Source of the DNA: Rahnella variigena
Lineage (GTDB): Bacteria > Pseudomonadota > Gammaproteobacteria > Enterobacterales > Enterobacteriaceae
Assembly (NCBI RefSeq): GCF_003610915.1
Contig: NZ_NSDJ01000001.1
Location: 1,612,001 to 1,676,000 of the forward strand
Length of the DNA: 64,000 nt
Direction of reading: 5' to 3'
Part shown: positions 1 through 64,000 of the stretch, piece after piece
Layout of the letters: the number at the start of each line of letters is the position of its first letter
Numbering within the stretch: the stretch's first letter is position 1
Translations under genes and position numbers: made by a program
Notes under the pieces: model-generated
Database searches by the model: none
Told to the model about the DNA's origin: nothing
The model's input: the letters and a program-made list of their open reading frames with translations, nothing else

Positions 1-843
1 GTCACGACGGCCACCAAATGCGCCCACCGGCATACCGCCGCCGATGATTTTGCCCAGACAGGTCAGGTCAGGCATCACATCGTAATACTCCTGAGCGCCG
101 CCCAGCGCGACGCGGAAACCGGTCATCACTTCGTCGATAATCAGCAGTGCGCCAAACTCGTCACAAATCTTGCGCAGGCCCGGCAGGAATTCCGGCAAAG
201 GCGGCACACAATTCATGTTGCCCGCGACCGGCTCAACGATGATGCAGGCGATGTCGTCAGGGAATTGTTCGAACGCGGCACGCACTGAATCCAGATCGTT
301 ATAGGTACAGGTCAGGGTGTGTTTGGCGAAATCAGCCGGAACGCCCGGAGAGTTTGGCTGGCCAAGAGTCAGCGCGCCGGAGCCAGCTTTCACCAGCAGG
401 CAGTCGGCGTGGCCATGATAGCAGCCTTCGAATTTGACGATTTTATCGCGATGGGTGAAGCCGCGCGCCAGACGAATCGCGCTCATGGTGGCTTCGGTGC
501 CGGAGTTGACCATGCGCACCATGTCCATGCTTGGCACCAGACCGGTGACCAGTTCGGCCATTTTGACTTCCATTTCGGTCGGCGCGCCAAAGCTCAGGCC
601 ACGTTCTGCTGCTTCAATCACCGCGCTGCGGATTTCGGCATTGTTATGACCAAGCACCATCGGGCCCCACGAACCGACATAGTCGATATACGCTTTGCCA
701 TCGGCATCAAACAGGAAAGCGCCGTCAGCGCGTGCGATGAATAATGGCACGCCGCCAACGCCGGAGAAGGCACGTACCGGCGAGTTAACACCGCCCGGGA
801 TTAGCGCTTGCGCCTGCGTGAACAGACTTTCTGACTTACTCAT
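1..843 (-). CDS. hemL: Glutamate-1-semialdehyde 2,1-aminomutase, C-terminus cut by window edge
   Basis: PLP enzyme that converts glutamate-1-semialdehyde to 5-aminolevulinate in the cytosolic C5 heme pathway. The visible 281 residues are the N-terminal two thirds of a family usually near 427 aa. They begin [18 protein letters not shown] and include [26 protein letters not shown], the [10 protein letters not shown] aspartate stretch and [17 protein letters not shown], whose lysine binds PLP and lies close to the window edge. The ATG at 843 is preceded by a GAGTTGAAT-like stretch. The gene is divergent from clcA, as in E. coli. The gene continues beyond base 1, so truncation is an artefact of the window. 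Identification is secure. Confidence 0.97.
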
Positions 844-1027
844 TATTCAACTCCTGAAATTGCTGGGTTCTGGGTAAAGAAATTTTGTTGCGCCCATTCT
901 AGTGAACTGAGCGGCGTTATAAAACCGTAAACCGTGCTGCATTTTGTTGCTGATCCTGTCAGGGAGCCAATTTGTATGATTAAATTCATTCATCTTCCAT
1001 AACCATTTCTGTATTTTTCTTTCCGTG

Positions 1028-2491
1028 ATGAATGAATCTGAGACTGAGAATGTAGCGGGCGCGCACGTGCGCGGACCGCGTAAACGCAGCGAAGCGCTGC
1101 GCCTTTTACTCCGCCGTGACAAAACTCCGGTCACGATTTTGATCATGGCCGCACTGGTGGGCACGGTTGCTGGTCTGCTGGGCGTTGCTTTTGAAAAAAC
1201 CGTGAATCTGGTGATGGCGTTGCGTCTTTCGAGCGTTGGGATGTTCAGTGATTACTGGATCCTGCTCTGGCCGCTGACCTTTGTTATCTCGGCGGTCATG
1301 GCGATGTTCGGTTATTACCTGGTGCGCAAATTCGCGCCGGAAGCGGGCGGTTCGGGGATCCCGGAAATCGAAGGCGCGCTGGAAGAGTTGCGCCCTGTTC
1401 GCTGGTGGCGGGTGATCCCGGTGAAATTTTTTGGCGGTCTGGGTACGCTCGGCGCGGGAATGGTGCTGGGCAGGGAAGGGCCGACCGTGCAGATGGGTGC
1501 CAATGTCGGGAAAATGATGTTCGATATTTTCCGTCTGCGCAGCGCAGAAGCACGCCACTCACTGCTGGCGACCGGTGCGGCGGCCGGGCTTTCTGCGGCC
1601 TTTAACGCACCGCTGGCAGGCATTTTGTTCATCCTCGAAGAGATGCGCCTGCAATTTCGTTACAGCCTGATATCGATAAAAGCGGTGTTTATCGGTGTGA
1701 TCATGTCGAGCATCGTTTTCAGGATTTTCAACGGCGACGGCGCAGTGATCGAAGTGGGCAGGCTGGCCAACGCACCGCTGAATACGCTTTGGTTGTATCT
1801 GGTATTGGGGATGGTTTTTGGCGTGGTCGGCGTGATGTTTAACGCCCTGATTTTCCGCACGCAGGACATGTTTGCCCGTGTTCATGGCGGTAATCTGCGA
1901 AATATCCTGGTGATTGGCGGGATGCTGGGTGGATTTTGTGGCCTGCTCGGGCTGGTTCATCAGGAAGTCACCGGCGGCGGTTTTGCGCTGATCCCGCTGG
2001 CGGCGGCAGGAAAATACAGCCTGATGATGCTGCTGGTGATCTTTCTTGTTCGCGTGGTGACAACGCTTTTGTGCTTTGCTTCCGGCGCACCAGGCGGGAT
2101 TTTCGCCCCGATGCTGGCGCTCGGCACGCTGCTGGGCACGGCATTTGGTACCGCCGCGCTGACGTGGTTCCCGCAGTACGGTATCCAGCCCGCGACGTTT
2201 GCGATAGCCGGAATGGGGGCGCTGTTTGCCGCCAGTGTCCGTGCGCCGCTCACCGGTATTGTGCTGGTTCTTGAAATGACCGATAACTATCAGCTTATTT
2301 TACCGATGATCATTACCTGCCTTGGTGCGACCCTGTTGGCGCAGTTTTTAGGCGGTAAACCCTTGTATTCCGCGATCCTGACCCGCACCTTGCAGAGGCA
2401 GGAACGTGAAAATGCAGAGAAAGCGCAGGCAGAACCCGACGCCGAAGGCACCAATAAGCAGGACAGCGCAGCAAAAAATGCCCATACTTGA
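1028..2491 (+). CDS. clcA: H+/Cl- exchange transporter ClcA
   Basis: Inner-membrane CLC antiporter that exchanges two Cl- for one H+ and contributes to extreme acid resistance. The sequence shows GSGIPEIEG (about residues 108-116), GREGP with gating glutamate E150, the [12 protein letters not shown] internal proton glutamate, and the [15 protein letters not shown] selectivity segment. Length is 487 aa against about 473 in E. coli. The N-terminus starts either at this ATG or at the GTG three bases upstream, and neither has a strong Shine-Dalgarno. The charged C-terminal tail is longer and less conserved than the core. It is followed by erpA after 88 bp. Confidence 0.96.
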
Positions 2492-2579
2492 ACCATACTT
2501 TCAGGTATTAGATAATGAGTACATTATTCAGACAGTCAATCCGGCGGCCTGAACAAATGCGGATTGGGAGTGAGAGATT

Positions 2580-2939
2580 ATGAGCGAAGCATTGATGAAT
2601 GACACAGCCGCGTTGCCGTTACAGTTTACTGAGGCCGCGGCACGTAAGGTACAGAACCTTATTTCGGATGAAGAAAATCCAAACCTGAAGCTGCGTGTTT
2701 ATATCACCGGTGGCGGTTGCAGCGGATTCCAGTACGGCTTTACCTTCGACGATAAAATTAACGACGGCGACATGACTATCGAGAAAGCCGGTGTGGCGCT
2801 GGTGGTTGACCCGATGAGCCTGCAATATCTGGTCGGCGGTTCAGTGGATTACACAGAAGGTCTGGAAGGTTCACGTTTCGTTGTGACCAACCCTAATGCT
2901 AAGACGACCTGTGGGTGCGGCTCTTCATTTAGTATTTAA
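2580..2939 (+). CDS. erpA: Iron-sulfur cluster insertion protein ErpA
   Basis: A-type Fe-S carrier that delivers clusters to apoproteins such as IspG/IspH in the cytosol. The three conserved cysteines are visible in [10 protein letters not shown] and the C-terminal [10 protein letters not shown]. The core [17 protein letters not shown] is essentially identical to E. coli. The start at 2580 gives 119 aa and has GGAG nine bases upstream. The in-frame ATG at 2595 ([10 protein letters not shown]) gives 114 aa, the usual family length, but has only a weak GAAG. I keep 2580 because of the ribosome site; either could be right. A strong terminator follows. Confidence 0.96.
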
Positions 2940-2985
2940 CTACCCTTCAAGCTCGAATGATCCAGGGTAAGAATCGTATAAATTG

Positions 2986-3018
2986 AAAGCCCGTTTGCTG
3001 ATGCAGACGGGCTTTTTT
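2986..3018 (+). terminator. Rho-independent terminator after erpA
   Basis: AAAGCCCGTTTGC pairs with GCAGACGGGCTTT (13 bp with one G-U pair) around a TGAT loop. Six T residues follow. It ends the clcA/erpA direction before the convergent small secreted gene. Confidence 0.9.
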
Positions 3019-3064
3019 AATGGTCAGCCGCGGGCTTTCAGGTAAGTAAGCATTCACCAAGGGG

Positions 3065-3310
3065 TTACCATTCAACGGTCACCAGCTTTGAATCCGTGCT
3101 GATCCCCGGTACGGCGGTGAGCATCATTTCGCTGATATGCGGTTGCATCATTGTCCGGCTGGCGCAGGTGACGGACGTGCCGCTGTGCGCAGCATCAATT
3201 TTACAGCTGGGTAAAATGGTCAGGCTGATATGAATCTCGCCACTTGTCATGCCAGCGACAGCAACCAGCGGGCTCAAAGCGAGCAACGCACTGAGTAATA
3301 AAGCTTTCAT
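3065..3310 (-). CDS. Small secreted protein, function unknown
   Basis: The 81-aa protein has a clear Sec signal peptide (MKALLLSALLALSPLVAVAG) and a roughly 60-residue mature part. Two cysteines lie in ILPSCKI and VTCAS, a spacing compatible with one disulfide. The alternating polar/hydrophobic pattern suggests beta strands. The ATG is preceded by AGGAAAG at good spacing, which supports real translation. It occupies the place where E. coli has yadS between erpA and btuF. The C-SCKI...VTC pattern is loosely like the start of spore-coat-U/fimbrial domains, but the protein is too short for one. I do not recognise the family; a periplasmic location is inferred from the signal peptide. Confidence 0.7.
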   Translation of the reverse strand: MKALLLSALLALSPLVAVAGMTSGEIHISLTILPSCKIDAAHSGTSVTCASRTMMQPHISEMMLTAVPGISTDSKLVTVEW

Positions 3311-3635
3311 TAAATTTCTTTCCTGCTGGTGTAATAAAAATTCAGCCCAGGCTGAAAAAGTTATCGGTAAAGTTTTCGAAGCCTTTAATCCGGATTTCTT
3401 ATGTTCCGGATGGAAATCACGCTTTTCTCTGACGTTTCTTTTTACTCACACGCCAGACTTTTTATATTTCGTCGTATAACAACGTTGTATAACAAAGAGA
3501 TAATAATAAAGCGGGGAACGGTATTGCAGCGAAGATTTTACGCCGGACATGTTACCAGATGACAGCACTGAATTATTGATTTTGGTTAATAAAGGAACAA
3601 TTCAGAAAAGTGCGACACTTAATGTTAGTAAGCAT
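3311..3635. other. Intergenic region upstream of the small secreted gene
   Basis: This 325-bp AT-rich stretch lies between the start of the minus-strand secreted-protein gene and the end of btuF. It should carry the promoter of the former. The only distinct structure is the perfect 10-bp palindrome ACAACGTTGT at 3479-3488. No convincing ORF is present. Confidence 0.5.
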
Positions 3636-4451
3636 TTACCTTTCAGGCAGGGCGGCCAGTTGCGGACAAAGCTGTTGTGCCGCCAGCAAAATTCGTGGTC
3701 CGGCACGGCTGAACCAGTCTGCATCCAGCGCAATGACCTGCGCTTTAAGCAGCGAATGCCAGTAATCTTCAATGACCTGTTTTTGCGACTTTCCGCCAGA
3801 AATAACAATAACCTGTGGCTGACGGGTTAAAACCTGTTCCCGGCTGATCTGAGGCCAGGGAACGCGGCTGTCGGCAAATATGTTTTTTGCTCCGCAGACA
3901 TCCAGCACTTCGCTTTGCATCGTGGCGGCAGAAGCCGTAAACAAGGGTTGCGTGCCGAACTGTATGAACGCCGGAACCGGTGTTTGCCGGTGATACTTCT
4001 GCTTAAGTGCCTGCCATTGCTGGCGAAACGTTTCTGCGGCGTTCTGCGCGGTGGCAGGAGAAGGGCTGTACGAGGCGAGTTGTTCCAGCGCCTGTGCCAC
4101 CTGATCCGCATTTTGCGGGTCAAGATAGAGCACTTTGATGCCAAGAGACGTCAGCTGATCCAGCGGACGCTGAGGATTTCCGCCGCGCCAGGCGAGCACC
4201 AGATCGGGTTTAAGCGTCAGAATACGTTCGACGTTGATCCCCTGCCAGTTCGCCACCTGTTCCAGCTTGCTGGCCTGCGGCGGATAATCGGAGTAAGCAC
4301 TAACTCCGACTAACTGACCACCGAGACCCGCCGCGTACGCCAGTTCTGTCAGATTGGGCGCCAGACTGACCACCCGTTGCGCCGGTGCCGCTGTGGCCGT
4401 CAGAGGCAGCCACAGGCAGCAGAGTGCCAGACAAAACCCGCGAACAATCAC
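3636..4451 (-). CDS. btuF: Vitamin B12 ABC transporter periplasmic binding protein BtuF
   Basis: Periplasmic cobalamin-binding subunit that feeds BtuCD. After a signal peptide ending TATAA come the family hallmarks [65 protein letters not shown] and [16 protein letters not shown] [12 protein letters not shown]. Length 271 aa is normal. The start is a GTG whose last bases overlap the mtnN stop (GTGA), so translation is coupled to mtnN, as in the E. coli btuF-mtnN arrangement. btuCD are not in this window. Confidence 0.95.
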
Positions 4452-5152
4452 TCTTCTGACGCTGCCAGCGCTTTCAGCATCGCATCAACCATCAGGGTAG
4501 ATTGCTGTGCTGCAACGACCAGGAACTCTTCAAAGCTCAGGTGCGATTCACCGTCTGCCACGTCAGAAATGGCGCGAACGACCACGAACGGCGTGTCAAA
4601 CAGATGGCACACGTGACCGACGGCTGCCGCTTCCATTTCCACTGCCGCGACCTGCGGGAAAGTGGCGCGGATACGAGCCAGAGGCGCAGCACCATTAATG
4701 AATGCGTCGCCGCTGCACACCAGACCGCGGACGGCGTTTAAATTCAGTTCACGGATGCAGTTTTCTGCCAGCGTAATCAGTTCCGGATCCGCAGTGAAAG
4801 CCGCAGGGCAACCGGCCATCTGGCCTGGTTCATAACCAAACGCGGTGACGTCAGCATCGTGATAACGCACTTCATCAGATACCACGATATCGCCCACTTT
4901 CAGCGTTTTCGCCAGCCCACCCGCGGAACCGGTGTTGATCACCACATCAGGACGGCAATGTTCCAGCAACAGCGTGGTGCCCATCGCCGCAGACACTTTA
5001 CCGATGCCAGATTTCAGCAGCGCCACGTCTACGCCGTGCAGCTGACCGGTATAGATTTCGCAGCCCGCGCGTTCGATAGTCTGACGATTGATGATTTTGT
5101 CGCGCAGCAGGGTGACTTCCTGCTCCATTGCACCGATGATGCCTACTTTCAT
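4448..5152 (-). CDS. mtnN: 5'-methylthioadenosine/S-adenosylhomocysteine nucleosidase
   Basis: Cytosolic nucleosidase that cleaves MTA, SAH and 5'-deoxyadenosine in methionine salvage and autoinducer-2 formation. The protein begins [13 protein letters not shown] with the general-acid region glutamate E12. It contains the purine/ribose motif [12 protein letters not shown] and the catalytic aspartate in AISDVADG. The open frame extends 21 codons upstream, but the ATG at 5152 gives 234 aa, matching the family (232 in E. coli). btuF overlaps its stop codon, and dgt is divergent. Confidence 0.96.
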
Positions 5153-5322
5153 ATAAATACTCGCAGATGTGGTTGGAATAAGCCGCAGCTTGTGCGGAAT
5201 TGACGGTTTAATCACGAAAACAATGGCCGATAGTCTATCATGGCTAATGACAAGAGATAATGCGTTTGGGATGCTGTCCTGGTGTCGGTTTGACGCGCGA
5301 GTGGCTGAAAAGGTGGGAAATC

Positions 5323-6837
5323 ATGTCCGGGATCGATTTTAAAGCGAAATTCAATTTTCAGCGTCCTTTCAGCGCCCCGATTGAGGCGCGTGATGTGTAC
5401 GACGTGGTTCGCCAGTTTGAAAGCGATCGCGGGCGTATTATCAACTCCGCCGCCATCCGCCGTTTGCAGCAAAAAACGCAGGTTTTTCCGCTGGAGAAAA
5501 ACGCCGCCGTCCGCAGCCGTCTGACCCATTCCCTTGAAGTTCAGCAGGTTGGCCGTCATATCGCCAAAGAAGTGCTCCATCGTCTGCGCCGTCAGGGGAA
5601 ACTCGAGGCATATGGCCTTGACGATGTCACCGATCCATTCGAAAGCGTGGTCGAAATGGCCTGCCTGATGCACGATATCGGCAATCCCCCGTTCGGACAT
5701 TTTGGTGAATCGGCTATTAATAACTGGTTTGCCAAAAGGATGGATACTGACAGTTGTGGCGAAACGCCGCAGGAAACAGATTCCTGTATGGTGGCCTGTT
5801 TACGCCTGACGTCCGGGGACGTTGAACTCAATCAGTTGCGCAGCAAAATCCGCTACGATCTGTCTAATTTTGAAGGCAACGCGCAGGCCATCCGGCTGGT
5901 ATTTACCCTGCTGAAACTCAATCTGACCTACAGCCAGACCGCCTGCATTTTGAAATATACCCGTCCGGCGTATTCGATGGCTAAACTGCCTTCCCATGAT
6001 TACCTGATGAAAAAACCGGGTTTTTATCTGGCGGAAGAGCCGTTTATTAAAGAGTTGCGCAGCGAACTGAGTCTGGGTGAGTTCAACCGTTTTCCGCTCA
6101 CCTACATTATGGAAGCGGCGGATGATATTTCTTACTGTATTGCGGATCTCGAAGATGCGGTCGAAAAAAACATTTTTAGCGTCGATCAGCTCTATCATTA
6201 TCTGTATCGCGAATGGGGCGAGATTGAGAAAAACGACTTCTTCGATAAAGTGGTTCGTACCGCTTACGAGAAAATGGATAAAGCCAAAACCTTCCGTAAT
6301 CCGGTCGATTACTTCTTTATGGAATTGCGTGTTCAGACTGTCAAACAACTTGTCCCGCACGCGGCACGCCGCTTCATTGATAATATAGAAGATATTTATC
6401 AGGGCACGTTTAATCATGCCCTGCTCGAAGATGACAGTCAGGCTAATCGTTTGTTAGAGATTTATAAAAGCGTGGCTTTCAAACAGGTTTTCAATCATCA
6501 CGAAGTAGAAGAACTGGAATTGCAGGGCTACCGGGTGATCAGCGGATTACTGGATATTTACAGCCCGTTGCTGGACATGCCGCTTTCGGATTTTTCGCAG
6601 CTGGTTCAGGAAGATACACACAGGAAATATCCTATAGAAACCCGTCTTCTGCATAAGATCTCTGCCAAGCATCGTCTGGCTTACAACAATGCCGTGACGG
6701 CGCTGGAAGGATTACCGGTCGCAAACCATGCGGCGCAGGAGTTTTATTACCGGGCGAGAATGATTCAGGATTATATCAGCGGAATGACTGACCTTTATGC
6801 GTATGATGAATACAGAAGACTCATGGCGGCTGAGTAA
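5323..6837 (+). CDS. dgt: dGTP triphosphohydrolase
   Basis: HD-domain enzyme that hydrolyses dGTP to deoxyguanosine and triphosphate and so affects dNTP pools. Metal-binding residues are visible in [14 protein letters not shown] and [47 protein letters not shown] and the C-terminal [18 protein letters not shown] match Dgt closely. The ATG at 5323 has AGGTGGG upstream and gives 504 aa (505 in E. coli). The open frame extends to an ATG at 5260, which is probably not used. The gene is upstream of and co-directional with degP, 208 bp away. Confidence 0.96.
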
Positions 6838-7045
6838 TTTGTTTTTAAAAAGACAAGTTGAACTCTCTTTAATTTTCTTTACGGAACTGTCTGAAAAAAC
6901 GCCATTTGTAAATACTGACAATAATTTTTTACCATTGTCAGATCGACCCTGATGAACTTCACGCTATTAATACCATCTCAGTATCACGACTACCAAGCAA
7001 AGCGACTATTTTGGTTGCCACAATAATTTTAAGAGATCCTGAAAA

Positions 7046-8497
7046 ATGAAAAAATCGAGTTTATTCCTCAGCGCATTAGCGTTAAGTATCGGTATGGCAA
7101 TGGCCCCGGTTTCTTCTGCACTGGCTGCTGAAACAGCGTCTTCGTCCGCCAGCTCTACACAGCTGCCAAGTCTGGCGCCAATGCTGGAAAAAGTGATGCC
7201 ATCCGTGGTGAGCGTGAACGTGGAAGGCAGTGCGTCGGTAAAAACACCGCGCATGGGCCAGCAGTTCCAGCAGTTCTTTGGTCAGAACTCGCCGCTGTGC
7301 CAGGACGGTTCTCCGTTCCAGGGTTCACCGGTTTGTCAGGGCGGCGGTCAGGGACCAGATGGTCAGCCAGCACCTGAGCAGAAAGAAGATTTCCGCGCGC
7401 TGGGTTCCGGCGTCATCATTGATGCCGATAAAGGTTATGTGGTTACCAACAATCATGTAGTTGATAACGCGACAAAAATCAGCGTTCAGCTGAACGATGG
7501 CCGTAAATTCGACGCGAAAGTGATCGGTAAAGATCCGCGTTCAGACATCGCGGTTATCCAGCTGCAAAACGCGAAAAACCTGACAGCCATTAAAATGGCC
7601 GATTCCGAGCAACTGCGCGTCGGTGATTACACCGTGGCTATCGGTAACCCGTATGGTCTGGGCGAAACCGTGACTTCCGGTATCGTTTCTGCACTGGGAC
7701 GTTCCGGCCTGAATATTGAAAACTACGAAAACTTCATCCAGACGGATGCGGCGATCAACCGCGGTAACTCCGGCGGTGCGCTGGTGAACCTGAACGGTGA
7801 ACTGATTGGTCTGAATACAGCGATCCTGGCTCCGGACGGCGGCAACATCGGTATCGGTTTTGCGATCCCAAGTAACATGGTGAAAAACCTGTCCAAACAG
7901 ATGATTGAGTTCGGTCAGGTGAAACGTGGCGAACTGGGCATCATGGGTACCGAGCTGAACTCTGAACTGGCGAAAGCCATGAAAGTCGACGCACAGCGCG
8001 GCGCATTCATCAGCCAGGTCATGCCGAAATCTGCGGCAGAGAAAGCGGGCATCAAAGCCGGTGACGTGATCCTGAGCATGAACGGCAAGCCAATCAGCAG
8101 CTTCGCCTCGTTCCGTGCTGACATCGGCACCATGCCAATTGGTACCAAAGTCACGCTGGGTCTGCTGCGCGAAGGCAAACCGATGAACGTGGATGTCACC
8201 ATTGAACAAAGCACGCAGACGCCTAAAGTCGAATCCGGCAATATTTATACCGGCATCGAAGGCGCTGAACTCAGCAACGGTTCAGCAGGTGATCAGAAAG
8301 GTGTGAAAGTCGATGAAGTGAAAGCCGGTTCTACCGCAGCACGCATTGGCCTGAAAAAAGGCGACGTGATCTTGGGTGTGAACCAGCAGAAAGTCACCAA
8401 TCTGGGTGAACTGCGTAAAATTCTCGATACCAAACCAAACGTTCTGGCGCTGGACATTCAGCGTGGTGACACCTCGATTTACCTGCTGGCACAGTAA
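7046..8497 (+). CDS. degP: Periplasmic serine endoprotease/chaperone DegP
   Basis: HtrA-family periplasmic protease that degrades and refolds misfolded envelope proteins as caged oligomers. The signal peptide ends SSALAAE. The triad is H137 (VTNNHVVDNA), D167 (RSDIAVIQL) and S242 (RGNSGGALVN). The LA loop is Q-rich and keeps two cysteines, C85 and C97, as in E. coli DegP. Two PDZ domains follow, roughly residues 280-370 and 390-480. Length 483 aa against 474. The intergenic region probably holds stress promoters, but I could not define a convincing sigma-E site. A terminator lies 23 bp downstream. Confidence 0.97.
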   Translation: MKKSSLFLSALALSIGMAMAPVSSALAAETASSSASSTQLPSLAPMLEKVMPSVVSVNVEGSASVKTPRMGQQFQQFFGQNSPLCQDGSPFQGSPVCQGGGQGPDGQPAPEQKEDFRALGSGVIIDADKGYVVTNNHVVDNATKISVQLNDGRKFDAKVIGKDPRSDIAVIQLQNAKNLTAIKMADSEQLRVGDYTVAIGNPYGLGETVTSGIVSALGRSGLNIENYENFIQTDAAINRGNSGGALVNLNGELIGLNTAILAPDGGNIGIGFAIPSNMVKNLSKQMIEFGQVKRGELGIMGTELNSELAKAMKVDAQRGAFISQVMPKSAAEKAGIKAGDVILSMNGKPISSFASFRADIGTMPIGTKVTLGLLREGKPMNVDVTIEQSTQTPKVESGNIYTGIEGAELSNGSAGDQKGVKVDEVKAGSTAARIGLKKGDVILGVNQQKVTNLGELRKILDTKPNVLALDIQRGDTSIYLLAQ

Positions 8498-8520
8498 TTC
8501 GTCAGCACGGCTTTTGGGTA

Positions 8521-8546
8521 AGGCACGCTCCGGCGTGCCTTTTTTT
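8521..8546 (+). terminator. Rho-independent terminator after degP
   Basis: AGGCACGC and GCGTGCCT form an 8-bp GC-rich stem around a TCCG tetraloop, followed by an uninterrupted T run. Confidence 0.95.
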
Positions 8547-8579
8547 ATGCCCGTATTTTATGCCAATGTTTTATGCCAG

Positions 8580-8591
8580 TTGGGCATTTGC
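8580..8591 (+). promoter_or_regulatory. Candidate CdaR operator, copy 1
   Basis: TTGGGCATTTGC. The 11-bp core TGGGCATTTGC occurs here, again 58 bp downstream at 8639, and at 9927 before gudP. These are the two promoter regions expected to be controlled by CdaR. That the motif is the CdaR site is inference from placement. Confidence 0.5.
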
Positions 8592-8636
8592 TTAAAAATG
8601 TGACTTTCGCCGCAACTTCAACAGGTGCTTCTGCTC

Positions 8637-8649
8637 TTTGGGCATTTGC
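8637..8649 (+). promoter_or_regulatory. Candidate CdaR operator, copy 2
   Basis: TTTGGGCATTTGC lies 70 bp before the cdaR start codon. It shares the 11-bp core with copies 1 and 3. Two phased copies before cdaR fit autoregulation, which is known for E. coli CdaR. Confidence 0.5.
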
Positions 8650-8718
8650 ATAATGTATGGCAGCAACGCGCTGGGTATGCTCTCTGAACAAAAAACAATA
8701 AGCCAAGGCAGGGGATCC

Positions 8719-9879
8719 ATGTCGGCGTATCATCTCGATGCAAAGCTGGCGCAACAGATTGTTGCCCGCACCATGCAAATTATTGATAGTAATGTGAATG
8801 TCATGGATGGCCGCGGAAGAATAATCGGCAGTGGCGACGATCAGCGTCTTGGTGAATTGCACGAAGGCGCATTGCTGGCAATTTCACAGGAACGTATTGT
8901 CGATATTGATGAAGGCGTCGCCAGGCATTTGCACGGTGTGCGTCCGGGGATCAACCTGCCGTTGCGTATTGACGGGCAGATCGTCGGCGTGATCGGCCTG
9001 ACCGGTAATCCTTCCCAGCTACGGCAATATGGCGAACTGGTGTGTATGACCGCCGAAATGATGCTTGAGCAGGCGCGTTTGCTGCACATGCTGGCGCAGG
9101 ACAGCCGTCTGCGCGAAGAACTGGTGCTCAATCTTATCCGCGTGGATGAACTTTCTCCGGCGCTGATGGAATGGGCGCAGCGTCTGGGCATTGACCTGAA
9201 CCGTCCGCGTGTGGCGGCCGTGGTCGAAGTTGACAGCGGACAGCTCGGCGTCGATTCCGCCATGGCCGAGCTGCAACAGCTGCAAACATTGCTCACCACG
9301 CCGGAGCGCGACAACCTGATCGCTATTGTCTCCCTCACCGAAATGGTGGTGCTGAAACCGGCGCTGAACAGCTACGATCGCTGGGATGCGGACGGACACC
9401 GCCAGCGTATCGATCACCTGCTTTCCCGCATGACGGAAACCGGCCGCCTGCGAGTGCGTATTTCGCTGGGTAACTTTTTCACCGGTCCCGGCAGCATTGC
9501 CCGTTCCTACCGGACCGCGCGCACCACCATGACCGTCGGCAAGCAGCGGATGCCCGAACAGCGCTGTTACTTCTATCAGGATTTGATCCTGCCCGTACTG
9601 CTCGACAGTCTGCGCGGTGGCTGGCAGGCCGACGAGCTGGTTCGTCCGCTGGCGCGGCTGAAAGCAACGGACGGCAACGGTTTACTGCGCCGCACGCTGA
9701 CATCCTGGTTCCATAATAATGTGCAGCCGACCGCCACCTCAAAAGCGTTATATATCCATCGCAATACGCTGGAATATCGCCTTAACCGTATCTCGGAATT
9801 AACCGGTCTGGATCTGGGTAATTTCGACGATCGTTTATTGCTGTATGTCGCGTTGCAATTAGATAACGATCAGTTGTGA
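8719..9879 (+). CDS. cdaR: Sugar diacid regulator CdaR
   Basis: Transcription activator of glucarate, galactarate and glycerate catabolic genes. The N-terminal diacid-binding domain (about 1-135) contains INVMDxRGRIIGSG-type and GVIGLTGNPSQLRQYGELVC segments. The middle is GGDEF-like. The C-terminal PucR-type helix-turn-helix (about 325-382) shows ATSKALYIHRNTLEYRLNRI. The ATG at 8719 follows GGCAGGGG and gives 386 aa (385 in E. coli). The frame is open further upstream, but that part does not match the family and overlaps the repeated motif. It sits directly before its presumed targets gudPXD, unlike E. coli where they are separate. Confidence 0.96.
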   Translation: MSAYHLDAKLAQQIVARTMQIIDSNVNVMDGRGRIIGSGDDQRLGELHEGALLAISQERIVDIDEGVARHLHGVRPGINLPLRIDGQIVGVIGLTGNPSQLRQYGELVCMTAEMMLEQARLLHMLAQDSRLREELVLNLIRVDELSPALMEWAQRLGIDLNRPRVAAVVEVDSGQLGVDSAMAELQQLQTLLTTPERDNLIAIVSLTEMVVLKPALNSYDRWDADGHRQRIDHLLSRMTETGRLRVRISLGNFFTGPGSIARSYRTARTTMTVGKQRMPEQRCYFYQDLILPVLLDSLRGGWQADELVRPLARLKATDGNGLLRRTLTSWFHNNVQPTATSKALYIHRNTLEYRLNRISELTGLDLGNFDDRLLLYVALQLDNDQL

Positions 9880-9890
9880 CAGCCATCACA
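9875..9890. promoter_or_regulatory. CRP-cAMP binding site upstream of gudP
   Basis: TGTGACAGCCATCACA is a perfect TGTGA-N6-TCACA palindrome. It overlaps the cdaR stop codon and lies about 215 bp before gudP. Catabolite control of hexarate use is expected. The start of transcription is not visible from sequence alone. Confidence 0.75.
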
Positions 9891-9926
9891 GCTGTTTCAT
9901 TTTTTGTGAAACAACTCGCACCGCGC

Positions 9927-9937
9927 TGGGCATTTGC
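9927..9937 (+). promoter_or_regulatory. Candidate CdaR operator before gudP, copy 3
   Basis: TGGGCATTTGC repeats the core seen twice before cdaR. A partial inverted copy, AAATGCAAA, follows at 9946-9954. Confidence 0.5.
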
Positions 9938-10105
9938 CTCAGGATAAATGCAAAGCGCGGTTCAAGCCTGTTGTATTGCCCAATGAGTAAAAGGAATGTT
10001 GTTCATATACTGGCTGCGTTCCTTCCTCTCTGAACCCTACAGTTCTGTGACTGGAATGACTTTTATCTCTGTTTAGAGGCGTTGTCATTAATTCCGGAGA
10101 ACACC

Positions 10106-11449
10106 ATGGAAACTACCGTTTCAGCAGCCAGTGCCGTCAAAAAAAGAACTAACGCGCGCTACTGGATAGTGGTGATGTTATTTATTGTCACCTCATTTAA
10201 TTATGGCGACCGTGCCACGTTATCCATTGCCGGTTCGGCGATGGCCAAAGATATCGGGCTGGATTCTGTCGGGATGGGCTATATTTTCTCGGCATTTTCA
10301 TGGGCCTATGTTATCGGACAAATACCCGGCGGCTGGTTGCTGGATAAATTCGGCTCCAAAAAAGTTTATTTCTACAGTATTTTTATCTGGTCCCTGTTTA
10401 CCCTGCTGCAGGGCTTCGTCGATATATTCAGCGGCTTCGGCATTGTAGTTTCTCTCTTCGCATTACGCTTTCTGGTCGGGCTGGCAGAAGCACCTTCTTT
10501 CCCCGGCAACAGCCGGATTGTCGCCGCGTGGTTCCCGGCTCAGGAACGCGGAACCGCCGTCTCCATTTTTAACTCTGCGCAGTATTTTGCGACCGTGATT
10601 TTCGCCCCGATCATGGGCTGGCTGACCCACGAAGTGGGCTGGTCACACGTCTTCTTCTTCATGGGCGGACTCGGGATCATCCTGAGTTTCATCTGGCTGA
10701 AAGTGATCCACGATCCGAAAGATCATCCGGGTGTGAATCAGGCCGAGCTTGATTACATGGAAGCCGGTGGCGCGCTGATCAATATGGATCAGAAGACCAC
10801 CAGGAAAGCGGCTGTTAAAGGGGAAAAAGCCTTCCAGCTTAAGCAATTACTGAAATCCCGCATGATGATTGGCATCTACATCGGCCAGTATTGCATCAAT
10901 GCGCTGACCTACTTTTTCATCACCTGGTTCCCGGTGTATCTGGTACAGGCGCGCGGCATGTCGATCCTCAAAGCGGGCATGGTGGCCTCGGTGCCTGCGA
11001 TTTGCGGATTCCTCGGCGGCGTACTGGGCGGGATCATTTCTGACTGGCTGATGCGCAGAACCAACAACCTTACGCTGTCCCGCAAAGCGCCGATCGTGGT
11101 CGGCATGCTGCTGTCGATGTCGATGATCTTCTGCAACTACGTCGATACCGAATGGATGGTAGTCGGCATTATGGCCTTCGCCTTCTTCGGCAAAGGGCTG
11201 GGCGCATTGGGCTGGGCTGTGATGGCCGACACCGCACCGAAAGAGATCAGCGGGCTGAGCGGCGGCTTGTTCAACATGTTCGGTAACGTCTCCGGCATCA
11301 TCACCCCGATTGCCATCGGCTACATTATCGGCAGCACAGGGTCATTCAACGGTGCGCTGATTTATGTCGGGATCCACGCGTTGCTGGCGGTTGTCAGCTA
11401 TGTGTTTATCGTCGGAAAAATCGAACGTATTCAGTTACGTGCCTTCTGA
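10106..11449 (+). CDS. gudP: D-glucarate/galactarate MFS transporter
   Basis: Inner-membrane 12-helix major facilitator of the anion:cation symporter family that imports hexarates with protons. Family signatures are [21 protein letters not shown] and [20 protein letters not shown] in the first helices, [16 protein letters not shown], and [17 protein letters not shown]. The ATG at 10106 has CCGGAG at seven bases and gives 447 aa (450 in E. coli GudP). A TTG eight codons earlier is less likely. It is the first gene of gudPXD, with gudX 13 bp downstream. A CRP site and a candidate CdaR operator lie upstream. GarP is a close paralog, but the gudX-gudD context favours GudP. Confidence 0.94.
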
Positions 11450-11462
11450 GTCAAAGGAAACC

Positions 11463-12803
11463 ATGATGAATACACAATCCTCACCGGTTATCACTGACAT
11501 GCAGGTTATTCCGGTGGCAGGCCACGACAGTATGCTGATGAATATTGGCGGCGCGCACGGCGCTTACTTCACCCGCAACATCGTGATCCTCAAAGACAGC
11601 GCCGGGAATACCGGCGTGGGCGAAGCGCCGGGCGGAGAAGTCATTTACAACACGCTGGTGGAAGCCATTCCTCAGGTGAAAGGCCAGGAAGTGGCGCGCA
11701 TGAACCGGCTGGTGCATCAGATCCATGTCGGCAATCAGTCGTCGGATTTTGATTCCTTTGGCAAAGGCGCGTGGACCTTTGAACTGCGGGTTAACGCGGT
11801 CGCCGCACTGGAAGCTGCGTTGCTGGATCTGATGGGCAAATTCCTCGGAGTGCCGGTGTGTGAACTGCTCGGGCCGGGCAAACAGCGCGATGAAGTGACG
11901 GTGCTCGGTTACCTGTTCTACATCGGTGACCGGAACAAAACCAATCTGGCGTATCAGGAAGGCGCGCGAGGCGTTCACGACTGGTATCACCTGCGCCATC
12001 AGGAAGCGATGAACAGCGAGGCCGTGGTACGACTGGCGGAAGCCGCGCAGGACCGCTACGGTTTTAAAGATTTCAAACTCAAAGGCGGTGTGCTGCCGGG
12101 CGAGCAGGAGATCGACGCGGTTAAAGCGCTGGCAAAACGTTTCCCGGATGCACGAATTACCGTCGACCCGAACGGAGCGTGGCTGCTGGATGAAGCGATT
12201 GACCTGTGCAAAGACCTGCACGGGATCCTCAGTTATGCCGAAGATCCGTGCGGTGCAGAACAGGGTTTTTCAGGCCGCGAAGTGATGGCTGAATTCCGTC
12301 GTGCGACAGGCTTGCCCGTCGCGACCAACATGATCGCCACCAACTGGCGTGAGATGCAGCACGCGGTGATGTTGCAGTCGGTGGATATTCCGCTGGCGGA
12401 TCCGCATTTCTGGACTATGCACGGCGCGGTGCGCGTGGCGCAACTTTGTGACGAATGGGGTCTGACGTGGGGCTGTCATTCGAATAATCATTTCGATATT
12501 TCGCTGGCGATGTTTACCCATGTTGGCGCGGCCGTACCGGGCAAACCGACGGCCATTGATACGCACTGGATCTGGCAGGAAGGCAATCAGCGCCTGACCA
12601 AAGAGCCGCTGCAAATTGTGAACGGAAAAATCAAAGTACCTGAAAAGCCGGGACTGGGTGTGGAGATCGACATGGATCAGATCCGTCGCGCGCATGAACT
12701 GCATAACAAACTGCCGTCCGGGGCGCGCAATGATGCCATTGCGATGCAGTACCTGATCCCCGGCTGGACATTCGATCGTAAGCGCCCGGCAATGGGCCGC
12801 TGA
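11463..12803 (+). CDS. gudX: Glucarate dehydratase-related protein GudX
   Basis: Enolase-superfamily paralog of glucarate dehydratase, 446 aa. It begins [20 protein letters not shown], very close to E. coli GudX. It keeps [47 protein letters not shown] and the [12 protein letters not shown] histidine segment. E. coli GudX is reported as having very weak dehydratase activity, so its role is unclear. It may modify or partner GudD. The start follows AAAGGAAACC. gudD begins 30 bp downstream. About the first 100 residues differ most from GudD (for instance [17 protein letters not shown] in place of [10 protein letters not shown]). Confidence 0.93.
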
Positions 12804-12833
12804 TTACGGAATCTGAATCAATAAGGAGTGAGT

Positions 12834-14171
12834 ATGAGTGCTTCATCTACACCAAAAATTGTTTCCATGCAGGTGATCCCGGTTGCCGGACACGACAGCA
12901 TGTTGCTCAATCTCAGCGGTGCGCACGCGCCATTTTTCACCCGTAATATTCTGATCCTCAAAGACAGCAGCGGCAATACCGGCGTCGGCGAAGTGCCGGG
13001 TGGCGAGAAGATCCGCCAGACGCTGGATGATTCGTCACTGCTGGTGATTGGCAAAACGCTGGGCGAATACAAGAATGTGATGACCGCTGTACGGGAGAAA
13101 TTCGCCGATCGCGATGCGTCAGGTCGCGGATTACAGACGTTTGATTTGCGTACTACTATCCACGTAGTGACTGCTATTGAAGCCGCGATGCTGGACTTGC
13201 TCGGCAAGCACCTTGGCGTGACCGTCGCATCATTGCTGGGTGACGGACAGCAGCGCGATGAAGTCGAAATGCTCGGTTATCTGTTCTACGTTGGCGACCG
13301 CAATAAGACGTCGCTGGGCTATCAGAGCCAGCCGGGTGACAGTTGCGACTGGTACCGGTTGCGCCACGAAGAAGCGCTGACACCGGCGGCGGTGGTACGT
13401 CTGGCCGAAGCCGCGTATGAGAAATACGGCTTTAATGATTTCAAACTCAAAGGCGGTGTGCTGGCGGGCAGCGAAGAAGCTGAAGCCGTGACAGCGCTGG
13501 CGCAGCGATTCCCGCAGGCGCGCATCACGCTTGATCCCAACGGGGCCTGGTCGCTGAATGAAGCCATTGCGCTGGGTAAACAACTGCGCGGCGTGCTGGC
13601 CTATGCGGAAGATCCGTGCGGGGCAGAGCAGGGATTCTCCGGGCGTGAAGTGATGGCGGAGTTCCGTCAGGCGACCGGTTTGCCGACAGCCACCAATATG
13701 ATCGCAACGGACTGGCGTCAGATGGGGCATACCATTCAGCTGAAATCGGTGGATATCCCGCTGGCGGATCCGCATTTCTGGACCATGCAGGGTTCCGTGC
13801 GTGTGGCGCAGATGTGCCACGAATGGGGCCTGACCTGGGGCTCGCACTCCAATAACCACTTTGATATCTCGCTGGCAATGTTCACGCAGGTTGCGGCTGC
13901 GGCACCGGGTAAAATCACGGCTATCGACACGCACTGGATCTGGCAGGAAGGCAATCAGCGCCTGACCAAAGAACCGTTGCAGATCAAAGGCGGTAAAGTA
14001 CGCGTGCCGGAACAGCCGGGGCTGGGCGTTGAGCTGGATATGGATCAGGTGATGAAAGCGCACGAGCTTTACAAAGGTATGGGTCTCGGCGCGCGCGACG
14101 ATGCGCAGGGCATGCAGTTCCTGGTGCCGGACTGGAAGTTTGATCCAAAAAGGCCGTGTCTGGTGCGTTAA
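12834..14171 (+). CDS. gudD: D-glucarate dehydratase
   Basis: Converts D-glucarate (or L-idarate) to 5-keto-4-deoxy-D-glucarate in the cytosol; Mg2+-dependent member of the enolase superfamily. Visible residues are the KxK-type lysine in [11 protein letters not shown], metal ligands in [13 protein letters not shown] and [11 protein letters not shown] plus ATNMIATDW, and the catalytic histidine in [14 protein letters not shown]. Length 445 aa (446 in E. coli). The ATG at 12834 follows AAGGAG at six bases. It is the last gene of gudPXD before a perfect terminator. The downstream aldolase and reductase (garL, garR) are not in this window. Confidence 0.96.
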
Positions 14172-14187
14172 ACTTTATGCACCTGTA

Positions 14188-14215
14188 AAAAAGCCTCTCA
14201 TATGAGAGGCTTTTT
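14188..14215. terminator. Bidirectional terminator between gudD and the minus-strand cluster
   Basis: AAAAAGCCTCTCA and TGAGAGGCTTTTT form a perfect 13-bp inverted repeat with a 2-base centre. It can serve both the gudPXD operon and the convergent gene ending at 14232. Confidence 0.93.
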
Positions 14216-14231
14216 ACGTTCTGACCGGAAA

Positions 14232-15050
14232 TCAGCCCCGTGCGTGCGCCGCTGCCTTTTCAATCAGCTCATCAGACGGGCGTTTGCCGGTGTACAGCAC
14301 AAACTGCTCGACGGCTTGTAATGTCGCCACTTCTGCACCGGTAATCACTGTTTTATCGTGCTCGCGACCGTAGCGAATCAGCGGTGTTTCTGCCGGCAGT
14401 GCGACGACGTCAAAAACAATGCTGGCGCGGTCAATCACTGCCGGCTCAAAGGCCAGCGAATCCACTTCCGGCCCGCCGGCCATTCCGATTGGCGTGACGT
14501 TCACCACCATATCCACCGGCAAATCACCCACTTCGGCTTTCCATTCATAGCCATATTCTTCTGCCAGCGCACGACCATTGGCTTCGTTGCGCGCAATGAT
14601 ATAGCCCTTTTTGAATCCGGCATCACGGATGGCGGCGACTACCGCTTTACCCATACCGCCGCTGCCGCGCAGGGCAAAAACGGCGTCGCGTGGTACCTGA
14701 TAGCTGTCGAGCAATTTGGCGACCGCAATATAGTCGGTGTTGTATGCGCGCAGGAAGCCGTCGTCATTGACGATGGTATTCACGGACTGAATGGCGGTGG
14801 CGGAAGGATCCAGTTCATCGAGGAAAGGGATGCAGGCTTCCTTGAACGGCATCGACACGGCACAGCCACGAATGCCCAGTGCGCGGACGCCTTTCACCGC
14901 AGCTTCGATATCTTTGGTAGAGAAAGCTTTGTAGACAAAATTCAGGTCTGACGCCTGATAGAGGTAATTATGAAAACGCGTGCCGAAATTTCCCGGACGA
15001 CCGGAAAGGGACATACACAACTGCGTGTCTTTATTGATTTCCCGACTCAT
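14232..15050 (-). CDS. Shikimate 5-dehydrogenase-like oxidoreductase (HI0607 type)
   Basis: NAD(P)-dependent dehydrogenase of the shikimate dehydrogenase family, 272 aa. The N-terminal substrate domain has SLSGRPGNFGTRFHN, catalytic K70 in VSMPFKEAC and D106 in AYNTDYIAV. The Rossmann domain has RGSGGMGKAVVAA. The SGRPGNFG variant and overall pattern resemble the HI0607-like (SDH-L) class rather than AroE or YdiB, so the true substrate is uncertain. It lies downstream of a small kinase and a PEP-mutase-family gene on the same strand, with a 110-bp gap. It may belong to a catabolic unit instead of the aromatic pathway. Confidence 0.82.
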   Translation of the reverse strand: MSREINKDTQLCMSLSGRPGNFGTRFHNYLYQASDLNFVYKAFSTKDIEAAVKGVRALGIRGCAVSMPFKEACIPFLDELDPSATAIQSVNTIVNDDGFLRAYNTDYIAVAKLLDSYQVPRDAVFALRGSGGMGKAVVAAIRDAGFKKGYIIARNEANGRALAEEYGYEWKAEVGDLPVDMVVNVTPIGMAGGPEVDSLAFEPAVIDRASIVFDVVALPAETPLIRYGREHDKTVITGAEVATLQAVEQFVLYTGKRPSDELIEKAAAHARG

Positions 15051-15160
15051 TTCGTTCTCCTTTCAGATATTCTTTATGACCTTGCGGCCTGTCAGAGCAC
15101 CTTAGCTGAAACGATACGCCCCGACAATAATCCTGTTCCGGGACGGTCAGAGGTGGAAGC

Positions 15161-15679
15161 TTAATCGTGTCTGATCACGTGAAAACCTTCTTCCGGTTCC
15201 GGTGCGACAAAGTGACGGGATATCAGCTCAAACTGCTCATCGGTGACGCTAAACTGATGTGTTCCGGCCTGATTGCGCGCCCGCAGCCGGGCTTTACACA
15301 CTTCTTCCGGTACGTTCAGATAATGCAGCTGATGGTCTGCGCCCGATCCCGTGATAAGACTCATCATCCACTGACGGTTCGCCACCGTATTAGCCGGAAA
15401 ATCCAGCACGACCGAGACACCGGCCCTGAGCAGTGAAATCACATGCGGGGCAATGGCTTGTCTGAGTCTGGCCGAGCAGCGGACATAATCCGCCACAGAG
15501 AGCATCTCATCCTGATAAAGATGAGTAAGCCACTGGTCTTCATTAAGCACTACGGTGCAAGGCGCGCTGGCCAGATGTTGGGACAGGGTGGATTTTCCCG
15601 AGGCTATTTTCCCGCATAGAATATGCAGAACTGCCGGGCGCGGTTGCGTGACATTGTCGGGGCTGGCTGTGGAATTCAT
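15161..15679 (-). CDS. P-loop ATPase/kinase (AAA_33-like)
   Basis: The 172-aa protein has a Walker A motif GKIASGKST at residues 23-31, an LDFPANTVANRQWM stretch typical of small-molecule kinases, and an arginine-rich lid CKARLRARNQ. Proteins of this class phosphorylate small metabolites or antibiotics; no specific substrate can be read here. The ATG at 15679 lies 32 bp after the PEP-mutase-family gene, so the two are probably co-transcribed. Zeta-toxin-like folds share the motif, but no antitoxin partner is present. Confidence 0.75.
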   Translation of the reverse strand: MNSTASPDNVTQPRPAVLHILCGKIASGKSTLSQHLASAPCTVVLNEDQWLTHLYQDEMLSVADYVRCSARLRQAIAPHVISLLRAGVSVVLDFPANTVANRQWMMSLITGSGADHQLHYLNVPEEVCKARLRARNQAGTHQFSVTDEQFELISRHFVAPEPEEGFHVIRHD

Positions 15680-15711
15680 TTATCTCTCCGGTTCAGGCGT
15701 TATCTGAGTCA

Positions 15712-16512
15712 TTAAAACATCGCATTAATTTCTGAATATGGCGCGGATTTTTCCAGCATAGGCGTCATTTCGTCGTGTTGCAGGAACCCGCTGACTAACT
15801 GCGCGTTGTGCGCCCATAACGTTTGCGGCAACCAGGAACCGGCGCTCAGGCGGCGTACGCCAATGCCTGCAAGCTCGCTGACCGGCGGCAGTCCCGGCCA
15901 GACCGCCACATTGAGCAGCAGATCCGTGCTGCCAGCAATGGCGCGTATTTCTTCTGCCTCCGCCAGCCCGATGACAAAAATGCCGTCGGCTCCGGCGTCG
16001 CGGTAAGCCTGAGCCCGCGTGATGACCTCCGCTGCTTTTTCGCCAGCAGGAACCAAATTGCGTGCGTAAACGTCGGTGCGCACATTGATATAAAGATCTA
16101 CACCGCAGCGGGCGCTGGCGGTTCTGATGGCTTCAATTTTCCGGCACAACACATGCGGATCGCCTGCGCCGTCCTCAATATTGATACCCACCACGCCCGT
16201 ATCCATAAATCGTGAGACGGTTAGCGCCACCGTCGCCGGAATATCGCTGTAACCGCCTTCGATATCCGCAGACAGCGGCACTGAAATCACCCGAGAAATC
16301 GATGCCGCGCGTGCGACATATTCCTCAACGGGCAACAGGTTGCCATCTCGATAGCCCAGTGACCAGGCGACGCCCGCGCTGGTGGTGGCAATGGCTGTCG
16401 CCCCCAGACTTTCAATCAGGCGCGCGCTGCCTGCGTCCCAGGCATTGGGTAATTTCAGCGGAGTTTGTTGCAGATGCAGTTCACGAAATAAGGTGGCAGA
16501 TGGCGTTTTCAT
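15712..16512 (-). CDS. Isocitrate lyase/PEP mutase family protein
   Basis: TIM-barrel enzyme of the isocitrate lyase/phosphoenolpyruvate mutase superfamily, 266 aa. Family features are WDAGSARLIESLGATAIATTS, the metal region PLSADIEGGYSD, GVVGINIEDGAGDP and YINVRTDVY. The canonical lyase active-site cysteine loop (KKCGH-type) is not visible, so the reaction (C-C lyase, oxaloacetate decarboxylase-like or C-P mutase) cannot be assigned. The ATG at 16512 has GAGGAAC upstream; the TTG at 16527 would overlap that site. It is divergent from a LysR gene that may control it. Confidence 0.8.
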   Translation of the reverse strand: MKTPSATLFRELHLQQTPLKLPNAWDAGSARLIESLGATAIATTSAGVAWSLGYRDGNLLPVEEYVARAASISRVISVPLSADIEGGYSDIPATVALTVSRFMDTGVVGINIEDGAGDPHVLCRKIEAIRTASARCGVDLYINVRTDVYARNLVPAGEKAAEVITRAQAYRDAGADGIFVIGLAEAEEIRAIAGSTDLLLNVAVWPGLPPVSELAGIGVRRLSAGSWLPQTLWAHNAQLVSGFLQHDEMTPMLEKSAPYSEINAMF

Positions 16513-16604
16513 GGAAGGGTTCCTCAAAAAAGAATCATTCTAATCATGCTTAATTTTCCTGATAATAGCCGGAAATAACATTCATTCATTCGCTGAGAGC
16601 AATA
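16513..16604. promoter_or_regulatory. Divergent promoter region, LysR / PEP-mutase-family gene
   Basis: This 92-bp region separates two divergent starts and contains the inverted repeat AGAATCATTCT at 16531-16541. A site of this sort is a plausible LysR-type operator. The assignment rests on position only. Confidence 0.35.
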
Positions 16605-17525
16605 ATGAACACGCCGTCCCTGCATCTGGTACAAACCTTTGTCGCGGTGGTTGAACATCATAGTTTTGTCCGTGCCGCCAGCGCGCTGGGCATTACTCCT
16701 TCTTCTGTCAGTCGTTTTATTAAAATGCTGGAACAGGAACTGAGCACCACGCTGCTGAACCGCACCACGCGGGCGATGTCGCTGACGGAAACCGGCAAAC
16801 GCTATTACGCCGAATGCCATCAGGCGCTGTTGCAGCTCAATAATGCTGCCGGAATGGTGCGTGATGAACAGACGCTGCCTTATGGCGTGCTGGTCGTGAG
16901 CGCGCCGGTGGCGTTCGGTCATACCCATATCGTGCCTTATCTGAGCGAGTTTCTGGCGACCTGTCCACAGGTGCAGCTGGATCTGCGTCTGACCGATGAC
17001 TACGTTGATCTGGTGTCAGAAGGCATCATGCTGGCGTTCCGGATTGGTCGCCTGAAGGATTCTTCTCTGATTGCACACAAGATGCTGGATAACCGGCGGA
17101 TCCTGGTGGCGGCTCCGGCTTATCTGAAAAAACGCGGCACGCCGTTGAGCGCGGAAGATCTCCACGAGCATGAGTGTATTGTCTCTTCCGCCAGTCAGGA
17201 TGGTGTGCTCTGGCGGCTATTTTTGAATGCTGAAGGATCGAATGCCAGAGAGTCGAATGGAGAAGAGCGAATACTGGCGCCAAAAGGATCGGTCAAAGTG
17301 GATAACGCCGATGCCGCGCGTCGGCTGTGTATTGATGGTCAAGGCATCGCGTTTCATTCCGCGGTCACCATGGCGGCGGCGATTGCCGCAGGGGATTTAG
17401 TGCAGGTATTGCCGCAATGGACAGGGCGGGAAACCGGTGTTTATTGTGTGCGACCCAACCGGCGTACCGGTCCGGCGGCGAAGGCGCTGCTCGACTTTTT
17501 GGCCGCGCGCTGGCAGCGTCAATGA
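16605..17525 (+). CDS. LysR-family transcriptional regulator
   Basis: The 306-aa protein has an N-terminal helix-turn-helix (VRAASALGITPSSVSRFIKMLEQELSTTLLNRTTR, residues about 16-50) with the usual LTETGKRYY after it. The effector domain follows (GVLVVSAPVAFGHTHIVPYL, MLAFRIGRLKDSSL). It belongs to the CrgA/DsdC-like subgroup in which the RTTR motif is typical. It is divergent from the PEP-mutase-family/kinase/dehydrogenase cluster, which it probably regulates. alkB starts 52 bp downstream on the same strand. Inducer unknown. Confidence 0.9.
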   Translation: MNTPSLHLVQTFVAVVEHHSFVRAASALGITPSSVSRFIKMLEQELSTTLLNRTTRAMSLTETGKRYYAECHQALLQLNNAAGMVRDEQTLPYGVLVVSAPVAFGHTHIVPYLSEFLATCPQVQLDLRLTDDYVDLVSEGIMLAFRIGRLKDSSLIAHKMLDNRRILVAAPAYLKKRGTPLSAEDLHEHECIVSSASQDGVLWRLFLNAEGSNARESNGEERILAPKGSVKVDNADAARRLCIDGQGIAFHSAVTMAAAIAAGDLVQVLPQWTGRETGVYCVRPNRRTGPAAKALLDFLAARWQRQ

Positions 17526-17577
17526 CTGTCTGGCCACATCCGTTATACTTAACCGATACGCATGAACGGAGGCGCTT

Positions 17578-18231
17578 ATGAATTTGGATCTTTTCGATCA
17601 CCCGGATTTTCACCCGAACTGGCGTGAAGACTTGTGTCCCGGCGCAGTGGTTCTGCGCGGTGCTGCGCTGGAAGACGATGTCGCGTTGCTGGCGGAAATC
17701 GATCGTATTGCCGGGCTGGTACCTTTTCAGTATCGCGCGACGCCCGGCGGTTATGCGATGTCGGTAGCGATGACCAACTGCGGGGATGTCGGCTGGGTGA
17801 CAGATAAAGCCGGATACCGTTATCAGGCGACGTCGCCGGAAAACCATCAGCATTGGCCGCCGATGCCGGAACTGTTTCGACAGATTGCGGTGAAAGCGGC
17901 AGAACAGGCGGGATTCCCCGGATTTGAGCCGGACGCCTGTCTCATCAACCGTTATCAGCCGGGCGCTAAAATGAGCCTGCATCAGGACAAAGACGAGCAC
18001 GATTTCGGCCAGCCGATTGTTTCTGTCTCGCTGGGTTTACCGGCTGTTTTTCAGTTTGGCGGCATGGAGCGCAGCGATAAAACACAGCGCGTGCAGTTAA
18101 CGCATGGCGATATTGTGGTGTGGGGCGGCCCGTCGCGGCTGCGTTATCATGGCGTGTTGCCGCTGAAAGCGGGCGAGCATCCGCTGACCGGATCCTACCG
18201 ATTTAATCTGACGTTCCGAAAAGCGATATAA
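17578..18231 (+). CDS. alkB: Alkylated DNA repair dioxygenase AlkB
   Basis: Fe(II)/2-oxoglutarate dioxygenase that repairs 1-methyladenine and 3-methylcytosine by oxidative demethylation. The iron ligands are H135 and D137 (SLHQDKDE) and H191 (RYHGV). The 2-oxoglutarate arginines R208 and R214 are in YRFNLTFRK. The substrate loop TPGGYAMSVAMTNCG and DACLINRYQPGAK match E. coli AlkB closely. Length 217 aa (216 in E. coli). GGAG precedes the ATG. It is not next to ada, so the E. coli ada-alkB operon is not kept here. Confidence 0.96.
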   Translation: MNLDLFDHPDFHPNWREDLCPGAVVLRGAALEDDVALLAEIDRIAGLVPFQYRATPGGYAMSVAMTNCGDVGWVTDKAGYRYQATSPENHQHWPPMPELFRQIAVKAAEQAGFPGFEPDACLINRYQPGAKMSLHQDKDEHDFGQPIVSVSLGLPAVFQFGGMERSDKTQRVQLTHGDIVVWGGPSRLRYHGVLPLKAGEHPLTGSYRFNLTFRKAI

Positions 18232-18339
18232 ACTGAGGGTATCGGGCAGTAAAGCACAGGACTTTATCCTCATTCTGCTTTACACTGCCGCCCTGCAAAA
18301 ACTGACATGTTGAATAGATAATTACTTAGGCGGTAAGCG

Positions 18340-18819
18340 ATGAACGGCGTAATCACAACCTGGTTTGAAGATAAAGGTTTCGGTTTTATCAAAGATGAAA
18401 ACGGCGATAACCGTTATTTCCACGTGATTAAAGTTGCAAACCCTGAGCTGATTAAAAAAGATGCTGTAGTCACTTTCGAGCCGACTACCAATAACAAAGG
18501 CCTTTCCGCCTTTGCGGTGAAAGTCGAGCCGGAGAGCAAATACATCTTTATCGCCGGTGAGCGCATCAAAATCACCAGCATCAAGTCCTTCCTGGCGTTT
18601 AACGAAGAAGTACCGGCAGAGTCGAAGATCGACAAAGAAAACGCCGTGCTGTCCGTGGGCCTGCTGATGAACCGTATCCGCCCGCAGGAAGAAGAGAAGA
18701 AAGCGGAAACACGCACCATGAAAAAGCTGCTGATCACCACCTTCCAGAACAGCACTTATGTGTTTACGGAAGATGAAATTGATGTGGATGCCACCGTCAA
18801 AACGCTGAAAGCACTTTAA
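18340..18819 (+). CDS. Cold-shock-domain protein with C-terminal extension
   Basis: The 159-aa protein has an N-terminal cold-shock fold (MNGVITTWFEDKGFGFIKDENGDNRYF region, residues about 1-65). It carries the RNP1-like KGFGFI, but the second RNP motif is changed to YFHVIKV. The remaining ~90 residues are not a cold-shock domain. They are rich in charged residues and end in a possible small beta unit (TTFQNSTYVFTEDEIDVD). RNA or single-strand DNA binding is expected for the first domain only. The start follows AGGCGGTAAGCG. It is flanked downstream by a terminator shared with the fimbrial operon. Confidence 0.82.
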   Translation: MNGVITTWFEDKGFGFIKDENGDNRYFHVIKVANPELIKKDAVVTFEPTTNNKGLSAFAVKVEPESKYIFIAGERIKITSIKSFLAFNEEVPAESKIDKENAVLSVGLLMNRIRPQEEEKKAETRTMKKLLITTFQNSTYVFTEDEIDVDATVKTLKAL

Positions 18820-18834
18820 GATTTTCTTTTCCAA

Positions 18835-18867
18835 AACCGGTGCGCATTCGCAGCACCGGTTCTGTTT
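18835..18867. terminator. Terminator-like hairpin between convergent units
   Basis: AACCGGTGC and GCACCGGTT form a 9-bp stem around a 9-base loop. It is followed by CTGTTT on the plus strand and TTTTGG on the minus strand. It probably ends both the cold-shock gene and the fimbrial operon. Confidence 0.7.
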
Positions 18868-18876
18868 CCTCCCTCG

Positions 18877-19857
18877 TTAATAAGTCACCGTCACGGTCAC
18901 CGTATCGCTGTAGTTTCCGGCGGGCTGATTGCTTTGCGCCAGATTCACGGAAGCCGTATACGGAAACGATTGTGATGTGCCGGTACCGGTCGCGCTGCTG
19001 TTAGTTGCCGCCGTCCACACCGTGCTGTCGCCTTTAAATATCTGATATTGCAGATAACTGGTGGTGCCGCCGACGGTGGAGGCCATCTGCCGGTACTGGC
19101 CGGATGCCGCTACGCTGCTGGTAAGATTAACGGAATAACTGGCGTTCAGCGTACAGCGCACGCTGATGGTATTAGCAACAACGGTAGTCAGGCCGGAAGG
19201 CAGGGCAGCGCTGCCAAAACCTACGTTCGGCGCGCTGTCGATGTAGCAAAAGTTGGTGACGTTAAGCGTCAGGTTGACGGAACCGCTGACATTGCCGGTA
19301 TCGGCGATACACAACAACGTGCCAACGGCCACCGAGCAGATGTTCCATCTCCAGGCGATAGGAATGGTATCCGTATAGGTGCCGGCCGCCAGATTGGATA
19401 GCGTTTGTGGCATCACATACAACGGTAACGTACCGTTCGGCCCGGAGAACAACCCCAGTAACCCCAGTGCAGTCGTGCTGCTCCAGCTGATCACATCGCC
19501 CTGGTTATATACCGTGCCGCAACTGCTGTCTTTACACAGGTTGTAAGGCAGATACTGGCCGGTTGCCGCGCTGTAAAGGCGGGGCTGCGTGCCGCTGGGA
19601 TGAAGCGTGGCGCCAATGGTCGCGGTTATGGTGTTGGTGCCGCCGATACTCAGCAAGGGACCCGTGCAGCTTAAGCCGCTGCTGCCTGAGGTGACCAGCG
19701 GTGAAGTGCTGACCGCAAACGAGTTTTGGGTACCCAGCGTGATGGTGGTGGCCGCCGTTGTACAGCCGGCAAAAGCCTGCGATGACACGCCCGTCAACAG
19801 CATCAGCAACAGGATCGGCACTAGAGCGCGGCGTATCCACTGCCTGAACATTCTCAT
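18877..19857 (-). CDS. Csu-type fimbrial tip protein with two SCPU domains (CsuE-like)
   Basis: Secreted 326-aa protein with a signal peptide ending SSQAFAG and two tandem spore-coat-protein-U domains (about 30-180 and 185-326). Each starts with a cysteine-containing strand (GCTTAATTITLG; VTNFCYIDSAPNVGFGS) and the second ends with the donor-strand-like TDTVTVTVTY. In archaic chaperone-usher pili the last operon gene encodes the two-domain tip adhesin. Position and architecture match CsuE. The ATG overlaps the usher stop by four bases, so translation is coupled. Receptor unknown. Confidence 0.88.
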   Translation of the reverse strand: MRMFRQWIRRALVPILLLMLLTGVSSQAFAGCTTAATTITLGTQNSFAVSTSPLVTSGSSGLSCTGPLLSIGGTNTITATIGATLHPSGTQPRLYSAATGQYLPYNLCKDSSCGTVYNQGDVISWSSTTALGLLGLFSGPNGTLPLYVMPQTLSNLAAGTYTDTIPIAWRWNICSVAVGTLLCIADTGNVSGSVNLTLNVTNFCYIDSAPNVGFGSAALPSGLTTVVANTISVRCTLNASYSVNLTSSVAASGQYRQMASTVGGTTSYLQYQIFKGDSTVWTAATNSSATGTGTSQSFPYTASVNLAQSNQPAGNYSDTVTVTVTY

Positions 19858-22400
19858 GATTTATCTCCTGCTGATGCGCCTGTTTTGCCACCCGGACATG
19901 ACAGCGGCCCCACCTGCTCTATGCTGTGGCGATCAGGGTTTAGCGTGAAGCTGACCCGACAGACCGAATGATCTTCCTGCTGGATATTCAGCACGTTGTT
20001 TTCCTTCAGATGCGAGAAGTACACCAGCCCGTCGTAACCGGTGACGGTGGTTTGCTGCGTATTTTGCTCTGTGACCAGAGTGCCCAGCTTGAGCGGTTGT
20101 CCGGCGGCGTCGTGCAGGGTGATATTGGCCGACAGCACTTTTTCAACGCTGAATTTCACCACCACGCCGCTGCCTTGTTTCACCGCGATGCGGTCATTGA
20201 CGTTATTCGCAACCACGTCGGCGGGCAGCGGCAGGGTATCGATTTCCACTTTGGCCGGGTAATACGAGCTGACGGTTGGGATCAGCAGATGGCCTTTCTT
20301 GTCGGTTTTTCCCATTTTCTGATTCTCGAAAAGTACCGGAACGTCGGCGTAATGGTCGGTATCGACCACGATAAAGGCGTCATTGATCTTGTCAGAAAGG
20401 AACCAGTCATTGGCCATAAACACGATTGAACCGCTTAAGTCAGCCCAGTTGGTGTAATCGCCCTGATTGCCGTAGAACCCGCCCTGAATCGTGGCGAAGC
20501 GTGATTTCCAGGTGGCATCAGCCTGCTGATAAGGATTGTTGCCGCCGCTGTAGGCCAGATTCCAGCCGAGTCCGCCGTCAGTTGGCGTGGCTTTGCTGGC
20601 GCCGATTTGCTCCTGATAATTGCCCGCGCTGTCACGCTGCACACCGGCATTCATGTTGATATTGGTGCCAATCGGAATGATAAATTGCAGCTGCGCGCTG
20701 TAGCCGCTGTCGCCCAGCGTTTTGTTGAGTGATAAAAACATGCTGCTTTGTCCCCACAGCGAGCGGCTGTAGGAGAAATTCACCAGACGGGTATGCGAAT
20801 TGTCATAGGCTTCGACGTCGTAATAGCCGATGCCCATCGTGCCGTTCGACGGTCCGAACGGCGAGGTGCTGAACGTCACCTGATCTGCCTGACGACTTAA
20901 TCGCGTGTCGCTGGTGTACGACGTCAGATCCTGATAACCCACCGTGCGTTTTGAACGCAGCGCCGAGAGGCTGAACACCGTCGAATAGTAGGAATAACCC
21001 AGCGTGTACTGGCTGCCATCCTTTTTGTCAGTGATATTCTCACCGAGCGGATTGTCGATTTCGCCGCTGGAATTTGGGATGCCCGGCCTCTGCCCGTTGT
21101 TGTCATTATCCTGCGTAACTGTCTGGTTATCGCTGCTGACCGGCGGATGATCGGCCTTACTCTGGCTGCCGGAAACGCTCAGCGTTCCCCAGGTTCCCAC
21201 TGCCACATCCGCCCCTAATCCTCCCAGTGCCAGACCTTGTACGATTTCGGTATGACCGGACAGCGTCAGATAATCGCTCAGCCCGTAACGGTAAATACCG
21301 CTGAATGCGGCATCCGAATAATCGCCATTTGTGACGCCATAGTTGTTGCGCACCGCCCCGAGCGAGAAATCGAAATCGCTGAGGTTTTTGCGCAGCAGGG
21401 TGTTGGAAACGTAAAACGGCACGCTGGTTGAAACCTGACGTCCGACCGCATCGGTGGTGACAATCGTCGCTTCACCGGCACCGTTGATATACGGCACGTT
21501 GGTCAGCGTAAAAGGCCCGGAATTCAGGTTATTACTGCTAGCCTTGTAGCCGTTGAGAAACAGATCCACCGTGCTTGGTACCGCCGCTGTGCCGCTGTAC
21601 TGCAACAGCGGATAGGTCACCAGATCCGGGCGAACGGCAAAGTTGCGGCTGATACGCAAACCGCCCATGCGCGCCGAATTACTCCAGGTCAGGGAGTCAC
21701 TGACGAAATCCCCGACCTGATAGCTGATCAGGTTCTTCTCGTCGGTAAAGCGCCAGAAGGTGTCGTAACGCAGATAGCCGTCCTGCGCGGTGCTGCCGTC
21801 ATTTTCGTTATTGCCCGAACCGTCGATGTTATAGCGGTAAGTGCCGGTATTAGTGAGCAATCCGAGGCTGCTGAATAAACGTTGCTCCATCCAGGTGGCG
21901 ATAGATTTAGAACCACCCGGCGGGTCGGTGTAGTACGAGTCATAGTTAAACAGCAGGCCGGTGCTGCTTTGCGACGGCGTGTAGTTCATCAGCGGATCGC
22001 CGCTGACCTTCTGGTTCGGCAGCCAGGCGTCCGGCACGGTTAACACCAGTTGCTGGGTGGCTGAATCGTATTTTGCTTTAACGTCCGGCAATTCGCCGAC
22101 ATTGATCAGCCCCTGCTGACCGTTAATGTGGATGTGATTTTTTGCCAGTACACCGGCTTCAACGAAATAGGCATTATTGCGATACGTCACCGGCACCACC
22201 TGATTATCTGTCTGGCCGTTGACCACAATCGACAGATAAAACATGGCGTCGGTCACCACCGGTGCCGCTCGCGGGGCATCGGGCAGTGACGAATATTCCT
22301 GTGCCTGCGCGCCGAAGGCGCTCAGATACAACAGGCACAGGCTTCCCCGGAAAATCAGCACACGCTGACAACCTGCACCGGGTAGCGAACTTTTTGGCAT
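19854..22400 (-). CDS. Outer-membrane fimbrial usher (CsuD-like)
   Basis: The 848-aa protein has a signal peptide and forms the 24-strand outer-membrane pore that assembles and secretes pilus subunits. The N-terminal periplasmic domain (SIVVNGQTDNQVVPV onwards) is followed by the barrel (YQVGDFVSDSLTWSNSARMGG, RNFAVRPDLVTYPLLQYSG). A middle-domain plug is inserted near VDLFLNGYKASSNN, and there are two C-terminal domains ending in SFTLNPDRHSIEQVGPLSCPGG. The size and sequence fit the archaic (sigma-class) CU ushers. The start lies 18 bp after the chaperone gene. A downstream in-frame start is possible but would cut the signal peptide. Confidence 0.9.
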   Translation of the reverse strand: MPKSSLPGAGCQRVLIFRGSLCLLYLSAFGAQAQEYSSLPDAPRAAPVVTDAMFYLSIVVNGQTDNQVVPVTYRNNAYFVEAGVLAKNHIHINGQQGLINVGELPDVKAKYDSATQQLVLTVPDAWLPNQKVSGDPLMNYTPSQSSTGLLFNYDSYYTDPPGGSKSIATWMEQRLFSSLGLLTNTGTYRYNIDGSGNNENDGSTAQDGYLRYDTFWRFTDEKNLISYQVGDFVSDSLTWSNSARMGGLRISRNFAVRPDLVTYPLLQYSGTAAVPSTVDLFLNGYKASSNNLNSGPFTLTNVPYINGAGEATIVTTDAVGRQVSTSVPFYVSNTLLRKNLSDFDFSLGAVRNNYGVTNGDYSDAAFSGIYRYGLSDYLTLSGHTEIVQGLALGGLGADVAVGTWGTLSVSGSQSKADHPPVSSDNQTVTQDNDNNGQRPGIPNSSGEIDNPLGENITDKKDGSQYTLGYSYYSTVFSLSALRSKRTVGYQDLTSYTSDTRLSRQADQVTFSTSPFGPSNGTMGIGYYDVEAYDNSHTRLVNFSYSRSLWGQSSMFLSLNKTLGDSGYSAQLQFIIPIGTNINMNAGVQRDSAGNYQEQIGASKATPTDGGLGWNLAYSGGNNPYQQADATWKSRFATIQGGFYGNQGDYTNWADLSGSIVFMANDWFLSDKINDAFIVVDTDHYADVPVLFENQKMGKTDKKGHLLIPTVSSYYPAKVEIDTLPLPADVVANNVNDRIAVKQGSGVVVKFSVEKVLSANITLHDAAGQPLKLGTLVTEQNTQQTTVTGYDGLVYFSHLKENNVLNIQQEDHSVCRVSFTLNPDRHSIEQVGPLSCPGGKTGASAGDKS

Positions 22401-22418
22401 CCGTGGCGGCTCCTGCTG

Positions 22419-23216
22419 TTATTCGCCGCGTGGAATGACAATCGGTTTGGTGTTATCGGCAATTTGCGCATTGAGCTGTGCGCCCGGCGTGACGCCTGCC
22501 GGCACTGGCCAGCGCATCTGCTGCCCCGGCAATACATACCCCATAAAACCGCCGACCATGGTTTTGACGCCTTGCTTCTGATTGCCAGCAGATGACCAGA
22601 ACACGTTGCTCAGACGCGCATGGACAATGCCAGTATTGCGCACCTGCAAATAGGTTTTGCCGCCTTCGGATACCGAACGCCACGTGAGGATCGGGCGGGT
22701 CGCCGTTGACTCATCGCGTTTCATATCAGGGCGATCGTTGGTCCATAAACTGCCGCCATCCATAAACAGCGGCAGAAGATAACGCATCTGCAATTGCAGC
22801 CCGACCACGGCCTTGTCTTTGCCTTCACCGGCACTGTTCAGCGGAGACGGAATTTCATCGATGATAATGCGGTACGCCTGTTCAGTATTCGCGGGCACCG
22901 GCGTGTTGCGGATCAAACGGATCAGCTGGCGCTGGCCCGGCGGCACGGTGGCGAACGGCGGACTGGCGACCACGTTGGTTTGATCGGCGTATTTCTCGTT
23001 AAAATTCTCCTGCTTCCAGGCCAGCACACGCACCTGTAAAGACACCGGCTCTGCGCCACGGTTTTCCAGCCACAGGGCCGATCCGTTCTGATCGGATTCG
23101 ATAATCTGATAGACCGGCCATACCAGCACCGAACTGGCGGCCTGAACCGCCGTACCGGAAAACAAAGCCACAGCCAGAGTAGTGGCAGCCATCATGCGTG
23201 AGAACATCGTCGTCAT
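22419..23216 (-). CDS. Periplasmic fimbrial chaperone (CsuC-like)
   Basis: The 265-aa PapD-like two-Ig-domain chaperone caps subunits by donor-strand complementation. The signal peptide ends GTAVQAA. The N-terminal domain has VLVWPVYQIIESDQNGSALWLENRG and the G1-type segment PPGQRQLIRLIRNTPVP, with a conserved arginine. The YRIIIDEIP motif is the chaperone signature, and VQNTG-like LQVRNTGIVHARL lies in domain 2. The ATG follows AGGATATGAGCT. It is fourth in the operon after three pilin-like genes, as in csuA/B-A-B-C-D-E. Confidence 0.92.
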   Translation of the reverse strand: MTTMFSRMMAATTLAVALFSGTAVQAASSVLVWPVYQIIESDQNGSALWLENRGAEPVSLQVRVLAWKQENFNEKYADQTNVVASPPFATVPPGQRQLIRLIRNTPVPANTEQAYRIIIDEIPSPLNSAGEGKDKAVVGLQLQMRYLLPLFMDGGSLWTNDRPDMKRDESTATRPILTWRSVSEGGKTYLQVRNTGIVHARLSNVFWSSAGNQKQGVKTMVGGFMGYVLPGQQMRWPVPAGVTPGAQLNAQIADNTKPIVIPRGE

Positions 23217-23234
23217 AGCTCATATCCTGATGAT

Positions 23235-23789
23235 TCAATAAGTGAGAGTCACGGTTACCGTGTCGGTGTAAGTGCCCGCAGTGGGTGACGTCGTGAATGA
23301 AAACAACCGGCCATAGACCGGGTAAGTTTGTGTTGTTGAGGGAAAGCTGCTGATGGTCATCGCCTGTGCGCCGGTTCCCCAAACCACGGTGCGTGCGGCG
23401 TTCTGATAAAGCTGATAGCCAAGCGTCGCGGTGGCACCGCTATTGGCCATATAACGTTGTGCGGCGGAACCGCCGTGTATGCCGTAATCCATCCCAATCG
23501 CCACCGTGGTGCCCGGCGTGCAGGTGACCACCACCGAGCCTGCGCCCGAGGTGCTGACCACATCGACATTGGTGGGAACGGAAGGAAAGGAGCCGAAATT
23601 GAGGGTGCCGAGATTGGTGGTCGGGCTGGAAAGTGAGCTGCCGAAAACGCAGCCGTTGGTGAGCGTGGCCGTGACGGTAAATGTGGCGGTGGTTGTCGCG
23701 GCGCGTGCTGAACTGCACATTATCAGCGGCAACGACATCAGCGGCAGCAACATGAGCAGCACCTGCGGCACCAGCAAACGGCCAGGCAT
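23235..23789 (-). CDS. SCPU-domain fimbrial subunit (CsuB-like)
   Basis: The 184-aa protein begins MPGRLLVPQVLLMLLP, a signal peptide ending SSARAA, followed by one spore-coat-U domain. It contains the N-terminal cysteine strand TATLTNGCVFGSS, TNLGTLNFGSF, VTCTPGTTVAIGMDYG, MTISSFPSTTQTYPVYGRLF and a terminal TYTDTVTVTLTY strand. The open frame extends 33 codons upstream into the preceding gene; the internal ATG at 23789, just after that gene's stop, is the sensible start. Probably a minor pilus subunit. Confidence 0.86.
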   Translation of the reverse strand: MPGRLLVPQVLLMLLPLMSLPLIMCSSARAATTTATFTVTATLTNGCVFGSSLSSPTTNLGTLNFGSFPSVPTNVDVVSTSGAGSVVVTCTPGTTVAIGMDYGIHGGSAAQRYMANSGATATLGYQLYQNAARTVVWGTGAQAMTISSFPSTTQTYPVYGRLFSFTTSPTAGTYTDTVTVTLTY

Positions 23790-23797
23790 AAAAGCCT

Positions 23798-24316
23798 CTA
23801 CCAGGATACGGTGACATTCACCGTATCCTGATAAACACCGGCAGCAGGCGTGGTCTGCGCCGGAACGCGGCCATAGACCGTGCTCCACTGATCCGCGCCA
23901 TTACCGGTTCCGCTGACGCCGGTGACATTATCCCAGACGGTGGTACGCGCCGCCGTGGTGTAAAGGTTGTACTGCAAGGTCAGTGCGCTGTTGGTGGTAT
24001 TGACCATCCTGCGGGCGGTAACAACGCCACTGCTGCCGCCATCCATGACGATTTTATACGTCAGCCCGTTCACGCAATTCACGCGAATCGACCCCGCCAG
24101 TTGCGCGCTGGTGGCGTTAATTGCGCTGGTGAGCGACGCATAGTTGCCAAAATTCAGCGTACCGAAGCTGGTGCTGCCGGACGTCGTGGTTCCCGCATTG
24201 CAGGCGGGCAGCAACGTGGCGCTGATGCCTATCGTTGCCGCCTGGCTGAATGGAATGCGCAACTGCATTGACACCAGCAGGGCAGCCGGCAATAGCAGCA
24301 GTACCTTGATGTCCAT
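23798..24316 (-). CDS. SCPU-domain fimbrial subunit (CsuA-like)
   Basis: The 172-aa secreted subunit has a signal peptide MDIKVLLLLPAALLVSMQ to SQA and one spore-coat-U domain. Visible are the ATLLPACNAG cysteine strand, FGTLNFGNYASLTSAIN, a second cysteine in IRVNCVNGLTYKIVMDGG, the conserved TVYGRVPAQTTPAAGVY segment and a C-terminal DTVNVTVSW strand. It shares the LNFGNY core with the two neighbouring subunits, which suggests gene duplication inside the operon. It is nine bases upstream of the next subunit gene. Confidence 0.88.
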   Translation of the reverse strand: MDIKVLLLLPAALLVSMQLRIPFSQAATIGISATLLPACNAGTTTSGSTSFGTLNFGNYASLTSAINATSAQLAGSIRVNCVNGLTYKIVMDGGSSGVVTARRMVNTTNSALTLQYNLYTTAARTTVWDNVTGVSGTGNGADQWSTVYGRVPAQTTPAAGVYQDTVNVTVSW

Positions 24317-24379
24317 GATCTTTCCTTCCTTGAAACAAAAGCCAGTCAGAGGCGAAACCGGCTCTGATGGAAAACAGCC

Positions 24380-24925
24380 TTACCAGGAAAGAGTGGCAAC
24401 AACGGTATCGTTATACGTCCCCGCAGCCGGTGTGGTGCTGGTCTGGTCAGCAGGCAGCACACGACCATAAATCGGGATATTTTGCGCAGTGGTGCCCGTC
24501 GTCAAAGTAATCGGCGTATTGATGGCGATTTCTGTGGTACGTGCAGTGTCAGAATAGAGGCGGTAAGGAATGCTGTTGCCGCTGGATGTCATGGTCCGCA
24601 GCCCGCCGGTTGCCGCCAGTCCGCCGTTCAGTGACAACGTCGGTGTCAGCCCGGTGCTACAGGTGATGGTGACGGCACCGGTGCCATTGGCACCAAATAC
24701 TGTCCCGTTGATCACGCTGGTCAGATCCGCGTAGTTACCAAAGTTCAGGGTACCCCACTGGTTGGTTCCCCCCGTTGATGTGCCGTTACCGACAGTACAA
24801 CCGGTGCTGATGGTCAGCTGAACGCCTACCTGCCCTGTTAAGGTACCGGCTGCCTGAACACCTGCCGCTAAGATCAGCGTTGCAGCAGCAAGACCGGCCA
24901 GTAATAATGATTTTTTTTCGCCCAT
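24380..24925 (-). CDS. Probable major pilin, SCPU domain (CsuA/B-like)
   Basis: First gene of the fimbrial operon. The 181-aa protein starts MGEKKSLLLAGLAAATLILA with a signal peptide ending GVQAAG, and the ATG has GGGAG six bases upstream. The mature domain shows STGCTVGNGTST, WGTLNFGNYADLTSVING, VTITCSTGLTPTLSLNGG, NIPIYGRVLPADQTSTTPAAG and DTVVATLSW. By position it should be the main rod subunit. A 63-bp gap separates it from the next gene, longer than the other gaps, which could allow a higher transcript level for the pilin. Confidence 0.88.
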   Translation of the reverse strand: MGEKKSLLLAGLAAATLILAAGVQAAGTLTGQVGVQLTISTGCTVGNGTSTGGTNQWGTLNFGNYADLTSVINGTVFGANGTGAVTITCSTGLTPTLSLNGGLAATGGLRTMTSSGNSIPYRLYSDTARTTEIAINTPITLTTGTTAQNIPIYGRVLPADQTSTTPAAGTYNDTVVATLSW

Positions 24926-25347
24926 GATGACTCCCAATAACAGCTTACACAGTTGTGTATTCATGCAACGGCGTTGCATGTGGAAATCCTCTGGTGGTCA
25001 ATAATTAACGCTAAAAAACTGCAAGAAAAGCCGGTAATTAACAGCGTTCAGGCCGGGTGTTATGTTTTCCCTTCACAATGGAACGGAGCCCTGACCTTAT
25101 GCGCATGATGAAAAACGCCGTCATGGTTAAATATAAGTTAATAAATTTACCTTAAGGGGATCTTTTCAGCATTCTGGTTAATAAGGATAAAAATTCTATA
25201 AATTCAAAATTATCAATTTTTAATCCTGTTTATTTATGTTTTGTGTTGTTAATGATTGCGTTAAGACCACTAAACGATGAGGTTTTTTAACCATTGGTTT
25301 TGTGATGTTATCAATTTGCTTCTCGTGATAGTTCAACGGAGCTACTG
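24926..25347. promoter_or_regulatory. AT-rich divergent intergenic region, fimbrial operon / ydcF
   Basis: This 422-bp region is strongly AT-rich in its centre (about 25110-25240). It must hold the promoter of the fimbrial operon (minus) and that of ydcF (plus). A GCAAC/GTTGC inverted repeat lies at about 24963-24977 and AAAATT-ATC-AATTTT near 25207. Such AT-rich fimbrial leaders are commonly silenced by H-NS, which is inference here. No gene seen. Confidence 0.5.
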
Positions 25348-26124
25348 ATGTTTTCAGATGATGTGATTCAAGACATGAACCGGCTGGCGCATTTTCTGGC
25401 CTTAGATCAGACGTCAGGAAAGGGACCGGAAGGTGAAGCGTCTCTCATGATCCTGCTGGGCAATGCGATTTTGCCGACCGCCGAAGCGGCGTTTCAGGCG
25501 CTGGCGCAGGGGCGGATTTCCCGTTTGCTGATTGCCGGAGGGATCGGGCATTCCACTGACTTGCTGTATCAGGCGGTGCAGACGCATCTGCGCTACCGGC
25601 ACATCCATACATCAGGTCGCAATGAAGCCGAAGTGCTGAACGATATCGGCGTTCAGTGCTGCGCCGCACCACAAAAGCAGATTTTGCTGGAAACCGCCTC
25701 AACCAACTGTGGCGACAATGCCTTACAGGCCCGACGGGTGCTGGATCTGGCCGGTGATCGCTCCACGCACATCACGCTGGTGCAGGATCCGCTGATGCAA
25801 CTGCGCACCGATGCCAGTTTCCGCCACGTCTGGCGCGACCGCCCTGAAGTGACATTCGTCAACTGGCCGGTGCTGGTGCCTCAGCTGGAACGTGACGGCG
25901 ACGGACTGCGTTTTGCCGGAGAAGGGCATCACAGCCTGTGGTCGCTGCCACGGTTTGTCTCGCTGCTGCTCGGCGAAATCCCACGCCTGCGTAACGCCCC
26001 GGGTGGTTATGGTCCGCGCGGGGCGGGCTTTATCGCAGAAGTGGATATTCCGGCAGAGATTGAGGAAATTTATGCCCGGCTGAAACCGGTGCTGGACGCG
26101 GATTACGGCGACAGATCCTTCTGA
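25348..26124 (+). CDS. ydcF: YdcF-like DUF218 protein
   Basis: The 258-aa protein is of the DUF218 family. E. coli YdcF binds S-adenosylmethionine, but its reaction is unknown. Conserved segments are LMILLGNAILPTAEAAF, LLIAGGIGHST, HTSGRNEAEVL, ETASTNCGDNALQARRVL, LVQDPLMQLRTDASFR and PGGYGPRGAGFIAEVDIPAEI, all lined up with YdcF. No signal peptide or membrane segment is visible, so a cytosolic location is likely. The start follows GGAGC. The 3' end overlaps the convergent MFS gene by 22 bp, so antisense interference between the two is possible. Confidence 0.87.
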   Translation: MFSDDVIQDMNRLAHFLALDQTSGKGPEGEASLMILLGNAILPTAEAAFQALAQGRISRLLIAGGIGHSTDLLYQAVQTHLRYRHIHTSGRNEAEVLNDIGVQCCAAPQKQILLETASTNCGDNALQARRVLDLAGDRSTHITLVQDPLMQLRTDASFRHVWRDRPEVTFVNWPVLVPQLERDGDGLRFAGEGHHSLWSLPRFVSLLLGEIPRLRNAPGGYGPRGAGFIAEVDIPAEIEEIYARLKPVLDADYGDRSF

Positions 26125-27671
26125 CATCCGGCAGGTACGGGATCGGTTTCATCCTGATGATTCCCGCGCAGCGCCAGCAGCACCACCAGCGCAGAGAACA
26201 GCGTAATCGCCATCAGACATAACAGTAACGGATGCAGTGAAGCGGCATAAATCTGCTGAAGCTGCGCCGTGCTGGCCTGTGGAATAAGCTGTTGCGCCAC
26301 GGCGAGATTACCGGTCGCCAGCCGCTGCGCCGCCTGACTGATTGCCGGGGAACTGATCGCCTGAACACTGATCGCGGTGCCGGTAAAATTCGCCATCAGC
26401 GCGGTGTGCGTTAATGCGGAAAGAATGGCACCGACGATCGCCAGTGAGACGCCTTCTCCGGCCACCCGCGTGGTGCTGAAAATCCCGGTCGCCATGCCCG
26501 CCCGTTCTTTGGGAACGACGCTCACAGACAACCCATCCATCAGTCCCCACGGCAGACCGGTGCCGATGCCGATAACCACCATCGGCGCGAGCATCGCGGT
26601 TATATCCTGCGCCAGTACCGCCTGACTTAACCAGCCTAATCCGGCGGCGGCAATCACCAAACCCGAGGTGCATAACACGCCTGCGGACACCCAGCGCGTC
26701 AGCCATGCCGCCAGCAGCGGAACCACCAGCATCGGCACCGACAGCGCCATCATCATGAGCCCGGCCCGTTCTTCGCTAAGATTTTCTATGCCGATAAACA
26801 GCATCGGCAAAATCACCAGCAGCACCACAAAACAGAAACCGGTCGCCAGCGGCAGCGCCTGCACACCGATAAAACGGATATAGCGGAACAGCGATAAGTC
26901 GAGCATCGGGTTGTTTACGCGACGCTCCACCATGACAAAAACTGCCAGTAACAGCGCCGCACCCGCCAGCAGCGAAAGTACCCGGACGCTTTGCAGACCG
27001 GATTGCGGGATTTCCATCAGCGCCCAGGTCAGCAATGCCAGCATGGCGGTGAAGGAGACGGTACCCGGCCAGTCGATACCCGTCGCCTGCGGATTACGGG
27101 TTTCGCGCATTTTGCTAGCACCGGTCACCAGCGCCAGAGCTGCAATCACCGTCGCGGAGAAAAACACCGCACGCCAGCCGAAGTGGGCGATCAGCACGCC
27201 CGCGAGGAACGGGCCGAAGGCCAGCCCGATGCCAAAACTGCTGCCCATCAGGCTGAAAGCCCGGGTACGCGCTGCGCCGTCGAATTCCTGTGCCAGAGCC
27301 GCGGCGCCGCCCGCCAGTGCGCCCGCCGCCGCGATGCCCTGTGCGGCGCGCAGCAGATCAATCCACAGCAAATTGCTGCTGAATGCCTGCAATAACGACA
27401 GCAACGCAAACAGCGAGACACCGCTGATGAACACTTTTTTACGCCCCAGCTCATCGGCCAGCGCGCCGGCGGCCATCAGAAAACAGCCGAAAGTGAGCAT
27501 AAATGAATTGGTTATCCAGCTCAGTGCTTGCGCACTGCCGCCGAGTTCGCGGGCAATAGCGGGCGTTGCCACTGCGCCGCTGACAAAATTAAGCGGCAAA
27601 ATCACCGCCGCCAGACATACGGTAAATAAAACGCGCAGGCTGCCCGTCGAGGGTGTTGCTGATGAGTTCAT
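26103..27671 (-). CDS. DHA2-family MFS multidrug efflux transporter
   Basis: The 522-aa, 14-helix inner-membrane drug:proton antiporter is of the EmrB/QacA type. It has LNFVSGAVATPAIARELGG in helix 1, a motif-A-like GALADELGRKKVF loop and SSFGIGLAFGPFLAG. The last ~50 residues are hydrophilic and then a final helix. The ATG at 27671 follows GGAAGAAGCC and fits better than the upstream in-frame ATG at 27719. It is divergent from a LysR gene that probably controls it. The substrate is not readable from sequence. Confidence 0.88.
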   Translation of the reverse strand: MNSSATPSTGSLRVLFTVCLAAVILPLNFVSGAVATPAIARELGGSAQALSWITNSFMLTFGCFLMAAGALADELGRKKVFISGVSLFALLSLLQAFSSNLLWIDLLRAAQGIAAAGALAGGAAALAQEFDGAARTRAFSLMGSSFGIGLAFGPFLAGVLIAHFGWRAVFFSATVIAALALVTGASKMRETRNPQATGIDWPGTVSFTAMLALLTWALMEIPQSGLQSVRVLSLLAGAALLLAVFVMVERRVNNPMLDLSLFRYIRFIGVQALPLATGFCFVVLLVILPMLFIGIENLSEERAGLMMMALSVPMLVVPLLAAWLTRWVSAGVLCTSGLVIAAAGLGWLSQAVLAQDITAMLAPMVVIGIGTGLPWGLMDGLSVSVVPKERAGMATGIFSTTRVAGEGVSLAIVGAILSALTHTALMANFTGTAISVQAISSPAISQAAQRLATGNLAVAQQLIPQASTAQLQQIYAASLHPLLLCLMAITLFSALVVLLALRGNHQDETDPVPAGCQKDLSP

Positions 27672-27739
27672 GGCTTCTTCCGACAGTTGAGAATAGTGAT
27701 GATGATAAAATGTCAGCAATATTGCGGAAACAGGCCATA

Positions 27740-27758
27740 AGTCCGATGATTAAGGACT
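27740..27758. promoter_or_regulatory. Inverted repeat in MFS/LysR divergent region
   Basis: AGTCC and GGACT are separated by nine bases within the 115-bp divergent region, 28 bp before the LysR start. This is a reasonable LysR-type operator by position and symmetry only. Confidence 0.35.
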
Positions 27759-27786
27759 AAAACGCTCTAATAAACGGGAAGGAAAA

Positions 27787-28683
27787 ATGGAGAACCTCAA
27801 CGGCCTGCTGGCCTTCGTCCGTGCGGCGCAGAGTCAGAGTTTTGCGGCGGCGGCGGAGCGCATGGGGATTTCGGCCTCGGCGGTTGGCAAAAGTGTGGCG
27901 CGGCTGGAGGAAAAACTCAGCGTGCGGTTATTCAACCGTAGCACGCGGCGTATCAGCCTGACCGATGAGGGGCAGCTGTTTTTCGAACGCTGCCAGAATA
28001 TCGTTTCGCAACTGGAAGAGGCGGAACAGGAACTGGTGCGAATTTCTGCTGTGCCACGCGGAAAATTACGCATCACCGCGCCCGCTATCGGTTACCGCAT
28101 GCTGTTGCCGCATCTGCCGGAATTTCGTCAGCGTTATCCAGATGTCGAACTGGATCTGGATTTCAGTGACCGGATGGCAGATGTCATCGACGAAGGCTTT
28201 GATATCGCCATCCGCAGCGGCGAACTGAACAGTTCACAAATGATGTCACGCCGCCTCGGGCCGTTCCGGTTTGCCATTGTGGGAAGTCCGGCGTATTTCG
28301 CCAGCCATCCGGCGCCGCTAAGATCTGACGATCTTTATCAGCACGCCTGTCTGCGCTACCGGTTTCCGGGCAACGGACAGTGGCAGGAATGGGAGATGAC
28401 CGGCGTGACGCCACCTGAGCTGCCGCTGGCGCTGAGCAGCAATAATCTGGAATCTATTTTACAGGCGACGTTGCAAGGGCTGGGACTGGCCTATGTGCCG
28501 GAATTTATCGTGCGGCCTTATCTTGAGTCCGGTGAACTGGTGGCGGTGCTGCATGATTATCTGAAAGAAGGCGGGAAGTTTTCCGTGGTGTGGCCGAGCA
28601 GCCGTCATATGCTGCCGAAAGTGCGGGTATTTATTGATTTTCTTACCGAAAAACAGGTGCTGGGTGATATCACATCCGGATAA
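27787..28683 (+). CDS. LysR-family transcriptional regulator
   Basis: The 298-aa protein has an N-terminal helix-turn-helix in FAAAAERMGISASAVGKSVA and RLFNRSTRRISLTDEG. The effector domain contains GKLRITAPAIGYRMLLPHLPEF and DIAIRSGEL. It is of the AaeR/CrgA-like subgroup often found divergent from efflux or oxidoreductase genes. Here it is divergent from the DHA2 pump, its likely target. The ATG follows GGGAAGGAAAA. A hairpin terminator follows the stop at once. Confidence 0.9.
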   Translation: MENLNGLLAFVRAAQSQSFAAAAERMGISASAVGKSVARLEEKLSVRLFNRSTRRISLTDEGQLFFERCQNIVSQLEEAEQELVRISAVPRGKLRITAPAIGYRMLLPHLPEFRQRYPDVELDLDFSDRMADVIDEGFDIAIRSGELNSSQMMSRRLGPFRFAIVGSPAYFASHPAPLRSDDLYQHACLRYRFPGNGQWQEWEMTGVTPPELPLALSSNNLESILQATLQGLGLAYVPEFIVRPYLESGELVAVLHDYLKEGGKFSVVWPSSRHMLPKVRVFIDFLTEKQVLGDITSG

Positions 28684-28687
28684 AAAA

Positions 28688-28714
28688 ACGGGGCACAAGG
28701 CCCCGTGAGGTTTT
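28688..28714 (+). terminator. Terminator after LysR gene
   Basis: ACGGGGC and GCCCCGT form a 7-bp GC-rich stem with a 5-base loop, followed by GAGGTTTTAT. The T run is short. Confidence 0.75.
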
Positions 28715-28720
28715 ATATTA

Positions 28721-28819
28721 CAAGTCAAAAGAGGTTTATTACAGGTCAGAAGAGATTTATCTCAGGTCTGACGAGATTTATCTCAGGTCTGACGCGATTT
28801 ATCGCACGTCTGAAGGGGA
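28721..28819. repeat. 21-bp tandem repeat, about five degenerate copies
   Basis: Units start at 28721, 28742, 28763, 28784 and 28805. The consensus is CAGGTCTGACGAGATTTATCT. Three units carry their own short inverted repeat (AGATTTATCT or CGATTTATCG type), so the array could form a row of small hairpins. It lies immediately after the stop codon of the GH18 chitinase, on the 3' side of its mRNA, between it and the LysR terminator. Confidence 0.85.
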
Positions 28820-30925
28820 TCAGATTTGCTTCCACTGTGACCATTCGCCGGTAAATTCGGCTTTGCCCGGCTGGTCGCCCTGCGTCCAGTAGTTGGCCTG
28901 ATAATCTTTACCGTTCAGGCTGACTTTATCACCCGTGTTGTACACCTTGCTGGTTTCCCAGGTGGCATATTTGCCGGCCGGAGATGGCGTTGGTGTCGGC
29001 TCTGGCGTTGGTTCTGGTGTTGGTTCAGGAGTCGGTTCCGGCGTTGGCTCTGGTGTCGGTTCAGGCGTTGGCTCCGGAGTCGGTTCTGGCGTTGGTTCTG
29101 GTTCAACAGCCGTATTCCCGAGGACGGTCACGGTGATAGATTTGGACGATGATTTCTCACCATGCTCATCGGTGACGACCAGAGTGAAGCTGAAATCAGA
29201 TTTGCTGACCAGGTCCGGTGCAGTGAAGTCTGCGGACACAGCGCTATAAGAAGACAGCGCAATGGCAGCCGGCGCAGTCCATTTATACGTCAGCTTGTCG
29301 TTGTCGCGGTCGGCAGAACCCGCTGCGCTCAGACGCACTTTCGCGCCGCTGAATACCTGCAACGAAATGTCACCGGTCGGTGCCACATTGCTTTCCGCAG
29401 GGACTTCATCTTCCGGTACCTGACCCGCGATATTCACCCCTTCAAAGTAGAAAGGTGACATATCAATAACCTTCTGCTCGAGGGTGTAACCGAGGCCTTC
29501 ACGTGCGGCATTGACCAGAATGCCGTTGTCCTGATCGATGGTCCAGGTAAAGAGCGCACCCAGGCCTTTTTCAATCACATAACGGCCTTTTTCACGCACG
29601 GTACGTGGAGTATCGATAGACATAAAGAGGCCGGTATCTTTGTTGTAGAGATAATCAGCATCAGCAACCTGATCGGTGTACACCTCAAAGCCGTTGCGGC
29701 CTGACTGGTTTTCCAGATCCAGATAGTTATTTACCAGGTCGTACCATTCGCTGGTACCGCTTTCGAACGTCCCGACAGTGGTTTTGCCTTCAACAGGGGT
29801 ATAAGACCCTTCCAAAGGAGAATAACTTTCCAGCACGGCATTCTGGCCATTACGGGAATAGGCGGCATAACCGACGTTAATACGATCCGCCGGGAAGCCT
29901 TTAGCCAGCAGGTATTCCACGATGGTATCGGTACCGAAACCACCTTCAACCAGCGCATGCAGGTTGGTATGGTGTGCCAGTTTTTCAGCCCACGGCGTAC
30001 CGAAGAAGTCATAAGTCATGACGTTAATGCCATACAGGCCAGCAGCCTGCAGTGCAGTTACGTTGGATTTTTCAAGGATGGCGACCACAGCGGAGCTGGC
30101 GATACTGATTTTCACATCAGAGCGCTTGATGGCTTTCATCTCTTTGGTGATTTCAGCCAGCAGCAACGCATAGTTTGCACCATCATTATCGTCATACGGG
30201 TTGTTATTCCCGGCATTACCCGGATATTCCCAGTCGATATCCACTTCGCTGAACATTGGGAAACGGGTGAACAGGCTCGCGACGCTTTTAGCAAAAATCT
30301 GACGCCCGTCTGCTGATTTCGCCATGTTGTGGAAGCCATTACTTAACGTCCAGCCACCAATACTCATGGAAAGCACCAGATCATGACCGACCGCTTTGGC
30401 ACGTTTTTGCAGGTCACGTAAGCCGCCAATCAGACCTTTTACATTGGCTTGCGTGGCGCTGGTCGGAGAAAGCTCAACCCAGCCCGGATTGTCGAGATTG
30501 TTATTGACGGTAGAAGCGAAATCACCCCACGGATCCAGGAACGTCGCCTGATGGGTGGTTTTGTCCATTTGCCGCGCCGCATTGGCGACGGTGTTGGCTT
30601 TTTCGCCCTGATCACCAACGATTCCAACGAAACCAAAGATGATTTTGTCGTAAGCAGTCGGTGGAATATTTGCCAGATCAAAGCCACGGCCACGTGACCC
30701 TTTTTCTGCCTTCGCATTTTGCAAACGGCCATCATATTGAGACCAGTCAGTATAATAACCAAATACTTTTGGCTTATTCGCCTTGTTGTATTTGTTGTAT
30801 ACCGGTTTAGTGACACGTGCAGAGGTATAGCTGTAATTCTCTGTTTCTGTGGCGGGTTTAAAACCGTCATCTTTATAGGAAGATTCGGTTAACTCGTCGG
30901 TCTTAATGATTTCACTGTTCGGCAT
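28820..30925 (-). CDS. GH18 chitinase without signal peptide, PKD-like and CBM5/12 domains
   Basis: The 701-aa chitinase cleaves chitin by substrate-assisted catalysis. The GH18 barrel spans about residues 50-490, with LSMSIGGW (185-192), the catalytic motif VDIDWEYPG (E233 as acid; S226 replaces the first D of DxxDxDxE) and MTYDFFG (303-309). A PKD/Ig-like domain (about 512-602), a PTPE-repeat linker (608-648) and a CBM5/12 chitin-binding module (651-701, with YWTQGDQP and GEWSQW) follow. The N-terminus MPNSEIIKTDELTESS is hydrophilic, with no Sec or Tat signal. AGGAAA precedes the ATG. Export would need another route, such as the adjacent muramidase/holin genes. Confidence 0.93.
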   Translation of the reverse strand: MPNSEIIKTDELTESSYKDDGFKPATETENYSYTSARVTKPVYNKYNKANKPKVFGYYTDWSQYDGRLQNAKAEKGSRGRGFDLANIPPTAYDKIIFGFVGIVGDQGEKANTVANAARQMDKTTHQATFLDPWGDFASTVNNNLDNPGWVELSPTSATQANVKGLIGGLRDLQKRAKAVGHDLVLSMSIGGWTLSNGFHNMAKSADGRQIFAKSVASLFTRFPMFSEVDIDWEYPGNAGNNNPYDDNDGANYALLLAEITKEMKAIKRSDVKISIASSAVVAILEKSNVTALQAAGLYGINVMTYDFFGTPWAEKLAHHTNLHALVEGGFGTDTIVEYLLAKGFPADRINVGYAAYSRNGQNAVLESYSPLEGSYTPVEGKTTVGTFESGTSEWYDLVNNYLDLENQSGRNGFEVYTDQVADADYLYNKDTGLFMSIDTPRTVREKGRYVIEKGLGALFTWTIDQDNGILVNAAREGLGYTLEQKVIDMSPFYFEGVNIAGQVPEDEVPAESNVAPTGDISLQVFSGAKVRLSAAGSADRDNDKLTYKWTAPAAIALSSYSAVSADFTAPDLVSKSDFSFTLVVTDEHGEKSSSKSITVTVLGNTAVEPEPTPEPTPEPTPEPTPEPTPEPTPEPTPEPTPEPTPTPSPAGKYATWETSKVYNTGDKVSLNGKDYQANYWTQGDQPGKAEFTGEWSQWKQI
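28982..29106 (-). repeat. Coding tandem repeat for PTPE linker in chitinase
   Basis: DNA encoding about ten Pro-Thr-Pro-Glu units (residues 607-648), visible as alternating GGTTCTGGTGTT- and GGCTCCGGAGTC-like blocks. It is a flexible spacer between the PKD-like domain and the chitin-binding module. Repeat number may vary between strains by slippage. Confidence 0.85.
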
Positions 30926-31373
30926 AATAATTTCCTAAGTTTTAATTGAATACATCAACAGCCGTTTGCTGCTGGTGGATATATTCGACCTGGAAATAAA
31001 AACCGGCAAATCACATTGAGATATAAATAAAATTGACTAAGATAAAATTTATGGATGTTTTATGAACGTTAAAACATGGCTAGTTTTATCGATCTCAATA
31101 ATCACGCTGATGACAAAATCACATATCACAAATTAATCATTAAAAACATTACTATTCAGTTGCTTGACTGGCGTGTTGTTGTTGAGTGAGAATTAAGTTG
31201 TTTTTGAGTTTTACTTAATAACCCCCCGTTTCTTCTAAATCAGTCACATCTTAACTAAAATACTTAATATTAATCCTATTGCCTGTGGAGAAAATAATAA
31301 AAGCAGATACGCTTAATCATCAGCAAAGATTACGTGGGGTTTCTCAGATGTTTGTAATAATGGAGGGGAGAGG
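30926..31373. promoter_or_regulatory. AT-rich divergent region between chitinase and wHTH regulator
   Basis: This 448-bp region is visibly richer in A/T than the flanking genes and has no plausible ORF. It must contain promoters for the GH18 gene (minus) and for the regulator-muramidase pair (plus). An AAAAC-N7-GTTTT inverted repeat lies near 31070-31090. It is the most likely target for the locus regulators. Confidence 0.5.
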
Positions 31374-31820
31374 ATGATGGCTGTTTACCTGATAAATAGT
31401 GAATATGTATTTAATGAAAAAACAAAGGAATTTAAAAAACTCCACAGTGATGTAAACATTAAACTGACGTCAATGAGAGCACGCTGTCTGAGTTATATAA
31501 TTGAACATGCCCAGGATGAAGTCATCGAAAAAGAGGCAATCTCACAAGCCTTGTGGGGGAGCCGCAGTAAATTCACCAGCGATGCCAGCCTCACTCAAAC
31601 TCTTTATTTAATACGCCGTGATCTTAAATTTGCCGGACTGGATGAATTTTTTATTACCGTACCGAAATCAGGCATCCGTGTCAGTACCTCAGCCACCGTC
31701 GAAATCATGGAAGAGAAGGTTCCACCTGTCAAAAACGTCAGACCGTGGCTGCTGGCATTTGGTTTTATCGTCTCAGTGTTATTGCTCGGTACCGCGTTGT
31801 TCCTGACGCTTCAACTTTAA
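31374..31820 (+). CDS. ToxR/CadC-type winged-helix regulator with C-terminal membrane anchor
   Basis: The 148-aa protein has an N-terminal OmpR/PhoB-type winged helix (about 5-105). It shows LTSMRARCLSYIIEHA, EKEAISQALWG, DASLTQTLYLIRRDL and the wing ITVPKSGIRVS. A single membrane span (about 124-146) and a tail of only two or three residues follow. Unlike ToxR or CadC it has almost no periplasmic sensor domain. It should be anchored N-in and bind DNA from the membrane. AGGGGAGAGG precedes the start, where two adjacent ATGs are possible. The muramidase follows 21 bp later, so the pair is probably one operon. Confidence 0.85.
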   Translation: MMAVYLINSEYVFNEKTKEFKKLHSDVNIKLTSMRARCLSYIIEHAQDEVIEKEAISQALWGSRSKFTSDASLTQTLYLIRRDLKFAGLDEFFITVPKSGIRVSTSATVEIMEEKVPPVKNVRPWLLAFGFIVSVLLLGTALFLTLQL

Positions 31821-31841
31821 TCGTTGTCGGAGGAATACCTT

Positions 31842-32384
31842 ATGTTTACCAATCCTGTGATCAATTCTGTACTGAAAAACGAAGGGGGTTATGTTGACCA
31901 CCCGAATGATACCGGCGGCCCGACCCATTGGGGTATTACCGAAAAGACCGCCCGCAGTTATGGCTACACCGGGAAAATGGTCGACTTCACGAAAGAAGAT
32001 GCCTACCTGATCCTGGAAAAAAATTACTGGTATCAGCCGGGTTTTGACAAAGTCTATGCCATCGCACCCGTGCTGGCGCTGGAACTGTGTGATACCGGCA
32101 CCAATATGGGGCCGGTCGTCGGTATCAAATGGTTGCAACGCTGGCTGAATGTGTTTAATCACGAGGAAGCCCACTATGCCGATATCACCGTTGACGGCAA
32201 AATTGGTCCCGGTACGTTAAAGGCGTTGACGCAGTTCCTTGAGAAACGCGGTACGGAAGGCGCCGGGGTCCTCGTCATCTCCCTCAATTGCAGTCAGGGG
32301 CAACGTTACCTGGAACTGGCAGAAGGGCGAACTGCCAACGAATCATTCGTTTATGGCTGGATGAAGGGGCGGATAAATCTCTAA
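31842..32384 (+). CDS. GH108 N-acetylmuramidase (endolysin-like, TtsA/ZliS type)
   Basis: The 180-aa peptidoglycan hydrolase is of the GH108 family with a C-terminal PG-binding domain (PG_binding_3-like). The motif NEGGYVDHPNDTGGPTHWGI (residues 13-32) carries the predicted catalytic E14. FLEKRGT and TVDGKIGPGTLKAL lie in the second half (about 95-175). No signal peptide is present, so it needs a holin or another route to reach the wall, as phage endolysins do. Family members include phage lysozymes and TtsA, the Salmonella Typhi muramidase needed for typhoid toxin release. GGAGG precedes the ATG at 31842; the frame opens earlier at a TTG that overlaps that site. Confidence 0.9.
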   Translation: MFTNPVINSVLKNEGGYVDHPNDTGGPTHWGITEKTARSYGYTGKMVDFTKEDAYLILEKNYWYQPGFDKVYAIAPVLALELCDTGTNMGPVVGIKWLQRWLNVFNHEEAHYADITVDGKIGPGTLKALTQFLEKRGTEGAGVLVISLNCSQGQRYLELAEGRTANESFVYGWMKGRINL

Positions 32385-32525
32385 TTTTGTCGGAATTTTT
32401 TGTGAATGCGTATGCCAATCATAATGCTTATCAATATTAAAGGTGGATTTTTCTGACAGTAAAATGCATAAAGAGTTGTATTATTTATTTTGCAGAAAAC
32501 TATCCCATTATCTGGAGAGTCAATA

Positions 32526-33467
32526 ATGAATGAGCCAAGTGCGATTAATTTCGATTACAACCTAATAAAGATAATGAACGAAGTCATTGTTTCAGGGAAT
32601 ATTTCAAAAGCCGCTGAAAATCTGAGCCTTACCCCCTCAGCAATAAGTTTGTCGATAAACAAACTCAGGCGGCATCTTGGGGAGGATTTGTTCTACCGTA
32701 CGGCAACCGGCCTCAAACCGACGGCCACTGCGCTGGATATTCATGATTCCTTTGTTAACGCGATTACTATTATTGAAGATGTCCTCCAGTCGACAAAAAC
32801 GGAGGGGCCATCCTGCCCCATATTACGCGTGATGTGTCCTGATGTACTTGAGGATTATTATTTTAACAGGATGTATAAGAACGATTCTGGAAAAGCGGTA
32901 AAAGTAGAGTTTTCCAGTACGAATAATGTTAAGAGTGATGAAATGGTAAAGAGTTTGTTGCATGCAAATATTGACGTGGTGATTTCGCATCATGCCCTGC
33001 AACATGAAAAAATCACTTCGGTAAAGATGGATTCCATGGATAACTACGTTATCTTGTGCGGTGCCAACAGTTTATTATCCAATCAAAAAGAACTGGCACT
33101 GTTGCACTATTATGCATTACCTCACGCAGTTTATAATGACGGTGTTTATAATGATTTTACCAGCCTTCTTGGTACCTCTCTGACCATTGATGCGCCCTAT
33201 GCGGGCCTGGTCAAAGTCATTTATCGCTCTTCTTCCATCAACGGAATCATCAGCGCGCTGGAACGCAGTGATATGCTCACAGTCCTGCCCCGTATGCTGG
33301 CAGACTATTTTATCCGGGAACGAAACTGTAAGTTGAAATGCTTTGATTTACCGAAAGAAATTTCTATCAAACATTCACCTGTCTATATGCATTACTTGTC
33401 CAACAGCAGCAAAAGACGTTATGTACATATGGTCCTTTCTCAGTTGAAGGCCGTGGAGCCTGTCTGA
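32526..33467 (+). CDS. LysR-family regulator inside the chitinase/lysis cluster
   Basis: The 313-aa protein has an N-terminal helix-turn-helix in ISKAAENLSLTPSAISLSINKLRRHLGEDLF and RTATGLKPTATAL. The effector domain is diverged and lower in GC than its neighbours. The ATG at 32526 has GGAGAG at good spacing. It lies between the muramidase and the holin in the same direction. In Serratia a LysR protein, ChiR, activates chitinase genes; a similar role here is inferred from position only. The effector is unknown. Confidence 0.87.
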   Translation: MNEPSAINFDYNLIKIMNEVIVSGNISKAAENLSLTPSAISLSINKLRRHLGEDLFYRTATGLKPTATALDIHDSFVNAITIIEDVLQSTKTEGPSCPILRVMCPDVLEDYYFNRMYKNDSGKAVKVEFSSTNNVKSDEMVKSLLHANIDVVISHHALQHEKITSVKMDSMDNYVILCGANSLLSNQKELALLHYYALPHAVYNDGVYNDFTSLLGTSLTIDAPYAGLVKVIYRSSSINGIISALERSDMLTVLPRMLADYFIRERNCKLKCFDLPKEISIKHSPVYMHYLSNSSKRRYVHMVLSQLKAVEPV

Positions 33468-33664
33468 AAGATGTGGCAAAAAATGGGATTAACGAGATTT
33501 ACGATGAGATATTTTTATTTTTTAATGACAATTTTTTAATAAATACCCTTCACCAGATGATTAAAATTAATTATTGAGGTGAAGTGATTATTGCTTTGAT
33601 GCGAACCGGATTATGATTGTCGCAGTTATCTAATTGTACTTAATTAATCTATGAGGTTTTCATC

Positions 33665-33997
33665 ATGATCACTTTTCATGCTAAAGAAGTTGTATTTATC
33701 GAATTTGAATTATTAGTTTCCATATTAGTTATGTCGTCATGGGGTGGGTTGGTGCTTTTCATTATGCGCTGCAAAACTAAACCTACCGTTGAGGATATTT
33801 ATAAGTGCTTTGCGCAAATTGTCGTATCGTGTTTCACCGGTTTTCTGTTAAGTATTGTTTTGATTGAAAGGGATATGAGTTTTAATATGATTTTGCTGAC
33901 CTCCGGGATGGGAGGCGTCCTCGGTGGGCCGTTATTAATGATAGCGGGTGATCGGGTGAAGAGGTTGGCAGAAAACTTTACGTTTGCTCAGCGGTAA
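33665..33997 (+). CDS. LydA-like (holin superfamily III) holin
   Basis: The 110-aa protein is predicted to span the inner membrane three times (about 10-33, 47-67 and 72-95). It has SSWGGLVLFIM, AQIVVSCFTGFLLSI and a glycine-rich GMGGVLGGPLLMIAGDR, and ends in a charged cytoplasmic tail. Order and motifs resemble phage LydA-type holins. Holins form pores that let endolysin reach the wall; secretion clusters use the same step without killing the whole population. GAGG precedes the ATG. There are no phage genes around. The assignment is good for fold and length, weaker for exact subfamily. Confidence 0.8.
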   Translation: MITFHAKEVVFIEFELLVSILVMSSWGGLVLFIMRCKTKPTVEDIYKCFAQIVVSCFTGFLLSIVLIERDMSFNMILLTSGMGGVLGGPLLMIAGDRVKRLAENFTFAQR

Positions 33998-34038
33998 ACG
34001 AAGGGAATCAATGAAATTTCACATTGAGTGATAAATAT

Positions 34039-34076
34039 GCGGATCGATTCCAATGACTCGGTCCGCGTTTTTATTT
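34039..34076 (+). terminator. Terminator after holin gene
   Basis: GCGGATCGA and TCGGTCCGC form a 9-bp stem with one G-U pair and a 10-base loop, followed by GTTTTTATTT. It separates the holin from the GH19 chitinase, so the latter should have its own promoter. Confidence 0.8.
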
Positions 34077-34283
34077 CTGGCGTAAATTTATAAGCCATAA
34101 TTTAATAAATATCATCCTGTTATTATGATGTTTATGACCTTGTTTTTATTAGCGGGAATGGCATCGGGCGAATAATCTTTTGAGTGACAGGGCAGGGAAG
34201 CGTTACAAAGACTCTGGCCGGTTAATATCATGCAGAAATTATTTTCAGCATTTAACTTCGACTCAATATATAAGGTTATCCTT

Positions 34284-36074
34284 ATGCGCAGAACTAAAGA
34301 TAAAGCCCTTTTACAGCTTATGACGCTTTCCTGTCTGATGGCTGGCATGGCACCGGCTCTGGCAGCCGATACGTCAGAGCCCTACGTCATCAAAGAAAGT
34401 GACCTGATCAAAAAAGAGAACAGCCTGACTCAAAACCCGCTAATGCAGGAAGTGAAAGCCTCAATCCGCACGCTGGATAACGATTCTGTCGATAAAATTG
34501 CACCAGGCCGCAGCGATAACCCGGCCAACGTCAAGCGGGTGGAAAGCATTCTGGGCAGCGATAAGTGGGACCATATTTTCCCGTTGCGTGACCCGAGCTA
34601 TACCTACACCAAATTCCTGCAAGCCATCGGCAAGTTCCCGGCGGTGTGCGGAACTTACACTGATGGTCGTGATTCTGATGCCATTTGCCGCAAAGGCCTT
34701 GCCACCATGTTTGCACACTTTGCACAGGAAACCGGCGGCCATGAAAGCTGGCGTCCTGAAGCCGAATGGCGTCAGGGGCTGGTATTCCTGCGTGAAATGG
34801 GCTGGAAAGAAGGGCAGAAAGGCGGCTACAACGGCGAATGTAACCCGAACGTTTGGCAGGGACAAACCTGGCCGTGCGGCAAAGATGCCGACGGGGATTT
34901 TGTCAGCTACTTCGGTCGCGGGGCCAAACAGCTTTCTTATAACTATAACTATGGCCCGTTCTCCGATGCCATGTTCGGCACGGTCAAAACCCTGCTTGAT
35001 AAACCGGAGCTGGTGGCTGACACCTGGCTGAACCTTGCCAGTGCGGTATTTTTCTATGTGACGCCACAGGCACCGAAGCCGAGCATGTTGCATGTGATCG
35101 ACGGAACGTGGCAGCCAAACGATCATGACAAAGCTAACGGTCTGGTACCGGGATTCGGCGTGACGATCCAGATCATCAACGGCGGCGTTGAGTGCGGTGG
35201 CCCGCAGGATATTGCGCAGGGTCTGAACCGTATCTCGTATTACAAAAGCGAAGCGGAATACCTGAAAGTGCCGGTTCCGGCAAACGAAGTGCTGGGCTGT
35301 AAAAACATGAAGCAGTTTGATTCCGGTGGCGCGGGCGCATTGCCGCAATACTGGGAACAAGACTGGGGATGGTCAGCAGAAACGCCAACCGGTCTGACTT
35401 ACTCCTGTCAGCTGGTCGGTTATCAGACACCGTTCTCCGCATTCAAAGAGGGCGATTACCAACGTTGCGTGCAGCACTTCTTTAACGTGAAAGTGGTCGA
35501 TGATGCCGGTAAAGAGGAAGCGGTAACGCCTGCCCCTGAACCGACGCCAGCACCAACACCAACACCGGAACCGACACCAGCCCCGGCTGACGGTAATTCT
35601 GCGCCGGTAGCAAAACTTTCCGGCCCGATTGGTGATGTGGAAAGTCAGGCGAATGTGACGCTCAATGCGGCTGAATCTACCGACGCTGATGGCGATAAAC
35701 TCACCTACAGCTGGTTGCTGCCGAACGGCACTACGCTGGCCGGTAACGATCGTGAGTCGCTGAGTTTTGTTGCACCGGTGGTCACCAGCAAGCAAAGCTT
35801 CAACTTCACCCTGACCGTTTCCGATAGTAAGAAAAGCAGTGTGGCGACGTATGTTCTGACAGTCACACCGAAAGTATTGCCGCTCCCTGATGAAGGCACC
35901 AGCACTGGCTGCGCTGACAACTGGGATGCGGGTAAAGTGTATAACGGCGGAGAAAGTGTGAACTGGAAAGGTAAGGAGTATCTCGCGAATTACTGGACTC
36001 AGGACAATGAGCCAGGTAACCCATCGTTCACCGGTGAATGGTCACAGTGGAAAGAGATCAAAGCCTGTAAGTGA
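34284..36074 (+). CDS. GH19 chitinase with signal peptide, PKD and CBM5/12 domains
   Basis: The 596-aa endochitinase uses an inverting mechanism. The signal peptide (1-27) ends PALAAD. The GH19 catalytic part (about 75-400) has FAHFAQETGGHES with catalytic E149 and YFGRGAKQLSYNYNYGPFS (209-227). A proline-rich linker (414-437), a PKD-like domain (438-530) and a CBM5/12 (546-592, YWTQDNEPGN and GEWSQW) follow. The ATG at 34284 with AAGG upstream puts the signal peptide at the N-terminus. The C-terminal modules are near copies of those in the GH18 chitinase. Sec takes it to the periplasm; final export over the outer envelope needs another step. Confidence 0.93.
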   Translation: MRRTKDKALLQLMTLSCLMAGMAPALAADTSEPYVIKESDLIKKENSLTQNPLMQEVKASIRTLDNDSVDKIAPGRSDNPANVKRVESILGSDKWDHIFPLRDPSYTYTKFLQAIGKFPAVCGTYTDGRDSDAICRKGLATMFAHFAQETGGHESWRPEAEWRQGLVFLREMGWKEGQKGGYNGECNPNVWQGQTWPCGKDADGDFVSYFGRGAKQLSYNYNYGPFSDAMFGTVKTLLDKPELVADTWLNLASAVFFYVTPQAPKPSMLHVIDGTWQPNDHDKANGLVPGFGVTIQIINGGVECGGPQDIAQGLNRISYYKSEAEYLKVPVPANEVLGCKNMKQFDSGGAGALPQYWEQDWGWSAETPTGLTYSCQLVGYQTPFSAFKEGDYQRCVQHFFNVKVVDDAGKEEAVTPAPEPTPAPTPTPEPTPAPADGNSAPVAKLSGPIGDVESQANVTLNAAESTDADGDKLTYSWLLPNGTTLAGNDRESLSFVAPVVTSKQSFNFTLTVSDSKKSSVATYVLTVTPKVLPLPDEGTSTGCADNWDAGKVYNGGESVNWKGKEYLANYWTQDNEPGNPSFTGEWSQWKEIKACK

Positions 36075-36132
36075 TGTGTAATTCATTGGCAAATCTACAA
36101 TAATTCCGGTTTCCGTTCATCGGGGAAAACTA

Positions 36133-36163
36133 AAATGGGTGCGATTTCCGCGCCCATTTTTTT
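36133..36163. terminator. Bidirectional terminator between GH19 gene and aminotransferase
   Basis: AAATGGGTGCG and CGCGCCCATTT form an 11-bp stem with one G-U pair, with a T run on the plus strand and ATTTTAG on the minus strand. It serves both convergent genes. Confidence 0.9.
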
Positions 36164-36170
36164 CATCCCT

Positions 36171-37307
36171 TCACCGGCCTCTTTTGTCCAGCCATTTACC
36201 CATTTCGGCCAGCGCTTCATCAAGATTTTCGCGACCAAAACCGATACGCAGGAAATCTTCCGACACGGTGTTCAGTTCTGACGCGTAGGCGACAGAAGGG
36301 ATCACCATCACACCGGCTTCTTCAACCAGCCGCGTGGCGAAAGCTTCTGCGCCCTCTGCACCGGTATAACGTGGAAAAGCCAGTACCCCGGCCTTCGGCA
36401 CGCTGAGCCGGAACAGATGCGGGTATTTCGCCAGAAATGCGGTAAGCGACGCGAGCTGACGGCGCGAGCGCTCCATCACCCTTTCGAGTATGGGCGCACG
36501 GGCATTCAGTGCCACGGTGGTAAGGAACTCACCGGGCATCGAGTTGCAGATAGACAGGTACTGTTTCATGCGCTCCAGTTCCAGCATCCACGATTTATCC
36601 TGGCACGCCACCCAGCCGATGCGCAGACCCGGTAATCCGTAAGCCTTGGACGTCACATTCAGGGAGATCCCGCGCTCGTAGACATCCGCCAGTTGCGGCA
36701 GACGATCGGCCGGATCGAACTCGGTCAGCCGGTACACTTCGTCTGAGAAAATCCAGATCCCACGCTCGCGACACAGGTCGATCAGCTCATTAAGTTGCTG
36801 GCGGCTGATGAGCGCGCCAGTCGGATTATGCGGAAAGTTAATCACCAGCACTTTGGTATTGGCGCGCAGTGCGTCGCGGACTTTACCGGTATCCAGCGCC
36901 CAGTCGTTATCTGCATCGAGCGCCACGCCGGTGACGTCGCACAGCGATAACGGTACGCTTTCCAGCGACTGATAATTCGGGGTGATCACTACCGCGTGAT
37001 CGCCGGACTTGAGCAGCATCTGGAAGCTGGCGTAAATCGCTTCGTCGGCCCCGGCAAAACTGATGACGTCCTGCGCGGCGACATTTTTATAGGTCGAGGC
37101 GATGGCGTCGAGCAGTTCGGGTGTTCCGCGCAGTGGCGGGTAATCCAGCACGGTTTGCATGAATGGCGCGCGATGCTGCTTTCCGGCCAGTTCAAATAAC
37201 GTATCGATGCTCATCGATTCCGGATAAGACGATGACAGCGGAAAACGCACGGCGTGTTCGAGACGCGAGAGATAGCTGATTAAGCGAAAATCTTCAGGAA
37301 AAGACAT
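36171..37307 (-). CDS. Class I/II PLP-dependent aminotransferase
   Basis: The 378-aa fold-type I aminotransferase has NFPHNPTG (157-164), FSDEVYRL with the PLP-binding D189, and the Schiff-base lysine K221 in TSKAYGLPGLRIGW. The substrate is not given by these motifs. It is co-directional with an amino-acid-type ABC permease (29-bp gap) and binding protein whose promoter carries a MetJ-like box. A methionine- or sulfur-amino-acid-related transamination is therefore a reasonable inference. Capreomycidine-synthase-like relatives exist in the same superfamily and cannot be excluded. Confidence 0.85.
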   Translation of the reverse strand: MSFPEDFRLISYLSRLEHAVRFPLSSSYPESMSIDTLFELAGKQHRAPFMQTVLDYPPLRGTPELLDAIASTYKNVAAQDVISFAGADEAIYASFQMLLKSGDHAVVITPNYQSLESVPLSLCDVTGVALDADNDWALDTGKVRDALRANTKVLVINFPHNPTGALISRQQLNELIDLCRERGIWIFSDEVYRLTEFDPADRLPQLADVYERGISLNVTSKAYGLPGLRIGWVACQDKSWMLELERMKQYLSICNSMPGEFLTTVALNARAPILERVMERSRRQLASLTAFLAKYPHLFRLSVPKAGVLAFPRYTGAEGAEAFATRLVEEAGVMVIPSVAYASELNTVSEDFLRIGFGRENLDEALAEMGKWLDKRGR

Positions 37308-37336
37308 AGCATATCCGTTGATAAGAATTTAAAACA

Positions 37337-38161
37337 TTAGCGGCGCTGGCCTTGGGCAAAACGGCGCTCAAGGCGGCTTTGCAGCAGTTCCAGCACAATC
37401 GACATAATCCAGTATATTGCCGCCGCAGTCGCCAGCATTTCCATATAACGGTACGTGCTGCGCCCGTAGGATTGCGCCAGAAAATTCAGTTCCCACAGTC
37501 CCATCAGCGAGACTAATGAGGAATCTTTCAGCATCGAAATAAACATCGAGCCAGCGGGCGGAATAATAATGCGCAGCGCCTGCGGTGCCGTCACATGAAC
37601 CGCGACCGTCCAGCGTGACACGCCGAGCGCCAGCGCGGCTTCCTGCTGACCGCGTGGTACGGAAAGCACGCCGCTGCGGATAGTTTCCGCCAGATACGCG
37701 CCATAGTTCATCGACAAGGCAATAATGCCGGAGCTGAGCGCGCCGAGCACAATCCCGACCTGCGGCAATGCCAGATAGATAATCAGCACCTGCACCAGCA
37801 GCGGCGTGCCGCGAAACAGCGAGGCATAAAACGTCGCACAACCAAAGGCCAGCGCATTGTCCGACATCCGCCCGAGCGCAGTAATTAGCCCAATCAGCAG
37901 ACAGAAAAACATCGAACAGGCGGTGATCATAATGGTCAGCGCCGCGCCCTGAATAAAGCCGTCCGGCGAAAGACGCAGACCCAGCAGGAAGGGCAGTTTC
38001 TGGCCGATCAGGCTCCAGTCGAGACCCATTTTGCTGAACGCGCCGAGCAGCAGGCTGAGCAAAATCAGCCAGGTCAGCCCGGTTTTAAATTTAAACGCGT
38101 GTGCGTGGTGCCAGCGCTCCGGCGTTTCCACCTTTGGCTGGCTGTCCGGGATTTGCGGCAT
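37337..38161 (-). CDS. Polar amino-acid ABC transporter permease
   Basis: The 274-aa inner-membrane permease is of the HisMQ/GlnP family. It has about five to six helices and the ATPase-contact loop EAALALGVSRWTVAVHVTAPQAL (EAA motif). The N-terminal ~35 residues are a hydrophilic cytoplasmic extension. It overlaps the binding-protein stop (TGATG). No ATPase gene is present in the cluster, so it must borrow one encoded elsewhere or be an incomplete system. The ABC partner should be a GlnQ/TcyC-type protein. Confidence 0.9.
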   Translation of the reverse strand: MPQIPDSQPKVETPERWHHAHAFKFKTGLTWLILLSLLLGAFSKMGLDWSLIGQKLPFLLGLRLSPDGFIQGAALTIMITACSMFFCLLIGLITALGRMSDNALAFGCATFYASLFRGTPLLVQVLIIYLALPQVGIVLGALSSGIIALSMNYGAYLAETIRSGVLSVPRGQQEAALALGVSRWTVAVHVTAPQALRIIIPPAGSMFISMLKDSSLVSLMGLWELNFLAQSYGRSTYRYMEMLATAAAIYWIMSIVLELLQSRLERRFAQGQRR

Positions 38162-38979
38162 CACGGTACCTCGTGCGTAATATCTTCACCCAGCCAGTGC
38201 TGAGAGATTTTTGCCAGCGTGCCATCGTCACGCAGCGATTTAATGGTATCCGCCACTTTCTTATCCCACTCAGCGTCGCCTTTGTCGGTCGCGACCCAGT
38301 TAGGTTCTGCGTACAGTTCGGTGACAATTTTAAACACCGGCGCACGCTTGATGCGGGCGTTAGCGGTGGCGAGATCCGAAACCACGCCGTCGAGGCGAAC
38401 GCCCGGCCCGAGCGCCAGATTCTGGAACGCCACTTCTTCATCGCTTGGAATGACCTGAACGTTATCGAACGGGAAGGCGATCGGCTTGCTGCCGGGGATC
38501 ACCAGCGTTTTTTGCAGGTAAGTTTCGTAGGAAGAGCCGATACCGACGCCAATCTTTTTATTGCTCAGATCGGCGGCCGATTTAAAGCGGTCATCTTTCT
38601 TATTCACTACCAGAACTGCGGGAGAATTGTAGTACGGTGTCGGGAAACCCAGCACTTTGGCGCGCTCAGTGTTAGGCGTCATCGAGCAGATACAGGTATC
38701 CCAGCGCCCCTGCCATTTACCGCCGACAATGGTTTCCCAGCCCGGCGCGATGATTTCAAGTTTTACGCCCATGCGCTGCGCCACGGCTTTCGCCACATCC
38801 ACGTCAAAACCGGCCAGCTGATTATTGTCATCAATAAAACCGAAAGGCGGATAGTCGTTGACGATGGCATTGCGCAGCACGCCCGTTTTCGTCACGCGAT
38901 CAAGTGTCGCTCCGGCAAACGAGGCAGCAGAAAACAGTGTGGCAGCAAGGAGTGTCACAGCAACAAACGGAGTGCGCAT
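38161..38979 (-). CDS. Periplasmic amino-acid-binding protein (SBP family 3)
   Basis: The 272-aa family 3 solute-binding protein has a signal peptide ending SAASFAGA. Family features are NDYPPFGFIDDNNQLAGFDVDVAKAVA, WETIVGGKWQGRWDTCICSM, ERAKVLGFPTPYY and SYETYLQKT. The cysteine pair in DTCICSM is unusual for the family. It is the first gene of the operon SBP-permease-aminotransferase. A MetJ-like double box lies 63 bp upstream of its start codon. Methionine, cystine or a derivative is a possible ligand, by inference from that box only. Confidence 0.9.
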   Translation of the reverse strand: MRTPFVAVTLLAATLFSAASFAGATLDRVTKTGVLRNAIVNDYPPFGFIDDNNQLAGFDVDVAKAVAQRMGVKLEIIAPGWETIVGGKWQGRWDTCICSMTPNTERAKVLGFPTPYYNSPAVLVVNKKDDRFKSAADLSNKKIGVGIGSSYETYLQKTLVIPGSKPIAFPFDNVQVIPSDEEVAFQNLALGPGVRLDGVVSDLATANARIKRAPVFKIVTELYAEPNWVATDKGDAEWDKKVADTIKSLRDDGTLAKISQHWLGEDITHEVP

Positions 38980-39041
38980 AAATGGAGTTCCTTAAACGTA
39001 ACCAGATTGGGAAAATATTGTAAAAACCTACACTAAGTTTT

Positions 39042-39057
39042 AGACGTATAGAAGTCT
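39042..39057. promoter_or_regulatory. MetJ-like operator (two adjacent met boxes)
   Basis: AGACGTATAGAAGTCT consists of two adjacent 8-mers, each one or two bases from the met box AGACGTCT. The whole is framed as TTTAGAC...GTCTAAA. It sits about 63 bp upstream of the binding-protein gene on the minus strand, close to where a -35 would be. A TACAAT -10-like hexamer lies on that strand near 39018-39023. The match is good but not perfect. Confidence 0.65.
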
Positions 39058-39138
39058 AAATTCAGCGTTTTTTCACTTATTCTCCACTTATAGTCAACTC
39101 TGCGGAAAATCCTATGAATAGCAGCGCATTACTTCACT

Positions 39139-39798
39139 CTAGCTCAGCAAGCCCGCCCCGACGTTAATCGAAAAGCCTAAAATCGCCAGATTAAAGACAA
39201 AGGAAATGACGGACTGCAGCAGGGCAATCTGGCGCATGTCGGTGGTGCCGGTGGCAACGTCGGCGGTTTGTGAGGCGACGGCGATGGTGAAAGAGAAATA
39301 GAGGAAATCCCAGTAACCGGGTTCGGCAGGTTTTTCCGGGAAAATCATCGGCGTCACGTCTTTTGTCCGTCGCAGATAATGGTGATGGGCGTAATGCATG
39401 GCGAACGACGTCGGCAGAAGGGCCCACGAGGCAATCAGCGTGGTTGCGGTCAGCAGAATATGCAGAGTTTTTGCGGTTCCCGTAAGCTCTTTGAGCGAAC
39501 CGAGCTCCATCAGGATCGCCAGAATACTGACCAGACAGGTCAGCGTGACCAGCGTCAGCACCAGCGTCGCGCTTTCATCCTGAGTTTTGGCGATATGCGG
39601 AATATCTTTTGCTTCGGTACGCAACATACGAAACCACAGGAAAAACAGGTACAGCCACGCCAGCACGTTCCAGCCGGTCATCAGCCGCTGCAAAATCCCC
39701 AGATGCGACGGAAGCGCAAAAAAGCACATCACACCGGCAATTATCGAGATCAGTAAACGACCACGCACGCGCAGATAATGGCGCAAAGATAAACTCAT
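39139..39798 (-). CDS. DUF1345 inner-membrane protein
   Basis: The 219-aa protein has about five hydrophobic helices. Family features are a first arginine-rich cytosolic stretch (LRHYLRVRGRLL), FAMHYAHHHY and GYWDFLYFSFTIAVASQTADV. The function of DUF1345 is unknown; the FSFTIAVASQTADV part is the most conserved block and resembles a channel-pore segment. The ATG at 39798 follows AGGTG; an upstream GTG is possible. It is divergent from the next gene, with only 24 bp between the two starts, so their promoters must overlap or lie inside the neighbouring gene. Confidence 0.8.
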   Translation of the reverse strand: MSLSLRHYLRVRGRLLISIIAGVMCFFALPSHLGILQRLMTGWNVLAWLYLFFLWFRMLRTEAKDIPHIAKTQDESATLVLTLVTLTCLVSILAILMELGSLKELTGTAKTLHILLTATTLIASWALLPTSFAMHYAHHHYLRRTKDVTPMIFPEKPAEPGYWDFLYFSFTIAVASQTADVATGTTDMRQIALLQSVISFVFNLAILGFSINVGAGLLS

Positions 39799-39822
39799 GA
39801 TGTCAGGCACCTGGCAAAAAAC

Positions 39823-41244
39823 ATGGATACCTTAACTGTAGTCGCCGGGGGCAAACTCACACGTTCAGACTTATGCGCAATTTCTTCCAATACCCGATTA
39901 CAGCGGAATGATTTAGTAGGTTTACTCTATTGCGCTCAAGGGTCTGAAACTATGTTTACTACGTCATTTTGGCCAGCTGCTGCGGCATATCAGGTTTCAA
40001 TGATGGATCTGGATGCTCCGGAAAATTTACATCCCAAAGCTCTGCAAACCATTCACTATTGTCTGCGCCTGACGGAAGCCATTAATCAGCTGGAAGCGGC
40101 CTGTGAAAGCCGTTTGCTGGACGCTCTGCGTGAAGAGATGTCGATTCAGTGTTTCCGTCTGGCACCGATGTTTGACGATCCGGATACCCGGCGTGGACTG
40201 TTTTTACGGGCGGAAATTCTGGCGGATGACAGTTGCGGAAAAACAGTTCTGCCGCAAATTGCCGGTCTGAATGAACAGCAACTGGTGCTGGGCATTGGCA
40301 ACACCTCGACGTGGGTCGGTAAATCCAGACAGAGTTTTTATTCCTCATGGTTTGGCGAACCCGCGCCGGTTTTACAGGAAATTTCCGACGTAATGGACAG
40401 CCTGTTCCCGGAAAGCCTGCTGTATCTGCAAAAGGAAATCGCCGCGGATTTACTGGCGATGCCGGGCTGTGCCTACAAAATTATCAATCTGTTTGGCATT
40501 GCGGGTGAGGCCAACACGTATCCGAAACACTTTGCGTATTTCTTCCCGGAGGACGAAGGGCTGAAGTATTCGCCGGTGAAGCGCACGGTGGTATTTGCCA
40601 ATACCTACCTGCAACTGTTCGAACTGTTTTCGCGGACCGAAGCGGTGAAAATGGGCTGGGCGGAAGACGCGTTGCCGGAAAGCCATGTGTGCCAGCGCTA
40701 TCTGATTGCCTGGTTCCGCGGGCATGACCTGGGGCATTCGCTGGTGCGTAATGAAAACGTCTTCCCGAAACTCAGCAAAATTGATCGCTGGGGATCAATG
40801 ATGGTGCAGGAAGCGCTGGCGGATCAGTTCGGTCTGCTGATGTGTCTGACGCCGCAGGTCACTGAAGGATTGCAGCTCGACCGCACGGTGCTGGCGCGCA
40901 TTTATTTCCTCGAAATGCTGCGCTATCTGCGCCGCGGCCCGTCAAGTTATCCCGATGCCGGTGCAGCCTGGATCCAGTTCAATTATTTGCGTGAGCACGG
41001 TTGTGTTGAGCTGAAAGCCGACTCGATTGATTTCCATCCAGAGCTGTTTTTTACCCAGATGGCAAATCTCACCCGTCTGATGAGCGAAGAACTGCTGGGT
41101 GGCGATAGCGAGCGTGCGCAGGCCTTCATGCTGCAACATTGTCCGCATACCAACCCTGAAGATGTTGAAATCCTGATGGCGCGGCTGGGCACGACCAATG
41201 ACATGATTGAATACAACCAGTTAATCAAGAGAGTCCCGTTATGA
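39823..41244 (+). CDS. Unknown protein with HDxxH...ExxxD motif
   Basis: The 473-aa protein has no signal peptide or membrane segments. The distinct feature is GHDLGHS (H301, D302, H305), followed 24 residues later by QEALADQFG (E330, D334). This layout resembles gluzincin zinc peptidases (HExxH...ExxxD) with Asp in place of the catalytic Glu. It could instead be an HD-type metal site, since HDLGH occurs there too. I do not recognise the family. The ribosome site is weak; an in-frame ATG at 39952 would drop 43 residues. Its stop overlaps the start of a LysE exporter (ATGA), so the two products probably act together. Confidence 0.75.
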   Translation: MDTLTVVAGGKLTRSDLCAISSNTRLQRNDLVGLLYCAQGSETMFTTSFWPAAAAYQVSMMDLDAPENLHPKALQTIHYCLRLTEAINQLEAACESRLLDALREEMSIQCFRLAPMFDDPDTRRGLFLRAEILADDSCGKTVLPQIAGLNEQQLVLGIGNTSTWVGKSRQSFYSSWFGEPAPVLQEISDVMDSLFPESLLYLQKEIAADLLAMPGCAYKIINLFGIAGEANTYPKHFAYFFPEDEGLKYSPVKRTVVFANTYLQLFELFSRTEAVKMGWAEDALPESHVCQRYLIAWFRGHDLGHSLVRNENVFPKLSKIDRWGSMMVQEALADQFGLLMCLTPQVTEGLQLDRTVLARIYFLEMLRYLRRGPSSYPDAGAAWIQFNYLREHGCVELKADSIDFHPELFFTQMANLTRLMSEELLGGDSERAQAFMLQHCPHTNPEDVEILMARLGTTNDMIEYNQLIKRVPL

Positions 41245-41876
41245 TGCCGTTTTCAAATGGATTTTTGCTCAGCCTGTCGCTGTGTCTGGACATCGGGATT
41301 GCCAATATCGCCATGATGACGCTGGCGATGCAACGCGGCTATTTTCACGGATTCTGGCTGGGTATCGGCACCTGCATCGGGGATTTGATTTACGCCGTGC
41401 TGGCGCTGGCAGGCATGACGATTTTGCTGCAATACCAGAGCGTGCGCTGGGTGTTGTGGGTCGGCGGCTCGCTGATGCTGATGTGGTTTACCTACAAAAT
41501 GATCCGCGCCGCACTGGCTCCCGCGGAAAATCTGAATTCCGGGGATAACGTTCCGCAGCGATCGGTATTACGAAATTTCGGACGCGGCATTGTTCTGGCG
41601 ATGTCCTCACCGACGGCAATTTTGTGGTTTGCTGCCGTCGGTGGGGCGCTGATTTCGCGGATGGGACAAGGGGGGACGGCAAATGCTTCATGGTTTCTGA
41701 GTGGCTTTTTCATTGCCGGCGTATTCTGGACGGTCGTGATTTGCTCGGTCGGCAGTCTGGGCGGGAAAATGCTCGGCACCAAAATGCTCCGTTATTCTTA
41801 CATGGCCTCTGCGGTGATTTTCTCGTACTTCGCGCTGTATGTGGTGATCACCGGCTATCGCGAATTTATCGTGTAA
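41241..41876 (+). CDS. LysE-family exporter
   Basis: The 211-aa inner-membrane protein has about six helices and belongs to the LysE/RhtB superfamily of amino-acid and metabolite exporters. FLLSLSLCLDIGIANIAMMTLAMQRG at the N-terminus holds the position of the family's P-G-P motif, here changed to LDIG. IGTCIGDLIYAVLALAG and SSPTAILWFAAVGG are typical. It is translationally coupled to the upstream HDxxH protein. It overlaps the convergent AraC-family gene by 11 bp. The substrate may be the product of the upstream enzyme. Confidence 0.85.
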   Translation: MMPFSNGFLLSLSLCLDIGIANIAMMTLAMQRGYFHGFWLGIGTCIGDLIYAVLALAGMTILLQYQSVRWVLWVGGSLMLMWFTYKMIRAALAPAENLNSGDNVPQRSVLRNFGRGIVLAMSSPTAILWFAAVGGALISRMGQGGTANASWFLSGFFIAGVFWTVVICSVGSLGGKMLGTKMLRYSYMASAVIFSYFALYVVITGYREFIV

Positions 41877-42681
41877 GCACCTGACTCATCTGCTGTGAAG
41901 CGCAGAGCGACAGCGAATAAAGATGGGGAGTGATCCCCATCATTTTACGGAAAGTATTAATGAAATGGCTTTGATCGTAAAAGCCCAGGCGGATCGCCAC
42001 ATCCAGCGCATTGTCGTTTTTGCGCAGCTGATTACGGGCTTCCAGTAAACGTAACTGCATATGGTATTGCAGCGGCGGCATGCCGATGTGCTGGCGGAAC
42101 AGCCGGACAAAATGGAACTTACTCAGCCCGCTGACCTGAGCCAGCGTATCAAGATGAATTTTTCGCGTCAGATGGTCGCGCATAAAATCGAGAGCGAGCT
42201 GGATGGGGCGCAGGGATTGTTCCTGTTCTCTGGCCGGTTCTTCCAGCAACGCGCCGAGCAACCACAGTAAATTTTGTTCCTGATCGTCATCATTGAGAGT
42301 GCGTTTGTAATGGCACAGCGCGGAAAACAGCTCGGGATTATTCAGTACGCCTTCTTTGAGCACCGGCGCGCAGTGATCGGAACGCAGATTCTGATCAACT
42401 GAAACCTGACGCAGTAATGACTGCGGAATATGCACGCTGAGGAATTCGACTTTATCATCGCCAAACCGGGACGACTGAATGGTGGCCGGATTATAAATCG
42501 TGATTTCGCCGCCGCGCACCAGCTCGGTTTTGCCGTGCAGCCAGATTTCTTCCGTGCCGGTCAGATTGGCACTGATGACGTATTCGTCGTGAGTATGACG
42601 CGGAAATGAGGAATTACTCGCAGTCAGATGCGAGCACTCAATGTCGTTAGCCATCGTCCATTCAGAAATAGAAAGAGACAC
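41866..42681 (-). CDS. AraC-family transcriptional regulator
   Basis: The 271-aa protein has an N-terminal cupin-like effector domain (SFPRHTHDEYVISANLTG, EIWLHGKTELVRGGEI). The C-terminal pair of helix-turn-helix motifs shows HLTRKIHLDTLAQVSGLSKFHFVRLFRQHIG and LDVAIRLGFYDQSHFINTFRKMMGITP. A GTG at 42681 with GGGGTGG upstream is used here; the ATG at 42654 is an alternative. The convergent overlap with the LysE gene suggests a link between the regulator and the HDxxH/LysE pair, as is usual for AraC-LysE neighbours. Confidence 0.88.
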   Translation of the reverse strand: MSLSISEWTMANDIECSHLTASNSSFPRHTHDEYVISANLTGTEEIWLHGKTELVRGGEITIYNPATIQSSRFGDDKVEFLSVHIPQSLLRQVSVDQNLRSDHCAPVLKEGVLNNPELFSALCHYKRTLNDDDQEQNLLWLLGALLEEPAREQEQSLRPIQLALDFMRDHLTRKIHLDTLAQVSGLSKFHFVRLFRQHIGMPPLQYHMQLRLLEARNQLRKNDNALDVAIRLGFYDQSHFINTFRKMMGITPHLYSLSLCASQQMSQVLTR

Positions 42682-43383
42682 ATTCCACCCCGTAGATCAT
42701 TGCTGTGCGAAAAAATGACACGTTTGTTTTTCTTATGCAGAATTTATAGCACAAACTGTTAACAACAAAAGTGAATGACTTTCATCACGGCACAACCCCT
42801 GTATGCCATGCCAGCAGACCTCCCGACGGACTGCCTGCGAAGCACTACCCCTCCGGTGTTTACAAACAGTCTGATCTAAAAAGGCTTTCGCGGACGAATT
42901 TTTCAGATTTTGCCCATAAGTACGAGTTGTCCTGTACAGATGCATACACGGGGATCGGACGGTAACCGTCTGAATGTTAAATAACAGGCCTGAAGGTTAT
43001 ATTTAAGCGCCAGAATTCGATTATTAATAACCGCATTTTATCTTTGTTTCACATGATGAGAACAATTTCTAAAACTCGCTGAAACCCGCTTTGACAATAC
43101 GTGCCAGTTTTTACTGCTTATTTTATTTAATGCCTGTCTTTATTCCTCCCCGCCTTGTCATTTCATTACGTAATAGGGCAAAATATGCGCCCCGCAAATC
43201 GGGGATTAACCGTTATTTCTTCATTGGCGAAGGACTCTTCGCACAAGAAAACTTTCAAAACAGAGGCCGGGCTTAGTACCGGATAGATATTTACTTTCAG
43301 ATACCGACAGTCATGTCGCAAGGAAACATTAATGGTGCAGCACTCTCACTATGCCGCGTTTTCCATCATGGGAATTACACATC
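42682..43383. other. Intergenic region between araC-type gene and plaP
   Basis: This 702-bp region has no convincing ORF; the short frames near 42771 and 43091 lack ribosome sites and family features. TTGACA at 43091-43096 with TTACTG-like bases 16-17 bp later is a candidate plaP promoter, which would leave a 270-base leader. A CCCCG-N5-CGGGG hairpin lies at 43190-43204 within that leader. I cannot assign a riboswitch class. Confidence 0.45.
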
Positions 43384-44745
43384 ATGTCGGATAACGTCGT
43401 TACGGGTACCGCCTCCCGCGTGGAATTGCGTAAAAGTCTTACGCTGATTCCGGTTGTCATGATAGGCCTGGCCTATATGCAACCCATGACACTGTTCGAT
43501 ACGTTCGGTATTGTCTCCGGCCTGACTGACGGCCATGTGCCAACGGCGTATGCGTTTGCGCTGATCGCCGTCCTGTTTACCGCGCTGAGCTACGGCAAGC
43601 TGGTGCGCCGCTACCCTTCTGCGGGTTCGGCATATACTTACGCGCAAAAAGCGATTCATCCGGTGGTCGGCTTTATGGTCGGCTGGTCGTCGCTGCTCGA
43701 TTACTTATTCGCGCCAATGATTAATATCCTGCTGGCCAAAATCTATTTTGAAGCGCTGGTGCCTTCGGTGCCGTCGTGGATATTTGTGGTGGTGCTGGTC
43801 GGATTTATGACGCTGTCGAATTTGCGCAGTATTAAAACCGTCGCCAACATTAATACGCTGGTAGTGGTCTTGCAGATTGTGCTGATTACGGTGATCACCG
43901 GTATGGTGATTTATGGCGTTGATCACGGCACCGGCTACGGCACGCTCGCCAGCACTCAGCCTTTCTGGGGTGAAAACGCGCATACCGTGCCGATGATTAC
44001 CGGCGCGACCATTCTGTGTTTCTCCTTTACCGGCTTTGACGGCATCAGTAATTTGTCGGAAGAAACCAAAGACGCAGAACGGGTGATCCCACGGGCAATA
44101 TTCCTGACGGCATTGATCGGCGGCGTGATTTTTATTGCGGCGACGTATTTCCTGCAACTCTATTTCCCGGACATCTCCAGCTTTAAAGACCCGGACGCCT
44201 CACAACCTGAAATTATGTTGCAGGTGGCGGGCAGGGCGTTCCAGTTTGGCGCACTGATTTTCTCCAGTATCACCGTGCTGGCTTCCGGTATGGCGGCGCA
44301 CGCGGGCGTTTCCCGTCTGATGTATGTGATGGGGCGCGACGGCGTGTTCCCGAAACGCTTCTTCGGTTATATCCATCCGAAATGGCGTACGCCGTCTTTC
44401 AACGTGCTGCTGGTGGGCGCAATTGCCCTGATGGCAATTAACTTTGATCTGGTGACCGCAACCGCGCTGATTAACTTTGGTGCGCTGGTGGCGTTTACCT
44501 TCGTGAACCTGTCGGTGATTTCGCAATTCTGGATCCGCGAGAAGCGCAACAAAACCGTGATGGACCACATCCAGTATTTGCTCTTGCCATTGTGCGGTGC
44601 GCTGACGGTGGGTGCGTTGTGGGTGAATCTGGAAGAAGGCTCGATGGTGCTGGGGCTGATCTGGGGCGCAATCGGCTTCATTTATCTGGCCTGCATGACC
44701 AAAAGTTTCCGTAATCCGGTTCCGCAATACGAAGACGTGGCGTAA
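43384..44745 (+). CDS. plaP: Low-affinity putrescine importer PlaP
   Basis: The 453-aa, 12-helix APC-superfamily permease imports putrescine with protons. Very close match to E. coli PlaP (YeeF) along the whole length: TSRVELRKxLTL-type N-terminus ([17 protein letters not shown]), [60 protein letters not shown] and the identical C-terminus [11 protein letters not shown]. PuuP is a related paralog but differs at these places. The ATG at 43384 is the usual start. Putrescine uptake by PlaP is tied to surface motility in E. coli. A strong terminator follows. Confidence 0.94.
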
Positions 44746-44776
44746 TTTTCACTGGCATTAAACGCGCCCGCTTTAA

Positions 44777-44806
44777 AAAAATGGCTCCTTCGCAGGAGCC
44801 ATTTTT
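44777..44806. terminator. Bidirectional terminator, plaP / azlCD
   Basis: AAAAATGGCTCCT and AGGAGCCATTTTT form a perfect 13-bp stem with a TCGC tetraloop and T runs on both strands. Confidence 0.95.
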
Positions 44807-44813
44807 GTTTGTG

Positions 44814-45137
44814 CTAGTGAATCCCCAGCCAGCGCATCAGCGCCGTAACGGCGGCGGCCGCGATAATAATCACAATCAGCGGCGATTTTCGCCACGCTAA
44901 AAACAGCGCAACGCCGACGCCAATAATCCGTGCGTATCCGGCAAAATGCTGGCCTTCAAACAGCGCCGATGTGGCCGCAACGGCGAGCAATAAGGTGGTC
45001 GCAGAATCGGAAAGCATCGTCTGCGTCGCCGGCGAGAAATTAAGGCGCGAACCGAGACGGTAACCGGCCACGCGCATCAGGAACGTTCCGGCGGCCAGCA
45101 CCGCAATACCGGCAATCATCAGGCTGTGAGAGGTCAT
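44814..45137 (-). CDS. AzlD-family branched-chain amino-acid exporter small subunit
   Basis: The 107-aa membrane protein has four hydrophobic segments (LMIAGIAVLAAGTFLMRVAG, TMLSDSATTLLLAVAATSAL, IIGVGVALFLAW, LIVIIIAAAAVTALM). The AGTFLMRVAGYRLG motif is typical of AzlD/YgaH. Its ATG overlaps the stop of the large-subunit gene (ATGA), so the two are made together. E. coli YgaZH exports L-valine; the same type of substrate is expected here. An apparent longer open frame is only read-through of the azlC region. Confidence 0.88.
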   Translation of the reverse strand: MTSHSLMIAGIAVLAAGTFLMRVAGYRLGSRLNFSPATQTMLSDSATTLLLAVAATSALFEGQHFAGYARIIGVGVALFLAWRKSPLIVIIIAAAAVTALMRWLGIH

Positions 45138-45802
45138 TTCCGGTTCCTCCACGTCAGTAATCCGAGCAGGGAAAACAGCACCGGCATACCGGCAGGCACA
45201 AACGGCACGGCGGCGACGGAAATCAGCGCACCACAGGAAGCGGGAATACGCGTCCGGCGGCTGCGCAATGCCGGGAAAATCAGTGCCAGCAGAATGGCCG
45301 GGAATACTGCGTCGAGGCCAATGGCTTTGATATCGGGAATGAACTGGCCGATGTACGCACCGGCAATCACGCTGACCGGCCAGAACAGCGCGATGCCTGC
45401 ACCGCATAACCAGTAGGCCTTTTTGCGTTTTTCATGGGTAGCCTGGGAGATGCCAAACACCACGCTTTCGTCGTTCATGATGTGGCAACCAAGCCAGCTC
45501 ATGCCCTTGCTGCCGACCAGATCCTTTACCGCAATCCCGAACGGTAAATGGCGTGCATTGACCAGTAATCCGGCTGCGGCCGCGGCGAACGGACTGCCCC
45601 CGCCGCCGACGATGGCGATAAATAAAAACTCAGACGCCCCGGCCAGTACCAGCAGCGAGAGCATCAGCGGCACCCACAGCGGAAAGCCGCCCGCGACGGC
45701 CAGCGAACCATAGGAAATCCCCACCAGACCATCGGCCAGGCAGACCAGGAAGATGGCTTTCACCACATCACTTCCCAGCGGTGAAAAGAAACGTGCAGAC
45801 AT
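45134..45802 (-). CDS. AzlC-family branched-chain amino-acid exporter large subunit
   Basis: The 222-aa inner-membrane protein has typical AzlC/YgaZ segments: DGLVGISYGSLAVAGGFPLW, SEFLFIAIVGGGGS, VNARHLPFGIAV and MNDESVVFGISQ. It exports valine-type amino acids together with the small AzlD subunit. The gene is divergent from a cupin-type XRE regulator with palindromic sites in the 97-bp shared region. The start ATG at 45802 lies just inside that region. Confidence 0.9.
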   Translation of the reverse strand: MSARFFSPLGSDVVKAIFLVCLADGLVGISYGSLAVAGGFPLWVPLMLSLLVLAGASEFLFIAIVGGGGSPFAAAAAGLLVNARHLPFGIAVKDLVGSKGMSWLGCHIMNDESVVFGISQATHEKRKKAYWLCGAGIALFWPVSVIAGAYIGQFIPDIKAIGLDAVFPAILLALIFPALRSRRTRIPASCGALISVAAVPFVPAGMPVLFSLLGLLTWRNRK

Positions 45803-45817
45803 AATTCAATCCCATAA

Positions 45818-45878
45818 CGAACGATTTCCCATTATAATGAACGTATCTGAATCGTTCTTCAAGTCGAACGATCGTTCG
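45818..45878. promoter_or_regulatory. Palindromic operators between azlCD and XRE regulator
   Basis: CGAACGATCGTTCG at 45865-45878 is a perfect 14-bp palindrome. Half sites CGAACGAT (45818-45825) and ATCGTTC (45851-45857) repeat it on either side. A TATAAT lies at 45833-45838. The divergent XRE/cupin regulator most probably binds here and controls both directions. Confidence 0.7.
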
Positions 45879-45899
45879 TTATATAAAACAGGCAGGATC

Positions 45900-46448
45900 A
45901 TGTCGCAACCTATCAGCGTTATCTCTAAAGGTCTGGTTCGTGAACGTCAGCGGGCGGGTATATCACTGGCAGAAGTCGCGCGTCGTGCTGGCATCGCCAA
46001 ATCAACGCTGTCGCAACTGGAAGCGGGCAACGGTAATCCGAGTCTGGAAACCCTGTGGGCGCTGTGCGTGGCGCTCAATATTCCTTTCGCGCGCCTGATG
46101 GAACCGGAAGTGAACAAGATGCAGGTGATCCGCCGTGGGGAAGGCCCGACAGTGGTCGCTGAACTGGCGGATTATAAAGCCGTTTTACTGGCGACGTGTC
46201 CGCCGGGTTCGCGTCGGGATATTTATCTGCTGACCACGCAACCTGGCGCAGATCGCGTTTCCAGCCCGCATCCGCAGGGATCGGTCGAACACATTATTAT
46301 CACACAGGGGCGTGCCCTCATCGGACTGGTGGATTCGCCGGTGGAACTGAATGCCGGCGATTACATTTCCTATCCTGCGGACGTCGAGCACATCTTCCGC
46401 GCACTGGAACCGGACACCATGGCGGTGCTGGTGTCGGAGCAGAGTTGA
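45900..46448 (+). CDS. XRE-family regulator with cupin domain
   Basis: The 182-aa protein has an N-terminal helix-turn-helix (LVRERQRAGISLAEVARRAG, AKSTLSQLEAGNGNPSLETLW). A C-terminal cupin (about 105-180) has GSVEHIIITQGRALIGL and AGDYISYPADVEHIF. This architecture senses small metabolites and often sits divergent from AzlCD exporters. The ATG at 45900 follows GGCAGGATC. The open frame continues upstream across the palindromes but has no ribosome site there. It probably represses azlCD until a branched-chain amino acid or similar compound binds. Confidence 0.9.
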   Translation: MSQPISVISKGLVRERQRAGISLAEVARRAGIAKSTLSQLEAGNGNPSLETLWALCVALNIPFARLMEPEVNKMQVIRRGEGPTVVAELADYKAVLLATCPPGSRRDIYLLTTQPGADRVSSPHPQGSVEHIIITQGRALIGLVDSPVELNAGDYISYPADVEHIFRALEPDTMAVLVSEQS

Positions 46449-46578
46449 GGTTTTGTGTTAATGATCAATCTGTGATCCCGGAGGTACTGCGCGGCAGGTA
46501 TATACAATAAAGAGTCTGGCTGCTGAGTTATTAATGACCTACAATTTGCATGGGAATTATTAATAGCTAAGGGATGAC

Positions 46579-47235
46579 ATGGCTGACATTGAAGATATCG
46601 CCACGCGGATTGCCGGGATTATTCTGTCCCCTGATTCTGTATATGGCCTTATAAACGGTGCACTTACCGTTCCGGTTGATTTTGGATACATGGCGTATGG
46701 GGTATTTGATACCGGTTCACGATACATACATGAAACGATGCGAATACGCATGGCGGCAGCAATCAGAAGCGACATTCTGAATCACCATCATATCTCTGAA
46801 GCAGTGAAACTGGTTTTTAACGATTTTAATAAATATGTTTCAGAAACTGAGCAAGACAAAATTTACCGAGGTGTAGTTTCATCAGTACTTGGCAGACTCG
46901 GTACTTCTATGGTTATCACAAAAATATCGGGAGCTGTATTAGAGCGGGTTTCCTTTATTTCGGCCTGCAGCAGTAAACCCTATATTGGGGCTATAAGTAC
47001 TATTTTAATGATCGGTGGTATGTCAGAACGCTCAATACGCACCTCTGAATCTCTGCAGGCAGAATTCCCGGAAATTTATAAGCTTCTCAGACCAAGAGAT
47101 TACGACCTGCTTTATTTCCTGTTTAAATCTTCAGTCCAACCCTTTGTGGACGCGATACATGTCAGAATGACGCAAGGTGAACCCACATTCAGGAAAATTA
47201 TGGATAGCGTGGAGAAGAAGCTCAATGCAGCATAA
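46579..47235 (+). CDS. Unknown protein, first of an orphan two-gene unit
   Basis: The 218-aa protein starts MADIEDIATRIAGIILSPDS. AAGGGA lies a few bases before the ATG. It has a mildly hydrophobic middle (KPYIGAISTILMIGGM) but no clear signal peptide, and ends in a helical region rich in charged residues (DSVEKKLNAA). Base composition is lower in GC than the genes on each side. I do not recognise a domain. The next gene overlaps its end by 11 bp. A self-contained pair such as an effector/immunity or toxin/partner unit would fit, but nothing in the sequence proves it. Confidence 0.65.
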   Translation: MADIEDIATRIAGIILSPDSVYGLINGALTVPVDFGYMAYGVFDTGSRYIHETMRIRMAAAIRSDILNHHHISEAVKLVFNDFNKYVSETEQDKIYRGVVSSVLGRLGTSMVITKISGAVLERVSFISACSSKPYIGAISTILMIGGMSERSIRTSESLQAEFPEIYKLLRPRDYDLLYFLFKSSVQPFVDAIHVRMTQGEPTFRKIMDSVEKKLNAA

Positions 47236-47479
47236 TACTATTTTTATACGCTTTATCCGCTCCTTACTTAATATTACCTCTAAGATTATCACCTTCACTA
47301 TTCATCATGCTTTTGAAGCACTTATTGGCCCACTGATCGTTATTGGCCCAATACTTTGCATTATGCTTGTCGAACCCTGGCCGATAAAGTTTGTCAGCAT
47401 CGGAGTGTGGCTCGTGTTCCTCTATTTTCTGTCTAAGGCGATTGATAAACTCATTGGCAGAGACAAACGTGATAATTAA
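47225..47479 (+). CDS. Small membrane protein, second of an orphan two-gene unit
   Basis: The 84-aa protein starts MQHNTIFIRFIRSLLNITSK. Two membrane spans follow (about 35-53 ALIGPLIVIGPILCIMLVE, and 57-75 FVSIGVWLVFLYFLSKAI), and the tail is positively charged (KLIGRDKRDN). The ATG lies 11 bp inside the end of the upstream gene, so translation is coupled. No family recognised. By size and placement it could be an inner-membrane partner or protector of the 218-aa protein. Confidence 0.65.
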   Translation: MQHNTIFIRFIRSLLNITSKIITFTIHHAFEALIGPLIVIGPILCIMLVEPWPIKFVSIGVWLVFLYFLSKAIDKLIGRDKRDN

Positions 47480-47505
47480 TTTCCTTAATTAGGTTCCCCC
47501 CATTT

Positions 47506-47529
47506 GCAGGGATCATATTTGATCCCTGC
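47506..47529. terminator. Hairpin between convergent genes
   Basis: GCAGGGATCA and TGATCCCTGC form a perfect 10-bp stem with a TATT loop. It has no clear T run on either strand, so it may be a terminator helped by Rho or an mRNA 3' end stabiliser. Confidence 0.5.
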
Positions 47530-47543
47530 CTCAGACCGCCCTC

Positions 47544-48509
47544 TCAAAACGTAATCAGTTTCTTCGTCACACTGTTCTTTAGCAGCAACATTGAAGACAG
47601 CACTGAAAGCAGGAACGTCAGCAGGATGACCAACAGTTTTGCGGTCAGGGAATTGATCGGGATCCACTGGATTAATAAATTGAAAAAGGTGTAGTGGAGA
47701 ATATAAACGCCGGTCATGGTTTTCCCCAGCGAACTGACCATTTCACTGACCGGCAACCGTGTGGCGTCTTGCTTGACGCCATTGGCCGCGATAATAATCA
47801 ACACCACCAGAATATAGACCTGCGATCCGGTCAGAATAAAGCTGTTGCGCTCCATATTGAAGAGCGAAAAGAAGAAATGCTTTTCATAAAACCAGGTGAA
47901 AATATACACAAACGGAATGGCGATGGCAGCAATTTTTGCCACCCGCGGGCGACCGTACAGTGCGGAAATCACCGGATCATACAACAACTGCCCGGTCAGA
48001 TAATAAAGCACCCAGGTCCAGATGCGGAACTGTGCGGGCGTCGAAAAAGCTTTGTGTTCCGTGTAATAGATGGCCAGCAGATCATACGCAAACGAAAAAA
48101 TCAGCAGACCGGCAATCAGCGCGGCGAGGATGACCCGTCTTTTGGCCAGCCATTCCACTACCGGGTGAAAAGTGTAAATAATGACCAGCGAAAAGATAAA
48201 CCACGGCTGGATAAGATAGCCTTTCTGGTAAGGCCCCCATAAATAATAAATCGAAAACCAGAAGATGAAGAGGGTTAATATGCTGCGAATTTTCTTCATC
48301 TGCCATTCTGTTGTGTGCTGCGAACCGGCATCCATATAACCGGTAACCACAAAAAACAGCGGCGTGGCGATGGTCGAAATAAAGGTCAGAAAAGCCAGAA
48401 TGCTGTCGTAGTTATAATTGTAATTGTCGTAAGTGTTATAAACGGTGAAAAAAGTCACGGCGGTCAGGCAGCCGAGCGTTTTAATAATATTCAGTCCCGT
48501 GGTGTTCAT
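47544..48509 (-). CDS. Acyltransferase 3 family membrane protein
   Basis: The 321-aa integral membrane protein has about ten helices and belongs to the Acyl_transf_3 (OafA/WecH-like) family. Family members move acetyl or succinyl groups onto polysaccharides or lipids. Visible are the N-terminal LNIIKTLGCLTAVTFFTVYN, ATPLFFVVTGYMDA, WFIFSLVIIYTFHPVVEW and GVYILHYTFFNLLIQW. The usual first-helix histidine (RxxAxxxVxxxH) is not present in standard form, so activity is uncertain. Its start overlaps the stop of the RND pump gene by four bases, so it is part of that operon. Confidence 0.8.
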   Translation of the reverse strand: MNTTGLNIIKTLGCLTAVTFFTVYNTYDNYNYNYDSILAFLTFISTIATPLFFVVTGYMDAGSQHTTEWQMKKIRSILTLFIFWFSIYYLWGPYQKGYLIQPWFIFSLVIIYTFHPVVEWLAKRRVILAALIAGLLIFSFAYDLLAIYYTEHKAFSTPAQFRIWTWVLYYLTGQLLYDPVISALYGRPRVAKIAAIAIPFVYIFTWFYEKHFFFSLFNMERNSFILTGSQVYILVVLIIIAANGVKQDATRLPVSEMVSSLGKTMTGVYILHYTFFNLLIQWIPINSLTAKLLVILLTFLLSVLSSMLLLKNSVTKKLITF

Positions 48510-51500
48510 TGTGTACGTCGTTGTCCTTCACGATGGAAACAGTTGTAAATCACCGGCAGCGCGAGCAGCGTCAGCACGGTGGCAAATCCCAGCCCGAACA
48601 TAATAACAACCGCCATGCTCTGGAAAAAGACATCCAGCAATAACGGGGCGAGGCCGAGCACAGTGGTGAAAGCGGTCAGCAGGATAGGGCGCAGACGCGA
48701 GGTGGCGGCGTAGATGATCGCCTCGGTCTGACTCTTCTCTTTTTTCTGCTGGCCGATTTCCTCGACCAGTACGATGCCGTTGCGGATCAGCATGCCGCTC
48801 AGGCTGAGCAGGCCGATCAGCGCCATAAATCCAAACGGAATGCCGGTGAGCAGGAAGCCAAACGTCACGCCGATCAGCGCCAGTGGCACCGTCAGCCAGA
48901 TGGCGATGGCGTTTTTCACCGAACTGAACATCAGCACGGTGATGATAAACATCATCAGGAAACCAATCGGCAGCGTGGTGAATAATCCCTGTTGCGCTTC
49001 AGCGGAGTTTTCCGCATCGCCGCCCCATTCTATGCTGTAGCCGTGCGGCAAGGTCAGTGCCTCAACCTGTGGCCGGATACGCGCCAGCATATCGCCGGAA
49101 GTCTCGCCGCTGGCCGGATCCGGATCGGTCTGCACGGTGAGTACCCGCGAGCGGTCACGCCGCATGATCAGCGGGTCTTCCCATTCGACCCTGAAATCAC
49201 TGACCACGTTACTCAGCGGAATAAACTGCTGGCGCGTCTGGCTCCAGACCATGATATTGGCCATGTGATCGACATCCAGCCGTTCCGCTGACGGGGGACG
49301 CAATAGAACCGGCATTAACGTTGAACCGTCACGGAATATGCCGACGGTGCTGCCGCTGAAATTCATCTGTAGCGCACTGTCGACGTCACCCCGGTCAACG
49401 CCCAGTTCGCGCCCAAGATAAGGTGAGAACACCGGACGCACCCTTTTGCTGCGATCCTGCCAGTCATTACGCACGCCGTCTGCTGCGCCGTCCTCGAGAA
49501 TAATTTTATCGACCTGACTGGCAATCTGGCGAAGCGTATCGGGATCGGATCCTTTGATGCGCACTTCAATCGCGCTGCCGCCGGACGGGCCAAACATGAT
49601 GCGTTTCAGGCTGGCATTGACCTCGGGATAATGATCACGAATGTTCTGTTCGGTGCGGCGGGTCAGTGCGGCGATTTTCCGCTGATCGTCCATACGCACC
49701 ATAATCTGCGCATAGTTGGAGTACTGGCGTTCACCGTTGTAGGTGAGAATAAAGCGCATCCCGCCCTGACCGACGGTGGTCACGGTGTTTTCCACGCCTT
49801 CCTGATGATTGATCTCTTTTTCGATTTCTCCCGCAATACGCGCGGTGTGGTTGATATCGGTGCCATAAGGCATCCACAAATCGACGAAGAAAATCGGCGT
49901 ATTAGACGACGGGAAAAAGTTCTGGCGCACAAAGCCGAATCCCCAGACTGATGCCGCCAGCAGCGCGGCGAGAACAACCAGCGTGAGAGTCTGGCGTACC
50001 AGCAGCGCCGACAGCACGCGCCGGTAAACGCGAAATATCCAGCCGCCGTAGGGATCATCGGCCTGCTCATCCGTTTTTTTCTCTGCCACTTTCATGTTGG
50101 CGAATGCCCATTTCACCAGCACCGGCGTCAGTGTCAGCGCGGTCACCCAACTGAGCATCAGCGATATCAGTAATACCTGGAACAGCGATTTACAGTATTC
50201 CCCGGTCGAATCCTGCGAGAGGCCGATGGGTGCAAACGCCAGAATGGCAATCACGGTGGCGCCCAGTAAAGGGAGGGCAGAACGTTTAATGATGTGCGAA
50301 ATGGCATTCATCAGCGGATTGCCTTGCTGGCGGGCAATCAGCACGCCTTCCACCACCACAATCGCATTATCCACCAGCATACTGAGCGCGATAATCAGCG
50401 CCCCGAGCGAAATACGCTGCAGCTCGATGCCGAATAAATACATGATAAGCAGTGTGCCGAGCACGTTCAGCGCCAGCGACACGGCAATGATAATCCCGCT
50501 GCGCAGCCCCATAAAAATCAGCAGTACGCCGACCACAATCGCCAGCGCCATCAGGAAGTTAATGATGAATCCGTCGACGGATTTCTTCACTTCAGAGGCC
50601 TGATCATAAAATACTTTCAGCTGGATCCCGGCCGGTTTATCGGCGGACAGCTGCTGCATGCGGGCTTCAATCGCATGACCGATATTCATGACATTCACGC
50701 CGGGAATATACGAGACACCGATGGTCAGCGCATCACGGCCATTGGCGTGGTAAATATTGCCCGGATGATCGCTTACGCCCTGCGACACCGTGGCGATATC
50801 ACGCAGGTAAATGCTGTGCGTGGTTCCGGCGGGGCTGATCAGCACATTATTCAGTTCATCAATATTCTGAAAACCACCGGTCGGATGCAGGCGGATCGAC
50901 TCGCTGCCGACGGTCATGCTGCCCGCGTCGGACACCAGATTCTGCCGGTTCAGCACATCGGCGAGACGCGGCAACGTCACGCCGTATGCCGCCATTTTGG
51001 CGCGGGAAATCTCGATATAGACCTGTTCAGGCAGGACACCGCCGATGGCAACCTTACCGACGCCGGGTACCAGCACCAGTTCCCTGCGCAACTGTTCAGC
51101 GTATTTGCGCAGTTCGGGATTAGTGAAGTTATCGCCATAAATTGAGAAAAAATAGCCGTATACATCGCCGAAATCATCGTTCACAAACGGCGGGCTGACA
51201 CCGGGCGGAAATTGCAGCGTGGCGTCATTGACGCGTCGGCGCAGTTCATCCCAGATTTGCGGCAGTTCGGAGGAGTGATAGCGGGAATCGATATTGACGG
51301 TGATTTGCGATAAGCCGACGGCGGAAATCGAAGAAATGTTATCGACATAAGGCAGGCGTTGCAGGGCATTTTCCAGCGGCAACGTGACTTCTTCCTCAAC
51401 CTGCTGGGAAGATGCGCCGGGATACTGCACGGAAACCACGGCAGTTTTGATGGTGAAAGCCGGATCTTCCAGCCGTCCGATATTGAACAAGGCAATCAGT

Positions 51501-51574
51501 CCGCCCACGCCGAGCAGCAGGATCACCAGCCAGACGCGCGTCGGATTATTAATAAAGCTGTCGTTGATGCTCAT
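48506..51574 (-). CDS. RND efflux transporter, inner-membrane pump
   Basis: The 1022-aa pump is of the HAE1/AcrB family. It has 12 helices and two large periplasmic loops, and uses the proton gradient. The N-terminus is SFINNPTRVWLVILLLGVGG. The TM4 region ALSMLVDNAIVVVEGV keeps one acidic residue, and ILAFAPIGLSQDSTGEY and GLLSLSGMLIRNGIVLVEEIG are typical repeats. The start is the ATG that overlaps the adaptor stop (TGATG). No outer-membrane factor gene is present, so it should use a TolC-like protein from elsewhere. Sequence pattern is closer to VexH/TriC-like pumps than to AcrB itself. Confidence 0.92.
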   Translation of the reverse strand: MSINDSFINNPTRVWLVILLLGVGGLIALFNIGRLEDPAFTIKTAVVSVQYPGASSQQVEEEVTLPLENALQRLPYVDNISSISAVGLSQITVNIDSRYHSSELPQIWDELRRRVNDATLQFPPGVSPPFVNDDFGDVYGYFFSIYGDNFTNPELRKYAEQLRRELVLVPGVGKVAIGGVLPEQVYIEISRAKMAAYGVTLPRLADVLNRQNLVSDAGSMTVGSESIRLHPTGGFQNIDELNNVLISPAGTTHSIYLRDIATVSQGVSDHPGNIYHANGRDALTIGVSYIPGVNVMNIGHAIEARMQQLSADKPAGIQLKVFYDQASEVKKSVDGFIINFLMALAIVVGVLLIFMGLRSGIIIAVSLALNVLGTLLIMYLFGIELQRISLGALIIALSMLVDNAIVVVEGVLIARQQGNPLMNAISHIIKRSALPLLGATVIAILAFAPIGLSQDSTGEYCKSLFQVLLISLMLSWVTALTLTPVLVKWAFANMKVAEKKTDEQADDPYGGWIFRVYRRVLSALLVRQTLTLVVLAALLAASVWGFGFVRQNFFPSSNTPIFFVDLWMPYGTDINHTARIAGEIEKEINHQEGVENTVTTVGQGGMRFILTYNGERQYSNYAQIMVRMDDQRKIAALTRRTEQNIRDHYPEVNASLKRIMFGPSGGSAIEVRIKGSDPDTLRQIASQVDKIILEDGAADGVRNDWQDRSKRVRPVFSPYLGRELGVDRGDVDSALQMNFSGSTVGIFRDGSTLMPVLLRPPSAERLDVDHMANIMVWSQTRQQFIPLSNVVSDFRVEWEDPLIMRRDRSRVLTVQTDPDPASGETSGDMLARIRPQVEALTLPHGYSIEWGGDAENSAEAQQGLFTTLPIGFLMMFIITVLMFSSVKNAIAIWLTVPLALIGVTFGFLLTGIPFGFMALIGLLSLSGMLIRNGIVLVEEIGQQKKEKSQTEAIIYAATSRLRPILLTAFTTVLGLAPLLLDVFFQSMAVVIMFGLGFATVLTLLALPVIYNCFHREGQRRTQ

Positions 51575-52674
51575 CACAGACCCCGTTCCCTGACCCAGAT
51601 TCGAACCGGTTGCTGAGCGTGTAATTCGCTGACGCCCGCCGCGACCACTCTGTCTCCTTTTTGCAGGCCGGATTTGATTTCGATGCCCTGAGAGGTCAGT
51701 TCGCCGACGGTCACTTTGCGGTCTTCGACATGTAATGTGTCGCCTTCACCGGCAATCACCCAGACGTGTGCCTCATTGCGCTGGCTGCTGTCCGGGTTAA
51801 ATACCGCTTCGACCGGCACCACCAGCGTATCCACGGGCGTTGCCGTCGCGAGATTGGCCGGATTGATCGTCACGGTGCCACTTAAACCGGCGACGGCCGG
51901 GAAGTTTTCCGGGCGTGGCATGATCAGCGTCACCTGCCAGGTGAGCGAATTGGCTTCGCTGCTGGCGGTGTGTTCTTTATAAGTGGCGGTGAATTCGCGG
52001 TCAGGAAGGTTGTTAATGCGCACCCGTGGCTGGTAACTGGCATTACGCATATCGAGGCTGGTAAACAGGTTTTCCGGGACGCTGAAAATCACGTCTAACA
52101 GATCTGAGCGGCTGATCGTCGCGACTGGCTGACCGGCAGCGACGACCTGATGATTTCGCACAGAAAGCCGGGCGATCACCCCGCTGAACGGTGCGGTCAG
52201 GTTCAAATCATTCAGTTCTTCCTGCGCGATTTTCAGCGCGGCTCTGGCCGAATCCCGGCTGGCTTTGTGCACTTCGAGTTCCGCCTGCGACACCACGTTG
52301 CGCCGTGCCAGCGTCTGATAACGTTCGAACTGACGCTGCGCCAGCGTGGCCGCGCTCTGGCGATCGTTCAGACGCTGACGGGCATCATTGTTAGTCAGCC
52401 GGGCGAGGATTTGCCCTTGTTTCACCGCCTCGCCTTCCCGCACTTCCAGCGTCTGCAACTGGCCTGCGCGCTTAAACGCGATATCAGTATTATCGCCAGC
52501 CAGAATGCGTGCCGGAAACACGCGGGTACTCAGCGGACTGGCCGCTTCAGCAGTAGCGATTTTAACCTGACGTGGCGGAACAGGGACGTCTGTGGTTTTC
52601 TGATCACAGGCGCTTAAAAGTAAAAGGAGGATCAGAGCGGGAGAAAAGCGGATATTCAAAATACTTCCCCTCAT
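51574..52674 (-). CDS. RND efflux periplasmic adaptor lipoprotein
   Basis: The 366-aa membrane fusion protein has a lipoprotein signal (LILLLLLSAC, lipidated cysteine near residue 23). A lipoyl half-domain (KRAGQLQTLEVREGEAVKQGQILARL), a coiled-coil hairpin (about 100-160, AATLAQRQFERYQTLARRNVVSQAELEVHKASR) and the second lipoyl half (LTAPFSGVIARLSVRNHQVV) follow. It links the RND pump to the outer-membrane channel. The ATG at 52674 gives the best signal peptide; an ATG three codons earlier is possible. First gene of the adaptor-pump-acyltransferase operon. Confidence 0.92.
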   Translation of the reverse strand: MRGSILNIRFSPALILLLLLSACDQKTTDVPVPPRQVKIATAEAASPLSTRVFPARILAGDNTDIAFKRAGQLQTLEVREGEAVKQGQILARLTNNDARQRLNDRQSAATLAQRQFERYQTLARRNVVSQAELEVHKASRDSARAALKIAQEELNDLNLTAPFSGVIARLSVRNHQVVAAGQPVATISRSDLLDVIFSVPENLFTSLDMRNASYQPRVRINNLPDREFTATYKEHTASSEANSLTWQVTLIMPRPENFPAVAGLSGTVTINPANLATATPVDTLVVPVEAVFNPDSSQRNEAHVWVIAGEGDTLHVEDRKVTVGELTSQGIEIKSGLQKGDRVVAAGVSELHAQQPVRIWVRERGL

Positions 52675-52952
52675 GCAAACCACATGCGAAAAATTTATTC
52701 CCGGCAGAATAGTGAAGGCCTTTAATACACAGGCTCCGCTATTTTCTGCTATGACGTATTTTTAGTGAGACTATTAGGCTACTTATTGTTTTTGTTTATT
52801 TAATTGTTTTTTTAAAGCAAGGAATTAACACTATTTAAGTCGGTATATTATAGTTTATACAGCTTTACGCATCTTGCCAGAAAACATCACGACAATTCAT
52901 TCATTACCCGCTTCATTCATGAACCATTTCAGGGGTCAAGGAGTCAGGCATT

Positions 52953-55667
52953 ATGAATAATCCAGCGCCACTTGCTGTGAATAAAACGACCACAGAAAAA
53001 CTGTGGTATCAGCAAACTGTAGAAGAAAGTCTGGCGGGGTTGCAGTCAGGACCAGCCGGGCTTTCCCCCGAAGAAGCACAAAATAAACTAAAACATTACG
53101 GACCGAATGTTCTTCCGCAAAAAGAAGGTAAGTCTTTATTTATAAAGTTTATCTCTCACTTTAAAGATATCCTGATTTATATCTTACTCGCCGCTGCCGT
53201 CGTCACCGCAATAATGGGTCATTGGGTAGACACACTGGTGATATTAGGCGTGGCGGTGATCAACGCCTTAATAGGTTTTATTCAGGAAAATAATGCCGAG
53301 AAATCATTGAAAAGTATTCAGAATATGCTTTCCAGTGAGGCGCTGGTATTACGCAGCGGACAACAGGTCACCGTGGCAACCGATGAAATTGTGCCGGGCG
53401 ACATTGTACTGCTGCGTCCCGGTGACAAAATTCCTGCCGATTTACGTCTGATAGATGTCCATAACCTGCGGGTGGAAGAAGCCATTCTGACCGGCGAATC
53501 CACGGTGGTATCGAAAAAAACCGATTCGCTGGAAGGTGAGAAGTCGATTGGTGACCGCAAAAACCTGGCGTTTTCAGGCACTACGGTCAGTTCCGGTACC
53601 GCCAGCGGCGTGGTATTTGCCACCGGCGGCCAGACCGAGCTTGGCCATATCAATGAAATGTTGTCCTCCATTGAAGACAATAAAACGCCGCTGCTGGTGC
53701 AGATAGACAAACTGGGTAAATCCATTTTCGTCATCATTCTGTTCATGATGGTGGCGCTGCTGATTTTCGGTTATCTGCTGCGCGATATCCCGTTTGGCGA
53801 ACTGCTGCTGTCGGTGATAAGTCTGGCAGTCGCGGCGGTACCTGAAGGCTTACCGGCGATCATCTCGATCATTCTTTCGCTCGGCGTGCAGGCGATGGCG
53901 CGCTCCAAAGCCATTATCCGCAAGCTGCCAACAGTGGAAACGCTGGGCGCGATGTCAGTGATTTGTTCGGATAAAACCGGCACGCTGACCATGAACGAAA
54001 TGACCGTCAAAGCAGTGATCCTGGCGGATAACATCTGGACGGTGGAAGGCAACAGTTACGAACCTATGGGCAGCTTTACGATTGCCGGTTCGGCGTCGCC
54101 GCTGCCTGCGGATTCTTCGCCTCTGCTGACTCAGTTCCTGCGTACAGTCGATATCTGTAACGACAGTACGCTTAAACAGGATGCTCATGGACACTGGGGG
54201 ATTACCGGTGGCCCGACCGAAGGGGCGCTGAAAGTGCTGGCGGCCAAAGCGCATTTGCCGGAGCTGGCGTTTAATCTCAGCAGTAAAATTCCGTTTGATT
54301 CGCTTTACAAATATATGGCGGTGGCGGGCGAGAAAAACGGTGAGTCGCAGATAATGCTCACCGGCGCGCCAGATGTGCTGCTCAAACTCTGCCAGTTCCA
54401 GCAAACACCGGCAGGTGCGGTGCCGCTGGATCATGCCTACTGGGAATCGGCAATTACGCAATATGCCAGCGAAGGGCTGCGCATGGTGGCCGCGGCCTGG
54501 AAGCCGGTTGATCAACCGGTTGCGGCACTCGATCATCCTGAACTCAGTCACGGTATGGTGCTGATCGGCATTGCGGGCATGATGGATCCGCCGCGTCCGG
54601 AAGCGATTGTGGCGATTGGCGAATGTCAGCAGGCGGGGATACGCGTCAAGATGATCACCGGCGACCATCAGGAAACGGCGATGGCGATCGGGAAAATGCT
54701 CGGCATCGGTAACAGCGAGAATTCCATCACCGGTTATGAGCTGGAACATATGGATGACGCGCAGCTGAGAAAGGCGGCCGTTCAGTTCGATATTTTTGCC
54801 CGTACCAGCCCGGAGCATAAACTGCGTCTGGTAAAAGCGTTGCAGGAGACCGGTGAAATTGTAGGGATGACCGGCGACGGCGTGAACGATGCGCCTGCGC
54901 TGAAACAGGCCAACGTCGGGATTGCCATGGGCATTAAAGGCACCGAGGTGACCAAAGAATCTGCTGATATGATCCTGGTGGATGACAACTTTGCCACTAT
55001 CGCCAATGCGGTCAGGGAAGGGCGGCGCGTTTACGATAACCTGAAGAAAACCATCCTCTTTATTATGCCGACCAACCTGGCACAGGGGTTGCTGATTATC
55101 ATCGCTATTCTGATGGGGAATCTGCTTCCGTTGACGCCGGTGCAAATTTTGTGGATGAACATGGCAACGTCCGCCACGCTCTCCTTCGGCCTGGCGTTTG
55201 AGAAAGCCGAAAGCCGTGTGATGCGCCGTCCGCCGCGCAATGTCAGCGCACACGTCATGGATAAATACGCCATCTGGCGTGTGGCGTTTGTCGGGCTACT
55301 GATTTCAATCAGCGCCTTCATGCTGGAAGCCTGGTTGCAACCGCGCGGTTATGAACCTGAATTCATCCGTACAGTGCTGTTGCAGACACTGGTGACCGCG
55401 CAGTGGGTGTACATGATTAACTGTCGCGATTCGGATAACTTCTCACTCAACCGCGGTCTGCTGCAAAACAAAGGGATCTGGATTGTCACCGTGGTGCTGT
55501 TCGCGCTGCAGGCGATCATTATCTACGTCCCGCTGATGAATACGCTGTTCGGCACACGACCGCTGCCGTTCTTCTACTGGATCATCGGCCTGTTGATCGG
55601 TATCGCGCTGTTCGTGATTGTCGAGATAGAAAAAGTACTGACCCGTAGCTGGCGGAAGGCGAGTTAA
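52953..55667 (+). CDS. P-type cation-transporting ATPase (type II)
   Basis: The 904-aa inner-membrane pump forms an aspartyl-phosphate. The TGES loop (AILTGESTVV), the ion-site PEGLPA in TM4 (about 297), the phosphorylation motif SDKTGTL (D about 341) and the hinge TGDGVNDAPALKQANVGIAMG (about 640) are all present. The type-II N-terminal cation domain (LSPEEAQNKLKHYGPNVL) is visible. The TM6 segment reads NMATSATLS near residue 736, in place of the N-x-x-T-D of calcium pumps. The ion is therefore not clear. AAGGAG precedes the ATG. It stands alone with its own terminator. Confidence 0.93.
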   Translation: MNNPAPLAVNKTTTEKLWYQQTVEESLAGLQSGPAGLSPEEAQNKLKHYGPNVLPQKEGKSLFIKFISHFKDILIYILLAAAVVTAIMGHWVDTLVILGVAVINALIGFIQENNAEKSLKSIQNMLSSEALVLRSGQQVTVATDEIVPGDIVLLRPGDKIPADLRLIDVHNLRVEEAILTGESTVVSKKTDSLEGEKSIGDRKNLAFSGTTVSSGTASGVVFATGGQTELGHINEMLSSIEDNKTPLLVQIDKLGKSIFVIILFMMVALLIFGYLLRDIPFGELLLSVISLAVAAVPEGLPAIISIILSLGVQAMARSKAIIRKLPTVETLGAMSVICSDKTGTLTMNEMTVKAVILADNIWTVEGNSYEPMGSFTIAGSASPLPADSSPLLTQFLRTVDICNDSTLKQDAHGHWGITGGPTEGALKVLAAKAHLPELAFNLSSKIPFDSLYKYMAVAGEKNGESQIMLTGAPDVLLKLCQFQQTPAGAVPLDHAYWESAITQYASEGLRMVAAAWKPVDQPVAALDHPELSHGMVLIGIAGMMDPPRPEAIVAIGECQQAGIRVKMITGDHQETAMAIGKMLGIGNSENSITGYELEHMDDAQLRKAAVQFDIFARTSPEHKLRLVKALQETGEIVGMTGDGVNDAPALKQANVGIAMGIKGTEVTKESADMILVDDNFATIANAVREGRRVYDNLKKTILFIMPTNLAQGLLIIIAILMGNLLPLTPVQILWMNMATSATLSFGLAFEKAESRVMRRPPRNVSAHVMDKYAIWRVAFVGLLISISAFMLEAWLQPRGYEPEFIRTVLLQTLVTAQWVYMINCRDSDNFSLNRGLLQNKGIWIVTVVLFALQAIIIYVPLMNTLFGTRPLPFFYWIIGLLIGIALFVIVEIEKVLTRSWRKAS

Positions 55668-55705
55668 CAAACCGCATTATCATCAGATGTCCGCTGCTAA
55701 ACCGG

Positions 55706-55732
55706 AAACCAGCCTAAAGGCTGGTTTTTTTT
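55706..55732 (+). terminator. Terminator after P-type ATPase
   Basis: AAACCAGCC and GGCTGGTTT form a 9-bp stem with a TAAA loop, followed by a T run. Confidence 0.95.
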
Positions 55733-55880
55733 CGCTCAGTTTAAGGCATTTTTTTTCCAAATATATTCCCTTTTAGAAAACATAATTTACATATTTTCGC
55801 ATCCTGTCCGATAGATGAAGAACGTCAAGTGGAATTCCTCTCTTTTGATACGGAAATGTTACTTAAAGAGGGGGTTTAAT

Positions 55881-55894
55881 TAAGAATACTCTTG
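55881..55894. promoter_or_regulatory. RcsAB-like box 1
   Basis: TAAGAATACTCTTG matches the RcsAB consensus TaAGaatatTCctA at most positions. It lies 690 bp before the RcsA-like gene. A second copy with the same TAAGAATACTCT core is 92 bp further on. Confidence 0.6.
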
Positions 55895-55972
55895 GTCATA
55901 TTATTAGCTAAAAAACAAATCAGGGGCGATGTTTGTTTCAAATTAAAGCAATAAGACTATTTTCACATCAGG

Positions 55973-55986
55973 TAAGAATACTCTGA
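55973..55986. promoter_or_regulatory. RcsAB-like box 2
   Basis: TAAGAATACTCTGA shares its first 12 bases with box 1. The E. coli rcsA gene is autoregulated through a single such box, so a pair before an rcsA-like gene is meaningful. Confidence 0.6.
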
Positions 55987-56226
55987 GGTATGCCCTGGTG
56001 AATTGCAAATGTTAATTTACAAGCATAAATGTATATAAAAAACCAATAGATCAGTTTCACCTAATAAGATTTTCAGAAAATCACTCAATTCTTATGTTTT
56101 CGTGTTTATTATCGGTAAATAAATGAAACTTAAATCACCCTTAAAAAAGTGAAATATTCTGTTTTAACGTAAACTTTCAGGTTAATTATTCTGCGAATGA
56201 AACACACTCTATGGGAGGGATTATTA

Positions 56227-56334
56227 ATGAGACTATTCTTAGTTTCTAGTCGAAATATATCAAAAATCGTTGCGATACTCACATTTTCTTGGTGTTTTTC
56301 GGGATTCATTAGGAATCTGCCTAGTAAAAATTGA
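56227..56334 (+). CDS. Possible 35-aa small membrane protein
   Basis: ATG at 56227 has GGGAGGG eight to nine bases upstream, a strong ribosome site in a region with few others. The frame reads MRLFLVSSRNISKIVAILTF and on to a TGA at 56334. One hydrophobic segment is flanked by basic residues, compatible with a small inner-membrane protein. It is on the same strand as the RcsA-like gene, 252 bp before it. No known family; could also be a chance frame or a leader peptide. Confidence 0.4.
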   Translation: MRLFLVSSRNISKIVAILTFSWCFSGFIRNLPSKN

Positions 56335-56585
56335 TGGGTTTAACGATAAGATCGTGTAAATCGATCGGTTAAACCTATTGTTGCCTGCAATTATGAGCGA
56401 GAAAAACGATTTGAAGAGTTTCCGCTGCGTATTACTCTACATACGGCTACTGAAAAGATTTAAATAGGATATAGAACGAATTTAAATATTCGTTTTCCTT
56501 ATATCTCTCTGAGAGTGCTTTATTCTTCCCCGGTTTCACGGGGCAGGATTTAAGCGTTTTTAAAACCTCACAATTAGGCGGCTCA

Positions 56586-57182
56586 ATGCCTCGGGTAATA
56601 ATTTGGAGTGAGTGCCAGTATACAAAATTGGCGTTGAAAGAAATAATCTCCAGGAAGTTACCTTACGTTAATGAAGTCATTTCTTATGACCACGGCGATG
56701 AGGTGAACTTGTATGCAAAAGATTATCTGATCATTGATCCATCAGGCGGCGGGTTCCACAGATGTTATGAGTTTTTGCGAGAAAATATGAGCGTATTGGA
56801 CCCGGAAAGGATCCTCATTATGTCCTCTGCGGTCGATATGTTGATGCTTGAACTTTTGCTTAAGAAAGAATTTAAGTTTCTTAAGAAAAAAAACGAATTG
56901 CCTGTCGTCGTGACTTCAGTAGAACAGTTTATCCAGCTTCAGGGCACGACGCTTAACAAGCAGGCTTTTAATTACAATATTACCAGGATGGAAGAGAAGG
57001 TTTTAGTGATGATGATGTCTGGTCTGTCGGTGACAAGCATCTCAAATATTCTGAAACTGAGTGTCAAGACCGTAAGTGTACATAAGTGCAATTCCTTGAG
57101 AAAAATAGGCGTTGACGCCAACAGCAGTTCAGCTTTGTTTTTTTTGCATAAACACGCTGTGGGAAACAGAATTGGCAGTTAA
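56586..57182 (+). CDS. LuxR-type regulator, RcsA-like
   Basis: The 198-aa protein has a C-terminal LuxR/FixJ helix-turn-helix (about 130-190; ITRMEEKVLVMMMSGLSVTS and SNILKLSVKTVSVHKCNSLRKIGV). An N-terminal ~110-residue part resembles a receiver-like fold but lacks clear phospho-acceptor aspartates. Length and arrangement match RcsA (about 207 aa), the accessory partner of RcsB in capsule control. Two RcsAB-like boxes lie upstream and an exopolysaccharide operon downstream. I do not give it the name rcsA with certainty because E. coli rcsA is not near its capsule genes. The ATG follows AGGCGGCTCA. Confidence 0.75.
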   Translation: MPRVIIWSECQYTKLALKEIISRKLPYVNEVISYDHGDEVNLYAKDYLIIDPSGGGFHRCYEFLRENMSVLDPERILIMSSAVDMLMLELLLKKEFKFLKKKNELPVVVTSVEQFIQLQGTTLNKQAFNYNITRMEEKVLVMMMSGLSVTSISNILKLSVKTVSVHKCNSLRKIGVDANSSSALFFLHKHAVGNRIGS

Positions 57183-57919
57183 AAGTGATGCTATGGTCAG
57201 ATTTTTTACGATGCTGTCCGTCAGGGCTGGACAATTTCGGCACAGGAAAGTCCAGTTTGTCTTAGGTAATAAGTAAATATTTGAATATATAAAAATGAGT
57301 AAGACCTTTTTGGCAACACCAGGGAACCCTTTCACTAAGAAAAAACCAGATCCCCTCAGGCCATAATTGTCATGGCGTCATCATCTATGGCGCCGGAAGT
57401 CCACAGTACATTGAGTTTCTGAGTGGCAGTAATAGCCGGAGCATGTACGGGGCGTTGTGGTTTGCCTATGGACAGGAAGAGTTTACTCATTTTTTTTTGA
57501 TAAAGAGAATATTAAGTGATGCATAGGTGAATAAAACGTTATTTGCCCGTTGCAACTTTAATGTAGATCTACCCGCATAAATCACCCTGAATATTTTGGT
57601 GAGGATTAACTGCGTTAAAAATTATCTTGGTTATGTTTTGGCAAATTGGTGGCCGTAAACCAGGGGCGGTAGCATGGCCAAAAAACAATGAGTTATCATG
57701 TGCGTATTAAGAATGTATAAAACTTAACTATAAATTTTGCAATAGACTTTCTAGAGCATGAGATTTTTCTCTGCATCAGGAAATGTTATGCGTTTTATTT
57801 ATGACTATAACATTTGATGTCTGACTCACGCAGCTATCGCATTATTATTCATCAGCATAAAATTCCTTCAGGCAAAGGCGTGAGGGAGGATTATTATCGT
57901 TAATTGTTGTGAGGTGCAT
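57183..57919. promoter_or_regulatory. Exopolysaccharide operon leader with JUMPStart
   Basis: This 737-bp region precedes wbaP. The first part (to about 57340) is AT-rich. A GC-richer, coding-like stretch at about 57340-57500 has no usable start codon in its best frame and may be a gene remnant. JUMPStart/ops follows at 57645-57676. A half-match to the RcsAB box, TAAGAATGTATAAA, lies at about 57708-57721. The final 190 bases are an untranslated leader. Confidence 0.55.
57645..57676 (+). promoter_or_regulatory. JUMPStart element with ops site (RfaH recruitment)
   Basis: The stretch ends GGCGGTAGCATG at 57665-57676, one base from the ops sequence GGCGGTAGCGTG. The preceding GTAAACCAGG part also agrees with the JUMPStart consensus. 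ops pauses RNA polymerase and recruits RfaH, which allows long polysaccharide operons to be read through. It is 244 bp before wbaP. Confidence 0.88.
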
Positions 57920-59350
57920 ATGACATTTCTCACCAGGAACCTTTGGTCAAATTTATTACTCGCGTTATCCGATTTTCTTAGCTTCACCCTTTCTCTGTAT
58001 CTGGCTAAAGGGATACTCAGTCAGGTCATGACGGATTTTGAGCAACGGATCCCCGCGGCACAGACTTCCGGCTGGATTGCGTTGCACAGCTTATTAGCCA
58101 TTTGCTGTGTGGCGTGGTTTCACCTGCGACTAAGACATTATTACTATCGAAAAACATTCTGGTTTGAATTGAAAGAAATCCTGCGCACTCTGCTTATTTT
58201 TGCGCTTATCGAAATCGCAGTGATCGCCTTTGCTAAATGGTATTTCTCCCGTTATCTCTGGGTACTGACCTGGACTCTTGTACTTATTCTGGTGCCATTC
58301 GCGCGAATGATGACCAAGCGTGTGCTGGATTCACTCGGGCTTTGGGAACGAGATGCAATCATTATTGGCAGCGGCAATAATGCGCGTGAGGGGTATAACG
58401 CCATTAAAAGTGACCGAAACCTCGGACTGCGGGTTCTTAAATTTATTTCCAGTGAACCCAGCGACCAGCCCGGAGATGCGATAGAAGGCGTGCCGGTTAT
58501 GCCTTCGGACGAAAACTGGGTACGCACTAATGTCGATAAAAAGACGCAGTTTATCGTGGCCGTAGAATCGCATCAGAGCGACATCCGAAATGCATGGCTG
58601 CGGGTATTTATGATTAATGGATACCGGTCCGTTTCTGTCATTCCCACGCTTCGCGGTATGCCGCTGGATAACACCGACATGTCATTTATATTCAGCAAGG
58701 AAGTGATGATTTTCCGCGTGCATCAGAACCTGGCGAAATGCTCCTCGCGGTTGGCAAAACGCTTATTTGATATCGTCGGTTCACTGGCGATCATCATGCT
58801 GTTGTCGCCGCTGCTGCTCTACATCAGCCGTAAAGTGAGAAAAGATGGCGGGCCCGCAATTTATGGTCATGAACGCATTGGTCAAAATGGTAAACCCTTT
58901 AAATGTCTGAAATTCCGCTCGATGATAATTAACTCGAAGGAAGTGCTGGAAGAATTGCTGGAAAATAATGCTGAAGCGCGACAGGAATGGGATCTGACGT
59001 TCAAACTAAAATACGATCCACGCATAACGGCTATCGGCCATTTTCTGCGCCGGACCAGTCTTGATGAGTTGCCGCAACTCTTTAACGTTTTAAAAGGTGA
59101 AATGAGTCTGGTAGGACCGCGTCCTGTTATTACTGCTGAACTGGATCGTTATTGCGATGAAGTTGATTATTACCTGCTCAGCAAACCGGGAATGACCGGG
59201 CTTTGGCAGGTGAGCGGACGCAGTGAAGTCGATTACTCAACCCGTGTTTATCTTGATGCCTGGTATGTCAAAAACTGGTCAATGTGGAATGACATCGCCA
59301 TTTTATTTAAAACCGTGAGTGTTGTGCTCAGAAGAGAGGGGGCTTATTAG
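57920..59350 (+). CDS. wbaP: Undecaprenyl-phosphate hexose-1-phosphate transferase (WbaP/AmsG-like)
   Basis: The 476-aa inner-membrane enzyme starts exopolysaccharide repeat assembly by moving galactose-1-P or glucose-1-P from UDP-sugar to undecaprenyl phosphate. Four N-terminal helices come first (LLLALSDFLSFTLSLYLA onward), then a soluble domain with Rossmann-like IIIGSGNNAREGYNAIKSD, and the C-terminal sugar transferase domain (about 275-476). That domain has KRLFDIVGS, GHERIGQNGKPFKCLKFRSM, RRTSLDELPQLFNVLKGEMS and VGPRPV. WbaP and WcaJ have the same layout, so galactose against glucose is not decided. GAGG precedes the ATG. First gene of an order wbaP-wza-wzb-wzc like ams. Confidence 0.92.
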   Translation: MTFLTRNLWSNLLLALSDFLSFTLSLYLAKGILSQVMTDFEQRIPAAQTSGWIALHSLLAICCVAWFHLRLRHYYYRKTFWFELKEILRTLLIFALIEIAVIAFAKWYFSRYLWVLTWTLVLILVPFARMMTKRVLDSLGLWERDAIIIGSGNNAREGYNAIKSDRNLGLRVLKFISSEPSDQPGDAIEGVPVMPSDENWVRTNVDKKTQFIVAVESHQSDIRNAWLRVFMINGYRSVSVIPTLRGMPLDNTDMSFIFSKEVMIFRVHQNLAKCSSRLAKRLFDIVGSLAIIMLLSPLLLYISRKVRKDGGPAIYGHERIGQNGKPFKCLKFRSMIINSKEVLEELLENNAEARQEWDLTFKLKYDPRITAIGHFLRRTSLDELPQLFNVLKGEMSLVGPRPVITAELDRYCDEVDYYLLSKPGMTGLWQVSGRSEVDYSTRVYLDAWYVKNWSMWNDIAILFKTVSVVLRREGAY

Positions 59351-59639
59351 ACTGATAACTACGATCCCGTGATGATTTTTTAATAAATTATTCTGCACCA
59401 GATGCCTTTATAAGAAATAAATCCGTCACCTTAATTTGCATGAAAAATAAGTTTTAATACTTTCGTAGTCCTGGTTATTCAGACTGTATAAAAGGGTTTG
59501 AATCGCTCCGGAATGAAAGTGTTTTGATGCTTTTGTTAATATCTACACACAGGAATGAGAAACTGCGACTGCCAGATTGGGAATAGGGATTCTCTCTGAT
59601 AGGCAGATATTAAACCTGAAATACAGATGATGTGAAATA

Positions 59640-60776
59640 ATGAAAAATAGATTTTTGAATATTTCTCTGATGATAACCGCGTTGGGGTTATTAAGTGGAT
59701 GCACCCTTGTTCCAGGCCAGAGTTTAAAAACAGCAGGAAAAGAAGTCGTTGAACAACCCGATAGACATTATGATATTGATAAGCTGGTTAATATTTATCC
59801 CCTGACGCCAGCACTGATCGATAATTTACGACCGCAATCAGTGATAGCCCGCCCCAATCCGCAGTTAGATCAGCAGCTTAAAGATTATGAATATCATATC
59901 GGTATCGGCGATGTACTGATGGTGACCGTCTGGGACCATCCTGAACTGACGACACCGGCAGGTCAGTATCGAAGTGCCAGTGATACCGGTAACTGGGTGA
60001 ATTCAGACGGTACGATTTTCTATCCCTATATTGGTAAATTAAAAGTCACCGGTAAAACGGTCACCCAGGTTCGTCAGGAAATCAGTACCCGTCTGGCAGC
60101 TTATATTGAAAGCCCGCAAGTTGACGTCAGTATTGCCGCGTTCCGTTCGCAAAAAATTTATACCACCGGGGAAGTCGTAAAATCCGGCCAGCAACCCGTC
60201 ACTAATATTCCTCTTACTGTCATTGACGCCATCAATGCGGCAGGGGGATTAGCGCCGGATGCGGACTGGCGTAACGTTGTGCTCAACCATAAAGGTCAGA
60301 ATACGCAGATTTCCCTGCATGCTCTGATGCAAAAAGGCGACCTGACACAGAACCGCTTACTGTATCCCGGTGACATTCTGTTCGTACCGCGTAATGACGA
60401 CCTTAAAGTGTTTGTGATGGGAGAAGTCACAAAACAGAGCACGCTGAAAATGGATCGCAGCGGAATGACGCTGGCCGAAGCGCTGGGTAACTCAGACGGT
60501 ATCTCACAAAGCATGGCAGATGCCTCCGGGATATTTGTCATTCGACCGCTTAAAGGCAGCAATAAAAGCAAAATCGCCGACATCTATCAGTTAAATGCAA
60601 AAGATGCCTCCTCGATGGTGATGAGCACTGAATTCCAGCTGCAACCTTACGATATCGTTTATGTCACTACAGCACCGCTTGTTCGCTGGAATCGTGTGAT
60701 ATCTCAGATAGTCCCGACCATTGCGGGTGTGCATGACATGATTGAAGGCACACGTTACATCAACCAGTGGAACTGA
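59640..60776 (+). CDS. wza: Outer-membrane polysaccharide export lipoprotein Wza
   Basis: The 378-aa lipoprotein (signal [10 protein letters not shown], lipidated C21) forms the octameric outer-membrane channel for capsule or exopolysaccharide. The poly-export domain has [42 protein letters not shown] and [21 protein letters not shown]. Two SLBB domains follow ([37 protein letters not shown]). The C-terminal helix [19 protein letters not shown] crosses the outer membrane. Length as in E. coli Wza (379). The 289-bp gap after wbaP has no visible gene. Confidence 0.95.
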
Positions 60777-60778
60777 CC

Positions 60779-61213
60779 ATGTTCTCTTCAGTTCTTGTAG
60801 TGTGCACCGGCAATATATGTCGTTCGCCAATGGCCGAACGGATCATGAAGCAATATTTTCCTGAAAAAATGATCCGTTCCGCTGGACTGATGGCCATGGT
60901 CAATCACCCGGCTGATGAGACTGCTGTGATTGTTTCCGGGCGCCACGGTGTGTCGTTAGAAGGACATAAAGGCACGCAGTTTCGGACTTCGATGGCCGGA
61001 GAGTTCGACCTTATTTTGGTGATGGAAGATAGGCACCTGGAACACATCAGCGAAATGGCTCCACAGGCCAGAGGCAAAATCATGCTACTGGGACACTGGT
61101 CAGAACATCGGGAAATCCCGGATCCCTATCGCAAAAGCCAGGAAGCCTTCGAATCCGTTTATCAGCTTATTGATCAGGCCTGTCAACGCTGGGCACAGAA
61201 GCTCACCGCCTAA
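60779..61213 (+). CDS. wzb: Low-molecular-weight protein tyrosine phosphatase Wzb
   Basis: The 144-aa cytosolic phosphatase removes phosphate from the tyrosine tail of Wzc and so lets polymer assembly cycle. The P-loop VCTGNICRSP (C and R of CX5R) and the general-acid DPYRKS motif are present. The ATG at 60779 lies two bases after the wza stop; the upstream frame MELT would overlap wza. wzc begins 19 bp after the stop. Matches AmsI/Wzb in size. Confidence 0.95.
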   Translation: MFSSVLVVCTGNICRSPMAERIMKQYFPEKMIRSAGLMAMVNHPADETAVIVSGRHGVSLEGHKGTQFRTSMAGEFDLILVMEDRHLEHISEMAPQARGKIMLLGHWSEHREIPDPYRKSQEAFESVYQLIDQACQRWAQKLTA

Positions 61214-61232
61214 TCTCTCAGGAAATCATCGC

Positions 61233-63410
61233 ATGTCATCAGCTATTTCAAAAATAACCGCAACACCAGACTCTGACGAAATCGATTTGGGACGCCTTTA
61301 TGGGGAAATTCTCGATCACCGTAAACTAATTATTATTCTGACCATGGTTATCACTCTGTTGGCGGTAACTTATGCCCTATTCGCCACACCTGTTTACCAG
61401 GCCACAGCGATGATACAGATTGAACAAAAAAAGGGTAACGCTATCCTTGATAGCATTAGCCAGATGTTACCGGATTCTCAGCCTGTTTCTGAACCTGAGA
61501 TTGCATTGTTGCAATCCAGAATGATCTTAGGCAAAACCGTTGATGATCTTAATTTACAGGCTGTTATAACTCAGAATTACTTTCCGGTATTTGGGCGAGG
61601 CTGGGCAAGGATGACCGGCGAGATCCCGGGAAAACTGAGCATCAGTCGTTTGTATATCCCTAAAACCAGTAATGATGTACCGAATATTACGCTGACAGTT
61701 ATTGATAAACACCGTTTCCAGGTCGAAGGTGATAATTTCAAACTGGATGGAGAAGTGGGGACCTTAATTGCACAAGATGGCATTGCCCTGAACGTCCGGA
61801 GTATGGATGCTGATCCAGGAACACAATTCACGGTCAACTATATAACGCGATTAGATGCTATCAACGGTTTAATCAATTCGCTTACTGTCGACGAACAGGG
61901 TAAAGATACGGGGATCCTAAACCTGTCATTCAATAGTGATGACAGGGTGCTGGCAGCGTCAGTCCTTAATGATATTAGCCAAAACTATCTGAACCAGAAT
62001 ATTGCCCGTCAGGCTGCTCAAGATGCGAAAAGCCTGGAGTTTCTGAATCAGCAGTTACCGCTTGTACGAAGCGAACTGAACGATGCTGAGGATAAACTTA
62101 ATGTGTACCGCCGTCAGAAGGATTCGGTTGATTTATCGCTAGAAGCAAAATCGGTACTTGAGCAAATCGTTAATGTAGACAGCCAGCTTAATGAACTGAC
62201 GTTTCGCGAGGCCGAGATTTCGCAACTTTATACGAAAAGCCATCCGACGTATAAGGCCCTGCTGGAAAAACGTCAGACCTTGGTGCATGAGCGAGATAGC
62301 CTAAATAAACGTGTGACGGCAATGCCGGCTACTCAACAAGAAGTAGAGCGTTTGAGTCGAGATGTTGACTCTGGCCGGGCTATTTATATGCAGTTGCTCA
62401 ATCGTCAGCAAGAACTCAGTATCGCCAAATCCAGTGCAATCGGTAATGTGCGTATTATCGACAACGCAATAACACAACCTAAACCGGTGAAACCAAGAAA
62501 AACCCTGGTTGTTTTGATCGGTATTGTTGCGGGGCTATTTGTTTCTTTTTCACTCGTTTTACTGAAAGTTTTTGTGCGTCGTGGAATTGAATCTCCGGAG
62601 CAGCTGGAAGAAGTTGGCGTCAGCGTTTATGCCAGTGTCCCGCTTTCCGAGTGGTTAAATAAGAAAAATAAACCAGAGAGATCAAATAGAAGTGGGGGGA
62701 GAAAAAGGCAATCTGAAATCAAATTCCTGGCAGTAGAAAACCCAGCAGACTTAGCCATTGAAGCCATCCGTAGTCTGCGAACGAGCTTGCATTTTGCCAT
62801 GATGGAAGCAAGTAATAATATTCTGATGATCTCCGGTTCAACCCAAAACGCGGGTAAAACATTTATTGCCAGTAATCTGGCAGCGGTCATTGCCCAGTCA
62901 GGTAAAAAAGTACTTTTTATTGATGCAGACATGCGAAAAGGGTATTCACATAAACTTTTCAGATTTACAGGAGAGCTAGGGTTGTCGGATATTCTTTCCG
63001 GAAAAATAAATATTAATGAAATAGAGAAACATGTACCGGAGATCGGCATTGATTTCATCCCAAGAGGAAAGTTACCGCCTAACCCTTCAGAATTACTGAT
63101 GCATAAACGCTTAAGTTCAATGCTTGACTGGGCTTCAGATAACTATGATTTGGTTATTATCGATACACCGCCTATTTTAGCCGTAACAGATGCAGCCATT
63201 ATTGGTCGTTGCGCTGGCACATCATTGCTGGTTGCTCGTTATGGAACAAACACAGTTAAAGAAGTAGAGGTCAGTATCAGGCGTTTTGAGCAAGTGGGTG
63301 TGCAAATAAAAGGTTGTATTCTCAATGGCGTGCTTAAAAAGGCGAGTAGCTACTACGGTTACGGTTATAGTCAATATGATTACTCTTACGCTGATAACAA
63401 AGAAAAATAG
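61233..63410 (+). CDS. wzc: Polysaccharide co-polymerase / tyrosine autokinase Wzc
   Basis: The 725-aa inner-membrane BY-kinase controls chain length and export with Wza. The N-terminal helix is IIILTMVITLLAVTYALFA. A large periplasmic Wzz-like domain with coiled coil runs to about 425. The second helix TLVVLIGIVAGLFVSFSLV follows. The cytosolic kinase has Walker A SGSTQNAGKTFIASN (about 534-548), A' LFIDADMRKG and Walker B LVIIDTPP (about 638). The C-terminal tyrosine cluster YYGYGYSQYDYSY has seven tyrosines for phosphorylation. The ATG at 61233 has AGGA upstream. Length is typical (720 in E. coli). Confidence 0.96.
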   Translation: MSSAISKITATPDSDEIDLGRLYGEILDHRKLIIILTMVITLLAVTYALFATPVYQATAMIQIEQKKGNAILDSISQMLPDSQPVSEPEIALLQSRMILGKTVDDLNLQAVITQNYFPVFGRGWARMTGEIPGKLSISRLYIPKTSNDVPNITLTVIDKHRFQVEGDNFKLDGEVGTLIAQDGIALNVRSMDADPGTQFTVNYITRLDAINGLINSLTVDEQGKDTGILNLSFNSDDRVLAASVLNDISQNYLNQNIARQAAQDAKSLEFLNQQLPLVRSELNDAEDKLNVYRRQKDSVDLSLEAKSVLEQIVNVDSQLNELTFREAEISQLYTKSHPTYKALLEKRQTLVHERDSLNKRVTAMPATQQEVERLSRDVDSGRAIYMQLLNRQQELSIAKSSAIGNVRIIDNAITQPKPVKPRKTLVVLIGIVAGLFVSFSLVLLKVFVRRGIESPEQLEEVGVSVYASVPLSEWLNKKNKPERSNRSGGRKRQSEIKFLAVENPADLAIEAIRSLRTSLHFAMMEASNNILMISGSTQNAGKTFIASNLAAVIAQSGKKVLFIDADMRKGYSHKLFRFTGELGLSDILSGKININEIEKHVPEIGIDFIPRGKLPPNPSELLMHKRLSSMLDWASDNYDLVIIDTPPILAVTDAAIIGRCAGTSLLVARYGTNTVKEVEVSIRRFEQVGVQIKGCILNGVLKKASSYYGYGYSQYDYSYADNKEK

Positions 63411-63420
63411 ATTTTAGATC

Positions 63421-63450
63421 TCCGTCTGGGAGACAAGTTTCTCAGACGGA
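63421..63450 (+). terminator. Hairpin between wzc and glycosyltransferase gene
   Basis: TCCGTCTGGGAGA pairs with TTTCTCAGACGGA (13 bp including two G-U pairs) around a CAAG loop. No T run follows, so it is more likely an attenuator or mRNA-stabilising structure than a full stop. Comparable hairpins after wzc are known in capsule operons, where they lower expression of the distal genes. Confidence 0.6.
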
Positions 63451-63517
63451 ATGCTCATCATTAAATAAGTGACCCTGTTAATAAATATGCAGCACCTTCG
63501 AAGAAATGGGAAATAAA

Positions 63518-64000
63518 ATGAAAATAATGATATTCAACACATTGTATTTCCCCTACAGAATTGGTGGCGCCGAGGTTTCGGTTCAGCTCCTTGCCGAAGA
63601 ACTCGCGCTGCAAGGACATACAGTGAGAGTGGTGAGTCTTACGGAAGGGGATGAAAGGGAAGTGACTACGCTTAATGGGGTAGAGCTTGTTAAGTTACCG
63701 TTATCCAATATCTATTGGCCATTTACGAATGAAAATAAAAGCTTTTTAAAAAAGGCTATCTGGCATTTGTTCGATTATTTGAATGTGAAAATGTATTTTA
63801 AGGCTTTGAAAGAAATCCAGATATTTGCTCCTGATATTGTCCATACAAATAATATATCAGGATTTTCAGTGCTTTTATGGAAGGCTGTAAAGAAATGCAA
63901 GGTCAGACTCATACATACTTCAAGAGACTATTATCTTTTTCATCCTAATAGCACATTATTTAGTCATGGTCAGAGGATGAGTTTAAAAGGTGAAAGTATT
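63518..64000 (+). CDS. Glycosyltransferase family 4, C-terminus cut by window edge
   Basis: The visible 161 residues begin MKIMIFNTLYFPYRIGGAEV, the GT-B N-terminal domain of GT4 enzymes. GGAEVSVQLLAEELALQGH is the usual loop and helix, followed by FAPDIVHTNNISGFSVLLWK. GT4 enzymes add a sugar from a nucleotide donor to the growing lipid-linked repeat on the cytosolic face. The donor-binding C-terminal domain is outside the window, so linkage and sugar are unknown. It is the first assembly gene after wzc, where ams clusters carry amsB. GAAATGGG precedes the ATG. Confidence 0.88.
   Translation, partial: MKIMIFNTLYFPYRIGGAEVSVQLLAEELALQGHTVRVVSLTEGDEREVTTLNGVELVKLPLSNIYWPFTNENKSFLKKAIWHLFDYLNVKMYFKALKEIQIFAPDIVHTNNISGFSVLLWKAVKKCKVRLIHTSRDYYLFHPNSTLFSHGQRMSLKGESI

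Follow-up and report, generated by a model that had tools for sequence, protein, structure and literature searches.

What are a holin and a muramidase of phage families doing between two chitinase genes on the chromosome of Rahnella? In the window (the whole 64,000-nt stretch of DNA analysed here) the list of open reading frames and Pfam profiles place six genes, all of them open reading frames, at 28820..36074; the block lies where the earlier note had put it, and a Pfam profile search confirmed every gene. Judged by these genes and their relatives, the locus is very probably a cassette of the chitinase-exporting, holin/peptidoglycan hydrolase type of secretion system (T10SS), orthologous to chiA-chiR-chiP-chiH of Salmonella, and would serve secretion in Rahnella, too. 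The cassette and its borders are laid out as follows.

27787..28683, plus strand: flanking LysR gene, the left border of the cassette (Pfam; site comparison)
28820..30925, minus strand: GH18 chitinase of the ChiA type, with PKD and CBM5/12, without signal peptide (PF00704, 6e-55; hydropathy)
30926..31373, no strand: divergent chiA/chiR intergenic region, likely regulatory (blocks conserved in five site-A genomes)
31374..31820, plus strand: ChiR-like winged-helix regulator, Trans_reg_C, with one C-terminal TM segment at 126-144 (PF00486, 8.5e-6, exactly at the cut-off)
31842..32384, plus strand: GH108 + PG_binding_3 muramidase of the ChiP type, without signal peptide (Pfam, PHROGs)
32526..33467, plus strand: LysR-type regulator (PF00126, PF03466)
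33665..33997, plus strand: LydA-type holin A (Phage_holin_3_3), 110 aa, three TM-like segments, intact (PF16083, 9e-14; PHROG 785, holin)
34284..36074 (open reading frame from 34230), plus strand: GH19 chitinase with PKD and CBM5/12 and a Sec-type signal peptide, likely a second cargo (PF00182, 2e-37)
36171..37307, minus strand: flanking aminotransferase gene, the right border (Pfam; site comparison)

The likely start codons are 31842 for the GH108 gene, 32526 for the LysR gene and 34284 for the GH19 gene, the last backed by a conserved block upstream. PHROGs assign the GH108 protein to the endolysins and the 110-aa protein to the holins. In the GH18 the motif DIDWE, which we take to be catalytic, is visible, and the closest solved structures are Chi2 (4dws) and Chi1 (3oa5), presumably the chitinases of the Yersinia entomophaga Tc complex. 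G+C content is low, 42–43 percent, at 30–34 kb, a hint that this part may be of foreign origin, and no tRNA was found in the window. Predicted promoters and terminators were no more numerous than in shuffled sequence, and a promoter motif common to the chiA/chiR, holin A, holin B (see below) and GH19 upstream regions was left aside because the resemblance was unconvincing.

The arrangement resembles one that is already known. Krone et al. (2023) report that Salmonella Typhimurium secretes a GH18 chitinase, ChiA, by means of a holin and a TtsA-like muramidase, from a locus that also holds the ToxR-like regulator ChiR and a LysR gene (excerpts of PMC10109510); deletion of the holin or of the hydrolase abolishes ChiA secretion, which proceeds without release of RecA. 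The earlier note had regarded muramidase, holin and chitinase cargo as a combination not seen described; that claim falls, since it was published by Krone et al. in 2023 and since, when 50 further GH108 loci were drawn from a sample of the family, the same three genes stood together in 27 of them. Five families are common to the two loci: ChiA (stm0018), ChiR (stm0017), ChiP (stm0016), ChiH (stm0015) and the LysR protein stm0014, whose putative counterpart, by family and neighbourhood, is the LysR of 32526..33467. As in Salmonella-type loci, chiA diverges from chiR, which is followed by chiP; no spanin was found, and ChiP is signal-less. The ChiR-like regulator, ToxR-like with its one TM segment by hydropathy, holds the same position. 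The order differs in one respect: at the site of the window (site A) the LysR gene precedes the holin gene and both lie on the chiR strand, whereas in Salmonella-type loci holin and LysR genes are on the opposite strand.

N-termini and TM segments were judged by a simple hydropathy scan. By this measure neither the GH18 nor the GH108 has an N-terminal hydrophobic stretch, in agreement with the earlier note, and the hydrolase is thus signal-less, as in a T10SS; the terms ‘signal peptide’ and ‘signal sequence’ do not occur in the text of PMC10109510. The GH19, read from 34284, has a signal-like N-terminus, as do 9/9 GH19 proteins examined, and so the signal is absent from the GH18 and GH108 only. 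A conserved leader of ~45 residues on the GH18 was considered as an export signal and rejected: by eye it is conserved no better than the catalytic domain, and it is largely common to Chi2, with which it aligns from residue 4.

The muramidase itself was described by the earlier note as TtsA-type. In domain make-up this holds: TtsA (6v40, an assignment that comes from its match and from the eLife paper) is a GH108 + PG_binding_3 protein, too, as is Sen1395 (6v3z). It holds in part for the substrate site, where the Rahnella protein shares with TtsA the catalytic E14 and the groove residues D118, T125, N166 and F169, but has T, K and T at positions 116, 120 and 164 in place of I, Q and Q. Judged by residues, both E14 and N166, which TtsA needs for LD-cross-linked wall, are thus present. 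N166 does not serve as a mark of secretion-type muramidases, because most non-cassette GH108 relatives carry it as well. By descent the label fails. In the GH108 tree, 38 distinct chitinase-linked proteins and one from a Tc locus form a single clade (split support 100) that includes the window's protein and those of Salmonella enterica diarizonae (L142) and arizonae (L146), the orthologs from Salmonella chitinase cassettes; two proteins of the genus Salmonella with exactly the TtsA residues, L215 and L221, read from those residues as putative TtsA, fall outside it. Identical sequences were merged for the tree, and broken or partial genes (L158, L159, L160, L256), a locus without an open reading frame (L257), loci from the same genomes as L073, L071, L072 and L076 (L126–L128, L130) and the listed phage and plasmid matches were left out; L076, whose GH18 gene is on a second contig, was labelled chitinase-linked by hand. 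Across 392 sampled family genomes, 32 of the 56 GH108 places found hold a Salmonella-type chitinase T10SS.

Within Rahnella the genes come and go together. GH108 is present in 8/14 genomes, and the same eight hold close, full-length GH18 and GH19 (tblastn matches below 75 percent coverage were left out of the gene table, those below 40 percent out of the site comparison). The cassette occupies site A in 5/14; in the other nine the site is empty, and the flanking LysR gene directly adjoins the aminotransferase gene (36171). G002, without the cassette, holds a 52-percent GH18. In the five site-A genomes the cassette genes are under strong purifying selection (dN/dS 0.03–0.12; GH108, 0.04–0.11). 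This all-or-none co-occurrence, together with orthology to the tested Salmonella operon, lends good support to the earlier note's proposal of a T10SS-type chitinase cassette, the act of secretion being conjecture then as now.

Could these be lysis genes and nothing more? In gene content the locus has what a T10SS has—genes for a holin and a peptidoglycan hydrolase close to that of an enzyme which is probably secreted, and not within a prophage. The earlier note saw no phage structural genes, and we concur: a prophage lysis cassette would lie among structural and integration genes, and none is visible by eye among the open reading frames at 26–40 kb or in the profile scan, which covered the six cassette genes and their two direct neighbours. 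Phages and phage-plasmids carry GH108 endolysin/holin pairs of the same two families (among the matches listed, the best phage GH108 is 58.3 percent identical and the best plasmid GH108 60.5 percent), but the Rahnella cassette, unlike these, is chromosomal and sits beside regulator and chitinase genes. That the pair is a prophage remnant left beside chitinase genes by chance, without a role in export, we consider highly improbable: the families, the low G+C and the decay of the linked holin in three genomes speak for it, and the co-occurrence in the same eight genomes, the selection on GH108, its distinct clade and the recurrence of the association in those 27 loci all speak against. Holin and muramidase might, instead, kill a small number of cells, which would then leak their chitinases. 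Both have phage lysis proteins for relatives, and the closest solved relatives of the GH18 are presumed Tc chitinases, as noted; Tc toxin release in Y. entomophaga is lytic, according to the portion of PMC10847048 consulted. On the other side, the sole Rz-family (PF03245) gene found in the window's genome is on another contig, and the Salmonella ortholog secretes without release of RecA or loss of viability (portions of PMC10109510 and PMC13284979). We regard lytic release as unlikely.

The GH19 poses a separate question. A Type 2 system gene, gspL, is present in the window's genome, so such a system could take a Sec-exported GH19 and leave the T10SS a mere neighbour. This seems rather doubtful, though somewhat less so than lysis. 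The signal-like N-termini favour it, as do the 286-bp gap that precedes the GH19 gene and the failure to find GH19 in 27/27 non-Rahnella family-sample cassettes or in that of Ewingella. Nevertheless, GH19 accompanies the cassette in 8/8 Rahnella carriers, at another chromosomal site as well as at site A, and in isolate RIT714, and Sec-exported chitinases of Serratia use a T10SS (review, in part). The Rahnella cassette is not of the Serratia design, however. Peptidase_M15_4, which we take to be the family of the endopeptidase ChiX, had no match in the window's genome by profile search, and no Rz-family spanin (PF03245) was found in the cassette. ChiWXYZ of Serratia marcescens likewise joins a holin to a peptidoglycan hydrolase for chitinases, some of them Sec-exported, but in one operon with ChiX and two spanins (from partial accounts).

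In the Rahnella cassette the steps would probably run as follows. The ChiR-like membrane regulator would activate the divergent chiA and its own operon, as in Salmonella; the inner-membrane LydA holin would pass the signal-less muramidase into the periplasm, where it would open glycan strands locally. The GH18 would cross the inner membrane, perhaps by the holin lesion, and the GH19 by Sec, both then passing the wall. The holin would be a loose part, open to replacement by a second LydA holin whose gene is unlinked and lies at the cstA site.

This last idea comes from comparison of the carriers. By the earlier note, export would be refuted if close relatives that keep both chitinases lacked the two lysis genes. 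The muramidase is lacking in none (8/8 have it); the linked holin A is lost in part, being intact in 2/5 site-A genomes and damaged in 3/5, so that linkage alone is no proof of use. In G004, R. victoriana DSM 27397, the linked holin is broken. Each of the three damaged genomes has an intact second LydA holin, holin B, at the unlinked cstA site, as does the window's genome, in which holin A is intact, too. No holin was found at the cstA site in 6/6 cassette-less Rahnella genomes (4/5 site-A carriers versus 0/6; Fisher p = 0.015, from a small sample with phylogeny ignored); a LydA-family holin occurs somewhere in the genome of two of the six, G006 and G008. Every one of the eight carriers has one or more intact LydA holins of the cassette type. 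In the tblastn table the holin A rows of G004, G005, G010, G012 and G013 are cross-hits to holin B, and the holin B row of G007 is a cross-hit to holin A. A block, TGTGATTTT, is conserved in 9/9 holin B upstream regions and loosely resembles chiA-side sequence.

From this pattern it follows that the holin of the window-type cassette may be supplied in trans. A fuller version, which we put forward tentatively and at a little short of even chances, is that the T10SS holin is an exchangeable trans part: Rahnella lineages gained a second, diverged cassette with its own holin; of an older one at cstA they retained, under selection, the holin alone, and in several of them this unlinked older holin today serves the newer cassette. 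Holin B could also be unrelated to the cassette, a relic that is merely being lost slowly, and this we consider a serious if doubtful prospect: clearly informative co-loss is confined to one genome (G002), and complementarity among the five carriers is by itself not significant, the chance that the sole genome without holin B is one of the two whose holin A is intact being 2 in 5. Against a relic stand the intactness of the orphan copies (dN/dS 0.07–0.16), their absence from the cstA site of all six non-carriers and the apparent re-acquisition of holin B in the window's genome, where it lies beside a duplicated ybdD end.

What is new relative to Salmonella, then, is a GH19 with a Sec-type signal as second chitinase, and the behaviour of the holin, with an unlinked second copy in 4/5 site-A genomes. 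Among open-licence PMC papers we found no prior report of chitinase-holin secretion in Rahnella, of a GH19 added to a T10SS chitinase cassette (among the papers listed, the one that combines all three subjects does no more than cite the title of Krone 2023), or of a trans, unlinked or second holin in connection with T10SS, chitinase or cstA. The Salmonella-type chitinase T10SS emerges as a wider enterobacterial system. A single cassette with two chitinases, one with and one without a Sec-type signal, offers a way to learn at which step the holin acts, and Rahnella species in which the holin has been naturally broken, or perhaps swapped, make it testable whether holin and hydrolase need to match, or to be linked. 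If holins do act in trans, the missing holins of other T10SSs—that of TtsA, for example, still called ‘yet unidentified’ in 2026 (PMC13284979, in part)—would have to be sought genome-wide.

By its gene content, the locus at 28820–36074 is, as predicted, a T10SS-type (holin/peptidoglycan hydrolase) chitinase cassette of a kind already known. Its open reading frames match the six genes, and their place, described in the earlier note, and the HMM search proposed there matched GH108, PG_binding_3 and the LydA holin family (PF16083). In Pfam, the GH18 and GH19 genes each also encode PKD and CBM5/12 domains, the GH108 protein includes PG_binding_3, the winged-helix protein matches Trans_reg_C with a score exactly at the cut-off, and LysR and the LydA holin are among the cassette genes. 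PHROGs concurs with Pfam on an endolysin and a holin. Hydropathy scans found no N-terminal signal in GH18 or GH108, a single, C-terminal TM segment in the winged-helix protein, and three TM-like segments in the holin, here called holin A. Read from the start at 34284, GH19 has a clear signal-like N-terminus that the earlier note lacked; this matters because one cargo, GH19, looks Sec-exported and the other, GH18, does not. G+C is 42–43 percent at 30–34 kb, against 48–59 percent in the preceding 2-kb steps; a second low-G+C region lies at 56–64 kb (37–47 percent).

A GH108 muramidase and a holin with chitinase cargo had been put forward as a combination not seen described; it is already published, and so the claim of novelty falls. 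An account of Salmonella Typhimurium (PMC10109510) places chiA in a cluster with chiR (ToxR-like, one TM segment); the cluster also encodes a holin, a LysR protein and a peptidoglycan hydrolase resembling TtsA. Without the holin or the hydrolase, ChiA secretion is abolished, and RecA stays unreleased when ChiA is secreted. A 2026 paper (PMC13284979) names the hydrolase ChiP and the holin ChiH, reports both to be induced in a ChiR-dependent manner, and stresses that spanins are missing from the system.

The muramidase had also been called TtsA-type, after the typhoid toxin muramidase. The residues bear this out: the enzyme shares with TtsA the catalytic E14 and, in the groove, D118, T125, N166 and F169, N166 being widespread among further GH108s too. 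The tree does not. Among 71 distinct GH108 sequences, 38 chitinase-linked ones, the window's included, and that of the Yersinia-like Tc locus L078 split from the rest with support 100, and L215 and L221, Salmonella-genus sequences with the residues as named for TtsA, fall outside this clade, so the window enzyme is ChiP-type rather than TtsA itself.

Two surveys, partly overlapping in species, place the cassette in its family. Two conserved GH108 peptide patterns, looked for across 84,980 species genomes, yielded 35 loci; a ChiR-like gene adjoins GH108 in 16, GH18 is present in 15 of these (the remaining one ends at a contig end), and holin and LysR genes converge on GH108 from the opposite strand in 10/16 ChiR-linked loci, outside the Rahnella/Ewingella/RIT714 group. 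Among 392 family genomes, 49 have a close GH108, in 56 places (at most eight candidates scored per genome): 50 further loci, five in Rahnella, and L078. GH18, ChiR, LysR and a LydA holin lie within 8 kb of GH108 in 27 of the 50, none with GH19 in that range. The other 23 gave no detectable GH18, ChiR, LysR, LydA holin or GH19, the holin profile being partly derived from chitinase-cassette loci, so that more distant holins may escape it. Chitinase cassettes thus make up 32 of the 56 places, counting the five in Rahnella; G013 (R. rivi) is included though its GH18 sits on a second contig.

Edwardsiella ictaluri and E. anguillarum have three GH108 loci apiece (L138, L139, L143, L144, L147, L148), and neither chitinase nor ChiR-like genes were detected in their vicinity. 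In Salmonella enterica arizonae (L146 and L243, on contigs of equal length) chiA is in two pieces and the remainder of the cassette is kept. In L123 of G013 (6545–8628), a LydA holin, LysR and a ChiR-like regulator directly adjoin Tc/RHS-type genes, so the regulator–holin module is seemingly used with Tc-type cargo as well. L078 is comparable: close to its GH108 and ChiR-like genes are one gene of Tc/RHS type and others resembling dnaK/dnaJ. Chi1 and Chi2, the closest solved relatives of the window's GH18, originate from Y. entomophaga.

GH108 occurs in eight of 14 Rahnella genomes, and the identical eight have GH18 (at least 68 percent identity) and GH19 (at least 81 percent identity), nearly full length; looser tallies (GH18 10/14, GH19 9/14) take in matches to single domains, the 52-percent GH18 of G002 and a proline-rich stretch from G011. 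In five (G000, the window's genome, and G003, G004, G007 and G012) the cassette lies between the LysR (27787) and aminotransferase (36171) genes, site A, which adjoin directly in the remaining nine. In G005, G010 and G013 it lies beside cstA/ybdD or spy and a LysR gene, in the order holin B, chiA (minus strand), chiR, GH108, LysR, GH19; cstA/ybdD was not found within the stretch of G010 examined, and in G013 the cassette is spread over two contigs. (The cstA, ybdD, spy, GNAT, dapF-like, MFS and ABC labels are read from translations.) Between sites, identity is 46–47 percent for LysR, 66–76 for ChiR, 67–71 for GH18, 71–73 for GH108, 84–87 for GH19 and 33–38 for holins A and B. The same genomes' flanking proteins are more alike, at 83–98 percent, and each cassette was therefore probably acquired separately rather than simply moved.

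The holins vary in condition. G000 and G007 have an undamaged holin A. The G003 copy carries a stop at codon 13, and since the following ATG is codon 23, within the first TM segment, a shortened product may still be made; the G004 copy is divided between two frames, and of the G012 copy roughly one-third is left. Intact holin B stands at the cstA site, without the rest of its cassette, in G000, G003, G004 and G012; none was found at that site in G007 or the six non-carriers. None of the eight carriers is without an intact cassette-type holin. Further LydA holins occur elsewhere in some of the 14 genomes, including non-carriers G006 and G008.

Orphan holin B thus occurs in four of five site-A carriers versus none of six non-carriers (Fisher p = 0.015, uncorrected for phylogeny). 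In lineage trees built on flanking genes only, five at one site and three at the other, the non-carriers fall into three lineages (G001/G008/G009; G002; G006/G011). G002 neighbours two genomes with cassette and orphan holin, and among the 14 it is the one clear case in which both unlinked loci were lost independently. Holin A/holin B complementarity does not reach significance when only the five site-A carriers are considered. Holin B is conserved as an orphan, with a dN/dS of 0.07–0.16 among the four copies, a divergence that may partly predate cassette loss. The window's genome has it some 0.98 Mb away from the cassette. There it is bordered by an intact ybdD on one side and by a repeat of roughly 70 bp of the ybdD end on the other, and it shares 94 percent identity with the copy in G004, a more distant genome; together these suggest that it was regained by recombination. 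The duplicated ybdD 3' end (L118, 9314–10321) is likely a footprint of holin insertion. A TGTGATTTT block, possibly a regulator site, is kept in all nine otherwise poorly alignable holin B upstream regions compared (L118, L119, L120, L121, L072, L074, L077, L181, L129).

In Ewingella americana (L131) the cassette adjoins the same LysR gene as in Rahnella, with no holin detected within 8 kb of GH108. The sole LydA holin found in that genome is related to holin B (72 percent; L181, 7083–7418) and sits about 9 kb from GH108, with several unrelated genes between. A short CBM-like remnant (L131, 10110–10181) stands at the Rahnella GH19 position. In isolate RIT714, GH19 is followed by the holin.

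As for other routes, the window's genome has gspL, one Rz-family spanin on a second contig, and no Peptidase_M15_4 match. Export of GH19 via a T2SS is possible. GH18 lacks a signal, as do 35 of 36 further GH18 proteins (the 36th, L243, is the chiA in two pieces), and so would have to leave the cytoplasm by another way. With its added GH19 and a seemingly exchangeable, possibly trans-acting holin, the Rahnella cassette is a variant that merits experiment.
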